Positions 1 through 64,000 of a DNA stretch of 64,000 nucleotides are shown in pieces. A model generated the notes under the pieces. That model was given only the letters and a program-made list of their open reading frames with translations, made no database searches and was not told where the DNA came from. Made by a program: the position numbers and the translations under genes. This DNA is from Oscillospiraceae bacterium. Its GTDB lineage: Bacteria; Bacillota; Clostridia; Oscillospirales; Oscillospiraceae. Position 1 is the first letter of the stretch. Each line of letters opens with the position of its first letter. The stretch is from the NCBI GenBank assembly GCA_021203885.1, contig JAJQAH010000031.1, positions 1 through 64,000 on the forward strand, given 5' to 3'.

Positions 1-1
1 T

Positions 2-361
2 TCCTCCCACCGCCTACTGTGTAGAGGCGGGGGAATCCTTGCGAATTATGTTGAAGCCATGCAAAACGGCGATTCCAAGGCCCTTTCGAATTGTTTTGCG
101 CCCCGCTGCCGCTATTTCGATTACTGCCCGATCACGATTAACCGGCCGAATTATCATGTCTACGGCCGTCAGGGCATCGAGATGTTTTTTCTCAACAAAT
201 TCACTTTCCGTTCGATGGTCCTGACCGACTGCGTAATCGAAGACGACAGGACCGCCAATTTCATTGTATTATACGACGGGATCTATCTGTACGCCCGCGC
301 CACCATCGAACAGCTTTCCGAAGACGGACTGATTGAGGAGCTGACCGTGCGGCCGGCCTGA
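2..361 (+). CDS. SnoaL/NTF2-like small protein, 5' partial (frame open to window edge)
   Basis: ORF 59..361 continues open upstream to base 2; pattern NYVEAMQNGDSKAL..FAPRCRY..YDGIYLYARATI resembles NTF2/SnoaL-like fold proteins. Confidence 0.45.
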   Translation, partial: SSHRLLCRGGGILANYVEAMQNGDSKALSNCFAPRCRYFDYCPITINRPNYHVYGRQGIEMFFLNKFTFRSMVLTDCVIEDDRTANFIVLYDGIYLYARATIEQLSEDGLIEELTVRPA

Positions 362-476
362 TCCGGATCTCGGAGACCGATTCGCGCGAAAATATGGCAC
401 GGTTCCCCTTTCCCCGGGGAGCCGTGCCTTCTTTTTTCTTGTTCTTACTTTTCTTGCTTGACTGGTCTCTTCCGGA

Positions 477-1001
477 TTACATCTCGCCTATAAACATCCT
501 CCAGTTCCGGATAAAATATTCCGCGCCGGACCACACCGTGGTCACGAGGATCACAATAAAGCACACCGTATTCAGCCACGCCGGGATCGGCAGGAGCATC
601 AGGCAGATGCAGATCATCGTGGAGGCTGTCTTGATCTTGCCCGACCACGCGGCCGCGATGACATAGCCCTTGGGCGCCGCCACCATGCGAAGGCCGGAGA
701 CGGCAAACTCTCTGGCGATCACGACCAGCAGGATCCAGGCCGGCATCTGACCCATGTCCACGAACCACAGCATGGCACAGATAACCAGCAGCTTATCCAC
801 CAGCGGGTCCATAAATTTCCCGAAATCCGTAATCTGATCGTAGTGCCGGGCGATGTACCCGTCCAGAAAATCGGTCAGGCACGCCACAACAAATATGCCC
901 AGCGCCACATATACATGTCCGGAAAACTGTACATACAGAAGGATCAGAAAGACCGGTATCAGAACGACCCGGAAGATCGTCAGTTTATTGGCTGTCGTCA
1001 T
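477..1001 (-). CDS. pgsA: CDP-diacylglycerol--glycerol-3-phosphate 3-phosphatidyltransferase
   Basis: 174 aa; CDP-alcohol phosphatidyltransferase motif DFLDGYIARHYDQITDFGKFMDPLVDK. Confidence 0.93.
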   Translation of the reverse strand: MTTANKLTIFRVVLIPVFLILLYVQFSGHVYVALGIFVVACLTDFLDGYIARHYDQITDFGKFMDPLVDKLLVICAMLWFVDMGQMPAWILLVVIAREFAVSGLRMVAAPKGYVIAAAWSGKIKTASTMICICLMLLPIPAWLNTVCFIVILVTTVWSGAEYFIRNWRMFIGEM

Positions 1002-2322
1002 GACTGTTCTCCTCCTCCCCGGTCAGATCGCCGTCCAGCGTTCCGGTAATGGTCACCCGGACAAACTGGCCCGGCTCCGGGGATCCGTCAGAAGTGAAGT
1101 AGACGTGGCCGTCCACATCCTGAGAGTCGGCCCAGCTGCGGCCCTGCCAGCATCCCATCTCTTCATTGTATCCCTCACACAGCACCTCTAAGGTGCTGCC
1201 CATACATCTCTCGTTGAATTCATCCATAACGCGCGACTGCAAATCCACCAGGAGTTCTGTGCGTCTGTCGATCACTTCGGCCGGCACCTGGCCGGGCATT
1301 TCGGCTGCGGGGGTGCCTTCCTCCGGTGAAAAAGGAAATATTCCCGCCCGCTCGATCTTCGCTTCCCTGAGGAAATCGCATAACTCCTCGAACTCCGCCT
1401 CTCCCTCTCCGGGCAGTCCGGCGATGATGGATGTTCTCAAAACCAGGCCCGGAATACGCTGCCGCAGCTTATCGAACAGCGCCCGGATCTCGTCTCCGGT
1501 GCCCCGCCTGTTCATGGCGGCCAGAATATCATTGTTGATATGCTGGATCGGAATATCCAGATATTTTAAGATCTTCGGCTGATCGGCAATCACGTCGATC
1601 AGCTCATCGTCCATCTCATCCGGGTACAGATAGTGCAGCCGGATCCAGTGAAAGGGAAGCTTGCACAGCTGCTCCAGCAGCTCCGGCAGCATCCGGCGCC
1701 CGTACAGATCTGTCCCGTAGCGGGTGATATCCTGAGCGATCACGATCAGTTCCCGGCATCCGTGCTGTGCCAGGTCTTCCGCCTCAGCCAGCAGGTCTTC
1801 CATGGGGCGGCTCCGGTAAACGCCCCGCAGGGACGGGATCACACAGTAGGAACAGTGGTTGTCGCAGCCCTCCGCGATCTTCAGGTAGACACTGTATTCC
1901 GGCGTAGTCAGGATCCGCGGAAGTTCCTCTTCCGTATGGTCGATGTCGCCGAACCGGGCCGGACGGTCCCCGGCCTGTAACTGCTCCAGCGCCGAGACGA
2001 TCTCCGGATAGCTGCCCGTGCCGAGTATCCCGTCCACTTCCGGAAGTTCCTGAAAAACCTGATCCTGATAGCGCTGCGTCAGGCAGCCTGTCACCAGCAG
2101 TTTCCCGAGAAGGCCCTGCTCTTTCAGCTGGGCGAGCTGAAGGATATTTTCGATTGCCTCGCTCTTGGCGCTCTCGATGAACCCGCATGTATTCAGCACC
2201 GCGACATCAGCGCCGGCCGGGTCGCTCAGGACTTCATGACCGGCCTGCCGGGTCAGCGCCATCATCTGTTCGGTGTTGATCTGATTTTTCGCGCAGCCGA
2301 GGGAAATGAACGCTACTTTCAA
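985..2322 (-). CDS. rimO: Ribosomal protein S12 methylthiotransferase RimO (likely TTG start at 2322)
   Basis: KVAFISLGCAKNQINTE start; radical-SAM motif GCDNHCSYCVIP; C-terminal TRAM-like region. Confidence 0.93.
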   Translation of the reverse strand: MKVAFISLGCAKNQINTEQMMALTRQAGHEVLSDPAGADVAVLNTCGFIESAKSEAIENILQLAQLKEQGLLGKLLVTGCLTQRYQDQVFQELPEVDGILGTGSYPEIVSALEQLQAGDRPARFGDIDHTEEELPRILTTPEYSVYLKIAEGCDNHCSYCVIPSLRGVYRSRPMEDLLAEAEDLAQHGCRELIVIAQDITRYGTDLYGRRMLPELLEQLCKLPFHWIRLHYLYPDEMDDELIDVIADQPKILKYLDIPIQHINNDILAAMNRRGTGDEIRALFDKLRQRIPGLVLRTSIIAGLPGEGEAEFEELCDFLREAKIERAGIFPFSPEEGTPAAEMPGQVPAEVIDRRTELLVDLQSRVMDEFNERCMGSTLEVLCEGYNEEMGCWQGRSWADSQDVDGHVYFTSDGSPEPGQFVRVTITGTLDGDLTGEEENSHDDSQ

Positions 2323-2957
2323 AAGTCTTCCTCTTCTCCGTTTAGTTTCTCTTCCCGCCGGAACCGGTTCATGGCTTCCGAGACCGTGCTCCAGGAAAAA
2401 CCGCGCCGCACGAGCGCGTCGGATACCCGCTTGAATTCTTTCGGATCCCCGCTTTTCCCTTTCAGGTGCGCAGAGATATAACTTTCGACGGTGTCCTGTG
2501 GATCGGGCAACTCTTCCAGCGCCTGATCCCACATCTCTCTGGGTACCCCCCGGCGGTACAGCTCATCCCGGATACGCCGTTCTCCGTACCCCTTGGATGT
2601 GTAATGCCGGACGATGCGTCCGGCATAGGCTGAGTCGTCCAGGTATCCCAGCTGCTCCATGCGCTGGCAGACATCCCGGATCTCTTCTTCCCCGGCCCCC
2701 CAGCGAAACAGGCGGTCGGAGAGTTCCTTTTCGGACATCGGTTTACGTGAAAGCAGGTCGATCGCCCGTTCACGCCGCCGGCTGCGGCCGGCCATCTCTT
2801 CCATCTCGCCGATCTGTTCTTCGGTCAGTTCGCATCCAACGTACAGGGAGTAGTCCAGCACTTCCTGTTCGCCCACTCTGAGCTTTCTCCCGTCATCGAG
2901 CGTGGCCAGCCAGCGGCCTTCCCGATTCCGATCGGGTTCCAGCTCCTGAACGATCAC
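2319..2957 (-). CDS. recX: Regulatory protein RecX (start uncertain, likely GTG)
   Basis: AIDLLSRKPMSEKELSDRL..GYLDDSAYA..YGERRIRDELYRRGV; immediately follows recA. Confidence 0.9.
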   Translation of the reverse strand: MIVQELEPDRNREGRWLATLDDGRKLRVGEQEVLDYSLYVGCELTEEQIGEMEEMAGRSRRRERAIDLLSRKPMSEKELSDRLFRWGAGEEEIRDVCQRMEQLGYLDDSAYAGRIVRHYTSKGYGERRIRDELYRRGVPREMWDQALEELPDPQDTVESYISAHLKGKSGDPKEFKRVSDALVRRGFSWSTVSEAMNRFRREEKLNGEEEDF

Positions 2958-2958
2958 C

Positions 2959-4116
2959 TCAGTCCAGCTCCTCGTCAAAGTCCTCAGCGGAAACATCCAC
3001 GCCCCCGCCGGCTGCGGAAGACTCATCCGTCTGTTCCGTGTCCGGCGCGCGGCCGGCGGCCACGGCGGCGATCTGACTCTGTTTGCTCATCAGATTAAAG
3101 GCGTTGTCCCGGATCTGCTGCTCGATGTCCGCGGCTATCTCCGGGTTCTCCGCTAAAAAGGCCTTAGCGGCCTCACGCCCCTGGCCCAGTTTTGTATCTC
3201 CCATGGCAAACCAGGAGCCGGATTTTTGTATGATATCCAGTTTCTGTCCCAGGTCCACCAGTTCTCCGAGCTTGGAAATGCCCTGCCCGTACATGATCTC
3301 AAACTCGGCCTCGCGGAAAGGCGGTGCCACTTTGTTCTTGACGATCTTTGCCCGGGTCCGGTTCCCGACCACTTCGGAGTTGTTCCGGATCGCTTCGGTC
3401 CGGCGTATATCGATCCGCACCGAGGAGTAAAACTTCAGTGCCCGGCCGCCCGTGGTTACTTCCGGGTTCCCGTACATAACGCCGACTTTCTCACGAAGCT
3501 GGTTGAGAAAGATAACCACGCAGTTTGTCTTGGCGATCGATCCGGCCAGTTTCCTCAGAGCCTGGCTCATCAGACGGGCCAGAAGCCCCACATGGGCATC
3601 CCCCATGTCTCCTTCGATCTCTGCCCGGGGCGTCAGCGCCGCCACAGAGTCCACAACCACCACGTCGACGGCGCCGGATCTCACCAGCACCTCGCAGATA
3701 TCCAGTGCCTGCTCTCCGGTATCCGGCTGGGAAACGAGCATGGAATCGATATCCACGCCCAGAGCCCGCGCGTAAGTCGGATCCAGGGCATGTTCGGCGT
3801 CAATAAACGCCACCTCGCCCCCCATCTTCTGGGCCTCCGCCAGAATGTGCAGGGCCAGTGTGGTCTTGCCGGAGGATTCAGGACCGTATATTTCCACGAT
3901 CCGTCCTCTGGGAATCCCGCCGATGCCGAGAGCCAGATCGATGGAAAGGGAGCCTGTCGGGATCGCGTCCACCATGATATTGGGGTTGTCCCCCAGCCGC
4001 ATGATCGACCCCTTCCCGAATGATTTCTCGATCTGCTCCATACAGGTCTCCAGCGCTTTTTTCTTATCCTCTGCGGGAGCCGCAGGCTCAACTGTCGATT
4101 TTCCTTTAGTTGCCAT
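2959..4116 (-). CDS. recA: Recombinase RecA
   Basis: [13 protein letters not shown] Walker A; MATKGKST start at 4116; full-length RecA motifs. Confidence 0.98.
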
Positions 4117-4136
4117 GATTCCTCTTCCTTTCCGGA

Positions 4137-5009
4137 TCAGCTGCCGACGGCAGCCTCTACCACGCGCCATACGCCCGCGGTGTCCTGATATGTTTTGATA
4201 TCCTGGAACCCGTGTTCCAGAAGCAGCATCTCTACTTTCCCCACCTGACCGATCCCGAGTTCAAAGGCAAGATGTCCGCCTTTTCTCAGGGCGCAGCCCC
4301 ACTGGGATGTGACGGCCCGGTAGAAATCCAGCCCGTCCTCCCCGCCGTCCAGTGCCTGAATCGGCTCATAATCGCGTACGGAGGGGTCCAGGTCTTTGAT
4401 GTCCTCCGTGGGGATGTACGGAGGATTGCAGGCAATCACATTAAAATCCCCCAGATTTGACTGAGGCGGCTGCAGTGCGTCCGCTTTCACCGCCGTTACT
4501 CTGGCGGAAAGGCCTTGCCGGCGGATATTCTGTTTGCAAACACTCAGGGCCGCATCCGAAGAATCAGCCAGGACCACGCTTCGCACATCCGTGTTGGCCG
4601 CCACGGCCAGCCCCACGCAGCCGGTCCCGGCACACAGGTCCAGCATCCTGGCGTCCCCGCCCGCTTCCCGGGTCAGCAGGATCGCACGCTCGGCCAGCAG
4701 TTCAGTATCCATTCTCGGGATCAGCACATCCCTGGATACTTCCATTGTCATACCGTAAAAATCCCATTCTCCGATAATATAGGCCACCGGCTCCCCGTTC
4801 AGGCGGCGCTCCACCAGTTCGCGGGCACGGCGTTCAGCGTCATTTCCGACGTACAGGGACATATCCTGAAGCATCTGTTCTCTGGACTTCTCCGTGGCAC
4901 TGCAAACCAGTTCCCTGGCTTCCACCTGGGCGTTCTCAATGCCCGCTGCTTTCAGCTGACGGCGGATGTCCAGATACAGATTGTTGTAGGTCGTCGCCAC
5001 TATCGTCAC
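4137..5009 (-). CDS. prmC: Peptide chain release factor N(5)-glutamine methyltransferase
   Basis: NPPY motif ([11 protein letters not shown]), [16 protein letters not shown]-binding motif. Confidence 0.93.
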
Positions 5010-5028
5010 TCCTTATTTTTCCAATCGC

Positions 5029-6006
5029 TTACCAGGTATCTTTTCCTTTCTCTTTTGGGATCACCAGCGTCAGTGCCTCTATGCCCACCTCGATCATGGA
5101 ATCGTCCGGTTCGAACGTGGTGAAGTTCTGCATCCACAGGCCCGGCCTGAGCAGGAGGTGTGTCAGCCAGTTGTCATACCGGCCGACCAGACGGTTGAGC
5201 TCGTAACTGATAGCCACCACGGGAAGCAGAAGAATAATTTGGGTCAGAAAGCGAAGCCACATATTGCTCCAGTCTATGAATGCGAACACGATACTGGAAA
5301 CCAGTATGGCAACCACGATGACCACAAACAGGAAACTGGTCCCGCACCTCGGATGGTGGCGGGGCTGGATTCGGACATTTTCGACGGTCAGGGGAAGCCC
5401 GGCCTCATAACAGAAAATGGTCTTGTGTTCCGCCCCGTGGTAGGAATACACACGTCTCATTTCTTTCATTTTCGAGGTCAGATAAAGATAGAGCAGGAAA
5501 ATGACAACTCTCAATACGCCCTCGATCAGACTGTGGATGATCGCAAGGTTGATCCACTGGTCAAAAAAACCGGCCAGAAACGTCGGGAGCAGAAAGAACA
5601 GCGCCACACTGAACACAATACTGATCAGGGCTGTCACACCCACGAGCACGCCGTACGCTCTCTCGCTGCCAAGATGCTTCTCAACCCATTGTTCCATTTT
5701 CGACGGTTCTTCTTTTTCCACTTCCTCTTCGTCCTCACTGGTCAGGTCCGCCGCCCAGAAAAGATCTCCGACCCCGTGGATCAGGGAGGACCCGAAATTG
5801 AATATGCCACGGATGAACGGCCATCCCAGAACCGGGTGTTTATTCGCGGCCCATTTCCTGGGTTCATCCTTGACTTCCAGTTCCCCGTCAAGTTTGCGTA
5901 CCACAGCCGCCCGATTATCCGGCCCCAGCATCGTGATCCCTTCGATCAGCGCCTGGCCTCCGATCGTCGTGCGGAAACGCCTTTCTTTTATTTCTTCATC
6001 ATCCAT
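5029..6006 (-). CDS. DUF1385 family membrane protein
   Basis: GGQALIEGITMLGP..; YHGAEHKTIFCYEAG..HPRCGTSFLF motif typical of DUF1385. Confidence 0.9.
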   Translation of the reverse strand: MDDEEIKERRFRTTIGGQALIEGITMLGPDNRAAVVRKLDGELEVKDEPRKWAANKHPVLGWPFIRGIFNFGSSLIHGVGDLFWAADLTSEDEEEVEKEEPSKMEQWVEKHLGSERAYGVLVGVTALISIVFSVALFFLLPTFLAGFFDQWINLAIIHSLIEGVLRVVIFLLYLYLTSKMKEMRRVYSYHGAEHKTIFCYEAGLPLTVENVRIQPRHHPRCGTSFLFVVIVVAILVSSIVFAFIDWSNMWLRFLTQIILLLPVVAISYELNRLVGRYDNWLTHLLLRPGLWMQNFTTFEPDDSMIEVGIEALTLVIPKEKGKDTW

Positions 6007-6045
6007 TGTAACTCCTTGTAACTCCTTCCGCCCCGCAGGCCGTAG

Positions 6046-7491
6046 TTATTCAGTCTCTATCGGGAAGCGGACCATAGCCTGGCATCCGCCGCCTTCTGCG
6101 TTTTGTATGATTAATTCTCCGCCGTGCAGTGACATAATCTCGTCACAGACGGCAAGCCCGATGCCGGAGCCTCTCGCATTGGAGGAGCCTTTATAAAATT
6201 TGTATTTCACATAAGGCAGCTCACTCTCAGGGATCCCGGGTCCGTAATCCCGGACGATCACTTCCGCAAAATTGCCTTCCCGCTGAAGAATCACATCGAT
6301 CTGTTTGCCTTCCGTACCTCCGTGTTTGAATGCGTTATCAAGCAGATTGCTGAAGACCTGACGAATGCGCTGCGGATCTCCGTTTATCAGCGGCATATCA
6401 TCATCCGGGATTCTGTCCTCGTAATTCAGTGTGACTCCGCTCTGACGGAAAAACTCCCGATAGGTATATACTGCATCCTCCAGCTCCGCTTTCAGATCCA
6501 TGGGTTCCGCCGAGATTTTAAACTCGCTGCCGGCAATGTGGGAAAACTCCAGCAGTTCCTCCACCATGGAGGACAGCCGCCGGCCCTCGGAAACGATGAT
6601 CCCCATGCCTTTTTTCACATCCTGCGCATCCTGGACTTCCCCGTTCATGATCGTTTCCGCCCAGCCGGTAATCGCAGTCAGGGGCGTGCGCAGTTCGTGA
6701 GATACCGAGGAAATGAATTCCATCTGTGTTTTTTCGGCCTGGCTCAGCTTGTTGGACATGTCGTTAAACGCATTAGTCAGATCACCGATCTCGTTATTGT
6801 TGGTATTTTCGATCTGGATCCCGTAACTTCCGCCGGCGATCTGCTCGGCTGTCTCTGTAATCCTGACCACCGGATCCACGATAATGGTCCGGACAAAGAT
6901 CAGGTTAATCAGACAGATGACAGCCATAATGCCCACCGCCACCGCCAATGCGATCAGAATCATAAGGAGAATCTGCCGGGTAATCAGGGCTGTGGATGTC
7001 ACCACCCTCATAATGCCCACTATCGTCCCGTTATAAATCACAGGGGCAGATACCGCCATGATCCGCTCGCTGGTATTTGGATCCTGTCCGATCCACGTGC
7101 TGATCGTACCGCTAGTCACCGCCTCGTTGATATCCGCCGTTCCCGGGTATATACCGGCCGTCAATCCGGAAGTGGACTGCTCCACGCTGCCGTATCGGCT
7201 CAGGAACTGCAGCTCAAGCCGGTTCTTATCCTCAAAGCCGGAGACGTAGCTGCTGACAGCGGCCCGGTATTCGCTCTGATTATATTTGCCCAAAAAGCCC
7301 ACTGCGGACACGACGGTCTTCTCCAGACCGGTGGATACGCTGCTGTAATAATAGCTGCCCATGGCGATTGAAAACGCGGCCACGCCGGCCAGCAGGATAA
7401 GGCCGGTGGTCAGCAGTGTATTCCGCAGCCACTGGATGCGGACATGCGTTCTTTTCGGTTTTTTCTTCTTTTCCTCGCTGTCGAGCTCCAT
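6046..7491 (-). CDS. Membrane sensor histidine kinase (HAMP, HisKA, HATPase)
   Basis: FISSVSHELRTPLTAITGW H-box; DYGPGIPE G-box; TM segments and HAMP region. Confidence 0.93.
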   Translation of the reverse strand: MELDSEEKKKKPKRTHVRIQWLRNTLLTTGLILLAGVAAFSIAMGSYYYSSVSTGLEKTVVSAVGFLGKYNQSEYRAAVSSYVSGFEDKNRLELQFLSRYGSVEQSTSGLTAGIYPGTADINEAVTSGTISTWIGQDPNTSERIMAVSAPVIYNGTIVGIMRVVTSTALITRQILLMILIALAVAVGIMAVICLINLIFVRTIIVDPVVRITETAEQIAGGSYGIQIENTNNNEIGDLTNAFNDMSNKLSQAEKTQMEFISSVSHELRTPLTAITGWAETIMNGEVQDAQDVKKGMGIIVSEGRRLSSMVEELLEFSHIAGSEFKISAEPMDLKAELEDAVYTYREFFRQSGVTLNYEDRIPDDDMPLINGDPQRIRQVFSNLLDNAFKHGGTEGKQIDVILQREGNFAEVIVRDYGPGIPESELPYVKYKFYKGSSNARGSGIGLAVCDEIMSLHGGELIIQNAEGGGCQAMVRFPIETE

Positions 7492-7530
7492 TCCCGTATC
7501 CTCCCGGGCTGTCTCCGTATCAATCCTGAA

Positions 7531-8226
7531 TTACGCGCTCCATTTATATCCGTAACCCCAGACTGTCGTGATATAGGTGGGATTCTGAGGGTCATCCTCG
7601 ATTTTGACCCGAAGGCGGCGGACATTCACGTCCACGATTTTGACTTCTCCGAAGTAATCACGGCCCCATACGTTTTCCAGGATCTCCTCCCTGGACAGTG
7701 CTTTATCAGGATTGCTCATAAAAAGTTTCATGACATTGAACTCTACCTGGGTCAGCCTGATCCGCTCCCCGTTTTTTTCCAGAGTCCGGTTGCGGATATT
7801 CAGAAGGAAAGGCGGGCTGCTGATCTCCTCCGCCTCTGCCGGAGCCTCTTCCTCGGCCTCCCCCAGGCGGCGGTAAAGCGCATCCACTCTGGCCGTCAGT
7901 TCCGCGGGAGAAAAAGGTTTTGTCACATAGTCATCGGCTCCGGTCATCAGCCCGGTTACCTTATCCATCTCCTGGGTGCGGGCGGTCAGCATAATGATGC
8001 CCATTTTCATATTGCTGGCCCGGATCCGCCTGCATACCTCAAATCCGTCGATATCCGGCAGCATAATGTCCAGCAGAGCCACACGGATATCCGGGTTGTT
8101 CTGCAGCTGTTCCATCGCTTCTTCTCCTGTGGCGGCCTCGATGGTCTCATAGCCGGCACGCTTCAGGTTGATTACCACGAAGCTTCGGATATTGTCCTCA
8201 TCTTCCAAAACCAGTATTTTTTTCAC
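7531..8226 (-). CDS. OmpR-family response regulator
   Basis: KKILVLEDEDNIR..LLDIMLPDIDG..TARTQ..DDYVTKPF; C-terminal winged helix VDVNVRRLRVKIE. Confidence 0.95.
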   Translation of the reverse strand: MKKILVLEDEDNIRSFVVINLKRAGYETIEAATGEEAMEQLQNNPDIRVALLDIMLPDIDGFEVCRRIRASNMKMGIIMLTARTQEMDKVTGLMTGADDYVTKPFSPAELTARVDALYRRLGEAEEEAPAEAEEISSPPFLLNIRNRTLEKNGERIRLTQVEFNVMKLFMSNPDKALSREEILENVWGRDYFGEVKIVDVNVRRLRVKIEDDPQNPTYITTVWGYGYKWSA

Positions 8227-8268
8227 GGCTCCGTCCTCACTTTCGCGTGGTTAAAAGTAGTTAAGCAT

Positions 8269-9735
8269 TCAGCTTGCACTCCAGTCGGCTTGGATCATGG
8301 AGAAGCTGTCAATCAGCTCCTCCTGACTGATCCCGCAGTTCCAATTCGTATCGGTCTCATAAAAACAGGCGGAATAAATCACTTCATTTTCCTCCAGCAA
8401 AATAAACCTTCCATCCTGAACGGCCCTGGAATTCCTGTTCGTCCCTGAAATGCGGTCGATCGACAGGAACGGTTCGGCCCCATCTGTATTTTCATCTCCG
8501 TTGGGCAGGTAATAAAAAGTGACCGTACGTACAGTGACGGCATTCTCATCCTCCTCACCCCTGGCCGCGGTCACGCACCCCTCCCATGTTTCCGGAAAGG
8601 CGATATACCAGCCGTCGTCGTAACAGTGAAAGGTCTCCTTAACCTGCTGTCTCTGTCCGTCCGCATCAAACTCATACCAGTGCATCAGATACATCGGCTT
8701 CGATTCCACCGGATCCGAAGACTTGGATTCATCCGACATCTGGGGGAGTTCTTCCGGGATGGGCAGATCCAGAATCCCGTTTCCCGTGATATCGGTTCCG
8801 TATACGTCCTGAAAATCGGTATAACTCCGCATGGTAGAACTGCTGATCCCGCTCGCCTCGTCCAGGGTCAAATTGACCAGCTGTTCCTCTTCAAAGGCCA
8901 GCACGTCGGTGATATAATCATCTTCTGCTTCGCCATTATGATCGATGGTGATCTCCGAGGTGACAAACAGGGCGGGCTGCTCGTCTGTCAGGCAGCCTTC
9001 TTTGGCATCTTTAACCGAGACCAGATGCTGGGAAAGATCCGTCTGCGACGTCAGGACCATCAGTCCGTCGCTGTATTCATACAGCTCCGCATGTCCAATC
9101 TGCTCGGACTCATTTGACTGGATCAGCAGGATCTCCTGCTGGTTGTCCTGATCCACGTCCATAACAGCACTCTGCGTAAATCCGCTGTACATCAGTTCCA
9201 CAACATCGTAATCTTCTTCCACCAGTTTGTAGGCGCCGATCGCCCGCACATCCGTACTGATCTGCCAGATCACGACTGGATCCAGCAGGCCGTCTCCGCT
9301 GAGATCGACAAAATCGATCGAATAAATACCGGCTGCCTCCCCTTCAATAATCCAGGTCGTCTCGTATGCCTCTCCATTGTCTGTCTGATGGAAAAAATAG
9401 ATTTTTATCGGTTTTTCGTCATCCGGGACAGAGAAGAAAGCAACCGCCGTCTCTTCCTCCCCGTCCTGATCAAGATCGTGAAGCTGGATATTCTGAGTAT
9501 TGTCGCCCGCCGTCGGAGGAGAATACTCCGCCCCCAGATCTTCCTGTACCTGACTGACGGCCGTCTGCAGCTCCCCGTAGTCATCCGGCAGTTTGGGAAG
9601 CTGATATAAATCCTCTCCGGCCGTGAATGCGCAGCCGGTCAGCAGAAAAATCAGGCTCAGCAAAACCAGCGGCATTTTGATTTTCCTTTTCACCGGGCCA
9701 TCTCCCTCCCTGCCGTTGAGGCCTTTTTTCTCCAA
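8269..9735 (-). CDS. Secreted lipoprotein with VCBS/FG-GAP-like repeats (start uncertain)
   Basis: Lipobox LLTGC after hydrophobic segment; recurring DLDQDGEEE / DLSGDGLLD / DVDQDNQQE motifs. Confidence 0.65.
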   Translation of the reverse strand: MEKKGLNGREGDGPVKRKIKMPLVLLSLIFLLTGCAFTAGEDLYQLPKLPDDYGELQTAVSQVQEDLGAEYSPPTAGDNTQNIQLHDLDQDGEEETAVAFFSVPDDEKPIKIYFFHQTDNGEAYETTWIIEGEAAGIYSIDFVDLSGDGLLDPVVIWQISTDVRAIGAYKLVEEDYDVVELMYSGFTQSAVMDVDQDNQQEILLIQSNESEQIGHAELYEYSDGLMVLTSQTDLSQHLVSVKDAKEGCLTDEQPALFVTSEITIDHNGEAEDDYITDVLAFEEEQLVNLTLDEASGISSSTMRSYTDFQDVYGTDITGNGILDLPIPEELPQMSDESKSSDPVESKPMYLMHWYEFDADGQRQQVKETFHCYDDGWYIAFPETWEGCVTAARGEEDENAVTVRTVTFYYLPNGDENTDGAEPFLSIDRISGTNRNSRAVQDGRFILLEENEVIYSACFYETDTNWNCGISQEELIDSFSMIQADWSAS

Positions 9736-9832
9736 ATCTTAACCATTTTATCCTATCATATATAGGAAAAAAATTCAATGATTTTTCCCAAAAACCTCGA
9801 ATTCACAGCCCGTACGGCCAGGTGAAAAACAC

Positions 9833-9861
9833 TTGCGCTTTCGAGTGATCTGTTCTATAAT
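9833..9861 (+). promoter_or_regulatory. Sigma-A-type promoter for tRNA-Leu (TTGCGC-17-TATAAT)
   Basis: -35 TTGCGC 9833-9838, -10 TATAAT 9856-9861, 13 nt before the tRNA. Confidence 0.7.
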
Positions 9862-9873
9862 ACTCTAGCATCT

Positions 9874-9960
9874 GCCGGTGTGTTGGAATTGGTAGACGAG
9901 GTGGATTCAAAATCCATTGTTGGCAACAGCGTGCGGGTTCGAGTCCCGCCACCGGCACCA
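9874..9960 (+). tRNA. tRNA-Leu (anticodon CAA), CCA encoded
   Basis: Acceptor GCCGGTG/CACCGGC, anticodon loop TTCAAAA, long variable arm, T-loop GGTTCGAGTCC, CCA. Confidence 0.95.
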
Positions 9961-9970
9961 GGGCACAACG

Positions 9971-10021
9971 TAATCCGAACCGGATCTTCCCTCCGGGAGA
10001 CAGGTTCGGATTATATGTTTT
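9971..10021 (+). terminator. Intrinsic terminator after tRNA-Leu
   Basis: TAATCCGAACC...GGTTCGGATTA followed by T-rich tract. Confidence 0.75.
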
Positions 10022-10083
10022 GGGGTGGCAAAAACGGACCGGAGGCGCTGCCCCATTTCTGACTGTTCTTCCCTTTTTAGAGG

Positions 10084-10113
10084 TTGACAATCTTCCGGGG
10101 AATAGGGTATAAT
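10084..10113 (+). promoter_or_regulatory. Consensus sigma-A promoter for tRNA-Val (TTGACA-18-TATAAT)
   Basis: Exact consensus hexamers upstream of tRNA start. Confidence 0.85.
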
Positions 10114-10128
10114 TCTTCTTGCAACCGA

Positions 10129-10205
10129 GGACGATTAGCTCAGCTGGTATGAGCATCCGCTTGACGTGCGGGGGGTCACAGGTTCAAGTCCTGTATCGTC
10201 CACCA
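10129..10205 (+). tRNA. tRNA-Val (anticodon GAC), CCA encoded
   Basis: Acceptor GGACGAT/ATCGTCC; anticodon loop TTGACGT; T-arm ACAGG-TTCAAGT-CCTGT; CCA. Confidence 0.94.
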
Positions 10206-10209
10206 AAGA

Positions 10210-10253
10210 AAAAGCTCTGCGGTCTTTTATGACTGCAGGGCTTTCTTTTTTTG
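10210..10253 (+). terminator. Intrinsic terminator after tRNA-Val
   Basis: AAAGCTCTGCGGTC-TTTTAT-GACTGCAGGGCTTT then T-tract. Confidence 0.85.
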
Positions 10254-10295
10254 GCTTCCGGGCGCCGCCACCTCCGCATTGCTGCCGGGAGCAGG

Positions 10296-12059
10296 TCAGA
10301 GCTCTTTTGCCGGCGGAAGCGCGTATTTTTCTTCCATCTGCCGATATTTCTCTTTGTATTCTTCGCTGTCGGTCCTGAATTCCTTCAGGGATTCATGCAG
10401 TCCCAGGGCACCTCTGCTGGTCTCCAGAACACAGCCGGCGATATTGGAACAGTGGTCGGAGGCACGTTCCAGATCCGTCAGGATATCGGTCAGGACAAAC
10501 CCCGCATCCACGGAACATTCCCCGTTCTGCAGCCGCAGGACATGTCTGGCCCGCAGCTGGTCACAAAGGGACTCCACGAGCTGTTTCAGCGGCTCGACGG
10601 AGGAAGCGATCTCGAGATCATCTTTCGTGAAAGCGTTGTAGGCCGTATCCATGGTCTCTTCCACGGCGGATGTCAGCACATGGAGCTCGTCCTGCGCGGC
10701 TTCACTGAAAGAGGCATCTCTGTATTGCAGCTCCTCCATGGATTCCAGCATTCTCAGCGCATGGTCGGAGATCCGTTCCACGTCGCTGATAATAAACAGC
10801 AGTTTGGAAGTCTCCGTACTCTCTTTTTCACTCATGGAATGGGAGGACAGTTTGACAAGATAGGTCCCGAGCATATCCTGGTATTCGTCCGTCGTCGCTT
10901 CCTCCTCCCGGACCTCATTGGCAAGATCCGGAGAGTAATCCAAAATGCACCGGATGCTTTTTTTCATGCTTCCCATGGCACATAAGGTCATGTCGCCGGC
11001 AACACTGCGGCAACGCTCGACCGCGAAAGAAGGAGTGGTCAGCAGGCGTTCATCCAGAAGGACCTCGGAGTCCTTCGACTGCCGCTTGTCCGGAACCAGG
11101 CGGATAGCCAGTTTTTCCAGCAGCGACGCGGCCGGCAGCATCAGTGCGGTACACAGGACATTGAACACCGTGTGGATAATCGCGATAGTTGCCTGATTGA
11201 CGGAATCATTGATAAAGGAGAACGAGAAGATCGCGTTTGCGGCATAGAAGACCGCCAGCCAGAAAAAGCATCCGATTATATTGAAGCACAGGTGCACCAC
11301 CGCGGCCCGTTTGGCGTTTTTATTGGCCCCGACGGCAGAGATCATGGCCGTCACGCAGGTCCCGATATTCTGGCCCATTATAATAGGCAGTGCCATCCCC
11401 ACCGTCACTTCTCCTGTAACGGATAAGGCCTGCAGAATCCCCACGGAGGCGGAAGAAGACTGAATAATGGCGGTCAATACCGCTCCGACCAGAACACCCA
11501 GGACCGGATTGTTGAATGCCAGCAGGATATTCTGGAATTCAGGCACATCCGCCAGCCCGGAGACCGCGCTGGACATGGTCTCCATCCCGAACATCAGCAC
11601 AGCGAACCCCAGCAGGATATAGCCGATGTCCTTTCGGGACTGTTTCCTGAAGCCCATGACCAGAATAATGCCTATCAGGGCCAGGACGGGCGTAAAATTA
11701 GCCGGTTTGAATATCTGGACAATAAAGCTGCCGCTGTCGATCCCGGTCAGTGAAAGGATCCACGCAGTCACCGTTGTCCCCACGTTGGCCCCCATGATCA
11801 CGTTGATCGCCTGGCGCAGGGTCATGACACCGGAATTGACAAAGCCTACCACCATAACCGTGGTGGCTGAGGAGGACTGAATGACGGCCGTCACGACGAG
11901 GCCGGTTAAAAAGCCGGCGATCCGTCCGGAAGTCAGGCGGCCGATCATTCCCCGCAGGCTGGTACCGGCTCTCTTCTCCAGGGATGAACTCATCTGATTC
12001 ATTCCGAAAAGGAACAGGCACAGCCCGCCAACCAGAGTTAGTACATCTGTAAACTCCAT
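10296..12059 (-). CDS. Na+/phosphate cotransporter family protein with PhoU-like C-terminal domain
   Basis: Two QSSSAT/QSSSAS repeats typical of Na/Pi-II family; helical PhoU-like C-terminus. Confidence 0.92.
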   Translation of the reverse strand: MEFTDVLTLVGGLCLFLFGMNQMSSSLEKRAGTSLRGMIGRLTSGRIAGFLTGLVVTAVIQSSSATTVMVVGFVNSGVMTLRQAINVIMGANVGTTVTAWILSLTGIDSGSFIVQIFKPANFTPVLALIGIILVMGFRKQSRKDIGYILLGFAVLMFGMETMSSAVSGLADVPEFQNILLAFNNPVLGVLVGAVLTAIIQSSSASVGILQALSVTGEVTVGMALPIIMGQNIGTCVTAMISAVGANKNAKRAAVVHLCFNIIGCFFWLAVFYAANAIFSFSFINDSVNQATIAIIHTVFNVLCTALMLPAASLLEKLAIRLVPDKRQSKDSEVLLDERLLTTPSFAVERCRSVAGDMTLCAMGSMKKSIRCILDYSPDLANEVREEEATTDEYQDMLGTYLVKLSSHSMSEKESTETSKLLFIISDVERISDHALRMLESMEELQYRDASFSEAAQDELHVLTSAVEETMDTAYNAFTKDDLEIASSVEPLKQLVESLCDQLRARHVLRLQNGECSVDAGFVLTDILTDLERASDHCSNIAGCVLETSRGALGLHESLKEFRTDSEEYKEKYRQMEEKYALPPAKEL

Positions 12060-12198
12060 AAATCTCCCTTATTCTCTTTCCTTTTTTCTCTACGCTCTTT
12101 TTCCAACTTTAATCATAGCAAAAATTTTGAATTAAGCAACCCATTTTTAGAAATTCGTTTTGCTTTTCCATCGAATCTCTATTTTGATGTTTTCCTCT

Positions 12199-12232
12199 AA
12201 AAAAATACTGTATCTTTTGTACAAAGATACAG
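12199..12232 (-). terminator. Intrinsic terminator of the TPR gene
   Basis: Perfect 10-bp stem CTGTATCTTT/AAAGATACAG; T-tract on minus strand. Confidence 0.85.
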
Positions 12233-12243
12233 CATCCCGACTT

Positions 12244-13806
12244 TTATCCGGAAGAATCTTCCTGTTCCGCCTGCTTTTTGGCCTGTTCCGCAGCGGCTTT
12301 TTCCCTGTCATATTCCATTTTATATATATGCTTGACCCGGGCATTATATTCACGGGCCTGCTGAACATCCCCCAGCTTTTCATCCACCATCGCCAGAGCA
12401 TTGTATACATCCAGCAGCTGCGGATCATTTGGGCCGAACCGGCCGGCCAGGATCTTTCTGGATGCCTCCAGCGCCTTCGCGGAGTCCTCATAATTCTCCC
12501 GAATAAAAAGCAGGGCTCCGAGGTTATACTGCGCCTGAGCCACACCCACATGATCCTCTTCCACGTTGTTGAGCCAGATACTCAGGGATTCCCGCAGAAG
12601 CTGCTCGGCCTCATCCAGACGGCCCAGGCCCCTGCAGGCGGCCGCCAGGTTGTCCAGGCTCTCGGTCACCGCCGGATGGTCCGTCCCGAAACAGGCACGG
12701 CGGATCTCCAAAGCCCGTCGGTGGAGGGTCTCCGCCTCCTCATATTCTTCCCGCCCGCAGAGAAGAACCCCCAGGTTGTTCAGGGACTGGGCGACGGCGG
12801 GGTGATTAACTCCCAGAGATGCCTCTCTGGCTTGAAGGGCAAGCCTATAATACTCTTCTGCTTTTTCACTTTCATCGTGTACATCATGGATCTGTCCGAG
12901 GTCCTCATACATCTGGGCAAGCTCCGGAGAGGTTTCCTCTCCGCACCCGCCATAGATCTCCATTGCTTCCTTTTCTGCCTTTTCCGACTCATCCGGCCGG
13001 TCGGTATATAGATACAGTACGGCCAGCCGGGCCAGTTTATCTGCCACTTCCGGGTCTTCCGGTGACTTGGATTGTTTCAGAAGGTCGGCGGCCTGCTGAA
13101 AAAGGGTCTCGGCCGCATCGAAAAAGCCCTGCGCCATAAAGGCTTCCGCCAGCCGTCCCAGAGCATCGGCGAAGGCGGGATTTCCCGGAGTCAGCGTATC
13201 CTCATACAGTTTGATCACCTGACGCAGGATCTTTTCCGCCTGTTCCGGCTGCCCCATGGCCATATAATTGTCCGCCATACTGACCATGATCCGGCCAGGT
13301 TCGGGATCCTGTTCTCCCAGGTCGCGCTTCAGCATCTCCAGTGCTTTCCCCAGGTGATCCTGGCTTTCCAGGAGCCGGCCGGCCGCTTTATCGCATTCGG
13401 CCACGCCGGCCAGAACCTGCGCGATGCCCTGTGCGTCATCCGGGTCCTCTTTTTCCAGGACCTGCAGCGTCCGCTGCAAAATGGGTTCCGCATGGTCAAA
13501 CCGGCCCAGCTGCAGATAGAGCGCTGCCAGCGCATAGTCGGCCGCGGCTGTCTCCGGATGATCCGGGCCGTAACAATCACGACAGACCTTCGCGCTCTCC
13601 TCCAAATATTCTTCCGCGTTCCCGAAGTCACCTGCGGCCCGGCACAGCTCGCCGAGATTTCCCAGCCCCAGTGCAAGGTGCTCCCGGTCCTCTTCCTTTC
13701 TGGCTTTCTCCACCATTTCTTTTGCCAAGGTCAGAGACTGTTCACTTTCGCCCTCCTGCCACAGCCGGATCATTTCCTGATTCAGTTCTTCCCAGTCGCT
13801 CGCCAT
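12244..13806 (-). CDS. Tetratricopeptide repeat protein (kinesin-light-chain-like TPRs)
   Basis: Repeated NLGxLxxxxGxxxEAExxxxxALxIR..GxDHPxxAxxLxNLA units. Confidence 0.9.
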   Translation of the reverse strand: MASDWEELNQEMIRLWQEGESEQSLTLAKEMVEKARKEEDREHLALGLGNLGELCRAAGDFGNAEEYLEESAKVCRDCYGPDHPETAAADYALAALYLQLGRFDHAEPILQRTLQVLEKEDPDDAQGIAQVLAGVAECDKAAGRLLESQDHLGKALEMLKRDLGEQDPEPGRIMVSMADNYMAMGQPEQAEKILRQVIKLYEDTLTPGNPAFADALGRLAEAFMAQGFFDAAETLFQQAADLLKQSKSPEDPEVADKLARLAVLYLYTDRPDESEKAEKEAMEIYGGCGEETSPELAQMYEDLGQIHDVHDESEKAEEYYRLALQAREASLGVNHPAVAQSLNNLGVLLCGREEYEEAETLHRRALEIRRACFGTDHPAVTESLDNLAAACRGLGRLDEAEQLLRESLSIWLNNVEEDHVGVAQAQYNLGALLFIRENYEDSAKALEASRKILAGRFGPNDPQLLDVYNALAMVDEKLGDVQQAREYNARVKHIYKMEYDREKAAAEQAKKQAEQEDSSG

Positions 13807-13985
13807 ACGTTGTCCTCTCCTGTTTTTTTAGTTGCTTTTTCCCGATATCCCGGAAAAATGATCTGCAAGGTTCGAAAAAGGGGATCCTGCCGGCTGTTTT
13901 TTGCGATTTTGCTGAATCCGCTCCGGGGCAAATTGGCGGATTTTAACAAAAAAGAAGGCGCGATTAACAATCTGATTAAAGTGTA

Positions 13986-14014
13986 TTGACAAGTAAAACG
14001 ATATCATGTAAACT
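13986..14014 (+). promoter_or_regulatory. Putative promoter of the transhydroxylase operon (TTGACA-17-TAAACT, extended -10 TG)
   Basis: -35 13986-13991, TG at 14007-14008, -10 14009-14014; about 300 nt upstream of first gene. Confidence 0.55.
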
Positions 14015-14129
14015 AATTCATAATCAAAAGCCGGATATATTATACTGGGTTTTTGAAAAAAAAACAATCCGTTTTGTGGATTTTCCCGGGTATGGGCCAT
14101 TGATCCGTGGAAGTGGCTCACCATCTCCT

Positions 14130-14198
14130 ATGAAACACACAACAAATTCAAAGGATTCTACCCTTACCTGGCGGGGATATTTCCCATATAATGTGTAG
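14130..14198 (+). other. Candidate 22-aa leader ORF MKHTTNSKDSTLTWRGYFPYNV
   Basis: ATG 14130 to TAG 14198, between promoter and leader terminator; ribosome-binding site weak. Confidence 0.25.
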
Positions 14199-14218
14199 GC
14201 GAAAAAATCAAACTGAAT

Positions 14219-14252
14219 GCTGGCCCGCTGCAAGTAGTGTGCCGGCCTTTTT
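14219..14252 (+). terminator. Leader (attenuator) intrinsic terminator upstream of the transhydroxylase operon
   Basis: GCTGGC-c-CGCT-gcaagt-AGTG-t-GCCGGC-C-TTTTT. Confidence 0.75.
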
Positions 14253-14314
14253 CCTAGTTAGACGTACTCTGCGCTTTAAGCGGCAACGTAGATATTTAAG
14301 GAAGGTTAGAGATT

Positions 14315-15127
14315 ATGGATTCGCTGACTTATTACAAAACCCAAAGCTCTTTCACGGACCCGCGCAGCTATCAGGAACTGTATGATGCTCTGCCCCGCAC
14401 CGCCGAGGAACTTTCCGCTGTTGTTGACGGCCTGATGCTGGATTACAGGGATATATATAAGTATCCTATCGTCAATGAACGTCTTTTAACCATGCATTCC
14501 CGGACGGCAGAAGCTGTTATCGAGTCCATGCTTTCCTGGAATAAGGAACCTCTTGCCGAGGCCCGGCCGATGCCCGACCGTTTTCTGGCGGGAACATGTG
14601 ACTATGCCAACCTGTTCGTCTCCATGGCCCGCAACGCCGGAATCCCGGCTAGGAAACGGGCGGGCTTTTCTGAAGGCGAAAGCTGTGAGCGGCCCGAGTA
14701 TTACGATGAGAACGAGAATCAGTGGAAAATGCTGGATATCTCCGGCATGTATCCGGGCGAGTTCATTCCGGCTGCCGACATCTGGCTTGGCTGGCGCTGC
14801 GGCGAGGTGGACGCGAAGAAATTCACCGCCGCCATGGACAGCGGCTCGACTCTGATCCTGGCAAACCTGATGCTGGATATCGCCGCCATGAACAAACGGG
14901 AACTGCTGGAATGGGACCGCTATTCCTGGTCTCTGCGCCCGCTGGACGAGTTCAGCGACCGGGCCCTGCAGACACTGGACAAAGCGGCTGAATTGCTGCT
15001 TGCCGGGGATGACGGGCTGGAGGAGCTGTGGGCCTTATATGAAAATGAGGAGGGCATCCAGGTTCCGCGCATCGTCAGATGCTATCCGCCCAAGACTCCG
15101 CCCCACAAAGCGGAAGTCCCCGTCTGA
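14315..15127 (+). CDS. Transglutaminase-like fold protein, catalytic His apparently absent
   Basis: FLAGTCDYANLFVSMARNAGIPAR matches the transglutaminase-like Cys region; NQWKMLDIS resembles the W..D region; no His between them. Confidence 0.65.
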   Translation: MDSLTYYKTQSSFTDPRSYQELYDALPRTAEELSAVVDGLMLDYRDIYKYPIVNERLLTMHSRTAEAVIESMLSWNKEPLAEARPMPDRFLAGTCDYANLFVSMARNAGIPARKRAGFSEGESCERPEYYDENENQWKMLDISGMYPGEFIPAADIWLGWRCGEVDAKKFTAAMDSGSTLILANLMLDIAAMNKRELLEWDRYSWSLRPLDEFSDRALQTLDKAAELLLAGDDGLEELWALYENEEGIQVPRIVRCYPPKTPPHKAEVPV

Positions 15128-15254
15128 TCATGTTGTTGTCAGGAGCCGGCTCCTGAAAATATACGAGTTCAATCATCCCTACATGTGCCTGGCGCGTGGC
15201 CGCCGCGTACCGGTACCCGAAACCTACTTTAATATAGAATGAGAGGTAACTGCA

Positions 15255-17867
15255 ATGTCCATAAACGAAGGGTCCTTTACCACGTTCAAAAGCTCGGGTT
15301 ACTCAGCTTTTTGTAACGGATCCCACATTGCTGCGGTCGATGTGAAGGATGGAAAAATCCTGCGCATACGCCCCTTCCGGTACGACTGGAAGTACTCCAA
15401 GGAGCATCTGAATCCATGGAAGATTGAGGCCAGAGGAAAAGTTCTGGAGGCACCCTCAAAGACCTCCTGCGGTCCTTTCGGCATCACATGGAAAAAAAGC
15501 ATCTACTCCCCCAACCGGATCCCGTACCCGATCAAGCGGGTGGACTGGGACCCCAACGGGGAACGTAATCCGCAGAACCGGGGCATCTCCGGGTATGAGC
15601 GTATTTCGTGGGATGAGGCACTTGACATCATTACCAGCGAGATCCGCCGGATCATTGATACCTACGGTCCGTATGCCATCTATGCACAGGGCGACGGTCA
15701 CGGTGAGACGAAGATGGTCCACGGCCCCCACGGGTGCATGTTCAAACTGCTGGATCTTCTGGGCGGTTTCACCATGCAGATCCGGAACGCCGACTCCTGG
15801 GAAGGCTGGTTCTGGGGAACCAAGCACTTCTGGGGCGGTGAGCCTTTCGGCCTGATGCCAAACTGCTCCAATCTGTATACGGATGTGGCCAAATACAGTG
15901 AGCTTCTGCTTTACGAGGGCTGCGATCCCACCACCACCACCCGCGGATTCTGTTCCGGCGACCAGATCAGCCGTTTCTGCCTGTTCTATCGGGACATCGG
16001 CATCGAGACCATCTACATCTGTCCGGATCTGAATTACGGCGCCGCTGTTTTCGCGGACAAATGGATCCCGATCCTTCCGAATACCGATCCGGCCCTGCAT
16101 CTTGCCATCGCATATCAGTGGCTGAAAGCCGGCACCTATGATCAGGAGTATCTGGACAAGCATTCCGTGGGCTTTGACAAATTCGCCGAATATGTACTTG
16201 GCGAGGAGGACGGTGAACCCAAGACACCTGAATGGGCCTCTAAAAAATGCGGTGTTCCCGTCCGGATCATCAAGGCCCTGGCCATACACTGGGCGGAAAA
16301 AGTTACATCCGTGGTCCACGGATTCGGCGGTCCCTATATCCGTGGCCCCTATTCCAGCGAGGTTGCCCGTATCGAGGGTTGCGTCCTGGGCATGCAGGGC
16401 CTGGGCAAACCCGGTATCCACTCCATGTGCTATAACAACCGCGCCGTGTTCGGTTCGGAGGATCACCCCGTCGCACCGCCGACGCCGTGTTCCATCATGC
16501 ACGAGCCGTACCAGCTGAACGTGCGTGCGGCCTATACCGGCTACAACCCGTTCCCCTGGCAGGGTCTTCCCAAACAGTGTATTCCCGAAACTCTGATCCA
16601 CGATGCGATCCTGAAAGGTCATTTCGAGATCTACGGCTCCTCGCTGCAGGTCACGCCCGCCAGCGAGCAGTTCATCAAATACACGTATCCGGCCCCGGGC
16701 TGTTCGCCCATCCATATGATGTGGTCCGACACGCCCTGCCTGACGACCTGCTGGAATGACTCCAACAGCACCATCGAAGCGTTCCGTCATCCCTCCATCG
16801 AGTTTATCCTGGTGCAGCATCCCCGCATGGAGAATGACTGCCTGTTCGCCGATATCGTACTGCCCGTCAACACGAAGTATGAGGAGGAAGATATCGGGGA
16901 CGACCGCGAATCCGCCGGCTACGACTTGATCTATCTGGAAGACCAGTGTATCGAACCCCTGGGTGAATCCCACTCGGACTACGAGATCGTATGCATGATT
17001 GCGGAACGACTGGGCCTGCTGGAAGAGTATACCGACGGCGAGACGGTTAAGGAAAAGATCAAAAAGGGATTTGATGAATCAGGCGTTGAGAAAGTCTGCG
17101 GCTTCACGTGGGAAGAGTTCCGGGAAAAAGGCTATTTTGCCGTTCCCTGTGATCCCGAATGGGAAAAATACCGTCCCGGCCTGAACGAGTTTTATGAGGA
17201 CCCGTCCAAATATCCACTTGAGACGCCCTCCGGTCTGCTGGAGTATGAATCCATCAATCTGAAAAAGTACTTCCCGGACGATGATGAGCGTCCGCCCGTT
17301 CCACACTGGGTGGAAAAAAGTGAGTTCCACGATGAGCGCATCGGCGGCGAAAGAGCGAAAAATTATCCGCTGCTCGTCATTTCCAACCATCCCCGCCACC
17401 GCACTCACGCGAATATGGACGACAACGACTGGTTCCATGAGATCGTGACCTGCAAGGTCAAGGGCGATGACGGTTACCTGTATGAGCCTGTGTGGATTCA
17501 TCCTTCAGATGCGGAGCCCCGCGGGATCAAAGACGGTGACGTCGTAGAAGTGTACAATGAGCGCGGTATCGTCCTGGGCGGTGCCAAGGTCTGGGAACGC
17601 ATTATGCCCGGGGCTGTCTACATGGACCATGGTGCCCGCGCCGACTTTATCGATCCGGGTAAGATCGACCGGGGCGGCGCCATTAACCTGATCTCTTCAC
17701 ACCACACGACCTCCAAGAACTGTGCCGGCATGGTATGTTCCGGATTCCTGGTAGATGTCAGGAAGTGCCACCTTGATGAGCTTCGCAGCAAGTATCCCGA
17801 GGCTTTTAACCGCCCGTATAGTCCTTCATCCGGACTGGTTTTCGAGCGAGTCCTCGCGAAAAAATAA
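15255..17867 (+). CDS. Pyrogallol-phloroglucinol transhydroxylase-like molybdopterin large subunit (paralog 1)
   Basis: 870 aa Mo-bisMGD oxidoreductase fold; lacks N-terminal CxxCxxxC FeS motif; NADSWEGW matches the Asp-Ser(Mo ligand)-Trp region recalled for Pelobacter acidigallici transhydroxylase; partner FeS subunit follows. Confidence 0.85.
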   Translation: MSINEGSFTTFKSSGYSAFCNGSHIAAVDVKDGKILRIRPFRYDWKYSKEHLNPWKIEARGKVLEAPSKTSCGPFGITWKKSIYSPNRIPYPIKRVDWDPNGERNPQNRGISGYERISWDEALDIITSEIRRIIDTYGPYAIYAQGDGHGETKMVHGPHGCMFKLLDLLGGFTMQIRNADSWEGWFWGTKHFWGGEPFGLMPNCSNLYTDVAKYSELLLYEGCDPTTTTRGFCSGDQISRFCLFYRDIGIETIYICPDLNYGAAVFADKWIPILPNTDPALHLAIAYQWLKAGTYDQEYLDKHSVGFDKFAEYVLGEEDGEPKTPEWASKKCGVPVRIIKALAIHWAEKVTSVVHGFGGPYIRGPYSSEVARIEGCVLGMQGLGKPGIHSMCYNNRAVFGSEDHPVAPPTPCSIMHEPYQLNVRAAYTGYNPFPWQGLPKQCIPETLIHDAILKGHFEIYGSSLQVTPASEQFIKYTYPAPGCSPIHMMWSDTPCLTTCWNDSNSTIEAFRHPSIEFILVQHPRMENDCLFADIVLPVNTKYEEEDIGDDRESAGYDLIYLEDQCIEPLGESHSDYEIVCMIAERLGLLEEYTDGETVKEKIKKGFDESGVEKVCGFTWEEFREKGYFAVPCDPEWEKYRPGLNEFYEDPSKYPLETPSGLLEYESINLKKYFPDDDERPPVPHWVEKSEFHDERIGGERAKNYPLLVISNHPRHRTHANMDDNDWFHEIVTCKVKGDDGYLYEPVWIHPSDAEPRGIKDGDVVEVYNERGIVLGGAKVWERIMPGAVYMDHGARADFIDPGKIDRGGAINLISSHHTTSKNCAGMVCSGFLVDVRKCHLDELRSKYPEAFNRPYSPSSGLVFERVLAKK

Positions 17868-17885
17868 ATAAGGAGCCTGCAGAAG

Positions 17886-18710
17886 ATGGGAAAAATTTTA
17901 CTGATCGATATTACCCGGTGCAACGGATGTTACTGCTGCCAGCTCTCCTGCAAGGACGAGCATGTGACCAACGACTGGTCTCCCTACTCAAAGCCTCAGC
18001 CCAATACCGGACATTTCTGGTGGAAAGTCACGGAGACGGTCATCGGAACGGTCCCGAAAGTACGGGTCCATTATATGCATGACACCTGCCAGATGTGTGA
18101 AAACGCCCCCTGTCTGGAGGCAGCTGAGCACGGAGAGGTTTATCGGCGTCCGGACGGGATCATCATCATCGATCCGGAGAAGTCCTACGGGCAGCGCCAC
18201 CTGATGGATGTCTGCCCCTATGGCGCCATTTACTGGAATGAAGACCTGAATATCCCGCAGAAATGTACCGGGTGCGCGCACCTGCTGGATAACGAGGGCT
18301 GGACCGAGCCACGCTGTGTCCAGTCCTGCCCCACCGAAGCACTGATCTACGGAGAGGAGGAAGATCTGAAAGACCGTCTTCCGGAATTCGAGCAGCTGCA
18401 CCCCGAATACGGGACCAAACCCAGGGTCTACTACAAGGGTCTGCACAACAAATACTTCGTGGCCGGCGAGATCTTTGATTCGGTTAAAGACGAGTGCCTG
18501 AAAGGTGCCAACGTGACCCTGATCAACGCGGAGGGGGAAGACCTGGCTACCCTGCAGACAGATATCTTCGGTGACTTCTGGTTTGAACGCCAGGAACCCG
18601 GAATGTATTCACTGCGAATTGAAATGGACGGCTATCCCACCCGCACATTGGAGGAGATAGACGCGACAGAGACCGACATTAACGTCGGCAGCATAGATCT
18701 GGCAGGCTGA
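17886..18710 (+). CDS. Transhydroxylase-like FeS small subunit with C-terminal transthyretin-like beta domain (paralog 1)
   Basis: CNGCYCCQLSCKDEH, CQMCENAPC, CTGCAHLL..CVQSCPTEAL; C-terminal GANVTLINAEGEDLATLQTDIFGDFWFE.. ; 274 aa. Confidence 0.87.
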   Translation: MGKILLIDITRCNGCYCCQLSCKDEHVTNDWSPYSKPQPNTGHFWWKVTETVIGTVPKVRVHYMHDTCQMCENAPCLEAAEHGEVYRRPDGIIIIDPEKSYGQRHLMDVCPYGAIYWNEDLNIPQKCTGCAHLLDNEGWTEPRCVQSCPTEALIYGEEEDLKDRLPEFEQLHPEYGTKPRVYYKGLHNKYFVAGEIFDSVKDECLKGANVTLINAEGEDLATLQTDIFGDFWFERQEPGMYSLRIEMDGYPTRTLEEIDATETDINVGSIDLAG

Positions 18711-18735
18711 GAGGCCTTTACTAAGGAGGAAAATC

Positions 18736-21315
18736 ATGGCTGACGAGGAAAGAATCGGCATTGAGCTTCCCGGCGTGGAGCTGGAGGAAGGCGAACATGT
18801 CTTTACAAACTGCGCAATCGGAGGCGCGGTTTTTGTCCATGTAAAAGACGGAAAGATCACCAAAGTCCGCCCCATGGTATTTGGAGACGATGACAGTCCT
18901 GCTTGGACCGTCAACGCCAGAGGAAAGAGTTTCACTCCTCCCCGTCGTACTTCCCTCGGTAATTACGTGGTTTCCATGAAAGGCCGTATTTACTGCGAGA
19001 ACAGGATCAAATACCCCATGAAGCGCGTGGACTTCGATCCCAACGGGGACCGGCATGTGGAAAACCGCGGCAAGAGCGGTTATGAGCGGATCACCTGGGA
19101 CGAGGCATTCGACCTGCTGGAATCCGAGATCAAGCGTATTCACGCCACCTACGGCAAGGCTTCCATCACCGGCTGCACCGGCTCCCACGCCGATTTCGGA
19201 CTGCTCCAGTACAAGATGGGTCCCTTCGGCCGGTTCTGGAATATGCTCGGCTACAGCACCCTGTCCGATAACCCTGACTCCTGGGAAGGTTGGCACTGGG
19301 GCGCGACACACGCCTGGGGTTATTACTGGAAGCTGGGCATCAGCGACAACTTCGATATGCTGGAAGAAGCTCTCACTTACTCGGAGCTTCTCGTGTTCTG
19401 GGGCGTGGATCCAAACACGTCCGCCGGCGGATACAACGGCCAGGACGGCTGCCGCTGGCGCTGGTGGTGCAAGGAACTGGGCATGGAGATGGTCTTCATC
19501 GACCCCTGGTGCAACTATACAGCCGCGGTCTGGGGCGACAAATGGCTGGCCCCCTACCCCGCCACAGACGGAGCCATGGCCGAGGCCATTGCCTACGTCT
19601 GGATCACGGAAGACACATATGACCACTGGTTCATTGAGAACAAGTGTTACGGTTTTGAGGACTTTAAAGAGCACATTCTGGGCCTCGACGAGGGGGGATT
19701 CCCCCGGACGCCCCAGTGGGCCGAGGAGATGTGCGGGGTGAAAGCCAGGGATATCGTGGCGCTGGCCCGTGAATGGGCCGCAAAGAAATCCATGCTCTGC
19801 ACGGCTTCCATCTACGGCGTTTCCGGCGCCTGCCGTCAGCCTCTCTGCACGGAATGGGCCCGGCTGATGGTCCTTCTTCTGGCCATGCGCGGTCTGGGCG
19901 CCGACGGTTGTAACACCTGGGGCGGTGCTTCCATGGCTCCGCCCATGGATATGTCATTCCGCTTCTTCGGTTACTCCGACGTTGGCTGGGATACTTTCGG
20001 CATCGCCGCGACCCATCAGGCCCATAACACCGTCAAACAGAAGACCTACCGCATTCTGCTTCCGGAGTGCGTGATGAACGAGAAGACCGAGTGGATCGGC
20101 GAAGGATTCTGCGGCAACTCTTTGGAGCAGCAGATCACTCACAACGTCTGTCCGCTTCCGAAGGAGGAGGGCGGCGCTCCGATCCATATGATCTACCGGC
20201 AGGGCGGTTCCTTCATCTCCACCATGACGGATACCAACCGCTGGACGCGCATGTTCCATTCCCCGAATCTGGAGTTCTGCGTCACCAGCGATGTCCACTA
20301 CTCCAGTGAGACAAAATTCTATGATCTGATCCTGCCGATCTGCTCCGGCTTCGAACGCGAGGACATCTGCGAACTGGGTGCTCCCGGCGGATACGGCGCG
20401 AATGACATGGGCGCCAACTTCCGGGTCATCATCTACATGCAGCAATGTATCGAGCCTCTTTGGGAGTCCAAGACCGACTACGAAATTTACTGCGAGCTGT
20501 CCAAACGACTGGGCTTCTATGATGAGTTCACCGAGGGATGTACGATCACGGACTGGATCGAGCGCGTATATAACGCCTCTTCCATGCCGAAATACATGAC
20601 TTTCGAGGAGTTCCGGAAAAAAGGCTACTTTGTGGTGCCCATTCCAAAGCCCGACTTCAAACGGGCCGTTTCCAACAAATGGTATTACGAGGACCGGGAG
20701 TGCGATGTGCCCGACCACAACAATCCTCTGAAAGGGACTTTCCGTGCCAAGATGATGGGAACTCCCACCGGAAAGATCGAATTCACATCCACTTTCCTGG
20801 ATGAGCACTTCCCGGATGACGAGGAGCGGCCCGTGAAAGTCAAGTATCTGGAGCCGTGGGAAGGCTACCACTCCTCATTCTCGGAAAAATACCCGCTGAT
20901 CATGGAAACGCCGCATATGCGCTTCTCCTACCATACGCATTATGACAACAAGGCCCCGTGGATGGATGATATCCACGCCCACAGGGGCTTGAAAAACGGC
21001 TACGCCTACTGGCCGATCCGTATCCATCCCGAGGATGCATATGCAAGGAACATCCATAACGAGGACATCGTAAAAGTTTACAATGACCGCGGCGCGGTCC
21101 TGTGCATGGCCTATGTGACGGAGCGAGTGAAGCCCGGCTGTGTCATGTCTTACCAGGCAGGCGCCAAATACGACCCGCTGGAACCCGGCAAAGAAGGAAG
21201 CATCGACCGCGGCGGATGCATGAATCTGCTGACACCCAGCCGGATGGTCTCCAAATACGCGCCCGGCATGGTCAGCAACTCAAGCAATGTGGAAATCGAG
21301 AAGTGGGAGGATTAA
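18736..21315 (+). CDS. Transhydroxylase-like molybdopterin large subunit (divergent paralog 2)
   Basis: 859 aa; NPDSWEGWHWG conserved; no N-terminal FeS motif; followed by its own FeS subunit. Confidence 0.83.
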   Translation: MADEERIGIELPGVELEEGEHVFTNCAIGGAVFVHVKDGKITKVRPMVFGDDDSPAWTVNARGKSFTPPRRTSLGNYVVSMKGRIYCENRIKYPMKRVDFDPNGDRHVENRGKSGYERITWDEAFDLLESEIKRIHATYGKASITGCTGSHADFGLLQYKMGPFGRFWNMLGYSTLSDNPDSWEGWHWGATHAWGYYWKLGISDNFDMLEEALTYSELLVFWGVDPNTSAGGYNGQDGCRWRWWCKELGMEMVFIDPWCNYTAAVWGDKWLAPYPATDGAMAEAIAYVWITEDTYDHWFIENKCYGFEDFKEHILGLDEGGFPRTPQWAEEMCGVKARDIVALAREWAAKKSMLCTASIYGVSGACRQPLCTEWARLMVLLLAMRGLGADGCNTWGGASMAPPMDMSFRFFGYSDVGWDTFGIAATHQAHNTVKQKTYRILLPECVMNEKTEWIGEGFCGNSLEQQITHNVCPLPKEEGGAPIHMIYRQGGSFISTMTDTNRWTRMFHSPNLEFCVTSDVHYSSETKFYDLILPICSGFEREDICELGAPGGYGANDMGANFRVIIYMQQCIEPLWESKTDYEIYCELSKRLGFYDEFTEGCTITDWIERVYNASSMPKYMTFEEFRKKGYFVVPIPKPDFKRAVSNKWYYEDRECDVPDHNNPLKGTFRAKMMGTPTGKIEFTSTFLDEHFPDDEERPVKVKYLEPWEGYHSSFSEKYPLIMETPHMRFSYHTHYDNKAPWMDDIHAHRGLKNGYAYWPIRIHPEDAYARNIHNEDIVKVYNDRGAVLCMAYVTERVKPGCVMSYQAGAKYDPLEPGKEGSIDRGGCMNLLTPSRMVSKYAPGMVSNSSNVEIEKWED

Positions 21316-21317
21316 AC

Positions 21318-22154
21318 GTGAAGAAGTACGGAATGGTCATCGACGTGGCCAAGTGTACCGGATGTAACAACTGTTATCTCGCCTGCAAGGATGAGAATGC
21401 CGGTGAGGAACATGAGGGATATACGGCGCCTCAGCCCATCCGGTTTCAGAACTGGATCCACGTCAATGAGATCGAGCGTGGCACATTCCCGAAGGTGAAA
21501 CTCAGCTGCGTTCCCGTCACCTGTGGTCATTGTGATAATCCCAGGTGTATGACGCAGGCCAAGGACGGGGCCGTCTATAAACGCAGGGACGGCATCGTCA
21601 TCATCGACCCGGAAAAGGCCAAAGGCCAGAAAGACATTGTCAACACCTGTCCTTACAGAGTCATCTGCTGGAATGAGGAACTCCAGCTTCCCCAGAAGTG
21701 CGATCTGTGCGCCCACCTGCTTGACCGGGGATATGAAAATCCCCGGTGCGTGGAGATGTGCCCGACCGGCGCTCTGACATTTGGTGATTTGAATGACCCT
21801 GAAAGCGAGATCTCCAAGCTGGTGGCGGAAACGAATCCGTCTTCCCGGCATCCCGAATTTGAACTGCAGGAACGGGTCCTCTATCTGAACAACCCGAAAT
21901 CCTTTATTTCCGGTACGGTCGTGTATAAAGATGACGACATGTGTGTCGTCGGAGCGGTCGCCACACTGAAGCGTGACGGAAAAGTAGAACAGACCTATGT
22001 AACCAATGCCTTCGGTGACTTCTGGTTCGACGGGCTGGACTCCAAAACCGATTATGAGATCATCATTGAGCTGGAAGGGTACAAAACACTTGAATTAAAG
22101 ACACGCACCCTGGCCAGTGTCAACATGGGCGATCTGTTCCTGGAACGGGCTTAA
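21318..22154 (+). CDS. Transhydroxylase-like FeS small subunit (paralog 2; GTG start)
   Basis: CTGCNNCYLACKDEN, CGHCDNPRC, CDLCAHLL..CVEMCPTGAL, C-terminal beta domain AFGDFWFDGLDSKTDYEIIIELEGYK. Confidence 0.85.
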   Translation: MKKYGMVIDVAKCTGCNNCYLACKDENAGEEHEGYTAPQPIRFQNWIHVNEIERGTFPKVKLSCVPVTCGHCDNPRCMTQAKDGAVYKRRDGIVIIDPEKAKGQKDIVNTCPYRVICWNEELQLPQKCDLCAHLLDRGYENPRCVEMCPTGALTFGDLNDPESEISKLVAETNPSSRHPEFELQERVLYLNNPKSFISGTVVYKDDDMCVVGAVATLKRDGKVEQTYVTNAFGDFWFDGLDSKTDYEIIIELEGYKTLELKTRTLASVNMGDLFLERA

Positions 22155-22166
22155 GGAGGTTTCCTG

Positions 22167-22763
22167 ATGAAGTTAAATGTCGGCGATAAAATCGAATTCG
22201 GAGCCTATGTTCAGGACCGGCCTTACGGCGAAGACACGGATCCCATCACATGGATCGTTCTGGATGTCCAGGATGACAGGGCACTGATCCTTACCGAAAA
22301 ATGTATTGAAAATGTCCAGTATAACAAAGAGCTCGTTCCCAGCACATGGGCTACCTGCACTCTCCGCCAGTGGTTCAACGGGGACTTTTACGAGAGTGCG
22401 TTCACCCCGGAAGAACAGGCGCAGATTCTGGAAGTAACGCTGACCAATCCGGGCAATAAGCAGTTCAACACCGAAGGCTGTGAGGATACCGTGGATCGGA
22501 TCTTCGCCCTTTCGATCGATGAGCTGGAAAAATATCTGCCGGAAAAGAAAGACCGTCTGGCACCCGCCACAGAACTGGCCAAGACGCATAACACATACAT
22601 ATACCCGGACACCGGAAATGCCATCTGGTGGCTGAGAAGCCCGGGCTGCAACAATATCAATGCTTCCCGGGTCACCGTAGGCGGCTCGGTCTGCGGCCTG
22701 ATCTACGACGATGCCAGACCCCACCGGGCCGTGCGTCCCGCCATGTGGATCAAAACCGACTGA
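22167..22763 (+). CDS. DUF6273-like protein (copy A)
   Basis: FGAY..DPITWIVLDV..LRQWFNGDFYESAFTPEEQ..WWLRSPG..AVRPAMWIKTD; strong TAAGGAGGT ribosome-binding site. Confidence 0.75.
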   Translation: MKLNVGDKIEFGAYVQDRPYGEDTDPITWIVLDVQDDRALILTEKCIENVQYNKELVPSTWATCTLRQWFNGDFYESAFTPEEQAQILEVTLTNPGNKQFNTEGCEDTVDRIFALSIDELEKYLPEKKDRLAPATELAKTHNTYIYPDTGNAIWWLRSPGCNNINASRVTVGGSVCGLIYDDARPHRAVRPAMWIKTD

Positions 22764-22777
22764 AAGGATGACCGGAC

Positions 22778-23383
22778 ATGAGTAACGAAAATTTCACCGT
22801 CGGCGGCCTGGTCACGATGGGCGTATTCCCCCAGAGCGACCCCAGCGGCGAAAAGAAAGACCCCATTGACTGGATCGTCCTGGCGGTTGAGGACGGAAAA
22901 GCCCTGCTCATCAGTGAAAAAGGCCTTGACTGCCGGATGTACCACGGCGATAACACCACGATGACTTGGGAAAACTGCGATCTGAGAAAGTGGCTGAACG
23001 GTGAGTTTCTGGAAGACACGTTCACACCGGAAGAACAGGAAGTTATCCTGACCACTCATCTGCTTAATCCGGACAGCACCGTCCACGGCGCCGCCGGCGG
23101 CAATGAGACGGATGACAGAGTTTTCCTTCTGAATGTGGATGAGGCGGAAAAATACTTTGACAGCGACGAGGCCCGTATGGCGGACCCCACGCCCTATTCC
23201 GACGCCAGAGGCGTGTTTATCAATGTACGCACCGACAAGGTCTGGTGGTGGCTGAGAAGCCCCGGTTATTACGTCAGTGACGCCGCAGGGGTCAACTATC
23301 TGGGCCAGCTTCATAAAAGCGGAAGCAATGTCTCCACGACCAACAATGCGGTCCGGCCCTCTATCTGGGTAAAAACGGACTGA
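22778..23383 (+). CDS. DUF6273-like protein (copy B)
   Basis: DPIDWIVLAVEDGKALLISE..LRKWLNGEFLEDTFTPEEQ..WWLRSPG..AVRPSIWVKTD; paralogous to copy A. Confidence 0.75.
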   Translation: MSNENFTVGGLVTMGVFPQSDPSGEKKDPIDWIVLAVEDGKALLISEKGLDCRMYHGDNTTMTWENCDLRKWLNGEFLEDTFTPEEQEVILTTHLLNPDSTVHGAAGGNETDDRVFLLNVDEAEKYFDSDEARMADPTPYSDARGVFINVRTDKVWWWLRSPGYYVSDAAGVNYLGQLHKSGSNVSTTNNAVRPSIWVKTD

Positions 23384-23401
23384 ATATCCTGACCAGACAC
23401 A

Positions 23402-23437
23402 AACCGCGAACCGCAACTTGGTTCGCGGTTGTTTTTT
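23402..23437 (+). terminator. Terminator of the transhydroxylase operon
   Basis: AACCGCGAACC-GCAACTT-GGTTCGCGGTT-GTTTTTT. Confidence 0.9.
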
Positions 23438-23463
23438 AGGAGACAAAATCCAGAAAAGCAGGA

Positions 23464-23503
23464 ACGCCACCCGCCGCTTAAAAGCGGCGGGTGGCGTTTC
23501 GTT
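23464..23503. terminator. Strong GC-rich hairpin between convergent operons (possible terminator for clpB)
   Basis: AACGCCACCCGCCGC-TTAAAA-GCGGCGGGTGGCGTT. Confidence 0.7.
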
Positions 23504-23558
23504 GTTTTTGCAATGTTTTGTTTTTTGTCCTGACTGGCGTCAGCCGTATGGAGCGGAA

Positions 23559-26168
23559 TCAGGCGACCTGTTCCGCCTGCACGTCCAGCTCCTGTCCGTT
23601 GCTGTCCACGATCAGATGGTCACCGGGAGCGACTTCATCCGCGATGATCATCCGGCTGATCAGGGTCTCAACGGTATGCTGTACAAAACGCCGCAGGGGT
23701 CTGGCTCCGAATGCCGGATCATAGGCATTTTCAAGGATAAAGTCCTTGGCGTTCTCGGTCAGGGAAACAGTCAGCTGTTTCTCGCTGAGCCGCTGATTGA
23801 GCTCATTCACCAGCAGGTCGATAATATTTTTCACATTGTCCCGCGTCAGCGGTTTATAGAAGACGATCTCGTCCAGCCGGTTCAGGAACTCGGGACGGAA
23901 AGAGCGGTGCAGAACATCGTTGACCGCTTCCCGCGCCTGGTCGGTGATATTTCCATCCTCGTCAATGCCGTCCAGCAGGAACTGACTGCCCAGGTTGGAC
24001 GTCAGAATGATGATGGTGTTTTTGAAATCCACCGTCCGGCCCTGACTGTCGGTAATCCGGCCGTCGTCCAGCACCTGAAGCAGAACATTGAATACATCCG
24101 GATGGGCTTTCTCCACCTCATCGAACAGGACGACAGAGTATGGATGGCGGCGGACCGCCTCGGTCAGCTGGCCGCCCTCTTCGTAACCCACGTATCCGGG
24201 AGGCGCGCCGATCAGTCTGGACACGGAATATTTCTCCATGTATTCGCTCATGTCGATACGCACCATGTTCTTTTCGCTGTCGAACAGAGCCTCGGCCAGT
24301 GTTTTGGCCAGTTCCGTCTTGCCCACGCCGGTGGGTCCCAGGAACAGGAAAGAACCGATCGGACGGCTGGGGTCGGCAATGCCGGCACGGGAACGCAGGA
24401 TAGCCTGAGACACCAGCTCAACGGCCTCATCCTGCCCCACGACCCGCTGATGGAGGATATCTTCCAGGTGCAGCAGTTTCTCCCGCTCGCCTTCCATCAG
24501 CTTGGCTACCGGGATCCCGGTCCAGCGTTCAATGATCCGGGCAATCTCCTCTTCGGTGACCTTATCCCGGAGCAGGCTGTCCGATTTCCCCGCCTCATTC
24601 GCGATGGCCTCTTCCTCTTCCAGCTGTTTGTTCAGTTCCGGAATCGTTCCGTACTGTAACTGGGCGGCTTTTTCCAGATCATAATTTCTCTGGGCCGTTT
24701 CCAGATCCGCGTTGGCCTGCTCCAGGTCCTCGCGGAGTTTCTGTACTTTTTCGATTGCGTTTTTCTCATTCTCCCACTGAGCCTTTTTCGCGTTGAATTC
24801 ATCTCTCAGCTCAGCCAGTTCTTTCTGAATCTCGTCCAGATGTTCTTTCGAGATCGCGTCGTCCTCCTTTTTCAGGGCTGCTTCCTCGATCTCGTACTGG
24901 ATGATACGGCGGGAAATCACGTCCAGTTCGGTGGGCATGGAATCGATCTCCGTGCGGATCATGGCACAGGCCTCATCCACCAGGTCGATGGCCTTGTCCG
25001 GCAGATACCGGTCCGTAATATACCGATCGGACAGCGTGGCGGCCGCGATAATGGCTCCGTCCTGGATCTTCACGCCGTGGAACACTTCATAGCGCTCCTT
25101 CAGTCCGCGCAGGATCGCAATGGTATCCTCCACCGAGGGCTCATCGACCATGACGGGCTGGAAACGGCGTTCCAGTGCGGCATCCTTCTCGATATACTGA
25201 CGATATTCGTTCAGCGTAGTGGCACCGATGCAGTGCAGTTCGCCCCGGGCCAGCATGGGTTTGAGCAGGTTGCCCGCATCCATGGATCCTTCGGTCTTTC
25301 CCGCACCGACAATGGTATGCAGCTCATCGATAAAGAGGATGATCCGGCCTTCCGATTCCTTGACTTCATTCAGAACCGCTTTCAGCCGTTCCTCAAATTC
25401 GCCCCGGTATTTCGCGCCCGCGACCAGGCTCCCCATATCCAGGGAAAAGATCGTTTTATCCTGAAGGGACGCGGGAACGTCACCTTTGACGATCCGCTGG
25501 GCCAGACCTTCCGCGATTGCGGTTTTGCCGACTCCGGGTTCGCCGATCAGTACAGGGTTGTTCTTGCTCTTCCGGCTGAGAATCCGGATCACATTGCGGA
25601 TCTCATCGTCCCGGCCGATGACGGGGTCCAGTTTGTTCTCTCTGGCCCGCTCCACCAGATCCGTACCGTATTTCTTCAGGGCATCGTAGGTCTCCTCCGG
25701 ATTGTCGGAAGTCACACGCTGATTTCCGCGCACCTGGCTGAGTGCCTGCAGGATCCCCTCTTTGGTGATCTGATAGGTCCGGAACAGCTCTTTCATCTCC
25801 CGGCCGGCGGTCTCCACCAGGGAAAGGAGCAGGTGCTCCACCGAGACATAATCGTCCTTCATATCCTGGGCGATCTTTTCGGCTCTCTCCAGCGTCTTAT
25901 TCGTATCGGCCGACACATAGATGTGGTTCATGTCCCGGTCTCCGGACACTTTCGGCAGCCGCTCGATCTCGTTCTGCACAGCCGCCTCGAAGGAAGGCAG
26001 TGTCAGACCCATATTTGTCAGAAGCTCCGGGACCAGCCCGTTTTCCTGCTGCAACAGCGCAAACATCAGATGGCACTGCTCAACCTGCGGGCTCCCGTAT
26101 TCCTGCGCAATATCCTGTGCGCTCTGAATCGCTTCCAAAGATTTTTGAGTGAAATGATTTGCATTCAT
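23559..26168 (-). CDS. clpB: ATP-dependent chaperone ClpB
   Basis: 869 aa, two Walker A motifs ([18 protein letters not shown]), middle coiled-coil region. Confidence 0.97.
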
Positions 26169-26253
26169 GATAATCCTCTCCTTTCCATATGGATTCTTTT
26201 CTGATTATAGTATACCATATTCTGGCAGAAAATCATGAACAAATTGTAAAGAA

Positions 26254-26280
26254 TTAGCACTCGAAAGCTGAGAGTGCTAA
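26254..26280. promoter_or_regulatory. CIRCE element (HrcA operator)
   Basis: TTAGCACTC-N9-GAGTGCTAA, perfect inverted repeat, upstream of clpB. Confidence 0.97.
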
Positions 26281-26296
26281 TTCTTGATTTTTGGCT

Positions 26297-26623
26297 TCAG
26301 GCCTGCTCCCCGAGCAGTGCGTCCAGAGCCTCCGTGTACACTTCCTCGGACATCAGGCCCACTTTCCGGTCCTGCTCGACTCCGTCTTTCATCAGCAGCA
26401 CCGTCGGGATGCTCATGACCCCGTAACGCTGAGCGAGCTCCACCTGGTTATCCACGTCCACTTTGGCGATCACGGCTCTTCCCTCATATTTTTCCGCCAG
26501 ATCCTCAATGGCCGGCGCCAGCATATTGCAGGGTCCGCACCAGTCGGCCCAGAAATCCACCAGGGCAACCCCCTGGGCTACCGCCTCGTTAAACGTTTCC
26601 TCCGTCAAATGTACCAATGCCAT
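26297..26623 (-). CDS. trxA: Thioredoxin
   Basis: FWADWCGPCNMLAPAIEDLAEKY. Confidence 0.96.
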   Translation of the reverse strand: MALVHLTEETFNEAVAQGVALVDFWADWCGPCNMLAPAIEDLAEKYEGRAVIAKVDVDNQVELAQRYGVMSIPTVLLMKDGVEQDRKVGLMSEEVYTEALDALLGEQA

Positions 26624-26648
26624 TTAAAACCCTTCCTTTCTCTCTGAT

Positions 26649-27503
26649 TCAGTTGAGATTTTGTATGTATGCCGCCGCACCCAGCCCGGCCGCCTGGCCC
26701 TGGCCGACCGCCGCAGCCGCCTGGTGCAGGGGCCCCGTGCAGTCGCCGCACGCAAAAACGCCGGGCACGCCGGCAGCCAGATACGGCCGCTCCGTAATCA
26801 CGTATCCATCACGGAGGGTCAGCTGGGGAAAAAGATCATTCAGCGCAAATGTGCGCCGCAGAACAAACACGCCCTGGCACGGAATCACGGTCTCCCCGGC
26901 CCGGACGGATGTTACGGTCTGCTCACCCTGGATGGCGATATCCCGGGCCCGGACCATCGGGATCCCTTCCGGCAGATCATCGGGTGTTTTTTCAGACACA
27001 TAGGTCACCCTGCATCCCAGGTCCTGCAGATAGGCGGCCTCTTCCGGCGCATCGGGCGACAGTCCGACCACCACCACGTCACGTCCGCGGAAAAGCCGGC
27101 CGTCGCAGGTGGCACACCAGCTGACGCCCTTTCCAAGCAGCTCCCGCTCGCCGGGAAGCTCCTTTTCCCTCCGGACGCCTGTCGCGATCACGACCGCGGA
27201 AGCCTGCACTGTTTCCCCGCCGGCGCTCACGATAAATCCGTCCTTTCCGGAGGGCATTACGGCCTGCGCGCTTCCCCGGAAGAGTTCCGCACCGCTCCGA
27301 TCGGCGTGCTCCTTCAGTCTTTCCAGCAGCTGCGCGCCGCTGATTCCCGGCAGGCCGGGGTAATTATCGATCCGGGGCGCCAGGTACAGAGGATTGTCCT
27401 CGATGGGATTGCTGATCACGAGCACGCTCCTGTCTCTCGCCCGGATATTGACGGCCGCGGAAAGCCCCGCCGGGCCGCCGCCGATCACGATGACGTCCGT
27501 CAT
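26649..27503 (-). CDS. trxB: Thioredoxin reductase-like FAD/NAD(P) oxidoreductase
   Basis: GGGPAGLSAA FAD motif, SWCATCDG redox motif, GVFACGDCTG. Confidence 0.88.
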   Translation of the reverse strand: MTDVIVIGGGPAGLSAAVNIRARDRSVLVISNPIEDNPLYLAPRIDNYPGLPGISGAQLLERLKEHADRSGAELFRGSAQAVMPSGKDGFIVSAGGETVQASAVVIATGVRREKELPGERELLGKGVSWCATCDGRLFRGRDVVVVGLSPDAPEEAAYLQDLGCRVTYVSEKTPDDLPEGIPMVRARDIAIQGEQTVTSVRAGETVIPCQGVFVLRRTFALNDLFPQLTLRDGYVITERPYLAAGVPGVFACGDCTGPLHQAAAAVGQGQAAGLGAAAYIQNLN

Positions 27504-28399
27504 GTCGGTTCCCCTTTTTCAGCCCGTTCGCCGCCGTCCTCGTCGTCCAGTGCCAGCTCATACAGACGGTTTTTGGAAATGCCGGTCTCCCGGGCGGCCG
27601 TTTTGACCGCGTCGCCCATACTGACGCCCTGCTGCCGGAGCTTACGCACCTGCACAAGCGCTCCTTCCGGTGACATTTCTCCGGCGGTTTCCGGGGCTTC
27701 CCCTTCCACCACCAGTACATATTCTCCCTTCGGCTCCCGCTCCGCATAAAGCGCCCGCGCCTCTCCCAGCGTGGTGCGGATCACTTCCTCGTGGATCTTG
27801 GTCAGCTCCCGGCACAGGGCCGCTCTCCTGTCGTCCCCGAAATTTTCGGCCAGATCGTCCAGAGTGGCCCGGAGTTTGTGGGGCGCCTCATAAAAGATCA
27901 TGGTACGGGTCTCTCCCCGCAGGGATTCCAGCTGTGCCCGCCGGTTCTTCCTGTTCGTGGGGAGAAATCCCTCAAAGGTAAACCTCCCTGTTGGCAGTCC
28001 CGAGACTTCCAGTGCGGTGATCAGCGCGCAGGGGCCCGGAACCGCCGTCACTTCGATTCCTTCTTCTACGCACCGCCGTACCAGATCTTCTCCCGGATCA
28101 CTGACGGCCGGCGTGCCGGCATCCGTCATCAGCGCACAGTCCTGCCCGTCCAGCACCCTCCGGATGATCTCATCTCCCGCCGTATCGCAGTTGTGCCGGT
28201 GGTAGGACATCATCGGCTTCCGGAGCCCCAGACGGTTCAGTATCTTCAGCGAGACCCGGGTATCCTCGGCGGCGACGAAATCCGCGGCGGCCAGGACCTC
28301 CTCAGCTCTCGCAGACAGGTCCCCTAGATTCCCGATGGGAGTGGCCACCAGATACAGGCGGCCGGGACCGGTATCAGAAACTTGTTTCATCTCTTGCAT
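27500..28399 (-). CDS. rsmI: 16S rRNA (cytidine(1402)-2'-O)-methyltransferase
   Basis: LYLVATPIGNLGDLSARA..AEDTRVSLKILNRLG..SDPGEDLVRRC. Confidence 0.96.
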   Translation of the reverse strand: MQEMKQVSDTGPGRLYLVATPIGNLGDLSARAEEVLAAADFVAAEDTRVSLKILNRLGLRKPMMSYHRHNCDTAGDEIIRRVLDGQDCALMTDAGTPAVSDPGEDLVRRCVEEGIEVTAVPGPCALITALEVSGLPTGRFTFEGFLPTNRKNRRAQLESLRGETRTMIFYEAPHKLRATLDDLAENFGDDRRAALCRELTKIHEEVIRTTLGEARALYAEREPKGEYVLVVEGEAPETAGEMSPEGALVQVRKLRQQGVSMGDAVKTAARETGISKNRLYELALDDEDGGERAEKGEPT

Positions 28400-29063
28400 A
28401 CTGAGCCTCTTTCGTTCCGTCGCCGGCCGCCAGGGGCGGCAGCACCTGCAGTCCGGGGCGGCCCTGTTTATATGCCTCGATCAGAACTGCGGACGGGGCC
28501 AGCCCCGGTTCCTGAATAAACTGCATCCGTTTCGGTTCCATCTGTTCGGCCCTGAGTGCGTCAAACACGTCGCACAGCCGCTCCGGCCGGTGGACCAGTG
28601 CGAAACGGCCTCCGTTTCTGGCCAGCCAGCCGGCGGCCGCGCATAACTGCTCCAGTGTGCATGTTTCCTCCATACGGTCCGGACCTCCGGATTTTCCGGA
28701 ACCGGCGGCGAAGTAAGGGGGATTTGAGATGATCAGGTCAAAGCTTCCGGCCGGAATCAGCTCCCGTACCCTGCAGAAATCATCCCCGATGATCTCCGCA
28801 TCCACTCCGTTGCGTTCCATATTTTTTTTAGCCAGTCCGGCCGCCGCCGGATCGATCTCGATCCCGGTCACGCTCAGCCCGGGTTCCCGGGCCAGCATGG
28901 ACAGTATCAACACCCCGGATCCGCAGCCGAGATCACAGACTTTCTCTCTTTTCCGCAGGCGGACAAACGCGCCCAGAGCCAGGCTGTCGGTACACACGGG
29001 GAACACCCCCGCCGACTGCTCCAGCTCGAACGGTCCGATACGCTCCGTCCGGATCATGAACAA
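28374..29063 (-). CDS. tRNA1(Val) (adenine-N6)-methyltransferase-like (TrmN6/YfiC family)
   Basis: CDLGCGSGVLILSMLARE..ISNPPYF; adjacent to rsmI as commonly seen. Confidence 0.88.
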   Translation of the reverse strand: MFMIRTERIGPFELEQSAGVFPVCTDSLALGAFVRLRKREKVCDLGCGSGVLILSMLAREPGLSVTGIEIDPAAAGLAKKNMERNGVDAEIIGDDFCRVRELIPAGSFDLIISNPPYFAAGSGKSGGPDRMEETCTLEQLCAAAGWLARNGGRFALVHRPERLCDVFDALRAEQMEPKRMQFIQEPGLAPSAVLIEAYKQGRPGLQVLPPLAAGDGTKEAQYARDETSF

Positions 29064-30460
29064 AGTTCCAGAATGGCCTGGGCATAGATCTTCGCGGCTG
29101 TCAGAAGATCTTCCACCGGGATATGCTCATCCGGTCCGTGCATACTGGTATCATAATCCGGCGGGATGGCTCCGAAAGCCACCCCGTTCGGGATGTTGTG
29201 TACATAGGTGTTGCCCCCTGTGGACAGGCATTCTCCCTCTTTTCCGCTGTACTCACTGTAACAGCGCAGAAGTGTCTGCACAAAGGGCTCATCGGCCGGC
29301 GTGCTGTGGGCCGGGAGCATCTCACCCCGGCAGGTAAATCCCCGGTCCCCGAATGTCTTTTCCAGACGCTGGCGGCAGTTCCGCTCATCCGCGCACAGGG
29401 GCGTGCGGCAGTCCAGTGTGCCTTTTACGCCGGTGGTCGTGAAATCCAGCGTGGTCAGCGCCACGGTCAGCGGGCCGGATTCCCGGTCGGACATGGCGAT
29501 ACCGAGGCTTTTCCCCGTGGTTTCCTTGTGCGGGAGCATATCCAGCAGAAAATGAAGCATCTCCTTGCTTTCGCTCTCCGCGAACGGCAGCACACCCATC
29601 AGCGCCATCAGGGCCGTCAGGGCGTTGATCCCTTTTTCCGGCTCGGATGCGTGGCAGCCGTGCCCGTGAGCCGTTACCCGTATGCGGTCCTCTCCGGCGG
29701 GTGACAGGCGGTACTCCGCGCCGGTGATCCGGATCCCAACCTGTGCTCTGGACATCAGCAGCGGCATGGAGATCCCCTCGATGACGGCCTCGGCATCCGC
29801 GGGCACGGCATTGTGCTGCTCCCCTCCCCGGAGGGAGATCAGCCTGGGCAGCTCCTCGCTGGCCTCCCAGGTCTTTGAAAATTCCGGAGCGTACCGGCCC
29901 TTTTCCACGTTGATCACGGGGAACTCGGCGTCCGGGGAAAAAGTGCATGGTGCGTATGGTTCCCTGGCGTAGTAATATGCAAGGTCACTTCCGCCGCATT
30001 CCTCGTCGGTACCCAGGATCAGCCGGACATTGTGTTTCAGGTCCGGTTCGATACTTTTCACACAAGCCATGGCAAGCAGCGCCGCCACCGACGGTCCCTT
30101 GTCATCCGAAACGCCGCGCCCATAGAGCACGCCGTCTTTCTCCGCAGCGGTAAAAGGCTCCGTCTCCGTCCAGCCGGATCCCGGCCGGACCTCATCCAGA
30201 TGACAGAGGATATGCAGAGTCGTTTCCTTTTCATTCAGATCCACCGTCCCCACATATCCGTCAAAGGATTCCGCTTTCAGTCCCAATTCCTCCGCTATCG
30301 TCAGTGCCTCCTTCAGCGCCTGCGCCGGTCCCTCGCCGAAAGGCATCCCCGGTTTGGCTTCTCCCGTCACACTGTCAATGGAAACCAGTCGGGTTACCGC
30401 CTCAGTCAGCCACTGCTCCCGGTCCCGGAAAAATGTCTCGATCTGATCACGATATTCCAT
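29054..30460 (-). CDS. M20 family dipeptidase (PepV/Sapep-like)
   Basis: TLHILCHLDEVRPGSGW..YGRGVSDDKGPSVA..LILGTDEECGGSDLAYY. Confidence 0.9.
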   Translation of the reverse strand: MEYRDQIETFFRDREQWLTEAVTRLVSIDSVTGEAKPGMPFGEGPAQALKEALTIAEELGLKAESFDGYVGTVDLNEKETTLHILCHLDEVRPGSGWTETEPFTAAEKDGVLYGRGVSDDKGPSVAALLAMACVKSIEPDLKHNVRLILGTDEECGGSDLAYYYAREPYAPCTFSPDAEFPVINVEKGRYAPEFSKTWEASEELPRLISLRGGEQHNAVPADAEAVIEGISMPLLMSRAQVGIRITGAEYRLSPAGEDRIRVTAHGHGCHASEPEKGINALTALMALMGVLPFAESESKEMLHFLLDMLPHKETTGKSLGIAMSDRESGPLTVALTTLDFTTTGVKGTLDCRTPLCADERNCRQRLEKTFGDRGFTCRGEMLPAHSTPADEPFVQTLLRCYSEYSGKEGECLSTGGNTYVHNIPNGVAFGAIPPDYDTSMHGPDEHIPVEDLLTAAKIYAQAILELCS

Positions 30461-30489
30461 ATCCGCATCGTCCTCCGACGGAAAATCCG

Positions 30490-31344
30490 TCATTTTTTCG
30501 TAATGTATACATCCAGATCCACATCCGTGGAAATACCCGGGATCGTCCCGGTATAGGAATACTGCCACATCTGGAAATCATAGTAAAACCCGGGAACCGT
30601 GTCGGGCCGCGCCAGCCAGAATTCGTAGTCCCGGATCTCCCCCAGATCATACTCCATATAGCCCTGGTCGATGCCAAAGTACACACTGGCCTGATACCCG
30701 GCTTTCTCTACGGTTTCACAGAACGTCACGGCGAACTGGGTCATCTCTTCATTGGAAACGCTGTCGGTCCGGGCCGTTCCGGTACGGATATACTCAAAAT
30801 CGTAGGCCACCGGCATCGTAATATCCCAGTCCTTGATTTGATCCAGCACGAATTCCGCCTCTTCCAGAACCTCATCCTCGCTGACCGCCTGTGAGTAAAA
30901 GTAGACGCCGACGCGGATCCCGGCATCCAGCGCCCCCTGGATATTCTGCTCAAACAGGTCGTCCTCGACGATCTCACCCGAGCCGTAACCCCGGTTCCCA
31001 ACACGGATCATGGCGAACTCCACACCCGCGTCGGCCACCTCCTGCCAGTCGATATCACCCTGAAATTTTGATACATCGATTCCGGTCAGGGATGTGTATC
31101 CTTTCCCCTCATAATGATAAAGGCCGGCGTCATCCTGCACGAACTTGTCATTGTCGTACGGATTAACTGACACGGAGGGGTCGACCGGCAGTTCATCTCC
31201 GTTGTAGGAAATCGTTTCAGTCGTTTCTTCTTCCGAAGTTTCGGAATCATCATCCGAGCCGCCGAAGGACACCGAGCAGGCGCACAGCGCCAGAAGTATC
31301 AGGCAGAGCCCGGCAGCTCCAAATGTTTTCAACGCATGTCTCAT
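30490..31344 (-). CDS. Glycoside hydrolase family 25 (lysozyme-like) lipoprotein
   Basis: Lipobox LCAC; TGIDVSKFQGDIDWQEV..FAMIRVGNRGYG..DYEFWLARP. Confidence 0.92.
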   Translation of the reverse strand: MRHALKTFGAAGLCLILLALCACSVSFGGSDDDSETSEEETTETISYNGDELPVDPSVSVNPYDNDKFVQDDAGLYHYEGKGYTSLTGIDVSKFQGDIDWQEVADAGVEFAMIRVGNRGYGSGEIVEDDLFEQNIQGALDAGIRVGVYFYSQAVSEDEVLEEAEFVLDQIKDWDITMPVAYDFEYIRTGTARTDSVSNEEMTQFAVTFCETVEKAGYQASVYFGIDQGYMEYDLGEIRDYEFWLARPDTVPGFYYDFQMWQYSYTGTIPGISTDVDLDVYITKK

Positions 31345-31484
31345 AAAGATTTTATCCTCCGTTTTTGATACCGAAAGGATACCACAAAATCACCAGACTG
31401 TAAACCCGGAAAGACCTCAGGCTATTTTTGTTCCTCATGCCCGCCGGTCTCATCTCCGAAGAAAAACTTCCCTTTTGGGGGTTG

Positions 31485-31526
31485 ACTTTAGCGATTGAAA
31501 GTGTTAAAGTTTTAAAGCGCTAAAGT
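31485..31526 (+). promoter_or_regulatory. Putative operator/promoter with inverted repeat upstream of DAHP synthase
   Basis: ACTTTAGCG ... CGCTAAAGT; internal 8-bp-phased TTAAAG/TTAAAG/CTAAAG. Confidence 0.45.
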
Positions 31527-31566
31527 TTCCGCCTGCGGACCGCCGCAGGGCAAACTGCATGGGAGG

Positions 31567-32592
31567 ATGCTGAAAATGGTTGTCGTATTAAAAAGAGATC
31601 ACACCGAAGACCAGCTTCGGGACGTCAGCAAAGTCATGGAACAGGGCGGTGTGAAAGTAATGGTCTCCCGCGGGTCGGAAGTCACGATCCTGGGCGCCGA
31701 GGGCGACTCCTCCGGTCTGGATGAGGAGGCGCTGTCCCAGCTGCCCGGCGTGGAGAAGGTCATGCGGGTAAGCGAGCCCTACAAGAAAGCCAACCGTAAA
31801 TACCACCCGGATGACACGCTCGTGGATATCGGACGGGGCGTGGTCGTGGGCGGCCGGAAGCTGACCGTCATCGCCGGTCCTTGTTCCGTGGAGAGTGAGG
31901 AACAGATCGTGGGGATCGCCCGCTCGGTCAAATCATCCGGGGCCTCCGCTCTGCGGGGCGGCGCATATAAACCCCGCACCTCCCCGTACTCATTTCAGGG
32001 TATGGGACTGGAAGGACTCAGGCTGCTGAACGAGGCCCGGGAAGCGACCGGTCTTCCCATCGTAACCGAGCTGATGAGTCCGGACCAGCTCCCGATCTTC
32101 GAGGAGACGGTCGATGTCATACAGATCGGGGCCCGGAACATGCAGAATTTCGATCTGCTGAAAAAGGTCGGTAAAATCGACAAGCCCGTACTGCTGAAGC
32201 GCGGCCTGTCCTCCACGATTGAGGAATGGCTGATGAGCGCCGAGTATATTATGGCGGGAGGCAACGACAAGGTCATCCTGTGTGAGCGGGGGATCCGGAC
32301 TTTTGAGACCTACACCCGAAACACGCTGGATTTGTCCGCCGTTCTGGCGGTCAAGAGCCTGTCCCACCTGCCGGTCCTGGTGGACCCCTCCCACGCCTGC
32401 GGCCGGTCCTGGATGGTGGAGAAGATGGCGCTGGCCGCCGTAGCCGCCGGTGCGGACGGTCTGATCATCGAGGTGCACAACGACCCTGGAAACGCCATGT
32501 GTGACGGGGCACAGTCCGTCACGCCCGACCAGTTCGATGCCCTGATGCGGAAGCTGGGACCGCTGGCGGATTGCGTCGGGAGAGAGTTATGA
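31567..32592 (+). CDS. aroF: 3-deoxy-7-phosphoheptulonate synthase (AroF/AroA-type with N-terminal regulatory domain)
   Basis: IAGPCSVESEEQI..LRGGAYKPRTSPYSFQG..DPSHACGRSWMV. Confidence 0.95.
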   Translation: MLKMVVVLKRDHTEDQLRDVSKVMEQGGVKVMVSRGSEVTILGAEGDSSGLDEEALSQLPGVEKVMRVSEPYKKANRKYHPDDTLVDIGRGVVVGGRKLTVIAGPCSVESEEQIVGIARSVKSSGASALRGGAYKPRTSPYSFQGMGLEGLRLLNEAREATGLPIVTELMSPDQLPIFEETVDVIQIGARNMQNFDLLKKVGKIDKPVLLKRGLSSTIEEWLMSAEYIMAGGNDKVILCERGIRTFETYTRNTLDLSAVLAVKSLSHLPVLVDPSHACGRSWMVEKMALAAVAAGADGLIIEVHNDPGNAMCDGAQSVTPDQFDALMRKLGPLADCVGREL

Positions 32593-33461
32593 ACGTCACG
32601 GTTATCGGCCTCGGCCTCATCGGCGGATCCCTGGCCATGGCTCTTCGGGGCTGCCCGGACATCCGCATCACCGGCGTGGTGCGCTCGGAGCATACCGCTC
32701 AGCTGGCAGAAGAGCGGGGGGTCTGCGACACGGTCACCCGTGATCCCATGGCGGCTCTGGCGGATTCCGACCTGGTATGGCTCTGTATGCCGCCGGTGGC
32801 TGTCCTGGATTTTATAAAGGACCACCGGGAGGATTTTCGGCCCGGAACGCTGGTCACGGACGTCTGCGGTGTCAAGACGGCGATTATGGAGACCGCAAAA
32901 GTCCTGCCCGAGACCGTGGATTTTATCGGCTGCCACCCTATGGCCGGCAAAGAAACTTCCAAGCTGGAAAATGCGGATGCCGGTCTTTTTCAAAACGCGC
33001 ATTTTATCCTGACTCCCGGCCCGGACAGTACACAGGAGCACATCGATCTGCTGGAAGATCTGGCCCGCTATATGGGATTCAGGGATACCGTACTGACCAC
33101 ACCGGAAGAACATGACGCCATGATCGCCTACACCAGCCAGGTCATGCACATTATGGCTGCCGCCGTCTGTGATGATCCGGATCTTTTCCTCTGCAGCGGC
33201 TTCGAAGGCGGCTCCTTCCGGGACTGCACACGCGTGGCTGCCATGGACGTACCTCTCTGGACCGAATTATTTTCCCTGAATGCGCCTGCACTGACCAAAA
33301 CGATCTCGCGGCTGGAAGACAATCTGCGGTCCTACCGTCAGGTCCTGGAGGCCGGAGACACCCGGAAGCTGGCCGAAAAGCTCACCTGGTCCTCCGACCG
33401 AAAGCGCAGGATCAATTTGGAACATCAGCGGGGAGACGATGCCAAGCTTCCCCCGGATTAA
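32589..33461 (+). CDS. tyrA: Prephenate dehydrogenase
   Basis: VIGLGLIGGSLAMAL NAD-binding motif; GCHPMAGKE; ATG overlaps aroF stop. Confidence 0.93.
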   Translation: MNVTVIGLGLIGGSLAMALRGCPDIRITGVVRSEHTAQLAEERGVCDTVTRDPMAALADSDLVWLCMPPVAVLDFIKDHREDFRPGTLVTDVCGVKTAIMETAKVLPETVDFIGCHPMAGKETSKLENADAGLFQNAHFILTPGPDSTQEHIDLLEDLARYMGFRDTVLTTPEEHDAMIAYTSQVMHIMAAAVCDDPDLFLCSGFEGGSFRDCTRVAAMDVPLWTELFSLNAPALTKTISRLEDNLRSYRQVLEAGDTRKLAEKLTWSSDRKRRINLEHQRGDDAKLPPD

Positions 33462-33463
33462 CA

Positions 33464-33506
33464 AAGATCCCGCCCGGCCGGCTCATCGCCGGCAGGCGGG
33501 ATCTTT
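33464..33506 (+). terminator. Intrinsic terminator after tyrA
   Basis: AAAGATCCCGCC...GGCGGGATCTTTT. Confidence 0.88.
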
Positions 33507-33577
33507 TGATATCCTTCATACAGAATTTTTCCCATTATGACGCCAGAAGAACGTCCCCTCCGCAAAGCAGCCGGGGG

Positions 33578-34384
33578 TTAATCGGACAGGAGGATCTCAT
33601 CGTTATCCAGTTCTTCGCCGGTACCGGCGCGGAAACGGACCATCAGATCATTGACCGTCATATGTTCCCGTTCCTCTCCGGAGACATCCAGGATGATCCG
33701 TCCATCCGACATCATAAACGTGCGGTTCCCCATTTCCAGAGCCTGCTTCATATTGTGGGTCACCATCAGGCAGGTAATGCCGGACTCCGCAACGATCGAG
33801 CGGGTCAGTTCCTGCACCTTATCGGCCGTAGCGGGATCCAGGGCCGCGGTATGTTCGTCCAGCAGCAGCAGTTTCGGGGTGCACATGGTGGCCATCAAAA
33901 GCGTCAGGGCCTGACGCTGGCCGCCGGAGAGCAGTCCCACGGGCTGCTTCATCCGATCCTCCAGTTTCATGCCCAGCAGGGCGACCTGCTGGCGGAATTT
34001 TTCTTTCTCCTCTTTGGAAATCCGGCTGAACGGATTTCCTTTGGATGTACGCAGATACGCAAGAGCCATGTTTTCCTCGATGCTCATATGCGGGGCCGTC
34101 CCCAGCAGCGGGTCCTGAAACAGCCTTCCGATATGCAGGCTTCTTTTATACTCGGGCTGATAGGTAATATCCTCCCCGTCCAGCAGAACGGTGCCCTCAT
34201 CCGCATAATAACTTCCGGCGGCGATATTGAACAGAGTCGTTTTCCCGGCTCCGTTGGAGCCTATAATCGTCACGAAGTCGCCCTTTTCCAGTTTGAATGA
34301 AAGTCCTGAAAGCGCCACTTTTTCGTTGACTGTTCCCGGGTTGAATGTTTTGGAGACATTGATAAATTCCAGCATATTCTGCAT
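33578..34384 (-). CDS. ABC transporter ATP-binding protein (TrpXYZ-like)
   Basis: GSNGAGKTTLFN, LLSGGQRQALTLLMA, LLLDEHTAALDP. Confidence 0.93.
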   Translation of the reverse strand: MQNMLEFINVSKTFNPGTVNEKVALSGLSFKLEKGDFVTIIGSNGAGKTTLFNIAAGSYYADEGTVLLDGEDITYQPEYKRSLHIGRLFQDPLLGTAPHMSIEENMALAYLRTSKGNPFSRISKEEKEKFRQQVALLGMKLEDRMKQPVGLLSGGQRQALTLLMATMCTPKLLLLDEHTAALDPATADKVQELTRSIVAESGITCLMVTHNMKQALEMGNRTFMMSDGRIILDVSGEEREHMTVNDLMVRFRAGTGEELDNDEILLSD

Positions 34385-34385
34385 A

Positions 34386-35297
34386 TCAGGTGCCTCCTCT
34401 CTCGCGGCTGTGCGCGATCTTCCGCCGCTGGAACCCCACCCAGTTCCTCAGAGTAGGCATGGCGATCGCCAGCGCCACGATCACGGCGGTCATCAGTTTC
34501 AGACATTCCACCGGGATCACCTGGGTGTAGAGGACTACGGCATAAATAAACCGATACACCAGGCTGCCGGCCACCGCAGCCAGGATCCCCTGGAGCAGGT
34601 GGCGTTTGCCAACTATGGTCTCACCGATGATCAGGCAGGCCAGTCCGATGACGACGATTCCGGTGCCACTGTTGATATCAGCGGATTTCTGATACTGACC
34701 GACCACGGCGCCGGACAGCGAAGTCATGGCATTGGCAACGCACAGGCCCACGGTTATGGTCAGCGTCGGATTCACCGAAGAGGCGCAGACCATGGCCCGG
34801 TTGTCCCCGGTGGCCCGGATCGACAATCCCATGCGGGTCCCCATAAAGAGCCACAGCAGGAAAACCGCGGCCAGCGTAATCGCCGCAACCAGGATCAGGT
34901 CATAATATTCCCCGGCGAAACCGGTGGATTTCAGCAGTGTGAATACCGTATCTTTTTTCAGCAGATTTACGTTGGAAGACCAGCCCATGACCATCAAATT
35001 GATCGTATACAGCCCGGTATTTGTAATGATCCCCGCCAGTATGGACGGCACGCCCAGACGTGTCTGGAGAAAAGCCGTGATAAAACCGGCACAGGCTCCG
35101 GCGACCATCGCGGCAAGCAGGGCAAGAAACGGATGGCCGGAGGCTGCGACTGTGATCGATACCGCTGCGCCAAGCACGAAGCCGCCGTCGGTCGTCAGGT
35201 CCGCAACACCCAGCACACGGTAACTTAGGTACAGCGCCATGGGCACCAGCGCGTACATAAAGCCCAGTTTCAGAGCAGTGATGGTGATATATAACAT
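34386..35297 (-). CDS. ABC transporter permease (TrpXYZ-like)
   Basis: Multi-TM, GVADLTTDGGFVLGAA typical of this family. Confidence 0.88.
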   Translation of the reverse strand: MLYITITALKLGFMYALVPMALYLSYRVLGVADLTTDGGFVLGAAVSITVAASGHPFLALLAAMVAGACAGFITAFLQTRLGVPSILAGIITNTGLYTINLMVMGWSSNVNLLKKDTVFTLLKSTGFAGEYYDLILVAAITLAAVFLLWLFMGTRMGLSIRATGDNRAMVCASSVNPTLTITVGLCVANAMTSLSGAVVGQYQKSADINSGTGIVVIGLACLIIGETIVGKRHLLQGILAAVAGSLVYRFIYAVVLYTQVIPVECLKLMTAVIVALAIAMPTLRNWVGFQRRKIAHSRERGGT

Positions 35298-35395
35298 AAG
35301 ATCCCCCCGACAGCGGTTTATAATCAAAAAATCAAAATATGCCAACTGCCGCGGGAAGGCCGATTTTTCCGGCTCTCCCGCGGCAGTGTTCGTTC

Positions 35396-36433
35396 TTAGT
35401 CTTCCGTTGTTACGACTTCGACGATCTCTTTATCCTCGAACATATCATATTTCAGGCCCAGCGCTTCAGCGGTCTCTGTATTGACCGTAATGATCCCGCC
35501 GGCCACCTTATAGCAGTCCTCCAGATCGGACATGCCTTCGGTTATCGCCTGGAAAGCCAGATCCGCAGTCTCGGTCCCCAGGTCGGTGTAGTTGACACCG
35601 CAGGTGATAAAGGCGCCGTTACGCACGAACGAATCGGCTCCGGTGTAGTGGGGGATCCCCGCTTCGATCAGCTGTTCATAGATAGCCAGTTCTGCACTCA
35701 TGATGATGTTATCCGTCGGAGTGAAGATGGCCTGGACATCGTCAGCAATCAGAGTGCTGACGGCCTGAATAACCTCATCTGTGGTACTGGCAGCGGTTGC
35801 CTCGACATATTCGATTCCCTCGTTATCCAGATAGTTTTTTGCCTCCTCGATAGCTGCGGTGGAATTGTCTTCCGACTTGGAATACAGCAGGCCGACTTTC
35901 TCCAGCTCGGGATTCACCATGCTCATCATCTCCAAGATGTACTCGGTGTCCAACGCGTCGCTGGTCCCGGTGACGTAGTCAATTCCTTCCAGATCCGCTC
36001 CGGCCGGATCGGAAACAGCCGCATAGATGACAGGAATATCGTGTCCCTCCGCGCAGCTGACCATGACCTGTGCTGCCAGAGTGGCGATCGGGATAATCGC
36101 ATCCACGCCCTCCTGCACAGCCTGTTCGCCGATCTGCGTCAGAACGCTCTCATCACCCTGACCGGAGTACACATTGTATTCGATGGTGATATCATTTTCC
36201 TTGGCGATGGTATCCAGTTCCGCGGTAATGGCGGCGGCGATCTCATCCATGGACGCATGATCCATCTGTTTCACGATTGCGATATTGTACGTGTCTTTCA
36301 GACCGGTATTTGCGGACGCACTTTCACTTGTGCTGGTTTCACTTGCGCTGCTTTCTGTGGATTCGCTCTCCCCGCATGCGGCCAATGCCAGCAGCAGGGT
36401 CAGCGCGACACAAAGTGCCAGAATCTTTTTCAT
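35396..36433 (-). CDS. ABC transporter substrate-binding lipoprotein (TrpX-like)
   Basis: Lipobox LAACG; TYNIAIVKQMDHASMDEI..; downstream of a Trp-type T-box. Confidence 0.88.
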   Translation of the reverse strand: MKKILALCVALTLLLALAACGESESTESSASETSTSESASANTGLKDTYNIAIVKQMDHASMDEIAAAITAELDTIAKENDITIEYNVYSGQGDESVLTQIGEQAVQEGVDAIIPIATLAAQVMVSCAEGHDIPVIYAAVSDPAGADLEGIDYVTGTSDALDTEYILEMMSMVNPELEKVGLLYSKSEDNSTAAIEEAKNYLDNEGIEYVEATAASTTDEVIQAVSTLIADDVQAIFTPTDNIIMSAELAIYEQLIEAGIPHYTGADSFVRNGAFITCGVNYTDLGTETADLAFQAITEGMSDLEDCYKVAGGIITVNTETAEALGLKYDMFEDKEIVEVVTTED

Positions 36434-36470
36434 CTCTTTTTCCTCCTAATTGTTTTTACTTTTCGATACG

Positions 36471-36745
36471 CAAAAAAAAACACTTTTGCCCCGGCATTGG
36501 GACAAAAGCATCTGCTTCTGCGGTACCACCCAAATTGGCGCTTTCACGCCCTCTCTTTTACATATGCTGTCACATATGCCCCTGAGGATAACGGGAGGGA
36601 ACCCGTCGGCATCTAATAAGGGCTTTACCCCGTTCAAGCCGCCCTCGAAAGTCCATTCCCGGTCTGTTTGTCCCGCTTTCACCGTCCGGAACTCGCTGCG
36701 CCTCGGAAGACCGGTACTTCTCTTCCTCATCGGTTTACGCAAGCA
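36471..36745 (-). ncRNA. T-box leader, predicted specifier UGG (tryptophan)
   Basis: Minus strand: AGUA/GAA loop-E pair flanked by ACCGGUCU/AGACCGG stem, specifier UGG (complement 36653-36655), GGTGAAAGC, T-box GGGTGGTACCGC, terminator GCTTTTGTCCC..GGGGCAAAAGTG-T9. Confidence 0.93.
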
Positions 36746-36774
36746 ATTATATCGTTCATTCCTGTTTTTGTCAA
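36746..36774 (-). promoter_or_regulatory. Consensus sigma-A promoter of the T-box operon (TTGACA-17-TATAAT)
   Basis: Exact hexamers on minus strand. Confidence 0.9.
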
Positions 36775-36778
36775 CCCC

Positions 36779-37348
36779 CTATGGATATGTCCTTTCGCAG
36801 ATCTCCCTGATCTTCGATTCCAGGACCTTCAGGTCTATGAATGCCTCCGGCCTGCGTCTCGGATCGCGAAGGATGGCGGCGGGATGGAACATAGCCATCA
36901 TCCATGTATCCCCTGTCCGGAACCACTGACCGTGCTCCCTGGTGATCTTAAAATCATCCCGGATCAGGCGCATGGCGGCGATCCGCCCCAGGCAGACGAT
37001 GATCTTCGGAGAGATCAGATCGATCTGGCTGTATAGATAACCGATGCAGGCATCCTGCTCCTCCCGTAACGGGTCCCGGTTTTGGGGCGGACGGCACTTG
37101 ACGATATTGGCTATATAGATATTCTTTTTCCGGTCAAGATCAATAATGGAGAGCATGTCGTCCAGGAGCTTTCCCCCGCGGCCTACGAAAGGTTCCCCGG
37201 TCAGGTCCTCCTGTTCCCCGGGCCCTTCTCCCACGAACAGGACCTCAGCTTCCGGATTCCCCACGCCGAAGACCACATGGGTCCTGGTTTCGGCCAAATC
37301 GCATCCCCGGCAGTTCAAACATTCAGTTTCCAGTGAATTCCAGTCCAT
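36779..37348 (-). CDS. Uracil-DNA glycosylase family 4
   Basis: VLFVGEGPGEQEDLTGEPFVGRGGKLLD..IANIVKCRPPQNRDP. Confidence 0.94.
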   Translation of the reverse strand: MDWNSLETECLNCRGCDLAETRTHVVFGVGNPEAEVLFVGEGPGEQEDLTGEPFVGRGGKLLDDMLSIIDLDRKKNIYIANIVKCRPPQNRDPLREEQDACIGYLYSQIDLISPKIIVCLGRIAAMRLIRDDFKITREHGQWFRTGDTWMMAMFHPAAILRDPRRRPEAFIDLKVLESKIREICERTYP

Positions 37349-37353
37349 TTTCC

Positions 37354-37836
37354 TTATTCATCCTCGAACCATTTAATTTGGCAGACCGGCTGTCCATCCG
37401 TCGTCAGGATCCCGTAGCTTGGCTCGGCCCTGTCCCCGCCGACAGTGCCGGGATTCATGATCCACAGATTCCCTTCCTTGCGGCACAGAGCCCGGTGGGT
37501 GTGTCCGAACAAAAGGACATCCGCGCCGGCGGCCTCTGCTTCCCTCACAGCCTGTTCCGTTCCGGATTTGACATGCCACTGATGCCCATGCCCGAGCAGG
37601 ATCCGGACACCGTCCCATTCTCGTACGGCCGTGCTCTCGCCGCGGGTGAAACCGTCACAGTTTCCGGGTACGGAAGTAATGGGAATATCCGGAAAAACTT
37701 TCTGCAGACTGCGTATATCCGGCTGGAGGTCCCCCAGATGAATGATCTGATCCGGACACTCCGTACGGACCGCTTCCAGCATATACCGTGTCTCTCCGTG
37801 GGAATCGGAAAAAACCAAAATCCGGATCACGCTCAC
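37354..37836 (-). CDS. YfcE/MJ0936-family metallophosphoesterase
   Basis: ILVFSDSHGETRYM..HLGDLQPD..VPGNCDG..GHGHQWHV..FGHTHRA. Confidence 0.93.
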   Translation of the reverse strand: MSVIRILVFSDSHGETRYMLEAVRTECPDQIIHLGDLQPDIRSLQKVFPDIPITSVPGNCDGFTRGESTAVREWDGVRILLGHGHQWHVKSGTEQAVREAEAAGADVLLFGHTHRALCRKEGNLWIMNPGTVGGDRAEPSYGILTTDGQPVCQIKWFEDE

Positions 37837-37862
37837 CTTCTTTCCGCAGGTTCAGGTACCCG

Positions 37863-38864
37863 TCACCTTGGCACAAACCCGACCTTCTTGTAGACCTTCC
37901 GCAGGGTTTTATCCGCTGTACGGGATGCCCGCTGCGCGCCGTTTCGATAGATCTCCTCCAGGTACCCCTTATCTTTCAGCAGCCGGTCCGTCTGTTCCCG
38001 GATGGGACGCAGGGTCTCCGCCACGGCCTCACCCACGGCCTTCTTCAGCGCACCGTATCCCTGGCCTTTAAATTCTTCCTCGATCTGCTCATGTGTCCTG
38101 CCCGTACAGGCGGAATAAATCACGATTAAATTGGAAACGCCCGGTTTTTCTTCGGGTGCGTACCGTACACAGTTCTCGGTATCGCTGTCCGTTACGGCCC
38201 GCTTGAATTTCCTCGTGATCTCCTCCGGGCTGTCCTGAAGAAAAACACATCCCTCCGGGCTGGATTTGCTCATTTTCACTGTCGGGTCGCTGAGGCTCAT
38301 GATCCGGGCCCCTTCTTTTGGGATATAAGGCTCCGGAATCTTGAACACGTCGCCGTAAATATGGTTAAAGCGCTGCGCCACATCACGGGTCAGTTCAACG
38401 TGCTGTTTCTGATCGCTGCCCACGGGAACGAAATCCGGCTGGTACAGCAGGATATCCGCCGCCATCAGCGTCGGGTAGGTAAACAGGCCTCCGTTGATGT
38501 TATCCGCGTTCTGTGCGGCTTTATCCTTAAACTGGGTCATGCGGCTGAGCTCCCCGAACATGGTGAAGCAGTTCAGGACCCATGCCAGTTCCGCATGCTG
38601 GGGAACATGGGACTGGATAAACAGGGTGTTCTGCTCCGGATCCAGCCCGCACGATATATACTGCGCAAGCTGCGTGATCGTCCGCCGGCGCAGTTCGGCC
38701 GGCACCTGATGCACCGTCAGCGTGTGCATATCCGCCATAAAGTAATAACATTCAAATTCCTCCGCCCTGGCTGCCCAGTTGCGAATGGCGCCCAGATAAT
38801 TACCGAGGTGGAGATCCCCGCTGGGCTGAATGCCGGAGAGCATGACTTTCTTTTCTTTCTCCAT
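37863..38864 (-). CDS. trpS: Tryptophan--tRNA ligase
   Basis: SGIQPSGDLHLGNYLGAI..KMSKSSPEG. Confidence 0.97.
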   Translation of the reverse strand: MEKEKKVMLSGIQPSGDLHLGNYLGAIRNWAARAEEFECYYFMADMHTLTVHQVPAELRRRTITQLAQYISCGLDPEQNTLFIQSHVPQHAELAWVLNCFTMFGELSRMTQFKDKAAQNADNINGGLFTYPTLMAADILLYQPDFVPVGSDQKQHVELTRDVAQRFNHIYGDVFKIPEPYIPKEGARIMSLSDPTVKMSKSSPEGCVFLQDSPEEITRKFKRAVTDSDTENCVRYAPEEKPGVSNLIVIYSACTGRTHEQIEEEFKGQGYGALKKAVGEAVAETLRPIREQTDRLLKDKGYLEEIYRNGAQRASRTADKTLRKVYKKVGFVPR

Positions 38865-39116
38865 AAAAATTTCTCCTTCCGTGCCCGTGCACGCGGAAAA
38901 ATCGCCCGCACAGCAACATGCATTGTATCACATCCCGCCCGAAAGCGCAAGGGAGGAAGCGCCTGCAGCCGTCCCTTTTCCGGGCAGCCCGGGACCGTTC
39001 CGGCACAGCAAAACCAGTGTTGCAGTCGCATGAAAACTGTGGTATTCTAATATGGACCAAGGCTTTACCCCTGCGCGGCGCGCAGACACTGGGCCGAATA
39101 AAAAGGAGGATGCAGG

Positions 39117-40031
39117 ATGCCCATTAAAATACCCGACTCGCTGCCGGCCAGAGCCGTACTTGAAAGCGAAAACATTTTCGTGATGACGGAGTATCGGGCC
39201 ATTCATCAGGACATCCGTCCTCTGAACCTGCTGATCCTGAACCTGATGCCCACGAAGATCGTGACGGAAACGCAGCTGCTGCGGAAGCTGTCCAACACGC
39301 CTCTGCAGATCAGCGTCGAGCTTCTGCAGACCGCCAGTTATGTGGGCCACTATACCGACAGCAGCCACCTGGATTCTTTTTATACCACTTTCGACAAGAT
39401 CCGTGACCGCCGTTTCGACGGTATGATCATCACCGGCGCGCCGGTGGAAAATCTGGAGTTCGATCAGGTGGACTATTGGGATGAACTTTGCCAGATCATG
39501 GAGTGGACAAAGACGCACGTCCACTCCACGATGCACATTTGCTGGGGCGCGCAGGCGGCGCTTTTTTACCACTACGGAATTCCCAAGCGGACCCTTCCGA
39601 AAAAACTCTTCGGCATTTTCGAGCACCGGGTCCTGAAACCGAGCTCCCCCCTGTTCCGCGGATTCGACGATGTTTTTTACGCGCCCAATTCCCGGTATAC
39701 CGGCGTCTGGGAGGAGGACATCCGTAAGGTCCCGGAGCTTGAGATCCTGGCGGTCGGGGACGAGTCCGGCATATTTGCCATCAAGACCGAAGATTCCAGG
39801 AAATTCTTCATCATGGGCCATCCGGAATATGACCCCGATACACTGGCCCTTGAATATTTCCGGGATCTGGAGCAGGGAAAGGACATCGCGCCGCCCGCCC
39901 ATTATTTCCCGAACGATGACCCCAGTCAGCCCCCTGTCGTCCGCTGGCGCTCCGCCGGCCAGCTGCTGTACACGAACTGGCTGAATTACTACGTCTATCA
40001 GACCACGCCCTATGATTTGGAGACGATCTGA
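39117..40031 (+). CDS. metA: Homoserine O-acyltransferase (MetA family)
   Basis: MPIKIPDSLPA..LNLMPTKIVTETQLLR..HICWGAQAAL..MGHPEYD. Confidence 0.96.
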   Translation: MPIKIPDSLPARAVLESENIFVMTEYRAIHQDIRPLNLLILNLMPTKIVTETQLLRKLSNTPLQISVELLQTASYVGHYTDSSHLDSFYTTFDKIRDRRFDGMIITGAPVENLEFDQVDYWDELCQIMEWTKTHVHSTMHICWGAQAALFYHYGIPKRTLPKKLFGIFEHRVLKPSSPLFRGFDDVFYAPNSRYTGVWEEDIRKVPELEILAVGDESGIFAIKTEDSRKFFIMGHPEYDPDTLALEYFRDLEQGKDIAPPAHYFPNDDPSQPPVVRWRSAGQLLYTNWLNYYVYQTTPYDLETI

Positions 40032-40046
40032 TTTTGGAGGTGCCTT

Positions 40047-42695
40047 ATGGAACCGCAATATCACGGGTTAAACGAGCTGCGCGAGATGTTCCTGTCCTTC
40101 TTCGAATCCAAGGGACACCTGCGGCTTCCCAGCTTTTCCCTGATCCCCCAAAATGACAACTCCCTGCTTCTGATCAACTCCGGCATGGCCCCGATGAAGG
40201 CCTGGTTCACCGGGGAGCAGGAACCGCCCAGCAGGCGGGTGTGCACATGTCAGAAGTGCGTCCGCACAGGGGATATCGACAGCATCGGCAAAACGTCCCG
40301 CCACGGGACGTATTTTGAGATGCTGGGTAATTTTTCCTTCGGGGATTATTTTAAACACGAGGCGATCGCCTGGTGCTGGGAATTCCTGACGTCTCCCGAC
40401 TGGGTCGGTCTGGACCCGGACCGGCTGTATCCGACTGTCTTTCTGGATGACGACGAGGCATTTGCGATCTGGCGGGATGAGATCGGCATCCCGGAGGAGC
40501 GGATCTTCCGCTTCGGTAAAGAAAATAATTTCTGGGAACACGGTTCCGGTCCGTGCGGGCCCTGCTCGGAGGTCTTCTACGACCGGGGCGAGCAGTGGGG
40601 CTGCGGAAAGCCCGATTGTACCGTCGGATGCGACTGCGACCGCTATATTGAAGTATGGAACAACGTCTTTTCCCAGTATGACAACGACGGCGAGGGCCAT
40701 TATTCCGACCTGAAGCAGAAAAACATCGACACGGGAATGGGCCTGGAACGGCTGGCCTGCATCTGCCAGGATGTTCCCTCCCTGTTCGATGTGGATACGG
40801 TCATGCGGATCACGAACAAGGTCTCCGAAATCACCTCGGCCCGGTATGGGGAGAGCGACAGGACCGATGTGTCTCTCAGGGTGATTACGGATCATATCCG
40901 CTCTGCGACCTTTATGATCTGTGACGGCGTGCTTCCCTCCAACGAAGGGCGCGGCTATGTCCTGCGGCGCCTTTTGCGCCGGGCCGCCCGCCACGGGAAA
41001 CTGCTGGGCGTCGACGATCCTTTTCTGTTCCAGGTCTGCGACACCGTCATTCAGGAAAACGAGGGCCCCTATCCGGAACTGCGCGAACGCCAGAGTTACA
41101 TTACCAGGATCATCCGGGTGGAAGAGGAGAATTTTTCCAAGACGATCGACGGCGGCCTGAAAATTTTCAACGACATGATATCCGCCTGTCAGGCCAGAGG
41201 CGAAACCGTGTTCCCCGGTGAGGACGCTTTCAAATTATATGACACGTACGGTTTCCCCATCGACCTGACCGAGGAGATGGCACAGGAACGGAATATGACG
41301 GTGGACCTGGACGAATTTCAACGCCAGATGGATGCGCAGCGCGCCCGCGCACGTAAGGCGAGGGAAGCACTGGGCGATCTGGGATGGGCCGGTGTGGAAT
41401 TCGGAAAGGATGTTCCGGAGACGGAATTTGTCGGTTATAACCTCTCATCCGTTGACGACGCTAAAGTAGTGGCTCTGGTCGTGGAAAACGAGCCGGCTGA
41501 AGCCGTCATGCCAGGCGTGGAGGCCATCGTGGTGCTGGACAAGACTCCCTTCTATGCCGAGATGGGCGGTCAGGTGGGAGACCACGGCACGCTGACCGCC
41601 GACGGGATGACCTTTCTTGTCAACGACACCCAGAAAAACAAGGGCGGCAAATACATGCATTACGGCGTTCTGACGGAGGGCACCCTGAAAACGGGGGACA
41701 TCGTTACCGCCTCCATCGATACGGAGCGGCGCATGTCGATCGCCCGCGCCCATACCGCGACTCACCTCCTGCAGAAAGCCCTGCAGCAGGTCCTGGGCGA
41801 GCATGTTCATCAGGCGGGCAGCCTGGTGGACTGTGATTTTCTGCATTTTGATTTTACGCATTTCTCCGCCATGACGGATGAAGAGATCCGGGAGGTAGAG
41901 CGTGCCGTCAACCAGGCCGTTCTGGCCGGATTTCCTGTCACGACGGAGGAGCTTCCGATCGAACAGGCACGCCAGAAGGGAGCCATGGCCCTTTTCGGGG
42001 AGAAATACGGCGATGTGGTCCGTGTGGTGGATATGGGCGGCTATTCCCTGGAATTCTGCGGAGGCACACATCTGCCCAGTACTTCCATGGTCGGTTCCTT
42101 CCGTATCACCGGAGAGTTCTCTGTCGCATCCGGTGTCCGGCGCATTGAAGCCGTGGTGGGCCTGAAAGCTCTGGACTCTATGGAACGGGACCGCCAGGCC
42201 CTGCTCGACGCGGCTGCCCTGCTGAAGACCAATCCCGCCGAGCTTCTTCCCAAAATTCAGGGACAATCGGATGAACTGCGCGCGCTCCGGCAGCAGGCGG
42301 AAAAAAATACCGCCCGGGAAGCAGGCGGTGAAGCCGACCGTCTTCTGGCCGGCAGTCATGATATAGGCGGTCTTCATGTGCTGACCGCATCCATCCCCGA
42401 TGCCGGGACAGACCGTCTCCGTCAGCTGGGTGATCTGCTCCGGGACAGGGATCCGGCAGCGGTGGCTGTCCTGGCTTCCGTACATGATAAAAAAATAACT
42501 TTCCTCGCGGTCTGCGGGAAAGATGCGGTAAACCGCGGAGTCAAAGCCGGAGATATCATCCGGGATGTCTGCACCGTCGCCGGCGGCTCCGGCGGCGGAA
42601 AGAGCGACTCGGCCATGGGCGGCGGCAAAGATGTTACCAAGGTGGACGATGCCCTGGCGGCCGTTGAGGGCATCGTGTCTGAAAAGATGAGTTGA
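40047..42695 (+). CDS. alaS: Alanine--tRNA ligase
   Basis: LNELREMFLSFFESKGH..CVRTGDIDSIGKTSRHGTYFEMLGNFSFGDYFK; editing and C-Ala domains. Confidence 0.98.
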   Translation: MEPQYHGLNELREMFLSFFESKGHLRLPSFSLIPQNDNSLLLINSGMAPMKAWFTGEQEPPSRRVCTCQKCVRTGDIDSIGKTSRHGTYFEMLGNFSFGDYFKHEAIAWCWEFLTSPDWVGLDPDRLYPTVFLDDDEAFAIWRDEIGIPEERIFRFGKENNFWEHGSGPCGPCSEVFYDRGEQWGCGKPDCTVGCDCDRYIEVWNNVFSQYDNDGEGHYSDLKQKNIDTGMGLERLACICQDVPSLFDVDTVMRITNKVSEITSARYGESDRTDVSLRVITDHIRSATFMICDGVLPSNEGRGYVLRRLLRRAARHGKLLGVDDPFLFQVCDTVIQENEGPYPELRERQSYITRIIRVEEENFSKTIDGGLKIFNDMISACQARGETVFPGEDAFKLYDTYGFPIDLTEEMAQERNMTVDLDEFQRQMDAQRARARKAREALGDLGWAGVEFGKDVPETEFVGYNLSSVDDAKVVALVVENEPAEAVMPGVEAIVVLDKTPFYAEMGGQVGDHGTLTADGMTFLVNDTQKNKGGKYMHYGVLTEGTLKTGDIVTASIDTERRMSIARAHTATHLLQKALQQVLGEHVHQAGSLVDCDFLHFDFTHFSAMTDEEIREVERAVNQAVLAGFPVTTEELPIEQARQKGAMALFGEKYGDVVRVVDMGGYSLEFCGGTHLPSTSMVGSFRITGEFSVASGVRRIEAVVGLKALDSMERDRQALLDAAALLKTNPAELLPKIQGQSDELRALRQQAEKNTAREAGGEADRLLAGSHDIGGLHVLTASIPDAGTDRLRQLGDLLRDRDPAAVAVLASVHDKKITFLAVCGKDAVNRGVKAGDIIRDVCTVAGGSGGGKSDSAMGGGKDVTKVDDALAAVEGIVSEKMS

Positions 42696-42710
42696 CCTTT
42701 CACATTTTTT

Positions 42711-43307
42711 CTATGCCTGCGAGCCGCTGACCGCCGCGCTGATCGTGATCCCGGCCATGACGGCCCCGCAGAGGACCAGGGGGATCAGTCCGTCTATGTA
42801 GCCTTTTACGTTGTCCAAGTCGTAGTACAGCAGATAGCAGACGATCCCGATCCCCGCGGCGACAACGGAAATCACCAGAAATACGACGGCCGCAGAAATT
42901 GAGTATATCCCCGATGCGTACAGGGCGTTTACCCCGAGGAACATAAGAACGGTCCAGCCCACCAGAAGTACAAGCTCGCTGGTGATCTGCCTCTTCAGAA
43001 GGAGATATGTCAGCGCCAGCAGGATCCCGTAGACCACGACCCCGCCTATCAGAATGGCCAGTCTGGGCATCAGCTGTGTCTGGGGCGTGCTGCCCACGGC
43101 TCCTCTGATAAGCTGAACCGCGGCAGCCACACCGAGGATAAACGCCGGGATCAGCAGCCATCCGCTTTTAAATCCTTTTATGGCGTGGGTGGGATGGAAT
43201 GCCACCAGCCACCACGCAATATAGAAAATACAGCAGCCGATCATCAGGAGATTTCCCGTCAGGATCTGTCTGGCCGGCGTGACCAAATGTGAAAACATTT
43301 TTTTCAT
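42711..43307 (-). CDS. Multi-TM membrane protein of unknown function
   Basis: MKKMFSHLVTPARQILTGNLLMIGCCIFYIAWWLVAF..; about six hydrophobic segments. Confidence 0.7.
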   Translation of the reverse strand: MKKMFSHLVTPARQILTGNLLMIGCCIFYIAWWLVAFHPTHAIKGFKSGWLLIPAFILGVAAAVQLIRGAVGSTPQTQLMPRLAILIGGVVVYGILLALTYLLLKRQITSELVLLVGWTVLMFLGVNALYASGIYSISAAVVFLVISVVAAGIGIVCYLLYYDLDNVKGYIDGLIPLVLCGAVMAGITISAAVSGSQA

Positions 43308-43514
43308 CTCCGTATGCGCATGAAGGCAGTGTAGGATTCTCTGCTCCCCGGGTTTTCTCTTTCCTATTATATACACCGGGGGCCACATCGTCAACGGGAA
43401 CACCTGAACCGGCGTGCGGGCGGGCCGGTCCGGTCTTTTCTCCGGGCCTTTTCTTTTTCCCCGCCTGCTTTGCTGATCCCCCTGAACTTTCAGACTGACG
43501 AAACAAAGGAGTGC

Positions 43515-44261
43515 ATGATTTTGGACGAGAATCTGGAAAAGGAAATTTCCACTCTGCAGCAGTGGGTGGATGAAAGCGACAACATCGTGTTTTTCGGCGG
43601 TGCCGGGTGCAGCACGGAGAGCGGGATCCCGGATTTCCGCAGTGTGGACGGACTGTACAACCAGTCTTTCGATTATCCGCCTGAAACGATCCTCAGCGCC
43701 AGCTTTTTTAAGTCGAACCCCGAGGTCTTCTATAAGTTTCACCGGGAAAAGCTTGTCTTCCCCGGTGCACAGCCCAACGCCGCCCACTATAAGCTGGCGG
43801 AGCTGGAGAAAGCCGGCAAACTGAAGGCGGTCATCACGCAGAATATCGACGGACTGCATCAGATGGCCGGCAGCCAAAATGTATTGGAGCTGCACGGCAC
43901 GATTCACCGGGCCTACTGTTCAAAATGCGGAAAATCTTACCCCGAGGAAGTCCTGTTTACGGGCACGGATGTTCCGCGGTGCGAATGCGGCGGTGTGATA
44001 CGCCCCGACATCGTCCTCTACGAGGAGGGCCTCGATGAATCCGTGATGGACCGCAGCATTCAGTTTATACAGAATGCCGATCTCCTGATCGTGGGCGGCA
44101 CGTCTCTGGTGGTCTACCCGGCCGCCGGACTTCTGCGTTTTTATAACGGACACCGGCTGGTCCTGATCAATAAAGACTCCACCCCCTATGATACCCAGGC
44201 GGATCTGGTCATCCACGCGCCGATAGGAGAAGTCCTGGATCAGATCAAAGTTAACCCCTAG
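43515..44261 (+). CDS. cobB: Sir2-family NAD-dependent protein deacylase
   Basis: FFGGAGCSTESGIPDFRS..TQNIDGLHQMAGS..CSKCGKSY..CRCGG-type Zn site; IVGGTSLVVYPAA. Confidence 0.95.
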   Translation: MILDENLEKEISTLQQWVDESDNIVFFGGAGCSTESGIPDFRSVDGLYNQSFDYPPETILSASFFKSNPEVFYKFHREKLVFPGAQPNAAHYKLAELEKAGKLKAVITQNIDGLHQMAGSQNVLELHGTIHRAYCSKCGKSYPEEVLFTGTDVPRCECGGVIRPDIVLYEEGLDESVMDRSIQFIQNADLLIVGGTSLVVYPAAGLLRFYNGHRLVLINKDSTPYDTQADLVIHAPIGEVLDQIKVNP

Positions 44262-44463
44262 GCGGACCGACGGTGTTTCCGAAATCCGGGAGTGCCGTTC
44301 TTCGGACATTATATTTGGCCTGGCCGGCAATTTTGCAACCAAAATGTAATCAATTTCGGCAGATTCAACAAGAATTTTTTAAATTCCTATTGAAATCCGA
44401 TAAATTGTCTAGTATAATGAGTTGCGCGCCGTTGGTGAATTGCACAGAAAACGGATTTTTAAT

Positions 44464-45576
44464 ATGATGGGGGTCTTTCCTGTGTCCAGCCGTCTGTTTC
44501 AAAGTATGATCCTGCAGATGAAATCCTGCACAGACCGATATATCGGTGTTATCGATGCGGAGGGAACCGTCGTTTCCTGCAACAAACTGGATCTGATGGG
44601 TGCCAGCTGGCCTGAGGCCATTACCGCGATTTCCGGAACAGATGGTTCTGCCACCGTGTTCAACGGACACACTTTTAAGCCGCTGACTGAAGGGAACGGC
44701 TCTTCTTACGATTATGCGGCTTTTGCTGAAGGCACGGATGATAAAGCTTCCCTGATCTGCAGCATGGCAGCAGTCGCCCTCAGCGATGTCAGTGCCTATT
44801 ATGACGAGAAGCATGACCGGGCTGCCTTTATTAAAAGTGTCATCTCCGACAATGTCCTTATGGGTGATATCTATGCCAGGGCGAAGGAGCTGCATATGCC
44901 CGTTGAGGTGCCCCGCGCGGTGCTTCTGATCCGGCAGGAGACGGACGCCGATCCCGCTGTCCTGGAAACGATCCAGGCTCAGTTCCCGGACCGGATGTCT
45001 GATTTTGTGATTCACGTGTCGGACACGGACATAGCGGTCATCCTGCAGCTTCCGGAGGGAAGCGAGAATCAGGATCTGTATAAGACGGCTGAAGTCATTC
45101 TGGAAGCCATCACCAATGAGCATGACGTAAATCTTATTATCGGGATCGGTACGATCGTCTATCATATCCGGGATCTGGCCCGTTCCTATAAGGAAGCGCA
45201 GGTCGCCATTGATGTCGGTAAGGTTTTTGACACGGACAAGGAGATCATCCATTACGAGAACCTGGGGATCGGCCGTCTGATCTATCAGCTGCCGACAACT
45301 CTGTGCGAGATGTTCCTGCAGGAGGTTTTAAAGAAGAATCCCATCAGTTCCCTGTCTCCCGAGACGCTTTACACGATCAACAAATTCTTTGAGAACAATT
45401 TAAATGTATCGGAGACCGCACGGAAGCTTTTTGTCCATCGGAATACCCTGGTATATCGTCTGGAAAAAATCAAAAAGCTGACCGGTCTGGATCTTCGGGA
45501 ATTTGACGACGCAATCACCTTTAAGGTGGCCCTGATGGTCAAACAGTACCTGGCCTCACGGGGACTTGAAAATTAA
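44464..45576 (+). CDS. PucR/CdaR-type transcriptional regulator
   Basis: C-terminal TINKFFENNLNVSETARKLFVHRNTLVYRLEKIKKLTGLDLREFDDAITFKVA (PucR-type HTH). Confidence 0.85.
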   Translation: MMGVFPVSSRLFQSMILQMKSCTDRYIGVIDAEGTVVSCNKLDLMGASWPEAITAISGTDGSATVFNGHTFKPLTEGNGSSYDYAAFAEGTDDKASLICSMAAVALSDVSAYYDEKHDRAAFIKSVISDNVLMGDIYARAKELHMPVEVPRAVLLIRQETDADPAVLETIQAQFPDRMSDFVIHVSDTDIAVILQLPEGSENQDLYKTAEVILEAITNEHDVNLIIGIGTIVYHIRDLARSYKEAQVAIDVGKVFDTDKEIIHYENLGIGRLIYQLPTTLCEMFLQEVLKKNPISSLSPETLYTINKFFENNLNVSETARKLFVHRNTLVYRLEKIKKLTGLDLREFDDAITFKVALMVKQYLASRGLEN

Positions 45577-45755
45577 AACTGTCGTTTTGTCGCTCAGCGG
45601 CAAGGCACAGGAAAGCGACAGCGATGCGGCCCACCGTTCATGCGTGTGGCCGCAATCATATTGCCCGGCAGGCAGCTGCCATGTCTGCCGCGCTTTCCCG
45701 GATCTTCCGGTGCGGATGCCTTACGTTTTTCCCGGAAACTATGCTGAGGTAAACT

Positions 45756-46445
45756 ATGGTCAGATTAAATAAAATTCAAATGCAATACCGCGGCGGAAGC
45801 CTGGCCCTCGATAACGTGGATCTGCGGATCGGCGACGGGGAATTTGTTTTTCTGGTCGGCCCCTCCGGCTCCGGCAAAACCACGATTATAAAACTGATCA
45901 CCGCCGAAATCTCGCCGACCGGCGGCCGTATTATGGTCAACGGATATGACCTGAATAAGATCCGCCCCGGGAAGATCCCCCGCATGCGCAGGACCCTGGG
46001 CGTCGTTTTCCAGGACTTTCGCTTGATAGAAAAAAAGACGGTCATTGAAAATCTGGTCTTCGCAATGCGTGTGATCGGCGCCAGCAGCAAGGAAATGAAA
46101 AGCCGGATCCCCTATGTGCTGGATCTGGTGGGCCTGTCCGAGATGGGCGACCGTCTTCCCTCCCAGCTTTCCGGAGGTGAACAGCAGCGGGTCTCCATCG
46201 CCCGCGCTCTCGTAAACAATCCCAGAATGATCATAGCCGACGAACCCACGGGCAATCTGGACCCGCAGCTCTCTCTGGAGATCATGATGCTCCTCGAAAA
46301 GATCAACGAACTGGGTACCACCATGCTGGTGGTCACACATGAGGACGGGCTGGTGGATCAGTTCTCCAAACGCGTGGTCAAGATCGATGAAGGCAGGATC
46401 ATCAGCGACGCCACCGGCGGGTATTACAACGATGCGGAGATTTAG
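45756..46445 (+). CDS. ftsE: Cell division ATP-binding protein FtsE
   Basis: [29 protein letters not shown]; followed by ftsX. Confidence 0.95.
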
Positions 46446-47322
46446 GTTTAACGCGGGCTACTATATTAAGGAAGGCTTCCTCTCGATTTTCGCCCACGGC
46501 CTGATGTCTTTTGCCGCTGTGTGTATGATGATCGCCTGCCTTTTGATCATGGGTACTTTTATTCTGATTGCCGTCGATCTGGACTATAACCTGTCGCTTC
46601 TTCAGCAGGAAAATGAGTTTCTGGTCTACCTGGACGAGGACATGAGTGAAGAAGACGCACGGGCCCTGCAGTCGACCATCGAAGAAATCCCAAATGTAGC
46701 CAGCGCAGAATTTACCTCCCGGGATGACGCCTGGGAGGAATTTACGGAAGATCAGGACAACGAGCTGTATGATACTCTAGACTCTTCCGTCGTCCGCCAC
46801 CGCTATTCCATCCGTGTGGACGACATATCGAAACTGGATGAGACGGTAGCCGCAGTCAACGATCTGGATGAGGTCGTCAATTACCGGGCCTCTTTTGAGG
46901 TCGCCGACGGCCTGATCTCAGCCAGGAACGTAGCTTTCATCGTCGCTGCCGTCATAATCATCGTGCTTCTGCTGATCACGCTGTTTATCGTCTACAACAC
47001 CGTCCGGCTTGCCACTTTCTCACGGCGGGATGAGATCGCCGTCATGAAAATAGTCGGAGCCACCAACCGGTTTATCCGATGGCCTTTTATCGTAGAAGGC
47101 ATGATCCTGGGCGCGGTCGGCGCGATTATCGCCTTTTTCCTGGAGTGGGGCATCTACACCCTGATCGTGGACGCGATCGACAGGGGCGGCCTGATGTCCG
47201 TGGTACAAATGCTCTCTTTCAGCCAGTTGTGGGCCCCTATATTGATCGCTTTCGGTGCATTCGGACTGCTGATCGGTGCTCTGGGTTCCGCTTTCGCTGT
47301 AACCAAATACCTGCGTGTATAA
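46432..47322 (+). CDS. ftsX: Cell division protein FtsX
   Basis: Permease-like ABC; TFSRRDEIAVMKIVGATNRFIRWPFIVEGMILG. Confidence 0.94.
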   Translation: MRRFRFNAGYYIKEGFLSIFAHGLMSFAAVCMMIACLLIMGTFILIAVDLDYNLSLLQQENEFLVYLDEDMSEEDARALQSTIEEIPNVASAEFTSRDDAWEEFTEDQDNELYDTLDSSVVRHRYSIRVDDISKLDETVAAVNDLDEVVNYRASFEVADGLISARNVAFIVAAVIIIVLLLITLFIVYNTVRLATFSRRDEIAVMKIVGATNRFIRWPFIVEGMILGAVGAIIAFFLEWGIYTLIVDAIDRGGLMSVVQMLSFSQLWAPILIAFGAFGLLIGALGSAFAVTKYLRV

Positions 47323-47405
47323 TTCCCTGAAGATTTTTGGAAAAAACTACAACGCCACTCACCCCCCTAGGGTGGGTGGTTGTAAGAAATGACTCGGAGG
47401 CACTC

Positions 47406-48911
47406 ATGGGCTTTTTTCAACGTCATCAAAAACACATTATAGCGGCTCTCGCCATTATTCTGGCTCTCGCTCTGATCTTTTCCCTGATCTCCAGCGTATT
47501 TATCAGCGCCAGTGCCGCTTCCCAGGAAGAAATCGACGAGCTGAAACAAAACGCCTCGGAGCTGCAGGATCAGATGAAAGATCTGGAAAACGATCTGGAT
47601 GAGCTGAAGGACGAAATCGACAGCGCACTCTCCCAGAAGGTCGTCCTGGAAGAGGAGATCAACCTTCTGAATGATCAGATAGAAAATACCCGTACCCAGA
47701 TCTCCGAGTATAACGCCATCATTGACGAATATGAAGAAAGAATAGCCGAATATGATGACGTCATCGCGGACTATGATGCAAAGATAGCCGATCTGGACAC
47801 GACCATCGCGAATTACGACAAGGTAATTGAAGATTATGACGGTATGATCGATCAGGCAGAAGAAGACCTGGCAGAGAAAGAACAGGAAGAATCCGAGCAT
47901 TACGATGAATATTGCCTGCGTGTTCGGGCTCTGGAAGAGATGGGGCCCCTCTCATACCTGGATATCCTGTTTTCGGCCGCAAATTTTGCCGATCTCCTGG
48001 ACCGGATCACCCTGGTCGGGGAGATCATGGCATATGATAAAAATCTGAGTGACCAGCTGAAACAGGACCGCATCGATATTGAAAACAAAAAAGACGAGCT
48101 GACTTCATACCGGGAAGAACAGGTCGATGCAAGGGCAGAGCAGCAGTCAGCCCGGGAAGAACAGGTGGCCGCAAGACAGGAACAGGAAGACGCCCGGCAG
48201 GAACAGGAGGATGCCAAGAAAGAACAGGAGGATGCCAAGGCTGAGCAGGAAGCATTACTGGAAACCCGCGATGCACAAAAGGCGGATCTTTCCGAAAAGG
48301 AATCCGAGGTTGACGATCTTATAAATGAACTGGAGGAACAGCAGGATGTTTATGAAAGTCAGCTGAATGTCCTGCAAAATGAAAACTCCGCCATTGATTC
48401 AGCCATCGCCGAAAAGCAGGCCGAATTGGAAGCGCAGCTCAGTGCCAGTAACACCTCCATCACCTCCGAGAGCGGCTACATGTGGCCCCTCAGCAACCGC
48501 TATACACTGTCCTCTCTCTTTGGCAACCGGACGGATCCCATTACCGGTCAGCCCGGCAACCACAAGGGTATTGACATCCCCGCCCCGGCCGGAACATCGA
48601 TTCTCGCATCCAAGAGCGGCATCGTCATCACTTCTGGATACGACAGTTCCTACGGAAATTACGTTGTCATCAGCCACGGGAACAACGATTCCACCCTTTA
48701 CGCCCATATGTCCAAACGGGCGGTTTCGGTCGGCGCCTCTGTCAGTCAGGGTCAGGTCGTAGGATACGTCGGCACCACCGGCCGGTCCACCGGTAATCAT
48801 CTGCACTTTGAAGTCCGCATCAACGGGAACCGGGTTGATCCCGTCAATATGTTCCCGGATCTGACTCTCTATTATTCAAGCAGCGGCTCGACCGTTGTCC
48901 TGCCCCATTAA
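47406..48911 (+). CDS. M23 peptidoglycan endopeptidase with long coiled coil (FtsEX-associated, PcsB/EnvC-like role)
   Basis: Coiled coil; GNHKGIDIPAPAGTSILASKSGIV..HGNNDSTLYAHM..GNHLHFEVRING. Confidence 0.93.
   Translation: MGFFQRHQKHIIAALAIILALALIFSLISSVFISASAASQEEIDELKQNASELQDQMKDLENDLDELKDEIDSALSQKVVLEEEINLLNDQIENTRTQISEYNAIIDEYEERIAEYDDVIADYDAKIADLDTTIANYDKVIEDYDGMIDQAEEDLAEKEQEESEHYDEYCLRVRALEEMGPLSYLDILFSAANFADLLDRITLVGEIMAYDKNLSDQLKQDRIDIENKKDELTSYREEQVDARAEQQSAREEQVAARQEQEDARQEQEDAKKEQEDAKAEQEALLETRDAQKADLSEKESEVDDLINELEEQQDVYESQLNVLQNENSAIDSAIAEKQAELEAQLSASNTSITSESGYMWPLSNRYTLSSLFGNRTDPITGQPGNHKGIDIPAPAGTSILASKSGIVITSGYDSSYGNYVVISHGNNDSTLYAHMSKRAVSVGASVSQGQVVGYVGTTGRSTGNHLHFEVRINGNRVDPVNMFPDLTLYYSSSGSTVVLPH
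48111..48257 (+). repeat. 21-bp tandem repeat (7 units) encoding heptads
   Basis: REEQVDA-RAEQQSA-REEQVAA-RQEQEDA-RQEQEDA-KKEQEDA-KAEQEAL. Confidence 0.9.
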
Positions 48912-48924
48912 ATTTGGTGTTTTT

Positions 48925-50082
48925 ATGGAAAAGAAACGTGAAAAAAAACGTTTTTCGTCTCTGGCCCTGGTTATTACCGCCATCATATCTGTTATCTGCT
49001 CTGTAGGTCTTATTTTCCTTGCGGCCTGGCTGCTGCTGGGTGCTTCCGGCCTGTCCGTCCTTCAGGGCATAGCGGAAATCCGCACACATTTTGTGGGGGA
49101 ATACGATGAAGACGCCATGGCTGATGCTGCCCTGGGCGCCATGGTGGACTCCCTGGGAGACCGCTGGTCCTATTACCTGGACCCGGATTCCTACGCCGCC
49201 ACTCTGTTAACACGCGACAACACTTATGCCGGCATCGGTGTCACCGTCACCTATACCGAGAAGGGCCTGGAAATCAGTGAAATCACGGATGGAGGTCCCG
49301 CTCAGCAGGCCGGCCTGGAAGTGGGAGAAACGATTACCGCTGCGGACGGTAACGACCTGACCGGAGAAAACGCTTCCAAAGGCACCGATTTCATAAGGGG
49401 AGAGGCAGGCACGGATGTCGTATTAACCGTGGTGGACTCCCATGGCGAATCCCGTCAGGTGACAGTCACCCGTGCCATTTTGAAAACAAAGACGGTCACC
49501 TACGAAATGCTGGAAAGTGACATTGGCTATATAATCATCAGTAATTTTTATACCGGTTCGGCTGAGGCCGCGGAGGCCGCTGTTGACGATCTGATCAGCC
49601 AGGGAGCGGAAAGTCTGATTTTTGATGTGCGGAATAATCCGGGCGGATATCAGTCAGAACTGACTGATCTGATGGATTACCTGCTCCCGGAGGGTCCTAT
49701 TTTGGAAAAAGGCAATCGTAACGGGCCCACCTCAACAGTCGTCTCGGACGCCGAATGCGTAGATGTTCCTATGGCTGTACTGGTCAACGGCAACACATAC
49801 AGCGCGGCAGAATTATTCGCTGCGGAACTTCAGGAGAAAGTGGGCGCTTACATCGTAGGCTCTCCCACCAGCGGGAAAGGATACTCTCAGCAATTGTTCG
49901 TACTGATCGGCAGCCGGGCACTGAACCTGTCGACCAGGACCTATTATACCGGTTCCGGCGTTTCCCTTATCGGATCAGGCGTCACGCTGGATCTGGAAAT
50001 TGAAAGCGAGGGAGAAGAGGACGCCCCGCTGAAAGCCGCAATCGACCTGCTCCAGGAACAAACCGAAACCCGTGATTCGTAA
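48925..50082 (+). CDS. S41 family carboxy-terminal processing peptidase with PDZ
   Basis: PDZ-like GLEISEITDGGPAQQAGLEVGE; DVRNNPGGYQSEL; NGNTYSAAELFAAELQEK..GKGYSQQ. Confidence 0.93.
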   Translation: MEKKREKKRFSSLALVITAIISVICSVGLIFLAAWLLLGASGLSVLQGIAEIRTHFVGEYDEDAMADAALGAMVDSLGDRWSYYLDPDSYAATLLTRDNTYAGIGVTVTYTEKGLEISEITDGGPAQQAGLEVGETITAADGNDLTGENASKGTDFIRGEAGTDVVLTVVDSHGESRQVTVTRAILKTKTVTYEMLESDIGYIIISNFYTGSAEAAEAAVDDLISQGAESLIFDVRNNPGGYQSELTDLMDYLLPEGPILEKGNRNGPTSTVVSDAECVDVPMAVLVNGNTYSAAELFAAELQEKVGAYIVGSPTSGKGYSQQLFVLIGSRALNLSTRTYYTGSGVSLIGSGVTLDLEIESEGEEDAPLKAAIDLLQEQTETRDS

Positions 50083-50155
50083 GTTTTTCTTACGGATCAC
50101 GGGTTTTATAATACAAATACAAAATCTTTTCGCTGCGCTTTCCCGCAAAAACAAA

Positions 50156-50743
50156 TCATGGCAGCTGAAGCTCCCGCTCCAGCATTTCCCGCACCAGGTT
50201 CAGATTCTCCTCGTTATATTCCATCTCTCCCCGGTCAAACATCAGCGCCGCTCCATAAACCAGAGAATGGAATACATATATCTTGCGTTTTTTTGCCTCC
50301 TCGCTGATATTCATTTCCCTGCCCAGCCGGCTCATCAGCTTGTATGTCTGCGTATTCAGGCGGCTTCTGAGTTGATTGAACTCCTCATCCTCTCCCGAAT
50401 AGTTCTGCATCACGATGCTTCGAAACTGCGGATTATCACTGAGGAAACACACATATGCCATACAGACCGCCAGAAGTTTTTCCCTGTCGCTGGACAGCCC
50501 GGAAAAAGCGCTCTTCTGGTATTTGTTCCATGTCTCATTGATATGGGAGATGATGGCGCAGATAAATGCATGTTTGTCCTTGAAATACTTATACGGAGCA
50601 GCGCAGGACACCCCGCAGCTGGCAGCCACGCGGCGTACAGAAAAGCCTTCCATCCCGTAATGGTTTAATTCTTCCGTGCCGGCTTCAATCAGCTTTGTAC
50701 GAAGATTCTCTTTTTTCTCATCCTCCAATTTTTTTGTCTCCAT
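50156..50743 (-). CDS. TetR/AcrR family transcriptional regulator
   Basis: N-terminal HTH GMEGFSVRRVAASCGVSCAAPYKYFKDKHAFI; divergent from the cyclase operon. Confidence 0.92.
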   Translation of the reverse strand: METKKLEDEKKENLRTKLIEAGTEELNHYGMEGFSVRRVAASCGVSCAAPYKYFKDKHAFICAIISHINETWNKYQKSAFSGLSSDREKLLAVCMAYVCFLSDNPQFRSIVMQNYSGEDEEFNQLRSRLNTQTYKLMSRLGREMNISEEAKKRKIYVFHSLVYGAALMFDRGEMEYNEENLNLVREMLERELQLP

Positions 50744-50908
50744 TGCCTTATTTTCCTTTCAGCGAAGCTTCCGCCAAAACTTTTCGAAATTATTCTAACA
50801 TAAAGTCGTACAATATACAATGTTTGCGGGGTCTATCCTCTTCGAAAAAAAAAGTGATTTTTGCAACGAAAGTAGTATCTGAGCATACTTTTGTCCCTAT
50901 TTTTTGTA

Positions 50909-50937
50909 TTGATTTTTATTTGCGGCCGCTGTATAAT
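50909..50937 (+). promoter_or_regulatory. Putative promoter of the cyclase/decarboxylase operon (TTGATT-17-TATAAT)
   Basis: -35 50909-50914; -10 50932-50937; flanked by TTTGTATT/AATACAAA. Confidence 0.65.
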
Positions 50938-51069
50938 AAAAATACAAAGCACAATTCATTTTGAATGGGTTTTGTGTCGGTTCCGCACCAGTTTGTTTTA
51001 TGACAAAAATGCGCAGGAAATACACCAGACTCCGTTCAAATGTTTATGTGTAAAACAGGGGGCTATTTT

Positions 51070-51153
51070 ATGATGCGTGATCATATGCACCATCCCCCCT
51101 GTGGAACTCCCGAGGTAGTTCTCTTTAGGGCGTCGGAGGGAAGTGGCGATTGA
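51070..51153 (+). other. Candidate 27-aa leader ORF MMRDHMHHPPCGTPEVVLFRASEGSGD
   Basis: ATG 51070, TGA 51151-51153; CAGGGGG upstream; 3' end overlaps 5' arm of the leader terminator. Confidence 0.35.
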
Positions 51154-51174
51154 ATTATCTTCACTTTCCTTTTT
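51137..51174 (+). terminator. Leader (attenuator) intrinsic terminator upstream of the cyclase operon
   Basis: AGGGAAGTG-gc-GAT-tgaatt-ATC-tt-CACTTTCCT-TTTT. Confidence 0.7.
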
Positions 51175-51227
51175 GCTTGTTGCGTTTTATTTCGGAGGTT
51201 CAAAAAAATTTAAAAGGAGGTCTCGCA

Positions 51228-52109
51228 ATGCTCCCACCCAACTTTCACGAACTCGAACCCTACAAAGATTACACCCCTCTTGAAGATCCTCATGTGGGGC
51301 CTGTAGTCGACCCTTACGACGGGCTGGTTTTTTATGAACTCAGTCACGTTTGGGGTACCGGCGTTCCTTCCTACCCTGGAGATGACGATGTCATCTTCGA
51401 CCACGGTGTGAAACACGCTCAGTTCGGCGTGCAGGCTTTCAAGGTTCGTACGAACTTCCACACCGGCACCCATTTCATTGCACCGATTCATATGTATTGC
51501 TACGGGGACGATCTGGAGGAACTTTCTCCCGACCATTTCTTTGGCAACGGCATCATCCTGGATCTGCGCAACAAAGGGAACTGGGATAAGATCACAGCCG
51601 AAGATCTGCAGGCTGCCGGGGAGATCCGTGACGGCGACATTGTCGCTATCAACACCGGCTGGCATCATAAATATTCCGACTCTCTGGAATATTTCGGTCA
51701 GGCTCCCGGTCTGACTGAGGATGCTGCGGAATACCTGATCTCTAAAAATGTCAAGCTGGTCGCCGTGGATATGCCGTATGTGGACTGTCCTGTGACCACG
51801 GTTCTGACCGCCCATGTGGGTCGTCCCGGACCTTTCATGCGCCGTCTGGTTCCCACCTACAAAGAAGAAACCGGACGGGATGCCATGGAAGACTACCCCG
51901 GCTTCTATCCTGCGCATAAAGCCCTGGCCAAAGCCGGGATCCCGGTTATTCAGCAGATGTCCGGTGACGTGGATGATATCACCGGCAAACGGGCGACCAT
52001 GATTGCTACTCCCTGGAAGATTCGCCGCGGCGCTGCCTGCCCAGTCCGCTTCACAGCCATTTTCGATCCAAGCGGCGAAGTGCGCATCGACAAAGGCGAA
52101 GCCTTTTAA
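51228..52109 (+). CDS. Cyclase-family (PF04199-like) protein with altered metal motif
   Basis: FHTGTHFIAPIH in place of HxGTHxDxPxH; DGDIVAINTGWHH; strong AAAGGAGGT ribosome-binding site. Confidence 0.85.
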   Translation: MLPPNFHELEPYKDYTPLEDPHVGPVVDPYDGLVFYELSHVWGTGVPSYPGDDDVIFDHGVKHAQFGVQAFKVRTNFHTGTHFIAPIHMYCYGDDLEELSPDHFFGNGIILDLRNKGNWDKITAEDLQAAGEIRDGDIVAINTGWHHKYSDSLEYFGQAPGLTEDAAEYLISKNVKLVAVDMPYVDCPVTTVLTAHVGRPGPFMRRLVPTYKEETGRDAMEDYPGFYPAHKALAKAGIPVIQQMSGDVDDITGKRATMIATPWKIRRGAACPVRFTAIFDPSGEVRIDKGEAF

Positions 52110-52126
52110 GAAAGGAGAGTATTAAC

Positions 52127-52939
52127 ATGAGTGTTCATATTTACGACCTGACTCACACTTTTGAGCCGTTTATGCCTCAGTGGCCTTCCGGCTGCAACCT
52201 GAAAGAGGAAGTCATCCGTTTCCATGCGAATGACGATATGTATGATATACAGTGGGAAGGAATCATGCACCGCGGCACCCACATGGATGCTCCCCTGCAT
52301 GTGACCGAACTGACTCCGGATATCACTCAGTATCCTCTGTGGCGTTTCTTCGGCACCGGTGTTGCCCTGGATATTCCGAAGGGGAAATGGGGAAAACTCG
52401 AGCCTGAAGATCTGATGAAATATGACAGCGTCATCAAGGAAGGCGATATCGTTTTAATCAACACATCCCAGCATCATATCTGGAAGGACAGTGATGATTA
52501 TTTTGCCTATGGCTGCGGTGCCACCGGCGAGCTGGCCAAGTGGTTCGTGGAAAAGAAGGTCAAAATGGTGGGCTATGGCTGCCAGGCTAACGACCATCCG
52601 ATCGCGACCAAGCTTGTTGACCACGGCCTCGGACCGACACGTCCTGACCTGATCGATGAATGGGAAGCGACATACGGCCATGATCCGAAAGAAGACTTCC
52701 CTCTTTGGGAGCCCGGTCATAAGTTCCTGATGGTGGAAGGCGGCATCCCCGGCGTCGAAAACGTGGGCGATGATGCTTACGGTATTCCCGAGGGCGAAAG
52801 TGTCTTCGATGAAATCACCGGCAGGCGCTGCTTCTTCGCCGCTTTCCCGTGGCGTTTTGTCAGAGGCGAAGGTTCCGGTGTCCGCGTATTGGCTCTCACT
52901 GATCCTGATCAGACTTTCCGCTTTGAGACCGGAGAATAA
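52127..52939 (+). CDS. Cyclase-family (PF04199-like) metal-dependent hydrolase with canonical motif
   Basis: MHRGTHMDAPLH; EGDIVLINTSQHH; PGHKFLMVEGGIPGVENVG. Confidence 0.87.
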   Translation: MSVHIYDLTHTFEPFMPQWPSGCNLKEEVIRFHANDDMYDIQWEGIMHRGTHMDAPLHVTELTPDITQYPLWRFFGTGVALDIPKGKWGKLEPEDLMKYDSVIKEGDIVLINTSQHHIWKDSDDYFAYGCGATGELAKWFVEKKVKMVGYGCQANDHPIATKLVDHGLGPTRPDLIDEWEATYGHDPKEDFPLWEPGHKFLMVEGGIPGVENVGDDAYGIPEGESVFDEITGRRCFFAAFPWRFVRGEGSGVRVLALTDPDQTFRFETGE

Positions 52940-53233
52940 TCCTTAAATTTTAAGTTCACTATCGGAGGCGGGGATACACCAAATACGGATTTCGTTCAAT
53001 ACTGTCGAGTGTCACCGAATACTGCAAACACAGATACCGGTTGATATAAAGGCAAAACGGTTTGTAGCGATTTTCCGCGGCGTATTTCCGCCTCCGAACC
53101 GCACTTTTTTCAACCGCGGCAATATATGCCGCTACTCCGTGGTATATTAAACCACCTATTTTATTATTAAAGAAAGGCAGCCGCACACCGGCATTTTTTC
53201 TTTGCGGGCGTGGCGGCCGACACGGTGATTATT

Positions 53234-53638
53234 ATGAATGTTACTCGCGTGGATCATATCGGCATTGCCGTAAAAAATCTGGATGAAATGATTCAGTGGT
53301 ACGAAGATACGCTGGGCGTTAAAGCCCACGGGACTGAAATAGTCGAGGATCAACAGGTCAAAGTGGCATTTCTTCCTATCGGTGACAGTGAACTGGAGCT
53401 TTTGGAAGATACTACCGGTGAAGGCACTGTTGCCCGCTTCATTGAAAAGAACGGAGAAGGCATTCAGCATATCGCTCTGCGTGTGGATGATATCAATGCG
53501 ACCCTGGAAGAACTGAAAGCCAAAGACGTACGGCTGATCGATCAGAGCCCCAGATATGGCGCCGGCGGTGCCAGTATCGCTTTTGTGCACCCCAAAGCCA
53601 CGCACGGAGTTCTTCTCGAGCTGTGCGAGCGCAAATAA
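53234..53638 (+). CDS. mce: Methylmalonyl-CoA epimerase-like VOC protein
   Basis: RVDHIGIAVKNLDEMIQWYEDTLGV..GEGIQHIALRVDDI..LLELCERK. Confidence 0.9.
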   Translation: MNVTRVDHIGIAVKNLDEMIQWYEDTLGVKAHGTEIVEDQQVKVAFLPIGDSELELLEDTTGEGTVARFIEKNGEGIQHIALRVDDINATLEELKAKDVRLIDQSPRYGAGGASIAFVHPKATHGVLLELCERK

Positions 53639-53648
53639 GGGAAGTCTC

Positions 53649-55190
53649 ATGAGCACTGCAGATAAACTGAACCAGCTTGACGAAAAGACCGCACAGGTCT
53701 TAGCAGGCGGCGGTGAAAAAGCCATAGAAAAGCAGCACTCCCAAGGCAAGAATACCGCCCGGGAACGTATCGATTTATTGCTGGATCCGGGTACATTCAC
53801 GGAAATCGACCGTTTTGTAACTCACCGTTGCTCTAATTTCGGCATGGAATCCAAATTCATACCAGCCGACGGAGTGGTCACCGGTTACGGTAAGGTGGAC
53901 GGACGCCTTGTTTTCGTTTATGCCCAGGACTTTACCGCTCAGGGCGGTTCTCTTGGCGAGATGCATGCGGCCAAAATCTGTAAGATTATGGATATGGCTG
54001 TTGAGGCCGGTGCGCCTGTGATCGGCATGAATGATTCCGGCGGCGCCCGGATCCAGGAGGCAGTCGACGCGCTGTCCGGTTACGGAAAGATTTTTTACCG
54101 CAACAGTCTGGCTTCCGGCCATATACCTCAGATTTCCCTTATTATGGGACCTTGTGCGGGGGGCGCCGTCTATTCCCCCGCTTTGACCGACTTTATTATC
54201 ATGGTGGAAAAAGAGAGCCAGATGTTTATCACCGGGCCGGCTGTCATCGCATCCACCACAGGCGAGGAAATCTCTGCCGAAGAACTGGGCGGAGCTGACA
54301 CACAGACGTCAGTTTCCGGTGTGGCCCACCTGTCCGCCGCTTCCGAAGAAGAAGCGATGGAACAGGTTCGTTCTGTATTGAGTTATCTGCCTTCCAATGC
54401 CGATGAAAAGCCGCCTGTTCTGCCTTATGAAAAGGGAGATGAAACCCGGCCGGCTCTGGATACAATCATCCCCGATTCTTCCAATATGCCGTATGACATG
54501 CTGGATGTCATCGAGCAGATCGTGGATGAAGGCACCTTCTTTCAGATTCAGCCTAATTACGCCGACAATATTATCACCGGTTTCGGCCGCGTAGGCGGAC
54601 GCAGCGTAGGTTTCATTGCAAACCAGCCTTTCTCTATGGGCGGTTCTCTGGATGTGAACGCATCCGATAAAGGTGCGCGTTTTATTCAGTGCTGTGACGC
54701 TTTCAATGTTCCTGTCATTAATCTCGTGGATGTTCCCGGCTTCCTTCCCGGCGTGGATCAGGAACAGAACGGCATCATCCGCCACGGAGCCAAACTGCTG
54801 TATGTCTATTCCGTAGCGGAGGTTCCCAAAATAACGGTGGTTCTGCGTAAGGCATATGGCGGTTCTTACCTGGCTATGTGCTCAAAAGATCTGGGCGCAG
54901 ACCACGTATACGCCTGGCCCACCGCCGAAATTGCCGTCATGGGTGCCAGCGGTGCAGCCAATGTTATCTTCCGTAAAGAAATTCAGGCTGCGGAAGACCC
55001 GGAAGCTGCACGAAATGAGAAAGTCCAGGAATATTCCGATCGTTTCGCCACACCGTATGTGGCAGCCGAACGCGGCTTTGTGGATATGGTCATCAAGCCC
55101 TCTGAAACCCGCGCTCAGATCATACAATCTCTTGAGGTTCTTCAAAACAAGAAACGAGAAGGACGCGTTCGTGGCAATATGCCTATGTAA
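53649..55190 (+). CDS. Acyl-CoA carboxyltransferase subunit (methylmalonyl-CoA decarboxylase alpha / propionyl-CoA carboxylase beta type)
   Basis: KNTARERIDLLLDPGTF..MNDSGGARIQE..GPCAGGAVYSPAL..VDVPGFLPG..MGASGAANVIF. Confidence 0.92.
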   Translation: MSTADKLNQLDEKTAQVLAGGGEKAIEKQHSQGKNTARERIDLLLDPGTFTEIDRFVTHRCSNFGMESKFIPADGVVTGYGKVDGRLVFVYAQDFTAQGGSLGEMHAAKICKIMDMAVEAGAPVIGMNDSGGARIQEAVDALSGYGKIFYRNSLASGHIPQISLIMGPCAGGAVYSPALTDFIIMVEKESQMFITGPAVIASTTGEEISAEELGGADTQTSVSGVAHLSAASEEEAMEQVRSVLSYLPSNADEKPPVLPYEKGDETRPALDTIIPDSSNMPYDMLDVIEQIVDEGTFFQIQPNYADNIITGFGRVGGRSVGFIANQPFSMGGSLDVNASDKGARFIQCCDAFNVPVINLVDVPGFLPGVDQEQNGIIRHGAKLLYVYSVAEVPKITVVLRKAYGGSYLAMCSKDLGADHVYAWPTAEIAVMGASGAANVIFRKEIQAAEDPEAARNEKVQEYSDRFATPYVAAERGFVDMVIKPSETRAQIIQSLEVLQNKKREGRVRGNMPM

Positions 55191-55248
55191 ATTGTACCTC
55201 TGTGTTCTTATTGTCACCTGAACGTTGATTTGGAAGGAGAGTCTTGAT

Positions 55249-55383
55249 ATGGGAATTGTCCCTTATGCACTTATGGTGTACGGTCTGACCATAGTAATAT
55301 CGCTTCTTGTTGTCGGCATTATCGTCCTGACCAACAAAATTTTAAGCCGCCATGGGAAAGACGAGGTGGATGAGAATGAGTGA
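55249..55383 (+). CDS. OadG/MmdD-like gamma subunit, 44 aa (not in the supplied ORF track)
   Basis: MGIVPYALMVYGLTIVISLLVVGIIVLTNKILSRHGKDEVDENE*; single TM; GGAGAG ribosome-binding site; stop overlaps next start (ATGAGTGA). Confidence 0.8.
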   Translation: MGIVPYALMVYGLTIVISLLVVGIIVLTNKILSRHGKDEVDENE

Positions 55384-56608
55384 TTTCTTTACACAGCTCT
55401 TTCCCGGGATCAGCACATTTTTTGCCCAGGCCCAGGACAGTATCGCCGTTCCCATCGCCCGGATCGTTTTAATCGCCATTGGCATCCTGCTTGCGTATCT
55501 GGGCTTCAAAGGAACTCTTGAACCTCTGATTATGGTGCCGATGGGCATCGGCATGATTGCCATTAACTGCGGCACCCTGTTCCTGGCAGACGGATCCGTC
55601 GGAAACATCATCATCGATCCGCTGGTTTCCAACGCCACGGATATCATGGATATCATGCAGGTCAATTTCCTGCAGCCAATTTATAACCTAACGTTCTCCA
55701 ATGGGCTAATAGCTTGTCTGGTCTTTATGGGAATCGGGGCACGCAGCGAGATCAGTTTCCTTCTGGCAAAGCCCTGGTCCTCCATTATCATCGCTCTGTT
55801 CGCCGAGCTGGGCACATTTGTCGTGCTGGTTCTGGGTGTATCCGCATTCGGCCTGAGCCCGGCTGAATCAGCCTCCATTGCCACTATCGGCGGAGCAGAC
55901 GGTCCCATGGTCCTGTTTACATCCATGATGCTGGCTCCGGAGCTATTTGTCCCGATATCCATAATAGCCTACCTATATTTGTCGCTAACCTATGGCGGGT
56001 ATCCATATATCATCAAGATGATGGTACCCAAAAAATACCGCGGTATCGATATGTATGTGGATATGCCGGAAGTCTCCCGCAAATCCAAGTTTATCTTTAT
56101 CATCATCGTATGCGGTGTACTCTGCCTGCTTCTTCCGGTTGCCGCGCCACTGATCCTGTCATTCTTTATCGGCATGGCCGTCAAGGAAGCTAAGATCAAC
56201 CGCTATGTTGAACTTTTGGAAAATGCACTCAGCTACTGTGCCACATTTTTCCTGGGTCTGCTGTTAGGCGTGCTTTGTGAGGCCTCCACTCTGCTGAACT
56301 CCACCGTGCTCATTCTGCTGATCCTCGGGATCCTGGCTCTGGGGATCTCCGCAATCGGCGGTCTGATCGGCGGCTGGGTCATGTATTGGGTCCACAAAAG
56401 GCGCGGTCAGGATTTCAATCCTGTAATCGGCGTAGCCGGTGTGTCCTGTATGCCTTCCACCGCAAAGCTGGCGCAACATGCAGCGCAGGATGAAAATCCT
56501 TTTGCGATGATCCTCCCGGTAGCGATGGGTGCCAATATCTCCGGTGTCATTACCTCCGCTATTATCGCCGGAATTTTTGTCGCTACGATTTCCATGGTCG
56601 TTGTTTAA
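55376..56608 (+). CDS. Na+-translocating decarboxylase beta subunit (OadB/MmdB/GcdB family)
   Basis: GIGARSEISFLLAKP; IATIGGADGPMVLFTSMMLAPELF; GANISGVITSAIIAG. Confidence 0.94.
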   Translation: MSDFFTQLFPGISTFFAQAQDSIAVPIARIVLIAIGILLAYLGFKGTLEPLIMVPMGIGMIAINCGTLFLADGSVGNIIIDPLVSNATDIMDIMQVNFLQPIYNLTFSNGLIACLVFMGIGARSEISFLLAKPWSSIIIALFAELGTFVVLVLGVSAFGLSPAESASIATIGGADGPMVLFTSMMLAPELFVPISIIAYLYLSLTYGGYPYIIKMMVPKKYRGIDMYVDMPEVSRKSKFIFIIIVCGVLCLLLPVAAPLILSFFIGMAVKEAKINRYVELLENALSYCATFFLGLLLGVLCEASTLLNSTVLILLILGILALGISAIGGLIGGWVMYWVHKRRGQDFNPVIGVAGVSCMPSTAKLAQHAAQDENPFAMILPVAMGANISGVITSAIIAGIFVATISMVVV

Positions 56609-56631
56609 CATCGTTTGACACCGCAAAAGTG

Positions 56632-56671
56632 TTTGGGCTGTCCGGAATAGACCGGACAGCCCAATTTTTTT
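56632..56671 (+). terminator. Terminator of the cyclase/decarboxylase operon
   Basis: TTGGGCTGTCCGG-AATAGA-CCGGACAGCCCAA-T7. Confidence 0.93.
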
Positions 56672-56851
56672 GGTTTCAGATTTTAGCCCTGTATTTCGAT
56701 TCCTTCGCAGGAAGATTTTGGAAAGCACAAAATGTTCTCTTACATTTTTCGAAAATTCGCTGTATAATATAAGGGTAAGAATCAGCGTTTCCTCTGTTTT
56801 TTGCGCCCCTCAAATGGAGATTGCTTTCCCACTCAAGCTGGAGGAGTCGTA

Positions 56852-57364
56852 ATGTATAAGCCTGGAGAAAAAATAATTTATGGAAGTACCGGAGTTTGTG
56901 TCGTTAAAGAGATCACCACACAAAAAGTATCTGGTGAGGAAGAAGAAAAGCTTTACTATACCCTGGAGCCTGTGTATCAATCCGGCGTCATATACATTCC
57001 CGTAAATTCCAAAGTGTTTATGCGCCCGATCATCTCTGAAGATGAAGCCAACGCGCTTATTGACAGCATCCCAAATATTCCGGTCTCCGTTCACCAAAGC
57101 AGTGTCCTCCGGGAATTGGAGGAGTATTATTCCTCTTTCTTCCAGAGCCACGACTGCGCTTTGCTGATGGAATTGACTCAATCCATTTACGCAAAAAAGG
57201 ATTTAATGGCCCGGCAAAACCGTAAATTCGGTGCTGTGGATGAAAAATATCTGAAACGCGCGGAAGATCTCCTCTATGGCGAATTAGCGGCGGCTCTGAA
57301 TATCGAAAGAGCTCAGGTTCCTGACTACATTACACAACGGCTGCAGGGAGCCTCCGCTATGTAA
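56852..57364 (+). CDS. CarD family transcriptional regulator
   Basis: MYKPGEKIIYGSTGVCVVKEI..YYTLEPVYQSGVIYIPVN.. Confidence 0.88.
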   Translation: MYKPGEKIIYGSTGVCVVKEITTQKVSGEEEEKLYYTLEPVYQSGVIYIPVNSKVFMRPIISEDEANALIDSIPNIPVSVHQSSVLRELEEYYSSFFQSHDCALLMELTQSIYAKKDLMARQNRKFGAVDEKYLKRAEDLLYGELAAALNIERAQVPDYITQRLQGASAM

Positions 57365-57404
57365 TCCAATCCGTCCGGATTTTACCCCCCCCCAAAAAAA
57401 ATAA

Positions 57405-57447
57405 TAAGAGGACACGGGAATCCTTGTGGAGTCCCGTGTCCTCTTAT
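57405..57447. terminator. Bidirectional hairpin terminator
   Basis: AAGAGGACACGGGA..TCCCGTGTCCTCTT with flanking A/T tracts. Confidence 0.85.
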
Positions 57448-57458
57448 TTGTTACCGGT

Positions 57459-57692
57459 TTAGCGGTTCATGGCGTCTTTACCTTTTCCGAACATCTCGGC
57501 CTGGTACTTTTCATACATCTCGTCGTCTAATTCACCTTTGACCAAAATCCCGTCGGAACTGAAGTCACAGGTCAGTCCCGGGAAATCAGCACATAACTGC
57601 TTGGCCGTCTGGGTCATAACTGTATCAAAAATAATACTGCCCGTCAAATGAATCTTATACTCTACCTTATGCATACCAAAACACCTCCCCAA
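57459..57692 (-). CDS. Small conserved-type hypothetical protein (likely start MHKVEYK..)
   Basis: 77 aa ORF, hairpin terminator downstream. Confidence 0.55.
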   Translation of the reverse strand: MGRCFGMHKVEYKIHLTGSIIFDTVMTQTAKQLCADFPGLTCDFSSDGILVKGELDDEMYEKYQAEMFGKGKDAMNR

Positions 57693-57827
57693 AAATAGTT
57701 AACACAGAAAGAATATTGCCCTTACTGTTTCCTCAGGCATTTCAAGGCCACTGAGGCGGGAAATAAGACAGTCGGCTGTCTCCCCCCAGCCCTATATGCC
57801 TATCATACCATGAACCGGTCCATCTTT

Positions 57828-58610
57828 TCAATCTTTTTTTAGAAAATTTTTTCCTGTATTGACCGGATCGTGTATACTTTTCCAAAAATCCAGTGTGGAA
57901 AAGCTGCGCTCGAGCTGGGTCAGCAGAAATGCTTCCGCGGCCTCCCCCAATAATTTGAGGCTTTCTTCATTCACCTGAAAAGATAAAAACCGACGGGGAG
58001 ATCTGCAGATATACCGGATCGAAGAAAGTGCTGCCTGAGAAAGAGGCAATGTTCCCGCCTCCCCAACGCTCTCCCGGCAGTGGCCGCAGTAAAGCAGTCC
58101 TTCCCTCAAATGAAAACAGGGATCTTTCGGTTGCCGCTCCCCGCACAGAGCACAGCAGTCCAGCTGCGGCTCATAGCCGGCAAGAGTCAGCAGACGGAAT
58201 TCAAATGCAGCTTTGATCTGCGTCAGCGGATAATCGGTTTGATCCAGTGCATACAGGCAGTTCAGTAACAATGACAGCAGTTCGGTCTCCCGCTCACCTT
58301 CCTGGGCAACGGCATCGACGACCTGCGCAAAATACGATCCCAAAGCCAGCCGGTCCAAGTCGCTGCGGACCTTTGGAAAGAGATCGACGGAAGAACCTTC
58401 TGTCAGTGTCAGCCGGTCCCGGTATTCCACCAGCGTCATGTCGGAGTAAGTCAGCAGTTGCGCACTGGCCGCAAGCGCACTCCCTCTTTTTCGACATCCT
58501 CTGGCTTTAACCGTACACTTTCCGAGTTCCTCCGTCAACACGGTCAGGATCTTGTCAGATTCTTTATAATTCGTCTCTCTTAAAACAATTCCTTTTGTTA
58601 CGATGTGCAT
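57828..58610 (-). CDS. recO: DNA repair protein RecO
   Basis: KGIVLRETNYKESDKILTVLTEELGK..CALCGERQP..CGHC. Confidence 0.95.
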   Translation of the reverse strand: MHIVTKGIVLRETNYKESDKILTVLTEELGKCTVKARGCRKRGSALAASAQLLTYSDMTLVEYRDRLTLTEGSSVDLFPKVRSDLDRLALGSYFAQVVDAVAQEGERETELLSLLLNCLYALDQTDYPLTQIKAAFEFRLLTLAGYEPQLDCCALCGERQPKDPCFHLREGLLYCGHCRESVGEAGTLPLSQAALSSIRYICRSPRRFLSFQVNEESLKLLGEAAEAFLLTQLERSFSTLDFWKSIHDPVNTGKNFLKKD

Positions 58611-58630
58611 AGAATCCCTCTATCCACTTT

Positions 58631-59527
58631 TCAGTCTTCCGTATAGCCGAAATTCCGAATCTGAGCGACATCATTCCGCCAGTTTTCCTTGACTTTTACC
58701 CATGTCTCCAGGTAAACTTTTGTCCCCATGAACGCCTCTATATCTTCCCGGGCCAATGTGGAAATTCGTTTGATCATAGCCCCCTGCTTTCCGATGATGA
58801 TCCTCTTGTGGGATTTTTTTTCGCAGTAAATCGTCGCCTGCATTTCGATCACTCCGTCATCCCGTTCAACCCAGCGGGTCACTTCGACCATCGTTCCGTG
58901 CGGGATCTCCTCATTGAGACACTGGAGAAGCTTTTCCCGTATGATTTCAGCTGCGACCTGCCGTTCCGGCTGATCCGATGTCATTCCCTCCGGGAACAGA
59001 GCCGGCCCTTCAGGCAGGAAGTCTGCCAGAATCGTCAGCAGCTCCTCCAGTCCTTCCCCCCGTTTGGCAGAAATCGGAAGGATCGCATTCCAGTCTAAAG
59101 CCTGCCGATAAACATCGATCACTTCCAGAATGGATTCCTTTTTGACGGTATCCACTTTATTGATGGCCAGTACCGCAGGACAGTTTAATTTGCGGATTCG
59201 GTTGATCAGCTCCTGTTCCGGCTCCCCGATATTTGCGATCGGTTCGACCACCAGCACCACAGCGTCGACATTGGAGACACTCTGGTGAACCACCTTAACC
59301 ATATAATCCCCCAGACGGGTACGGGCACGGTGTAGTCCCGGAGTATCCAGCAGAACAAACTGACAATTGCCACGATTGACCACTCCGGTGATCCGATTCC
59401 GTGTCGTCTGGGGTTTACTCGACACGATTGCTACTTTATCACCGACCAGAGCATTGGTCAGTGTGGATTTCCCCACGTTCGGGCGCCCCACAATGGCAAT
59501 GACTCCGCATTTTTTAATCTCACCCAC
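58631..59527 (-). CDS. era: GTPase Era
   Basis: GRPNVGKSTLTNALVG..DTPGLHRARTRLG..NKVD; KH domain GKQGAMIK. Confidence 0.97.
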   Translation of the reverse strand: MGEIKKCGVIAIVGRPNVGKSTLTNALVGDKVAIVSSKPQTTRNRITGVVNRGNCQFVLLDTPGLHRARTRLGDYMVKVVHQSVSNVDAVVLVVEPIANIGEPEQELINRIRKLNCPAVLAINKVDTVKKESILEVIDVYRQALDWNAILPISAKRGEGLEELLTILADFLPEGPALFPEGMTSDQPERQVAAEIIREKLLQCLNEEIPHGTMVEVTRWVERDDGVIEMQATIYCEKKSHKRIIIGKQGAMIKRISTLAREDIEAFMGTKVYLETWVKVKENWRNDVAQIRNFGYTED

Positions 59528-59532
59528 GGATT

Positions 59533-60036
59533 TCAGTTCCTTTCCTTGTCTCCCTGCCGGCCCAGGCCCATTCCTTCCAAAATTACTTCTTCCCGCTGCC
59601 GCATTTTTTTCTTTTCGGGGCCCTCGTCCTCATGATCATATCCAAGCAGATGAAGAACCGAGTGCACGGCCAGGTATGTGATCTCACGCTCTACAGAATG
59701 TCCGTATTCCTCAGCCTGCCTGACACAGCGGTCAAAGGAAATAACCATGTCCCCCAGCGGAATCAGGCCTGTCTCAGGATCAGCCCATTCCTTTTGAGGC
59801 TTTTCTCCGGCTGTCATCTCAAACATCGGAAATGAAAGCACGTCGGTCGGCGTATCGATCTGGCGCTGTTCCCTATTAATGATTTGAATCCCTTCGTCAT
59901 CTGAGAGAAGCACATTGATCTCACAGGGCAGTTGTATGTTTTCCTCTTCCAGTACGGAAGCGATGGTGCGCCGGAGCAGATCAAAATAGATCTCGCCATC
60001 CCGGTTCTCGGATCGGCAGAAAATCTGATGTTCCAT
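59533..60036 (-). CDS. ybeY: Endoribonuclease YbeY
   Basis: YLAVHSVLHLLGYDHEDE. Confidence 0.96.
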   Translation of the reverse strand: MEHQIFCRSENRDGEIYFDLLRRTIASVLEEENIQLPCEINVLLSDDEGIQIINREQRQIDTPTDVLSFPMFEMTAGEKPQKEWADPETGLIPLGDMVISFDRCVRQAEEYGHSVEREITYLAVHSVLHLLGYDHEDEGPEKKKMRQREEVILEGMGLGRQGDKERN

Positions 60037-60041
60037 GTACT

Positions 60042-61034
60042 TCAGCGTCTCGGCGAAGATCTGTCTCTGGACATCCGACGGGTCTCTTCATATTTATCAA
60101 AAGCTTTTACGATATCCTTCACGAGTTTATGCCTGACCACATCTTTATTGGTCAGACGGATCGTCGTGATCCCTTCGATATTCTCCAGAAGTTTAGCACA
60201 GGTCTCCAGCCCGGAATCGCTCCGCCTCGGCAGATCGATCTGGGTAATGTCTCCTGTCAGGACCAGACGGGATCCTTCTCCCAGTCTTGTCAGAGCCATT
60301 TTTAACGTGGAAAGAGAGGCGTTCTGCGCCTCATCTATGATAATAAGCGAGGAATTCAATGTCCGCCCCCTCATATAGGCAAGAGGTGCGATCTCTATCG
60401 TCCGGTTTTCCTGATATTTCTGCACACGGTCATGGCCCAGTATCTCATCTAAAGCATCATAAAGGGGACGCAGGTATGGGTCCACCTTATTCTGAAGGTC
60501 GCCCGGCAGAAAGCCAAGCCTCTCCTCTCCGGCTTCGATAGCCGGGCGGCTCATCACGATACGCTCGACCTCATTCCGGTGAAACGCAGCTACTGCCGCC
60601 GCCACTGCAAGATAAGTTTTCCCGGTACCTGCAGGTCCTATACAGATCGTAACGGTGCTGTTTTCCAGAGCATCCACATAGGCCTTCTGCCCGATCGTTC
60701 TGCATTTGATGGGCTTCCCATTCTGCGTGACAACGATCACATCTTTCATTGCATTCAACGTGCCTGCTGCATCATCCGTCCGCACAAGTTCAATGATACG
60801 TGAAACAGTAAACCCGTCAATCACTTCTCCTCTGCCAAGCATGGTGCGCAGGACCGCCAGCGTGTCGGCCGCGATCCGCACCTGTTCCTGATCTTCTCCC
60901 CGAATTTCCACATCGCCGTCCCGGCAGGTCAGGGAAACATCAAGTGAGCTCTCCAGCTCTTTCAAATTCGCATCAAATGCGCCAAATACACCTTGCTGTT
61001 GGACGATATTCAAATCAACCTGTTTTGTATACAA
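60042..61034 (-). CDS. PhoH family protein
   Basis: IGPAGTGKTYLAVAAAV..SRPAIEAGEERLGFLPGD..IIDEAQNAS. Confidence 0.95.
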   Translation of the reverse strand: MYTKQVDLNIVQQQGVFGAFDANLKELESSLDVSLTCRDGDVEIRGEDQEQVRIAADTLAVLRTMLGRGEVIDGFTVSRIIELVRTDDAAGTLNAMKDVIVVTQNGKPIKCRTIGQKAYVDALENSTVTICIGPAGTGKTYLAVAAAVAAFHRNEVERIVMSRPAIEAGEERLGFLPGDLQNKVDPYLRPLYDALDEILGHDRVQKYQENRTIEIAPLAYMRGRTLNSSLIIIDEAQNASLSTLKMALTRLGEGSRLVLTGDITQIDLPRRSDSGLETCAKLLENIEGITTIRLTNKDVVRHKLVKDIVKAFDKYEETRRMSRDRSSPRR

Positions 61035-62011
61035 TCCATGGCCTCCTTTTTTTGATTATCGCTGTTCTTATTCTAACACAAAAGCAAAAGCATTTTCCAC
61101 TTAATACTAACAAAGAAAAAACTTTCCAAGTACCGGGCCGCAAAATTCGCTCCTGGAAATCTATATTTCTCCTATTGCTGAGATATCAGTCTTTTTCCTA
61201 ATTCATTCACTGATTTTCCCCGGCAGAACCGCTCGCAACCGGGCCAAATTCAATACTGTAAAGCAAAAACAGAATACAGTAATAGAGCTTTCAGCAAAAA
61301 TCGGGACTTAAATAAATTTTTTCTCTGATTCGGGCCTTCCATAAACACGTCTTACCAAAAATGAAAAACCGCAAAAATTTCCGATGGAAATCCCCTTCGG
61401 TCAGTGCATGGATGCCGTTTAAGATTATACGTTTTTTATTGATTTATCAATAAATATTATATATAGACGGATTTCTTTCCAAGCCTGTCTGCAGGAGAAA
61501 AAACGCTTTCTTTTTCCGGCAAAAATTCACTGCAGCTCCGGCTGACTCCCAAATAAATTTTGTCAAAAAACTTTTTTCTTGACAAGTAAAAATACCTGCG
61601 GTCAAAAATAACGAAAATGAATTTTAGGCGTATTTTTCAAAATTCCGGAAAGATTTTTTTATAAAACACAACATACACCTGATTTTCGGGAAATCCTCAC
61701 TGGAAAAGTCACAGCCACGTCATATCGGTTTTCACCGATCCAGGCCGATTTTTCCTGAAAACCCGCAAAAAACATTCGTCACTTCTCCTAATTGAAATCC
61801 ATAATTGATTACGCTATAATTTTGAGTATAGAAAAAAGAGACATTTTGACAAAACACAACAAATTGTGGTTGTAACCAGTTTGTAACGGCTGTAATTTTT
61901 TGTATTTCTTCCTGTGTTTCCCTTTGTATTTCAATGTTTTTCAGACCACGATTTCATGTGTTGGGACCTGTTATTTCTTGTGTACCGTCCGACTAGGACG
62001 GAGTGAAATTT

Positions 62012-62557
62012 TCAGGATCCGTCGCTTGAGTTTCCCTTCCATTCATATTTCTGATCGCTTTGATAAAATGCAGAGAGGAAAATGACATTCACCACCAGTT
62101 GCACAAACAGGCAGATCAGATAGATCAGATCGTACGGCAGCAGGAAGCAGATCACCACCTCCACAATTGCAGAAAAGAGCCATCTGATTGTGAGCCTCCC
62201 GCTTCCAAGTTCCAAACCTGCCTGGTTTTCAACATCCCGGACGGAACGGGTCAGCATGAAGGTGATGACGGAACATATCACGGCACACAGGAGAGCCCAT
62301 AAGATCGCGAACCCATCCACTTCCAGGCCCAGTATATCTCTCAGATAGCTGTATGCGCTGAAAAGGATCATCGGATAGCAAAGGACTCTGGCCACCCGCA
62401 GTGCCTGGCTCTTCCAGAGCTTCAGCAGTTGATTTACTCCGAATATAATGACAATATAGCCGATAAAATCCGGAAGCAGTCCGATCACGTGTGTCTCTGC
62501 CACGGTTATTCTGATGTCAAAAAGGACTATTAAAAGTCCGATAAAAATTTTTTTCAT
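62012..62557 (-). CDS. Hypothetical multi-TM membrane protein
   Basis: 181 aa, several hydrophobic segments (LLPDFIGYIVIIFGVNQLLKLW). Confidence 0.65.
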   Translation of the reverse strand: MKKIFIGLLIVLFDIRITVAETHVIGLLPDFIGYIVIIFGVNQLLKLWKSQALRVARVLCYPMILFSAYSYLRDILGLEVDGFAILWALLCAVICSVITFMLTRSVRDVENQAGLELGSGRLTIRWLFSAIVEVVICFLLPYDLIYLICLFVQLVVNVIFLSAFYQSDQKYEWKGNSSDGS

Positions 62558-62812
62558 AAAAAATTTCTCCCTTTTTTAGATTATATTGTGCAATCTGCGA
62601 GAAATCAAGAAAAAAACGAATTTTTAAAAAAACACGACATCTTGTGCCCTCGGTTTTGACAAAAATACAAGTTGTTGTATCTTTCCAATAAATGGTAAAA
62701 ATCTTTCCGGCCAGAAAACCGATTTTCCATGAAATTGCAAGGGTTTCAAACGAAAAAAAGTTAAAAAAAGTGTTGCATTTTCCCTCGAATGGTTTTATAC
62801 TGAATTTGTGAT

Positions 62813-62860
62813 GTGGAGCAAAGTGGAGCAAATGTGAGTATAAAATCATCAAAGTGGAGG
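62813..62860 (+). promoter_or_regulatory. Probable MraZ-binding direct repeats
   Basis: GTGGAGCAAA GTGGAGCAAA TGTGAG...AAAGTGGAG at about 10-bp spacing, immediately upstream of mraZ. Confidence 0.7.
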
Positions 62861-62873
62861 GAGGCAGCCAGGT

Positions 62874-63296
62874 ATGGGCAGCGTTACCGGAACCTACGAA
62901 CACAGCATCGATACAAAGGGACGTCTGTTCGTACCAGCAAAACTGCGGGAAGAACTCGGCCCCGTATGTTACCTGACACTGGGGCTTGACTGCTGCCTTT
63001 CTATCTATCCTGAAGAAAGCTGGAATGTCTTCACCGAAAAGTTTGCCTCTCTGCCGATCACCCAGTCCAAAACCATGCGGCCCATTTTTGCGAATGCCGC
63101 AAAGTGCGAACCGGACAGCCAGGGCCGGATCCTTATCCCCCAGTTCCTGCGTTCGTATGCCAAACTGGACAAGGATGTTGTTATTATAGGCGTTCATAAC
63201 CGCGCCGAGATATGGGATGCTGACGCCTGGCACGCTCAGGAAGAAGAGATGACGCCGGAAAAACTGTCCGCGCTTATGGCTGAACTGGATTTCTGA
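62874..63296 (+). CDS. mraZ: Transcriptional regulator MraZ
   Basis: GTYEHSIDTKGRLFVPAKLREELG..DSQGRILIPQFLRSYA. Confidence 0.97.
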   Translation: MGSVTGTYEHSIDTKGRLFVPAKLREELGPVCYLTLGLDCCLSIYPEESWNVFTEKFASLPITQSKTMRPIFANAAKCEPDSQGRILIPQFLRSYAKLDKDVVIIGVHNRAEIWDADAWHAQEEEMTPEKLSALMAELDF

Positions 63297-63297
63297 A

Positions 63298-64000
63298 ATG
63301 GAGTATGCCCATCGGCCGGTTATGCTGGAGCAGAGTATACAGGCTTTAAACATCCAGCCGGACGGTGTTTACCTGGACGGCACGCTGGGCCGGGCAGGAC
63401 ATTCAAAAGAAATCGCCCGTCGCCTGACTGACGGCAGGCTCATCTGTATCGACCGCGATCAGGACGCCATCAGGGAAGCCGCCGAAATCCTGGCCCCGTG
63501 GATGGACCGTGTAACACTGGTCCATGGTAACTTTGAAGATCTTGATCAAATCTGTTCCGACCTGTCTGTTTCCGGACTGGACGGCATGATTTTTGACCTG
63601 GGCGTTTCCTCCCCTCAGCTGGATGATCCGGAGCGGGGCTTTTCCTATATGAAAGATGCCCCTCTTGATATGCGGATGGATCAGTCCGAACCCCTGAATG
63701 CTTATACGGTGGTAAATGAGTGGACCGAAGAGGAACTTAGGGATATTCTTTGGCGTTACGGAGAAGAAAGATATGCTCCGGCTATCGCAAAAGCCATCGT
63801 CCGAAGCAGAGAAAAAAAGCCCATTGAAACTACGCTGGAACTGGTAAAAGTGATTAAGTCGGCCATGCCATCCAGCGCCCTGCGGGAAAAACAGCATCCG
63901 GCGAAGCGGACTTTTCAGGCGATCCGTATCGCCGTGAATGATGAGCTGAGATCCGTAGAGCGGATGGTGGAACTGGCGGTACCCCTTTTGAAGCCGAAAG
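63298..64000 (+). CDS. rsmH: 16S rRNA (cytosine(1402)-N4)-methyltransferase, 3' truncated by window end
   Basis: MEYAHRPVMLEQSIQAL..YLDGTLGRAGHS..FDLGVSSPQLDDPERGFSY; not in ORF track because no stop in window. Confidence 0.96.
   Translation, partial: MEYAHRPVMLEQSIQALNIQPDGVYLDGTLGRAGHSKEIARRLTDGRLICIDRDQDAIREAAEILAPWMDRVTLVHGNFEDLDQICSDLSVSGLDGMIFDLGVSSPQLDDPERGFSYMKDAPLDMRMDQSEPLNAYTVVNEWTEEELRDILWRYGEERYAPAIAKAIVRSREKKPIETTLELVKVIKSAMPSSALREKQHPAKRTFQAIRIAVNDELRSVERMVELAVPLLKPK

Follow-up and report, generated by a model that had tools for sequence, protein, structure and literature searches.

Why should a gut bacterium keep two molybdenum enzymes of the same architecture next to each other in a single operon, and do both carry out the same reaction? 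Anaerobic breakdown of tannins and gallate in ruminants, termites and other herbivores has one structurally known transhydroxylase. The window analysed here (a stretch of 64,000 nucleotides from a herbivore-gut Oscillospiraceae bacterium) contains a seven-gene co-directional operon at 14315-23383 (Table 1), which encodes a transglutaminase-fold protein (TG), two successive pairs of large and small subunits (L1 and S1, L2 and S2) and two DUF6273 proteins (D1 and D2). Drawing on the gene set and its conservation, on clades and active-site residues, on co-occurrence and on pathway neighbourhoods in relatives, we propose with moderate confidence that L2S2 feeds phloroglucinol into ring cleavage, while L1S1 acts on another polyhydroxylated aromatic in a related step that moves or removes a hydroxyl.

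Layout and conservation of the operon

The co-directional block with short gaps described in the first-pass annotation was confirmed by open reading frames, intergenic distances and Pfam: from TG to D2 the gaps measure 127, 18, 25, 2, 12 and 14 nt, that is, 2-25 nt inside the L1-D2 run and 127 nt after TG. The leader promoter and the terminator that it had placed at the two ends were recovered as well, the former with a -10 element conserved in two relatives, the latter followed by a further, stronger hairpin that is common to the operon and a convergent clpB-like gene. Promoter-like sites are frequent across the region (13 observed versus 7.6 +/- 3.3 expected), so that the promoter scan by itself is not evidence; the promoter in Table 1 is better supported than a site at 13986 because its -10 element aligns in two relatives, whereas the latter, despite a higher consensus score, receives no support from relatives and was rejected. 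A leader riboswitch, such as a Moco motif, was also discarded, Rfam giving no match at the gathering threshold and one chance-level match at a relaxed threshold.

Table 1. Features of the operon and of related genes in the window.
Feature	Position	Strand	Evidence
TPR-repeat protein, conserved operon neighbour	12244..13806	-	Pfam TPR_12
Leader promoter TTACCT-17-TATAAT	14164..14192	+	TACAAT at the aligned -10 position in L046 and L155
TG, transglutaminase-fold protein, 270 aa	14315..15127	+	Pfam PF01841 (Transglut_core), 25.4 bits
L1, bis-MGD enzyme large subunit, sister clade, 870 aa	15255..17867	+	Best PDB match AthL, 445 bits
S1, iron-sulfur small subunit, 274 aa	17886..18710	+	AthS 216 bits; Pfam; alignments
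L2, pyrogallol-phloroglucinol transhydroxylase-type large subunit, 859 aa	18736..21315	+	AthL 751 bits
S2, iron-sulfur small subunit, 278 aa, GTG start	21318..22154	+	AthS 198 bits
D1, DUF6273 protein, 198 aa	22167..22763	+	PF19789, 101 bits; position kept in three relatives
D2, DUF6273 protein, 201 aa	22778..23383	+	PF19789, 105 bits
Intrinsic terminator	23402..23437	+	12-bp stem with T run; hairpin 23402-23430, then TTGTTTTTT
Second terminator-like hairpin, bidirectional	23461..23500	.	Stem of 16-18 bp, present on both strands
Cyclase-family hydrolase 1, candidate dihydrophloroglucinol-type ring-opening hydrolase	51228..52109	+	PF04199
Cyclase-family hydrolase 2, partner of hydrolase 1	52127..52939	+	PF04199

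The gene set is not a product of chance, since two relatives share it in full. One of them (L046/L026) carries TG, L1, S1, L2, S2, D1 and D2 at 69, 91, 86, 94, 88, 73 and 79% identity, the other (G065, locus L155) at 42, 86, 77, 96, 85, 79 and 82%, and a third genome, MAG SIG272 (L047), has the six genes from L1 to D2, with L1 cut by the contig end. The conservation in related genomes on which the first-pass annotation had staked its reading beforehand is therefore there. The window's own genome has a second TG-L1 pair elsewhere (L027); the TPR gene has a relative in L026, and in L155 a TPR gene lies between TG and L1.

The gene called transglutaminase-like does have the fold, but not the activity that the name implies: in the alignment the catalytic Cys occurs only in the window copy and is Ser in three relatives, while the His is missing in all of them, so that the Cys-His-Asp triad is not kept and a catalytic transglutaminase was ruled out. 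The structure model of D2 resembles an IgA peptidase (9qa6) with low confidence, a fold hint at most. TG and the DUF6273 proteins may serve as assembly or binding partners.

Beyond the operon itself, 53 of 301 Oscillospiraceae genomes carry both L1-type and L2-type genes, two carry L1 only, six L2 only and 240 neither, meaning that L1-type genes are accompanied by L2-type genes in 53 of 55 genomes. At the genus level the counts are 27 both, 0 L1 only, 3 L2 only and 53 neither (p about 8e-19). Because the L1 family almost always occurs alongside the L2 type, it probably handles another step of anaerobic tannin or polyphenol breakdown.

Relationship of the two enzyme pairs

Pfam domains bear out the claim of two complete enzymes with the architecture of AthLS (PgtL) from Pelobacter acidigallici (PDB 4v4c). 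Both large subunits contain AhtL-like domain 1 (PF21423; 76 bits in L2 and 38 bits in L1, for a cut-off of 27 bits), Molybdopterin and Molydop_binding, and both share with AthL the DSW Mo-ligand motif and the lack of an N-terminal iron-sulfur motif, neither of them matching Molybdop_Fe4S4 in Pfam. No NCBIfam family above cut-off fits L1 or L2. Both small subunits combine Fer4_11 with a carboxypeptidase-regulatory-like (transthyretin-type) C-terminal domain and the 12-Cys AthS pattern; what had been read in S1 as a degraded second cluster motif is, in the alignment, simply that pattern itself. AthLS is a single enzyme, whereas the window holds a tandem pair.

It was L1/S1 that the first-pass annotation had matched to pyrogallol-phloroglucinol transhydroxylase, but judged by sequence similarity L2/S2 is the better match, L2 scoring 751 bits against AthL and L1 445 (small subunits in Table 1). 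In our maximum-likelihood tree, L2 falls within a supported clade with AthL and putative RhL-like sequences, as sister to AthL plus RhL-like rather than nested with AthL, and L1 forms a separate sister clade to this entire group (UFBoot 100). Placement of both large subunits outside the transhydroxylase clade had been named as fatal to the earlier reading; L2 lies inside the broad clade. Since the putative RhL-like branch, and not L2, is the nearer relative of AthL, the phylogeny does not prove transhydroxylation by L2. Resorcinol hydroxylase RhLS of Azoarcus anaerobius, a cytoplasmic, Ser-ligated enzyme of aromatic hydroxylation and in this respect like L1 and L2, belongs to the same broad group in a published phylogeny (PMC10100899); its putative RhL-like relatives in our tree, about 1000 aa long, group with AthL and not with L1 or L2.

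Among the active-site residues, L2 conserves His144, Tyr152, Asp174, Ser175, Trp176, Tyr404 and Tyr560, with Lys for Arg153 (Y, K, Y, Y at pocket positions 152, 153, 404 and 560) and Val for Trp354. L1 retains His144, Asp174, Ser175 and Trp176, but has Gly, Pro, Ala and a gap at the four pocket positions, and so lacks the three pocket tyrosines of AthL. The D-S-W region singled out earlier in L1 is indeed present, but is not special to it, as L2 has it too. The two large subunits are 38% identical, and the AlphaFold model of L1 matches 4v4c with a TM score of 0.82.

Catechol dehydroxylases (Cdh and Eadh of Eggerthella and Gordonibacter) are likewise bis-MGD enzymes that act on aromatic hydroxyls and are expanded in gut anaerobes, the Gordonibacter type, as here, being a cytoplasmic enzyme that has an iron-sulfur partner. 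They are, however, related to acetylene hydratase and distant from AthL (PMC7028382), whereas L1 and L2 show the opposite affinity when judged via acetylene hydratase (45 and 52 bits, versus 445 and 751 to AthL), and L1 as a catechol dehydroxylase was rejected on this similarity.

Phloroglucinol pathway context

An anaerobic polyphenol context, as first suggested, is supported by relatives in which L2-type genes lie within phloroglucinol-degradation clusters. In G008 and G003 the gene order is L2-S2-thiolase-PGR-MerR-cyclase-TfD-TAL, PGR being phloroglucinol reductase, and the family content matches the Clostridium scatologenes phloroglucinol cluster (PGR, DPGC, TfD, TAL; PMC10470551). In Sporobacter termitidis, divergent L2/S2 and L1/S1 pairs are located close to a thiolase and a PGR-like SDR. 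In the lineage of the window, unlike C. scatologenes, the hydrolase is probably encoded by two cyclase genes in tandem, which lie 28 kb from the Mo operon rather than next to it. The orthologue of hydrolase 1 in G065 (83-84%) stands beside cyclase 2, PGR and BKACE, cyc1-cyc2-PGR-BKACE forming one operon, and the orthologues of hydrolase 2 (82% in G065, 63% in G074) are each directly followed by PGR, which points to a phloroglucinol ring-opening hydrolase encoded by two genes. In the window's own genome (71% complete) we found the cyclase pair, thiolase-BKACE-3HAD and a Moco synthesis gene; it yielded no clear PGR orthologue and, for DPGC, nothing nearer than the cyclase pair (33-39%). PGR is present in operon-bearing relatives (66% in the sister genome G001, 61% in G065), and neither the own genome nor the sister showed a UbiD-type gallate decarboxylase.

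From these observations we infer the substrates, the direction of flow and the L1 reaction as follows. The operon would supply two molybdenum enzymes, both cytoplasmic, with which polyhydroxylated benzenes from tannins and other polyphenols could be broken down anaerobically. L2S2, with a bis-MGD Mo held by the DSW serine, would shift a hydroxyl between polyhydroxybenzenes, giving a product that could then be reduced and opened by phloroglucinol reductase, a cyclase-family hydrolase (probably the pair at 51228-52939), a 3-hydroxy-acid dehydrogenase and a beta-keto-acid cleavage enzyme. L1S1, a sister enzyme that shares the fold, Mo ligand and His/Asp pair of L2S2 but has a changed substrate pocket, would move or remove a hydroxyl at a point before L2 or parallel to it, using a different polyhydroxylated aromatic. 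The two enzymes probably have different substrates, and they might plausibly act in one relay.

Alternative reactions for L1S1

Could L1S1 instead perform net redox chemistry on a hydroxybenzoate or other polyphenol, with electrons passing via the iron-sulfur subunit, either removing a hydroxyl reductively or, run backwards, adding one as resorcinol hydroxylase does? We regard this as a serious possibility, though short of even chances. Such chemistry would suit the 16 cluster cysteines found in 25 of 34 L1-partner small subunits, as in NrfC/DmsB-type electron carriers; the expansion of L1 to about ten copies per genome (G028) resembles that of catechol dehydroxylases, and some L1 loci adjoin TRAP or MFS transporters and an Amidohydro_2 gene. 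Yet S1 of the window has only 12 of these cysteines, many L1 genes have no small subunit nearby, and by its scores L1 stands outside the acetylene hydratase/catechol dehydroxylase lineage. Pelobacter massiliensis converts hydroxyhydroquinone to phloroglucinol by sequential transhydroxylations, and L1S1 might similarly be a second transhydroxylase in a chain, with tetrahydroxybenzene intermediates common to L1 and L2. The same fold and Mo ligand, the three-cluster AthS pattern of S1, and the adjacency and near-obligate co-occurrence of L1 with L2 speak for it, and the 22 of 69 L1-type loci where a small subunit is absent within 1.5 kb fit self-contained, redox-neutral chemistry. We nevertheless rate it slightly below the redox reading, as L1 is without the pocket residues at 152, 153, 404 and 560, and the P. 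massiliensis precedent is set beside L1S1 by description, not by sequence.

AthLS requires 1,2,3,5-tetrahydroxybenzene as co-substrate (PMC13039779), which L1S1 might make or salvage for L2S2; the sister-clade position, common operon and co-occurrence would all follow, but up to about ten L1 copies per genome exceed the need for priming, which makes this role improbable. Plain redundancy, with L1 and L2 as isozymes of a single transhydroxylase, would account for their common architecture and operon, but is very improbable given 38% identity, separate ancient clades and differing active-site residues.

Under the preferred reading, with L1S1 acting on a different aromatic from L2S2, the L1 sister enzyme, equally widespread, altered in its pocket and a near-constant companion of L2, is a concrete candidate for steps, as yet unassigned, that move or remove hydroxyls, and the tandem operon offers a clean enzyme pair for expression and assay. 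More tentatively, and with somewhat less than an even chance of being right, the L1 clade may constitute a class of bis-MGD molybdenum enzymes that had not been described before, with its own polyhydroxylated-aromatic chemistry. Linked to the transhydroxylase branch, it would have diversified in the Oscillospiraceae of herbivore and termite guts, reaching about ten copies per genome, and would be the Firmicutes equivalent of the catechol dehydroxylases. A literature search on tetrahydroxybenzene returned nothing on this clade. The statement that the system had not been described holds, in the literature searched, for the seven-gene arrangement and the L1 clade, but not for the presence of two enzymes: the available part of one report gives two AthLS operons per genome in the sediment Chloroflexi RBG-2 and RBG-1351, and mentions no operon there in which L/S pairs stand in tandem together with TG and DUF6273 genes (PMC3971608). 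As a separate observation, some L1 genes have Amidohydro_2 and MFS neighbours reminiscent of the Gordonibacter ellagic-acid cluster (PMC12771579).

The tandem operon and its conservation

ORF calling recovered all seven genes at the positions where the first-pass annotation had placed them, that is, a transglutaminase-fold gene (TG), two pairs of large and small subunits (L1-S1 and L2-S2) and two DUF6273 genes (D1 and D2). Intergenic spacing is 2-25 nt from L1 through D2, and 127 nt between TG and L1. The proposed promoter is likely because its -10 box aligns with TACAAT in two relatives; an Rfam search of the operon leader at the gathering threshold yielded no element.

Features of the operon and of the putative ring-cleavage region in the window
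Feature	Position	Strand	Remarks
Likely promoter	14164-14192		TTACCT-17-TATAAT
Seven-gene operon	14315-23383	+	TG, L1, S1, L2, S2, D1, D2
S2 start	21318	+	GTG start codon, 2 bases past the L2 stop
Terminator ending the operon	23402-23430		T run after hairpin
Second hairpin	23461-23500		Stronger, bidirectional; common to the operon and a convergent clpB-like gene
Tandem PF04199 cyclase-family hydrolases	51228-52939		Orthologues directly 5' of a PGR-like SDR in two relatives
Three-gene set	53234-56608		Directly 3' of the cyclase pair: glyoxalase/epimerase-like protein, carboxyltransferase, Na+-pumping decarboxylase beta subunit

The gene set proved to be conserved, as all seven genes recur in the close relative Oscillospiraceae bacterium AH.12_13 (loci L046 and L026) and in G065 (L155), which belongs to another genus and is 98% complete; there a TPR gene separates TG from L1. 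In the window and in L026, too, the operon has a TPR gene beside it. L1 through D2 are present in MAG SIG272 (L047), where the contig end truncates L1. The window's own genome holds a second TG-L1 pair at another locus (L027; L1 74%, TG 37%), without a small subunit, and TG and L1 therefore travel together. TG carries a transglutaminase fold signature, but alignment shows Ser in place of the catalytic Cys in three relatives and no His in any copy, which makes a structural or binding function the more probable one. DUF6273 reportedly occurs in papers on phage receptor-binding proteins and DGR-target proteins, and a weak structure model of D2 shows likeness to part of an IgA peptidase.

Large and small subunits

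The best PDB match of both large subunits is AthL, the large subunit of Pelobacter acidigallici pyrogallol-phloroglucinol transhydroxylase (751 bits for L2 versus 445 for L1), and Pfam AhtL domain 1 was found in both. Trees built with FastTree (116 sequences) and IQ-TREE (61 sequences, with E. coli TorA, DmsA, BisC and FdhF as outgroups) were concordant. The first-pass annotation had singled out L1/S1 as the match to this transhydroxylase, but L2 is the closer one. L1-type enzymes form their own clade (support 100), sister to a clade of L2-type, AthL and probable resorcinol hydroxylase (RhL)-like enzymes (100), and the joint clade (100) has the DMSO/TMAO/biotin-sulfoxide reductases as its sister group. 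The L2-type Oscillospiraceae enzymes group together (100), as do AthL and a branch of ~1000 aa that is probably RhL-like (100); AthL is nearer to that branch than to L2, so phylogeny alone is no proof of transhydroxylation by L2. A true AthL-branch transhydroxylase, distinct from the L2 branch, occurs with a cupin and a thiolase in another Oscillospiraceae genome (G090, L160:5857-9416).

For the residue comparison, AthL was reconstructed from its match alignment with L2, giving His144, Asp174, Ser175, Trp176, Tyr404 and Tyr560, which agree with the residues reported for the crystal structure. L2 retains Tyr152, Lys153, Tyr404 and Tyr560; L1 has none of these four and retains His144, Asp174, Ser175 and Trp176. 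The top structural match of the L1 AlphaFold model (pLDDT 76) is 4v4c, the transhydroxylase structure (TM 0.82).

S1 had been described as having a degraded second cluster motif, a reading that the alignment does not bear out: AthS (the transhydroxylase small subunit), S1 and S2 have a 12-Cys pattern in common, which is therefore the family norm, and by sequence S1 is of the AthS kind. Of the cysteines compared, 26 of 34 partners of L1-type enzymes possess 16 or 17, and 32 of 40 partners in the L2 and AthL groups possess 12, some deviating members perhaps reflecting ORF-calling errors. Since, in addition, 22 of 69 L1-type loci lack a small subunit inside 1.5 kb, the electron partner of L1-type enzymes is variable.

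In a literature search limited to open-licence papers, we found no description of the tandem operon or of the L1 clade. The operon components extend a known enzyme type by new members or variants, and genomes with two AthLS operons are already on record (PMC3971608).

Probable phloroglucinol pathway context

Two genomes (G008 and G003) carry L2-S2 followed by a thiolase, SDR, MerR, cyclase-family hydrolase, 3-hydroxyacyl-CoA-dehydrogenase-like protein and beta-keto-acid cleavage enzyme (BKACE), with additional CoA transferases in G003. These are, by family and gene order, the same families as in the biochemically demonstrated phloroglucinol cluster of Clostridium scatologenes (PMC10470551). 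Taken with the retained residues, these neighbourhoods make it probable that L2S2 produces phloroglucinol (or a like meta-polyol), which would next be reduced and opened.

Operon-bearing relatives contain a phloroglucinol reductase (PGR)-like SDR (66% in the sister genome G001, 61% in G065). The gene order in G065 is cyclase-cyclase-PGR-BKACE-permease-CoA transferase, its two cyclases being 82-83% identical to the window pair; in G074 the same pair precedes PGR, an acetylene-hydratase-lineage molybdenum enzyme (L159:4108-6534) and L2-S2. Because of these orthologues beside PGR, the window also contains a likely ring-opening hydrolase, and the arrangement suggests that the pair may be a two-gene dihydrophloroglucinol hydrolase. 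The window's genome (1.1 Mb, just 71% complete) carries thiolase-BKACE-3HAD (G000:C10) and a Moco gene; a search of it for PGR gave no clear candidate. The three-gene set beside the cyclases resembles a methylmalonyl-CoA epimerase-decarboxylase set, and a similar one adjoins cyclase and BKACE genes in G028 (L149).

Co-occurrence of L1 and L2

L1-S1 adjoins L2-S2 in many Oscillospiraceae, including Sporobacter termitidis, often in divergent orientation. In a survey of 301 Oscillospiraceae genomes, both types occur together in 53, L1 alone in 2, L2 alone in 6 and neither in 240 (27, 0, 3 and 53 by genus; Fisher p about 8e-19), with typing by identity among the matches listed and at most three candidates scored per genome, so that individual genomes may be mistyped. 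Copy numbers are highest in G028 (about ten L1-type, five L2-type). Co-occurrence and the retained catalytic core suggest that L1S1 most likely has another polyhydroxylated aromatic of this metabolism as its substrate, on which it may transfer, remove or add a hydroxyl group.

At L086:7362-13695, an Amidohydro_2 protein, an MFS transporter, L1 and S stand in a row whose family content resembles the Gordonibacter ellagic-acid (eam) cluster. Divergent second SDR-TfD-cyclase-BKACE clusters occur at L144 (G008:C19), L145 (G025:C71) and L147 (G018:C39), accompanying the main phloroglucinol cluster in G008 and G025, and may represent a route by which the ring of a different polyphenol is cleaved.
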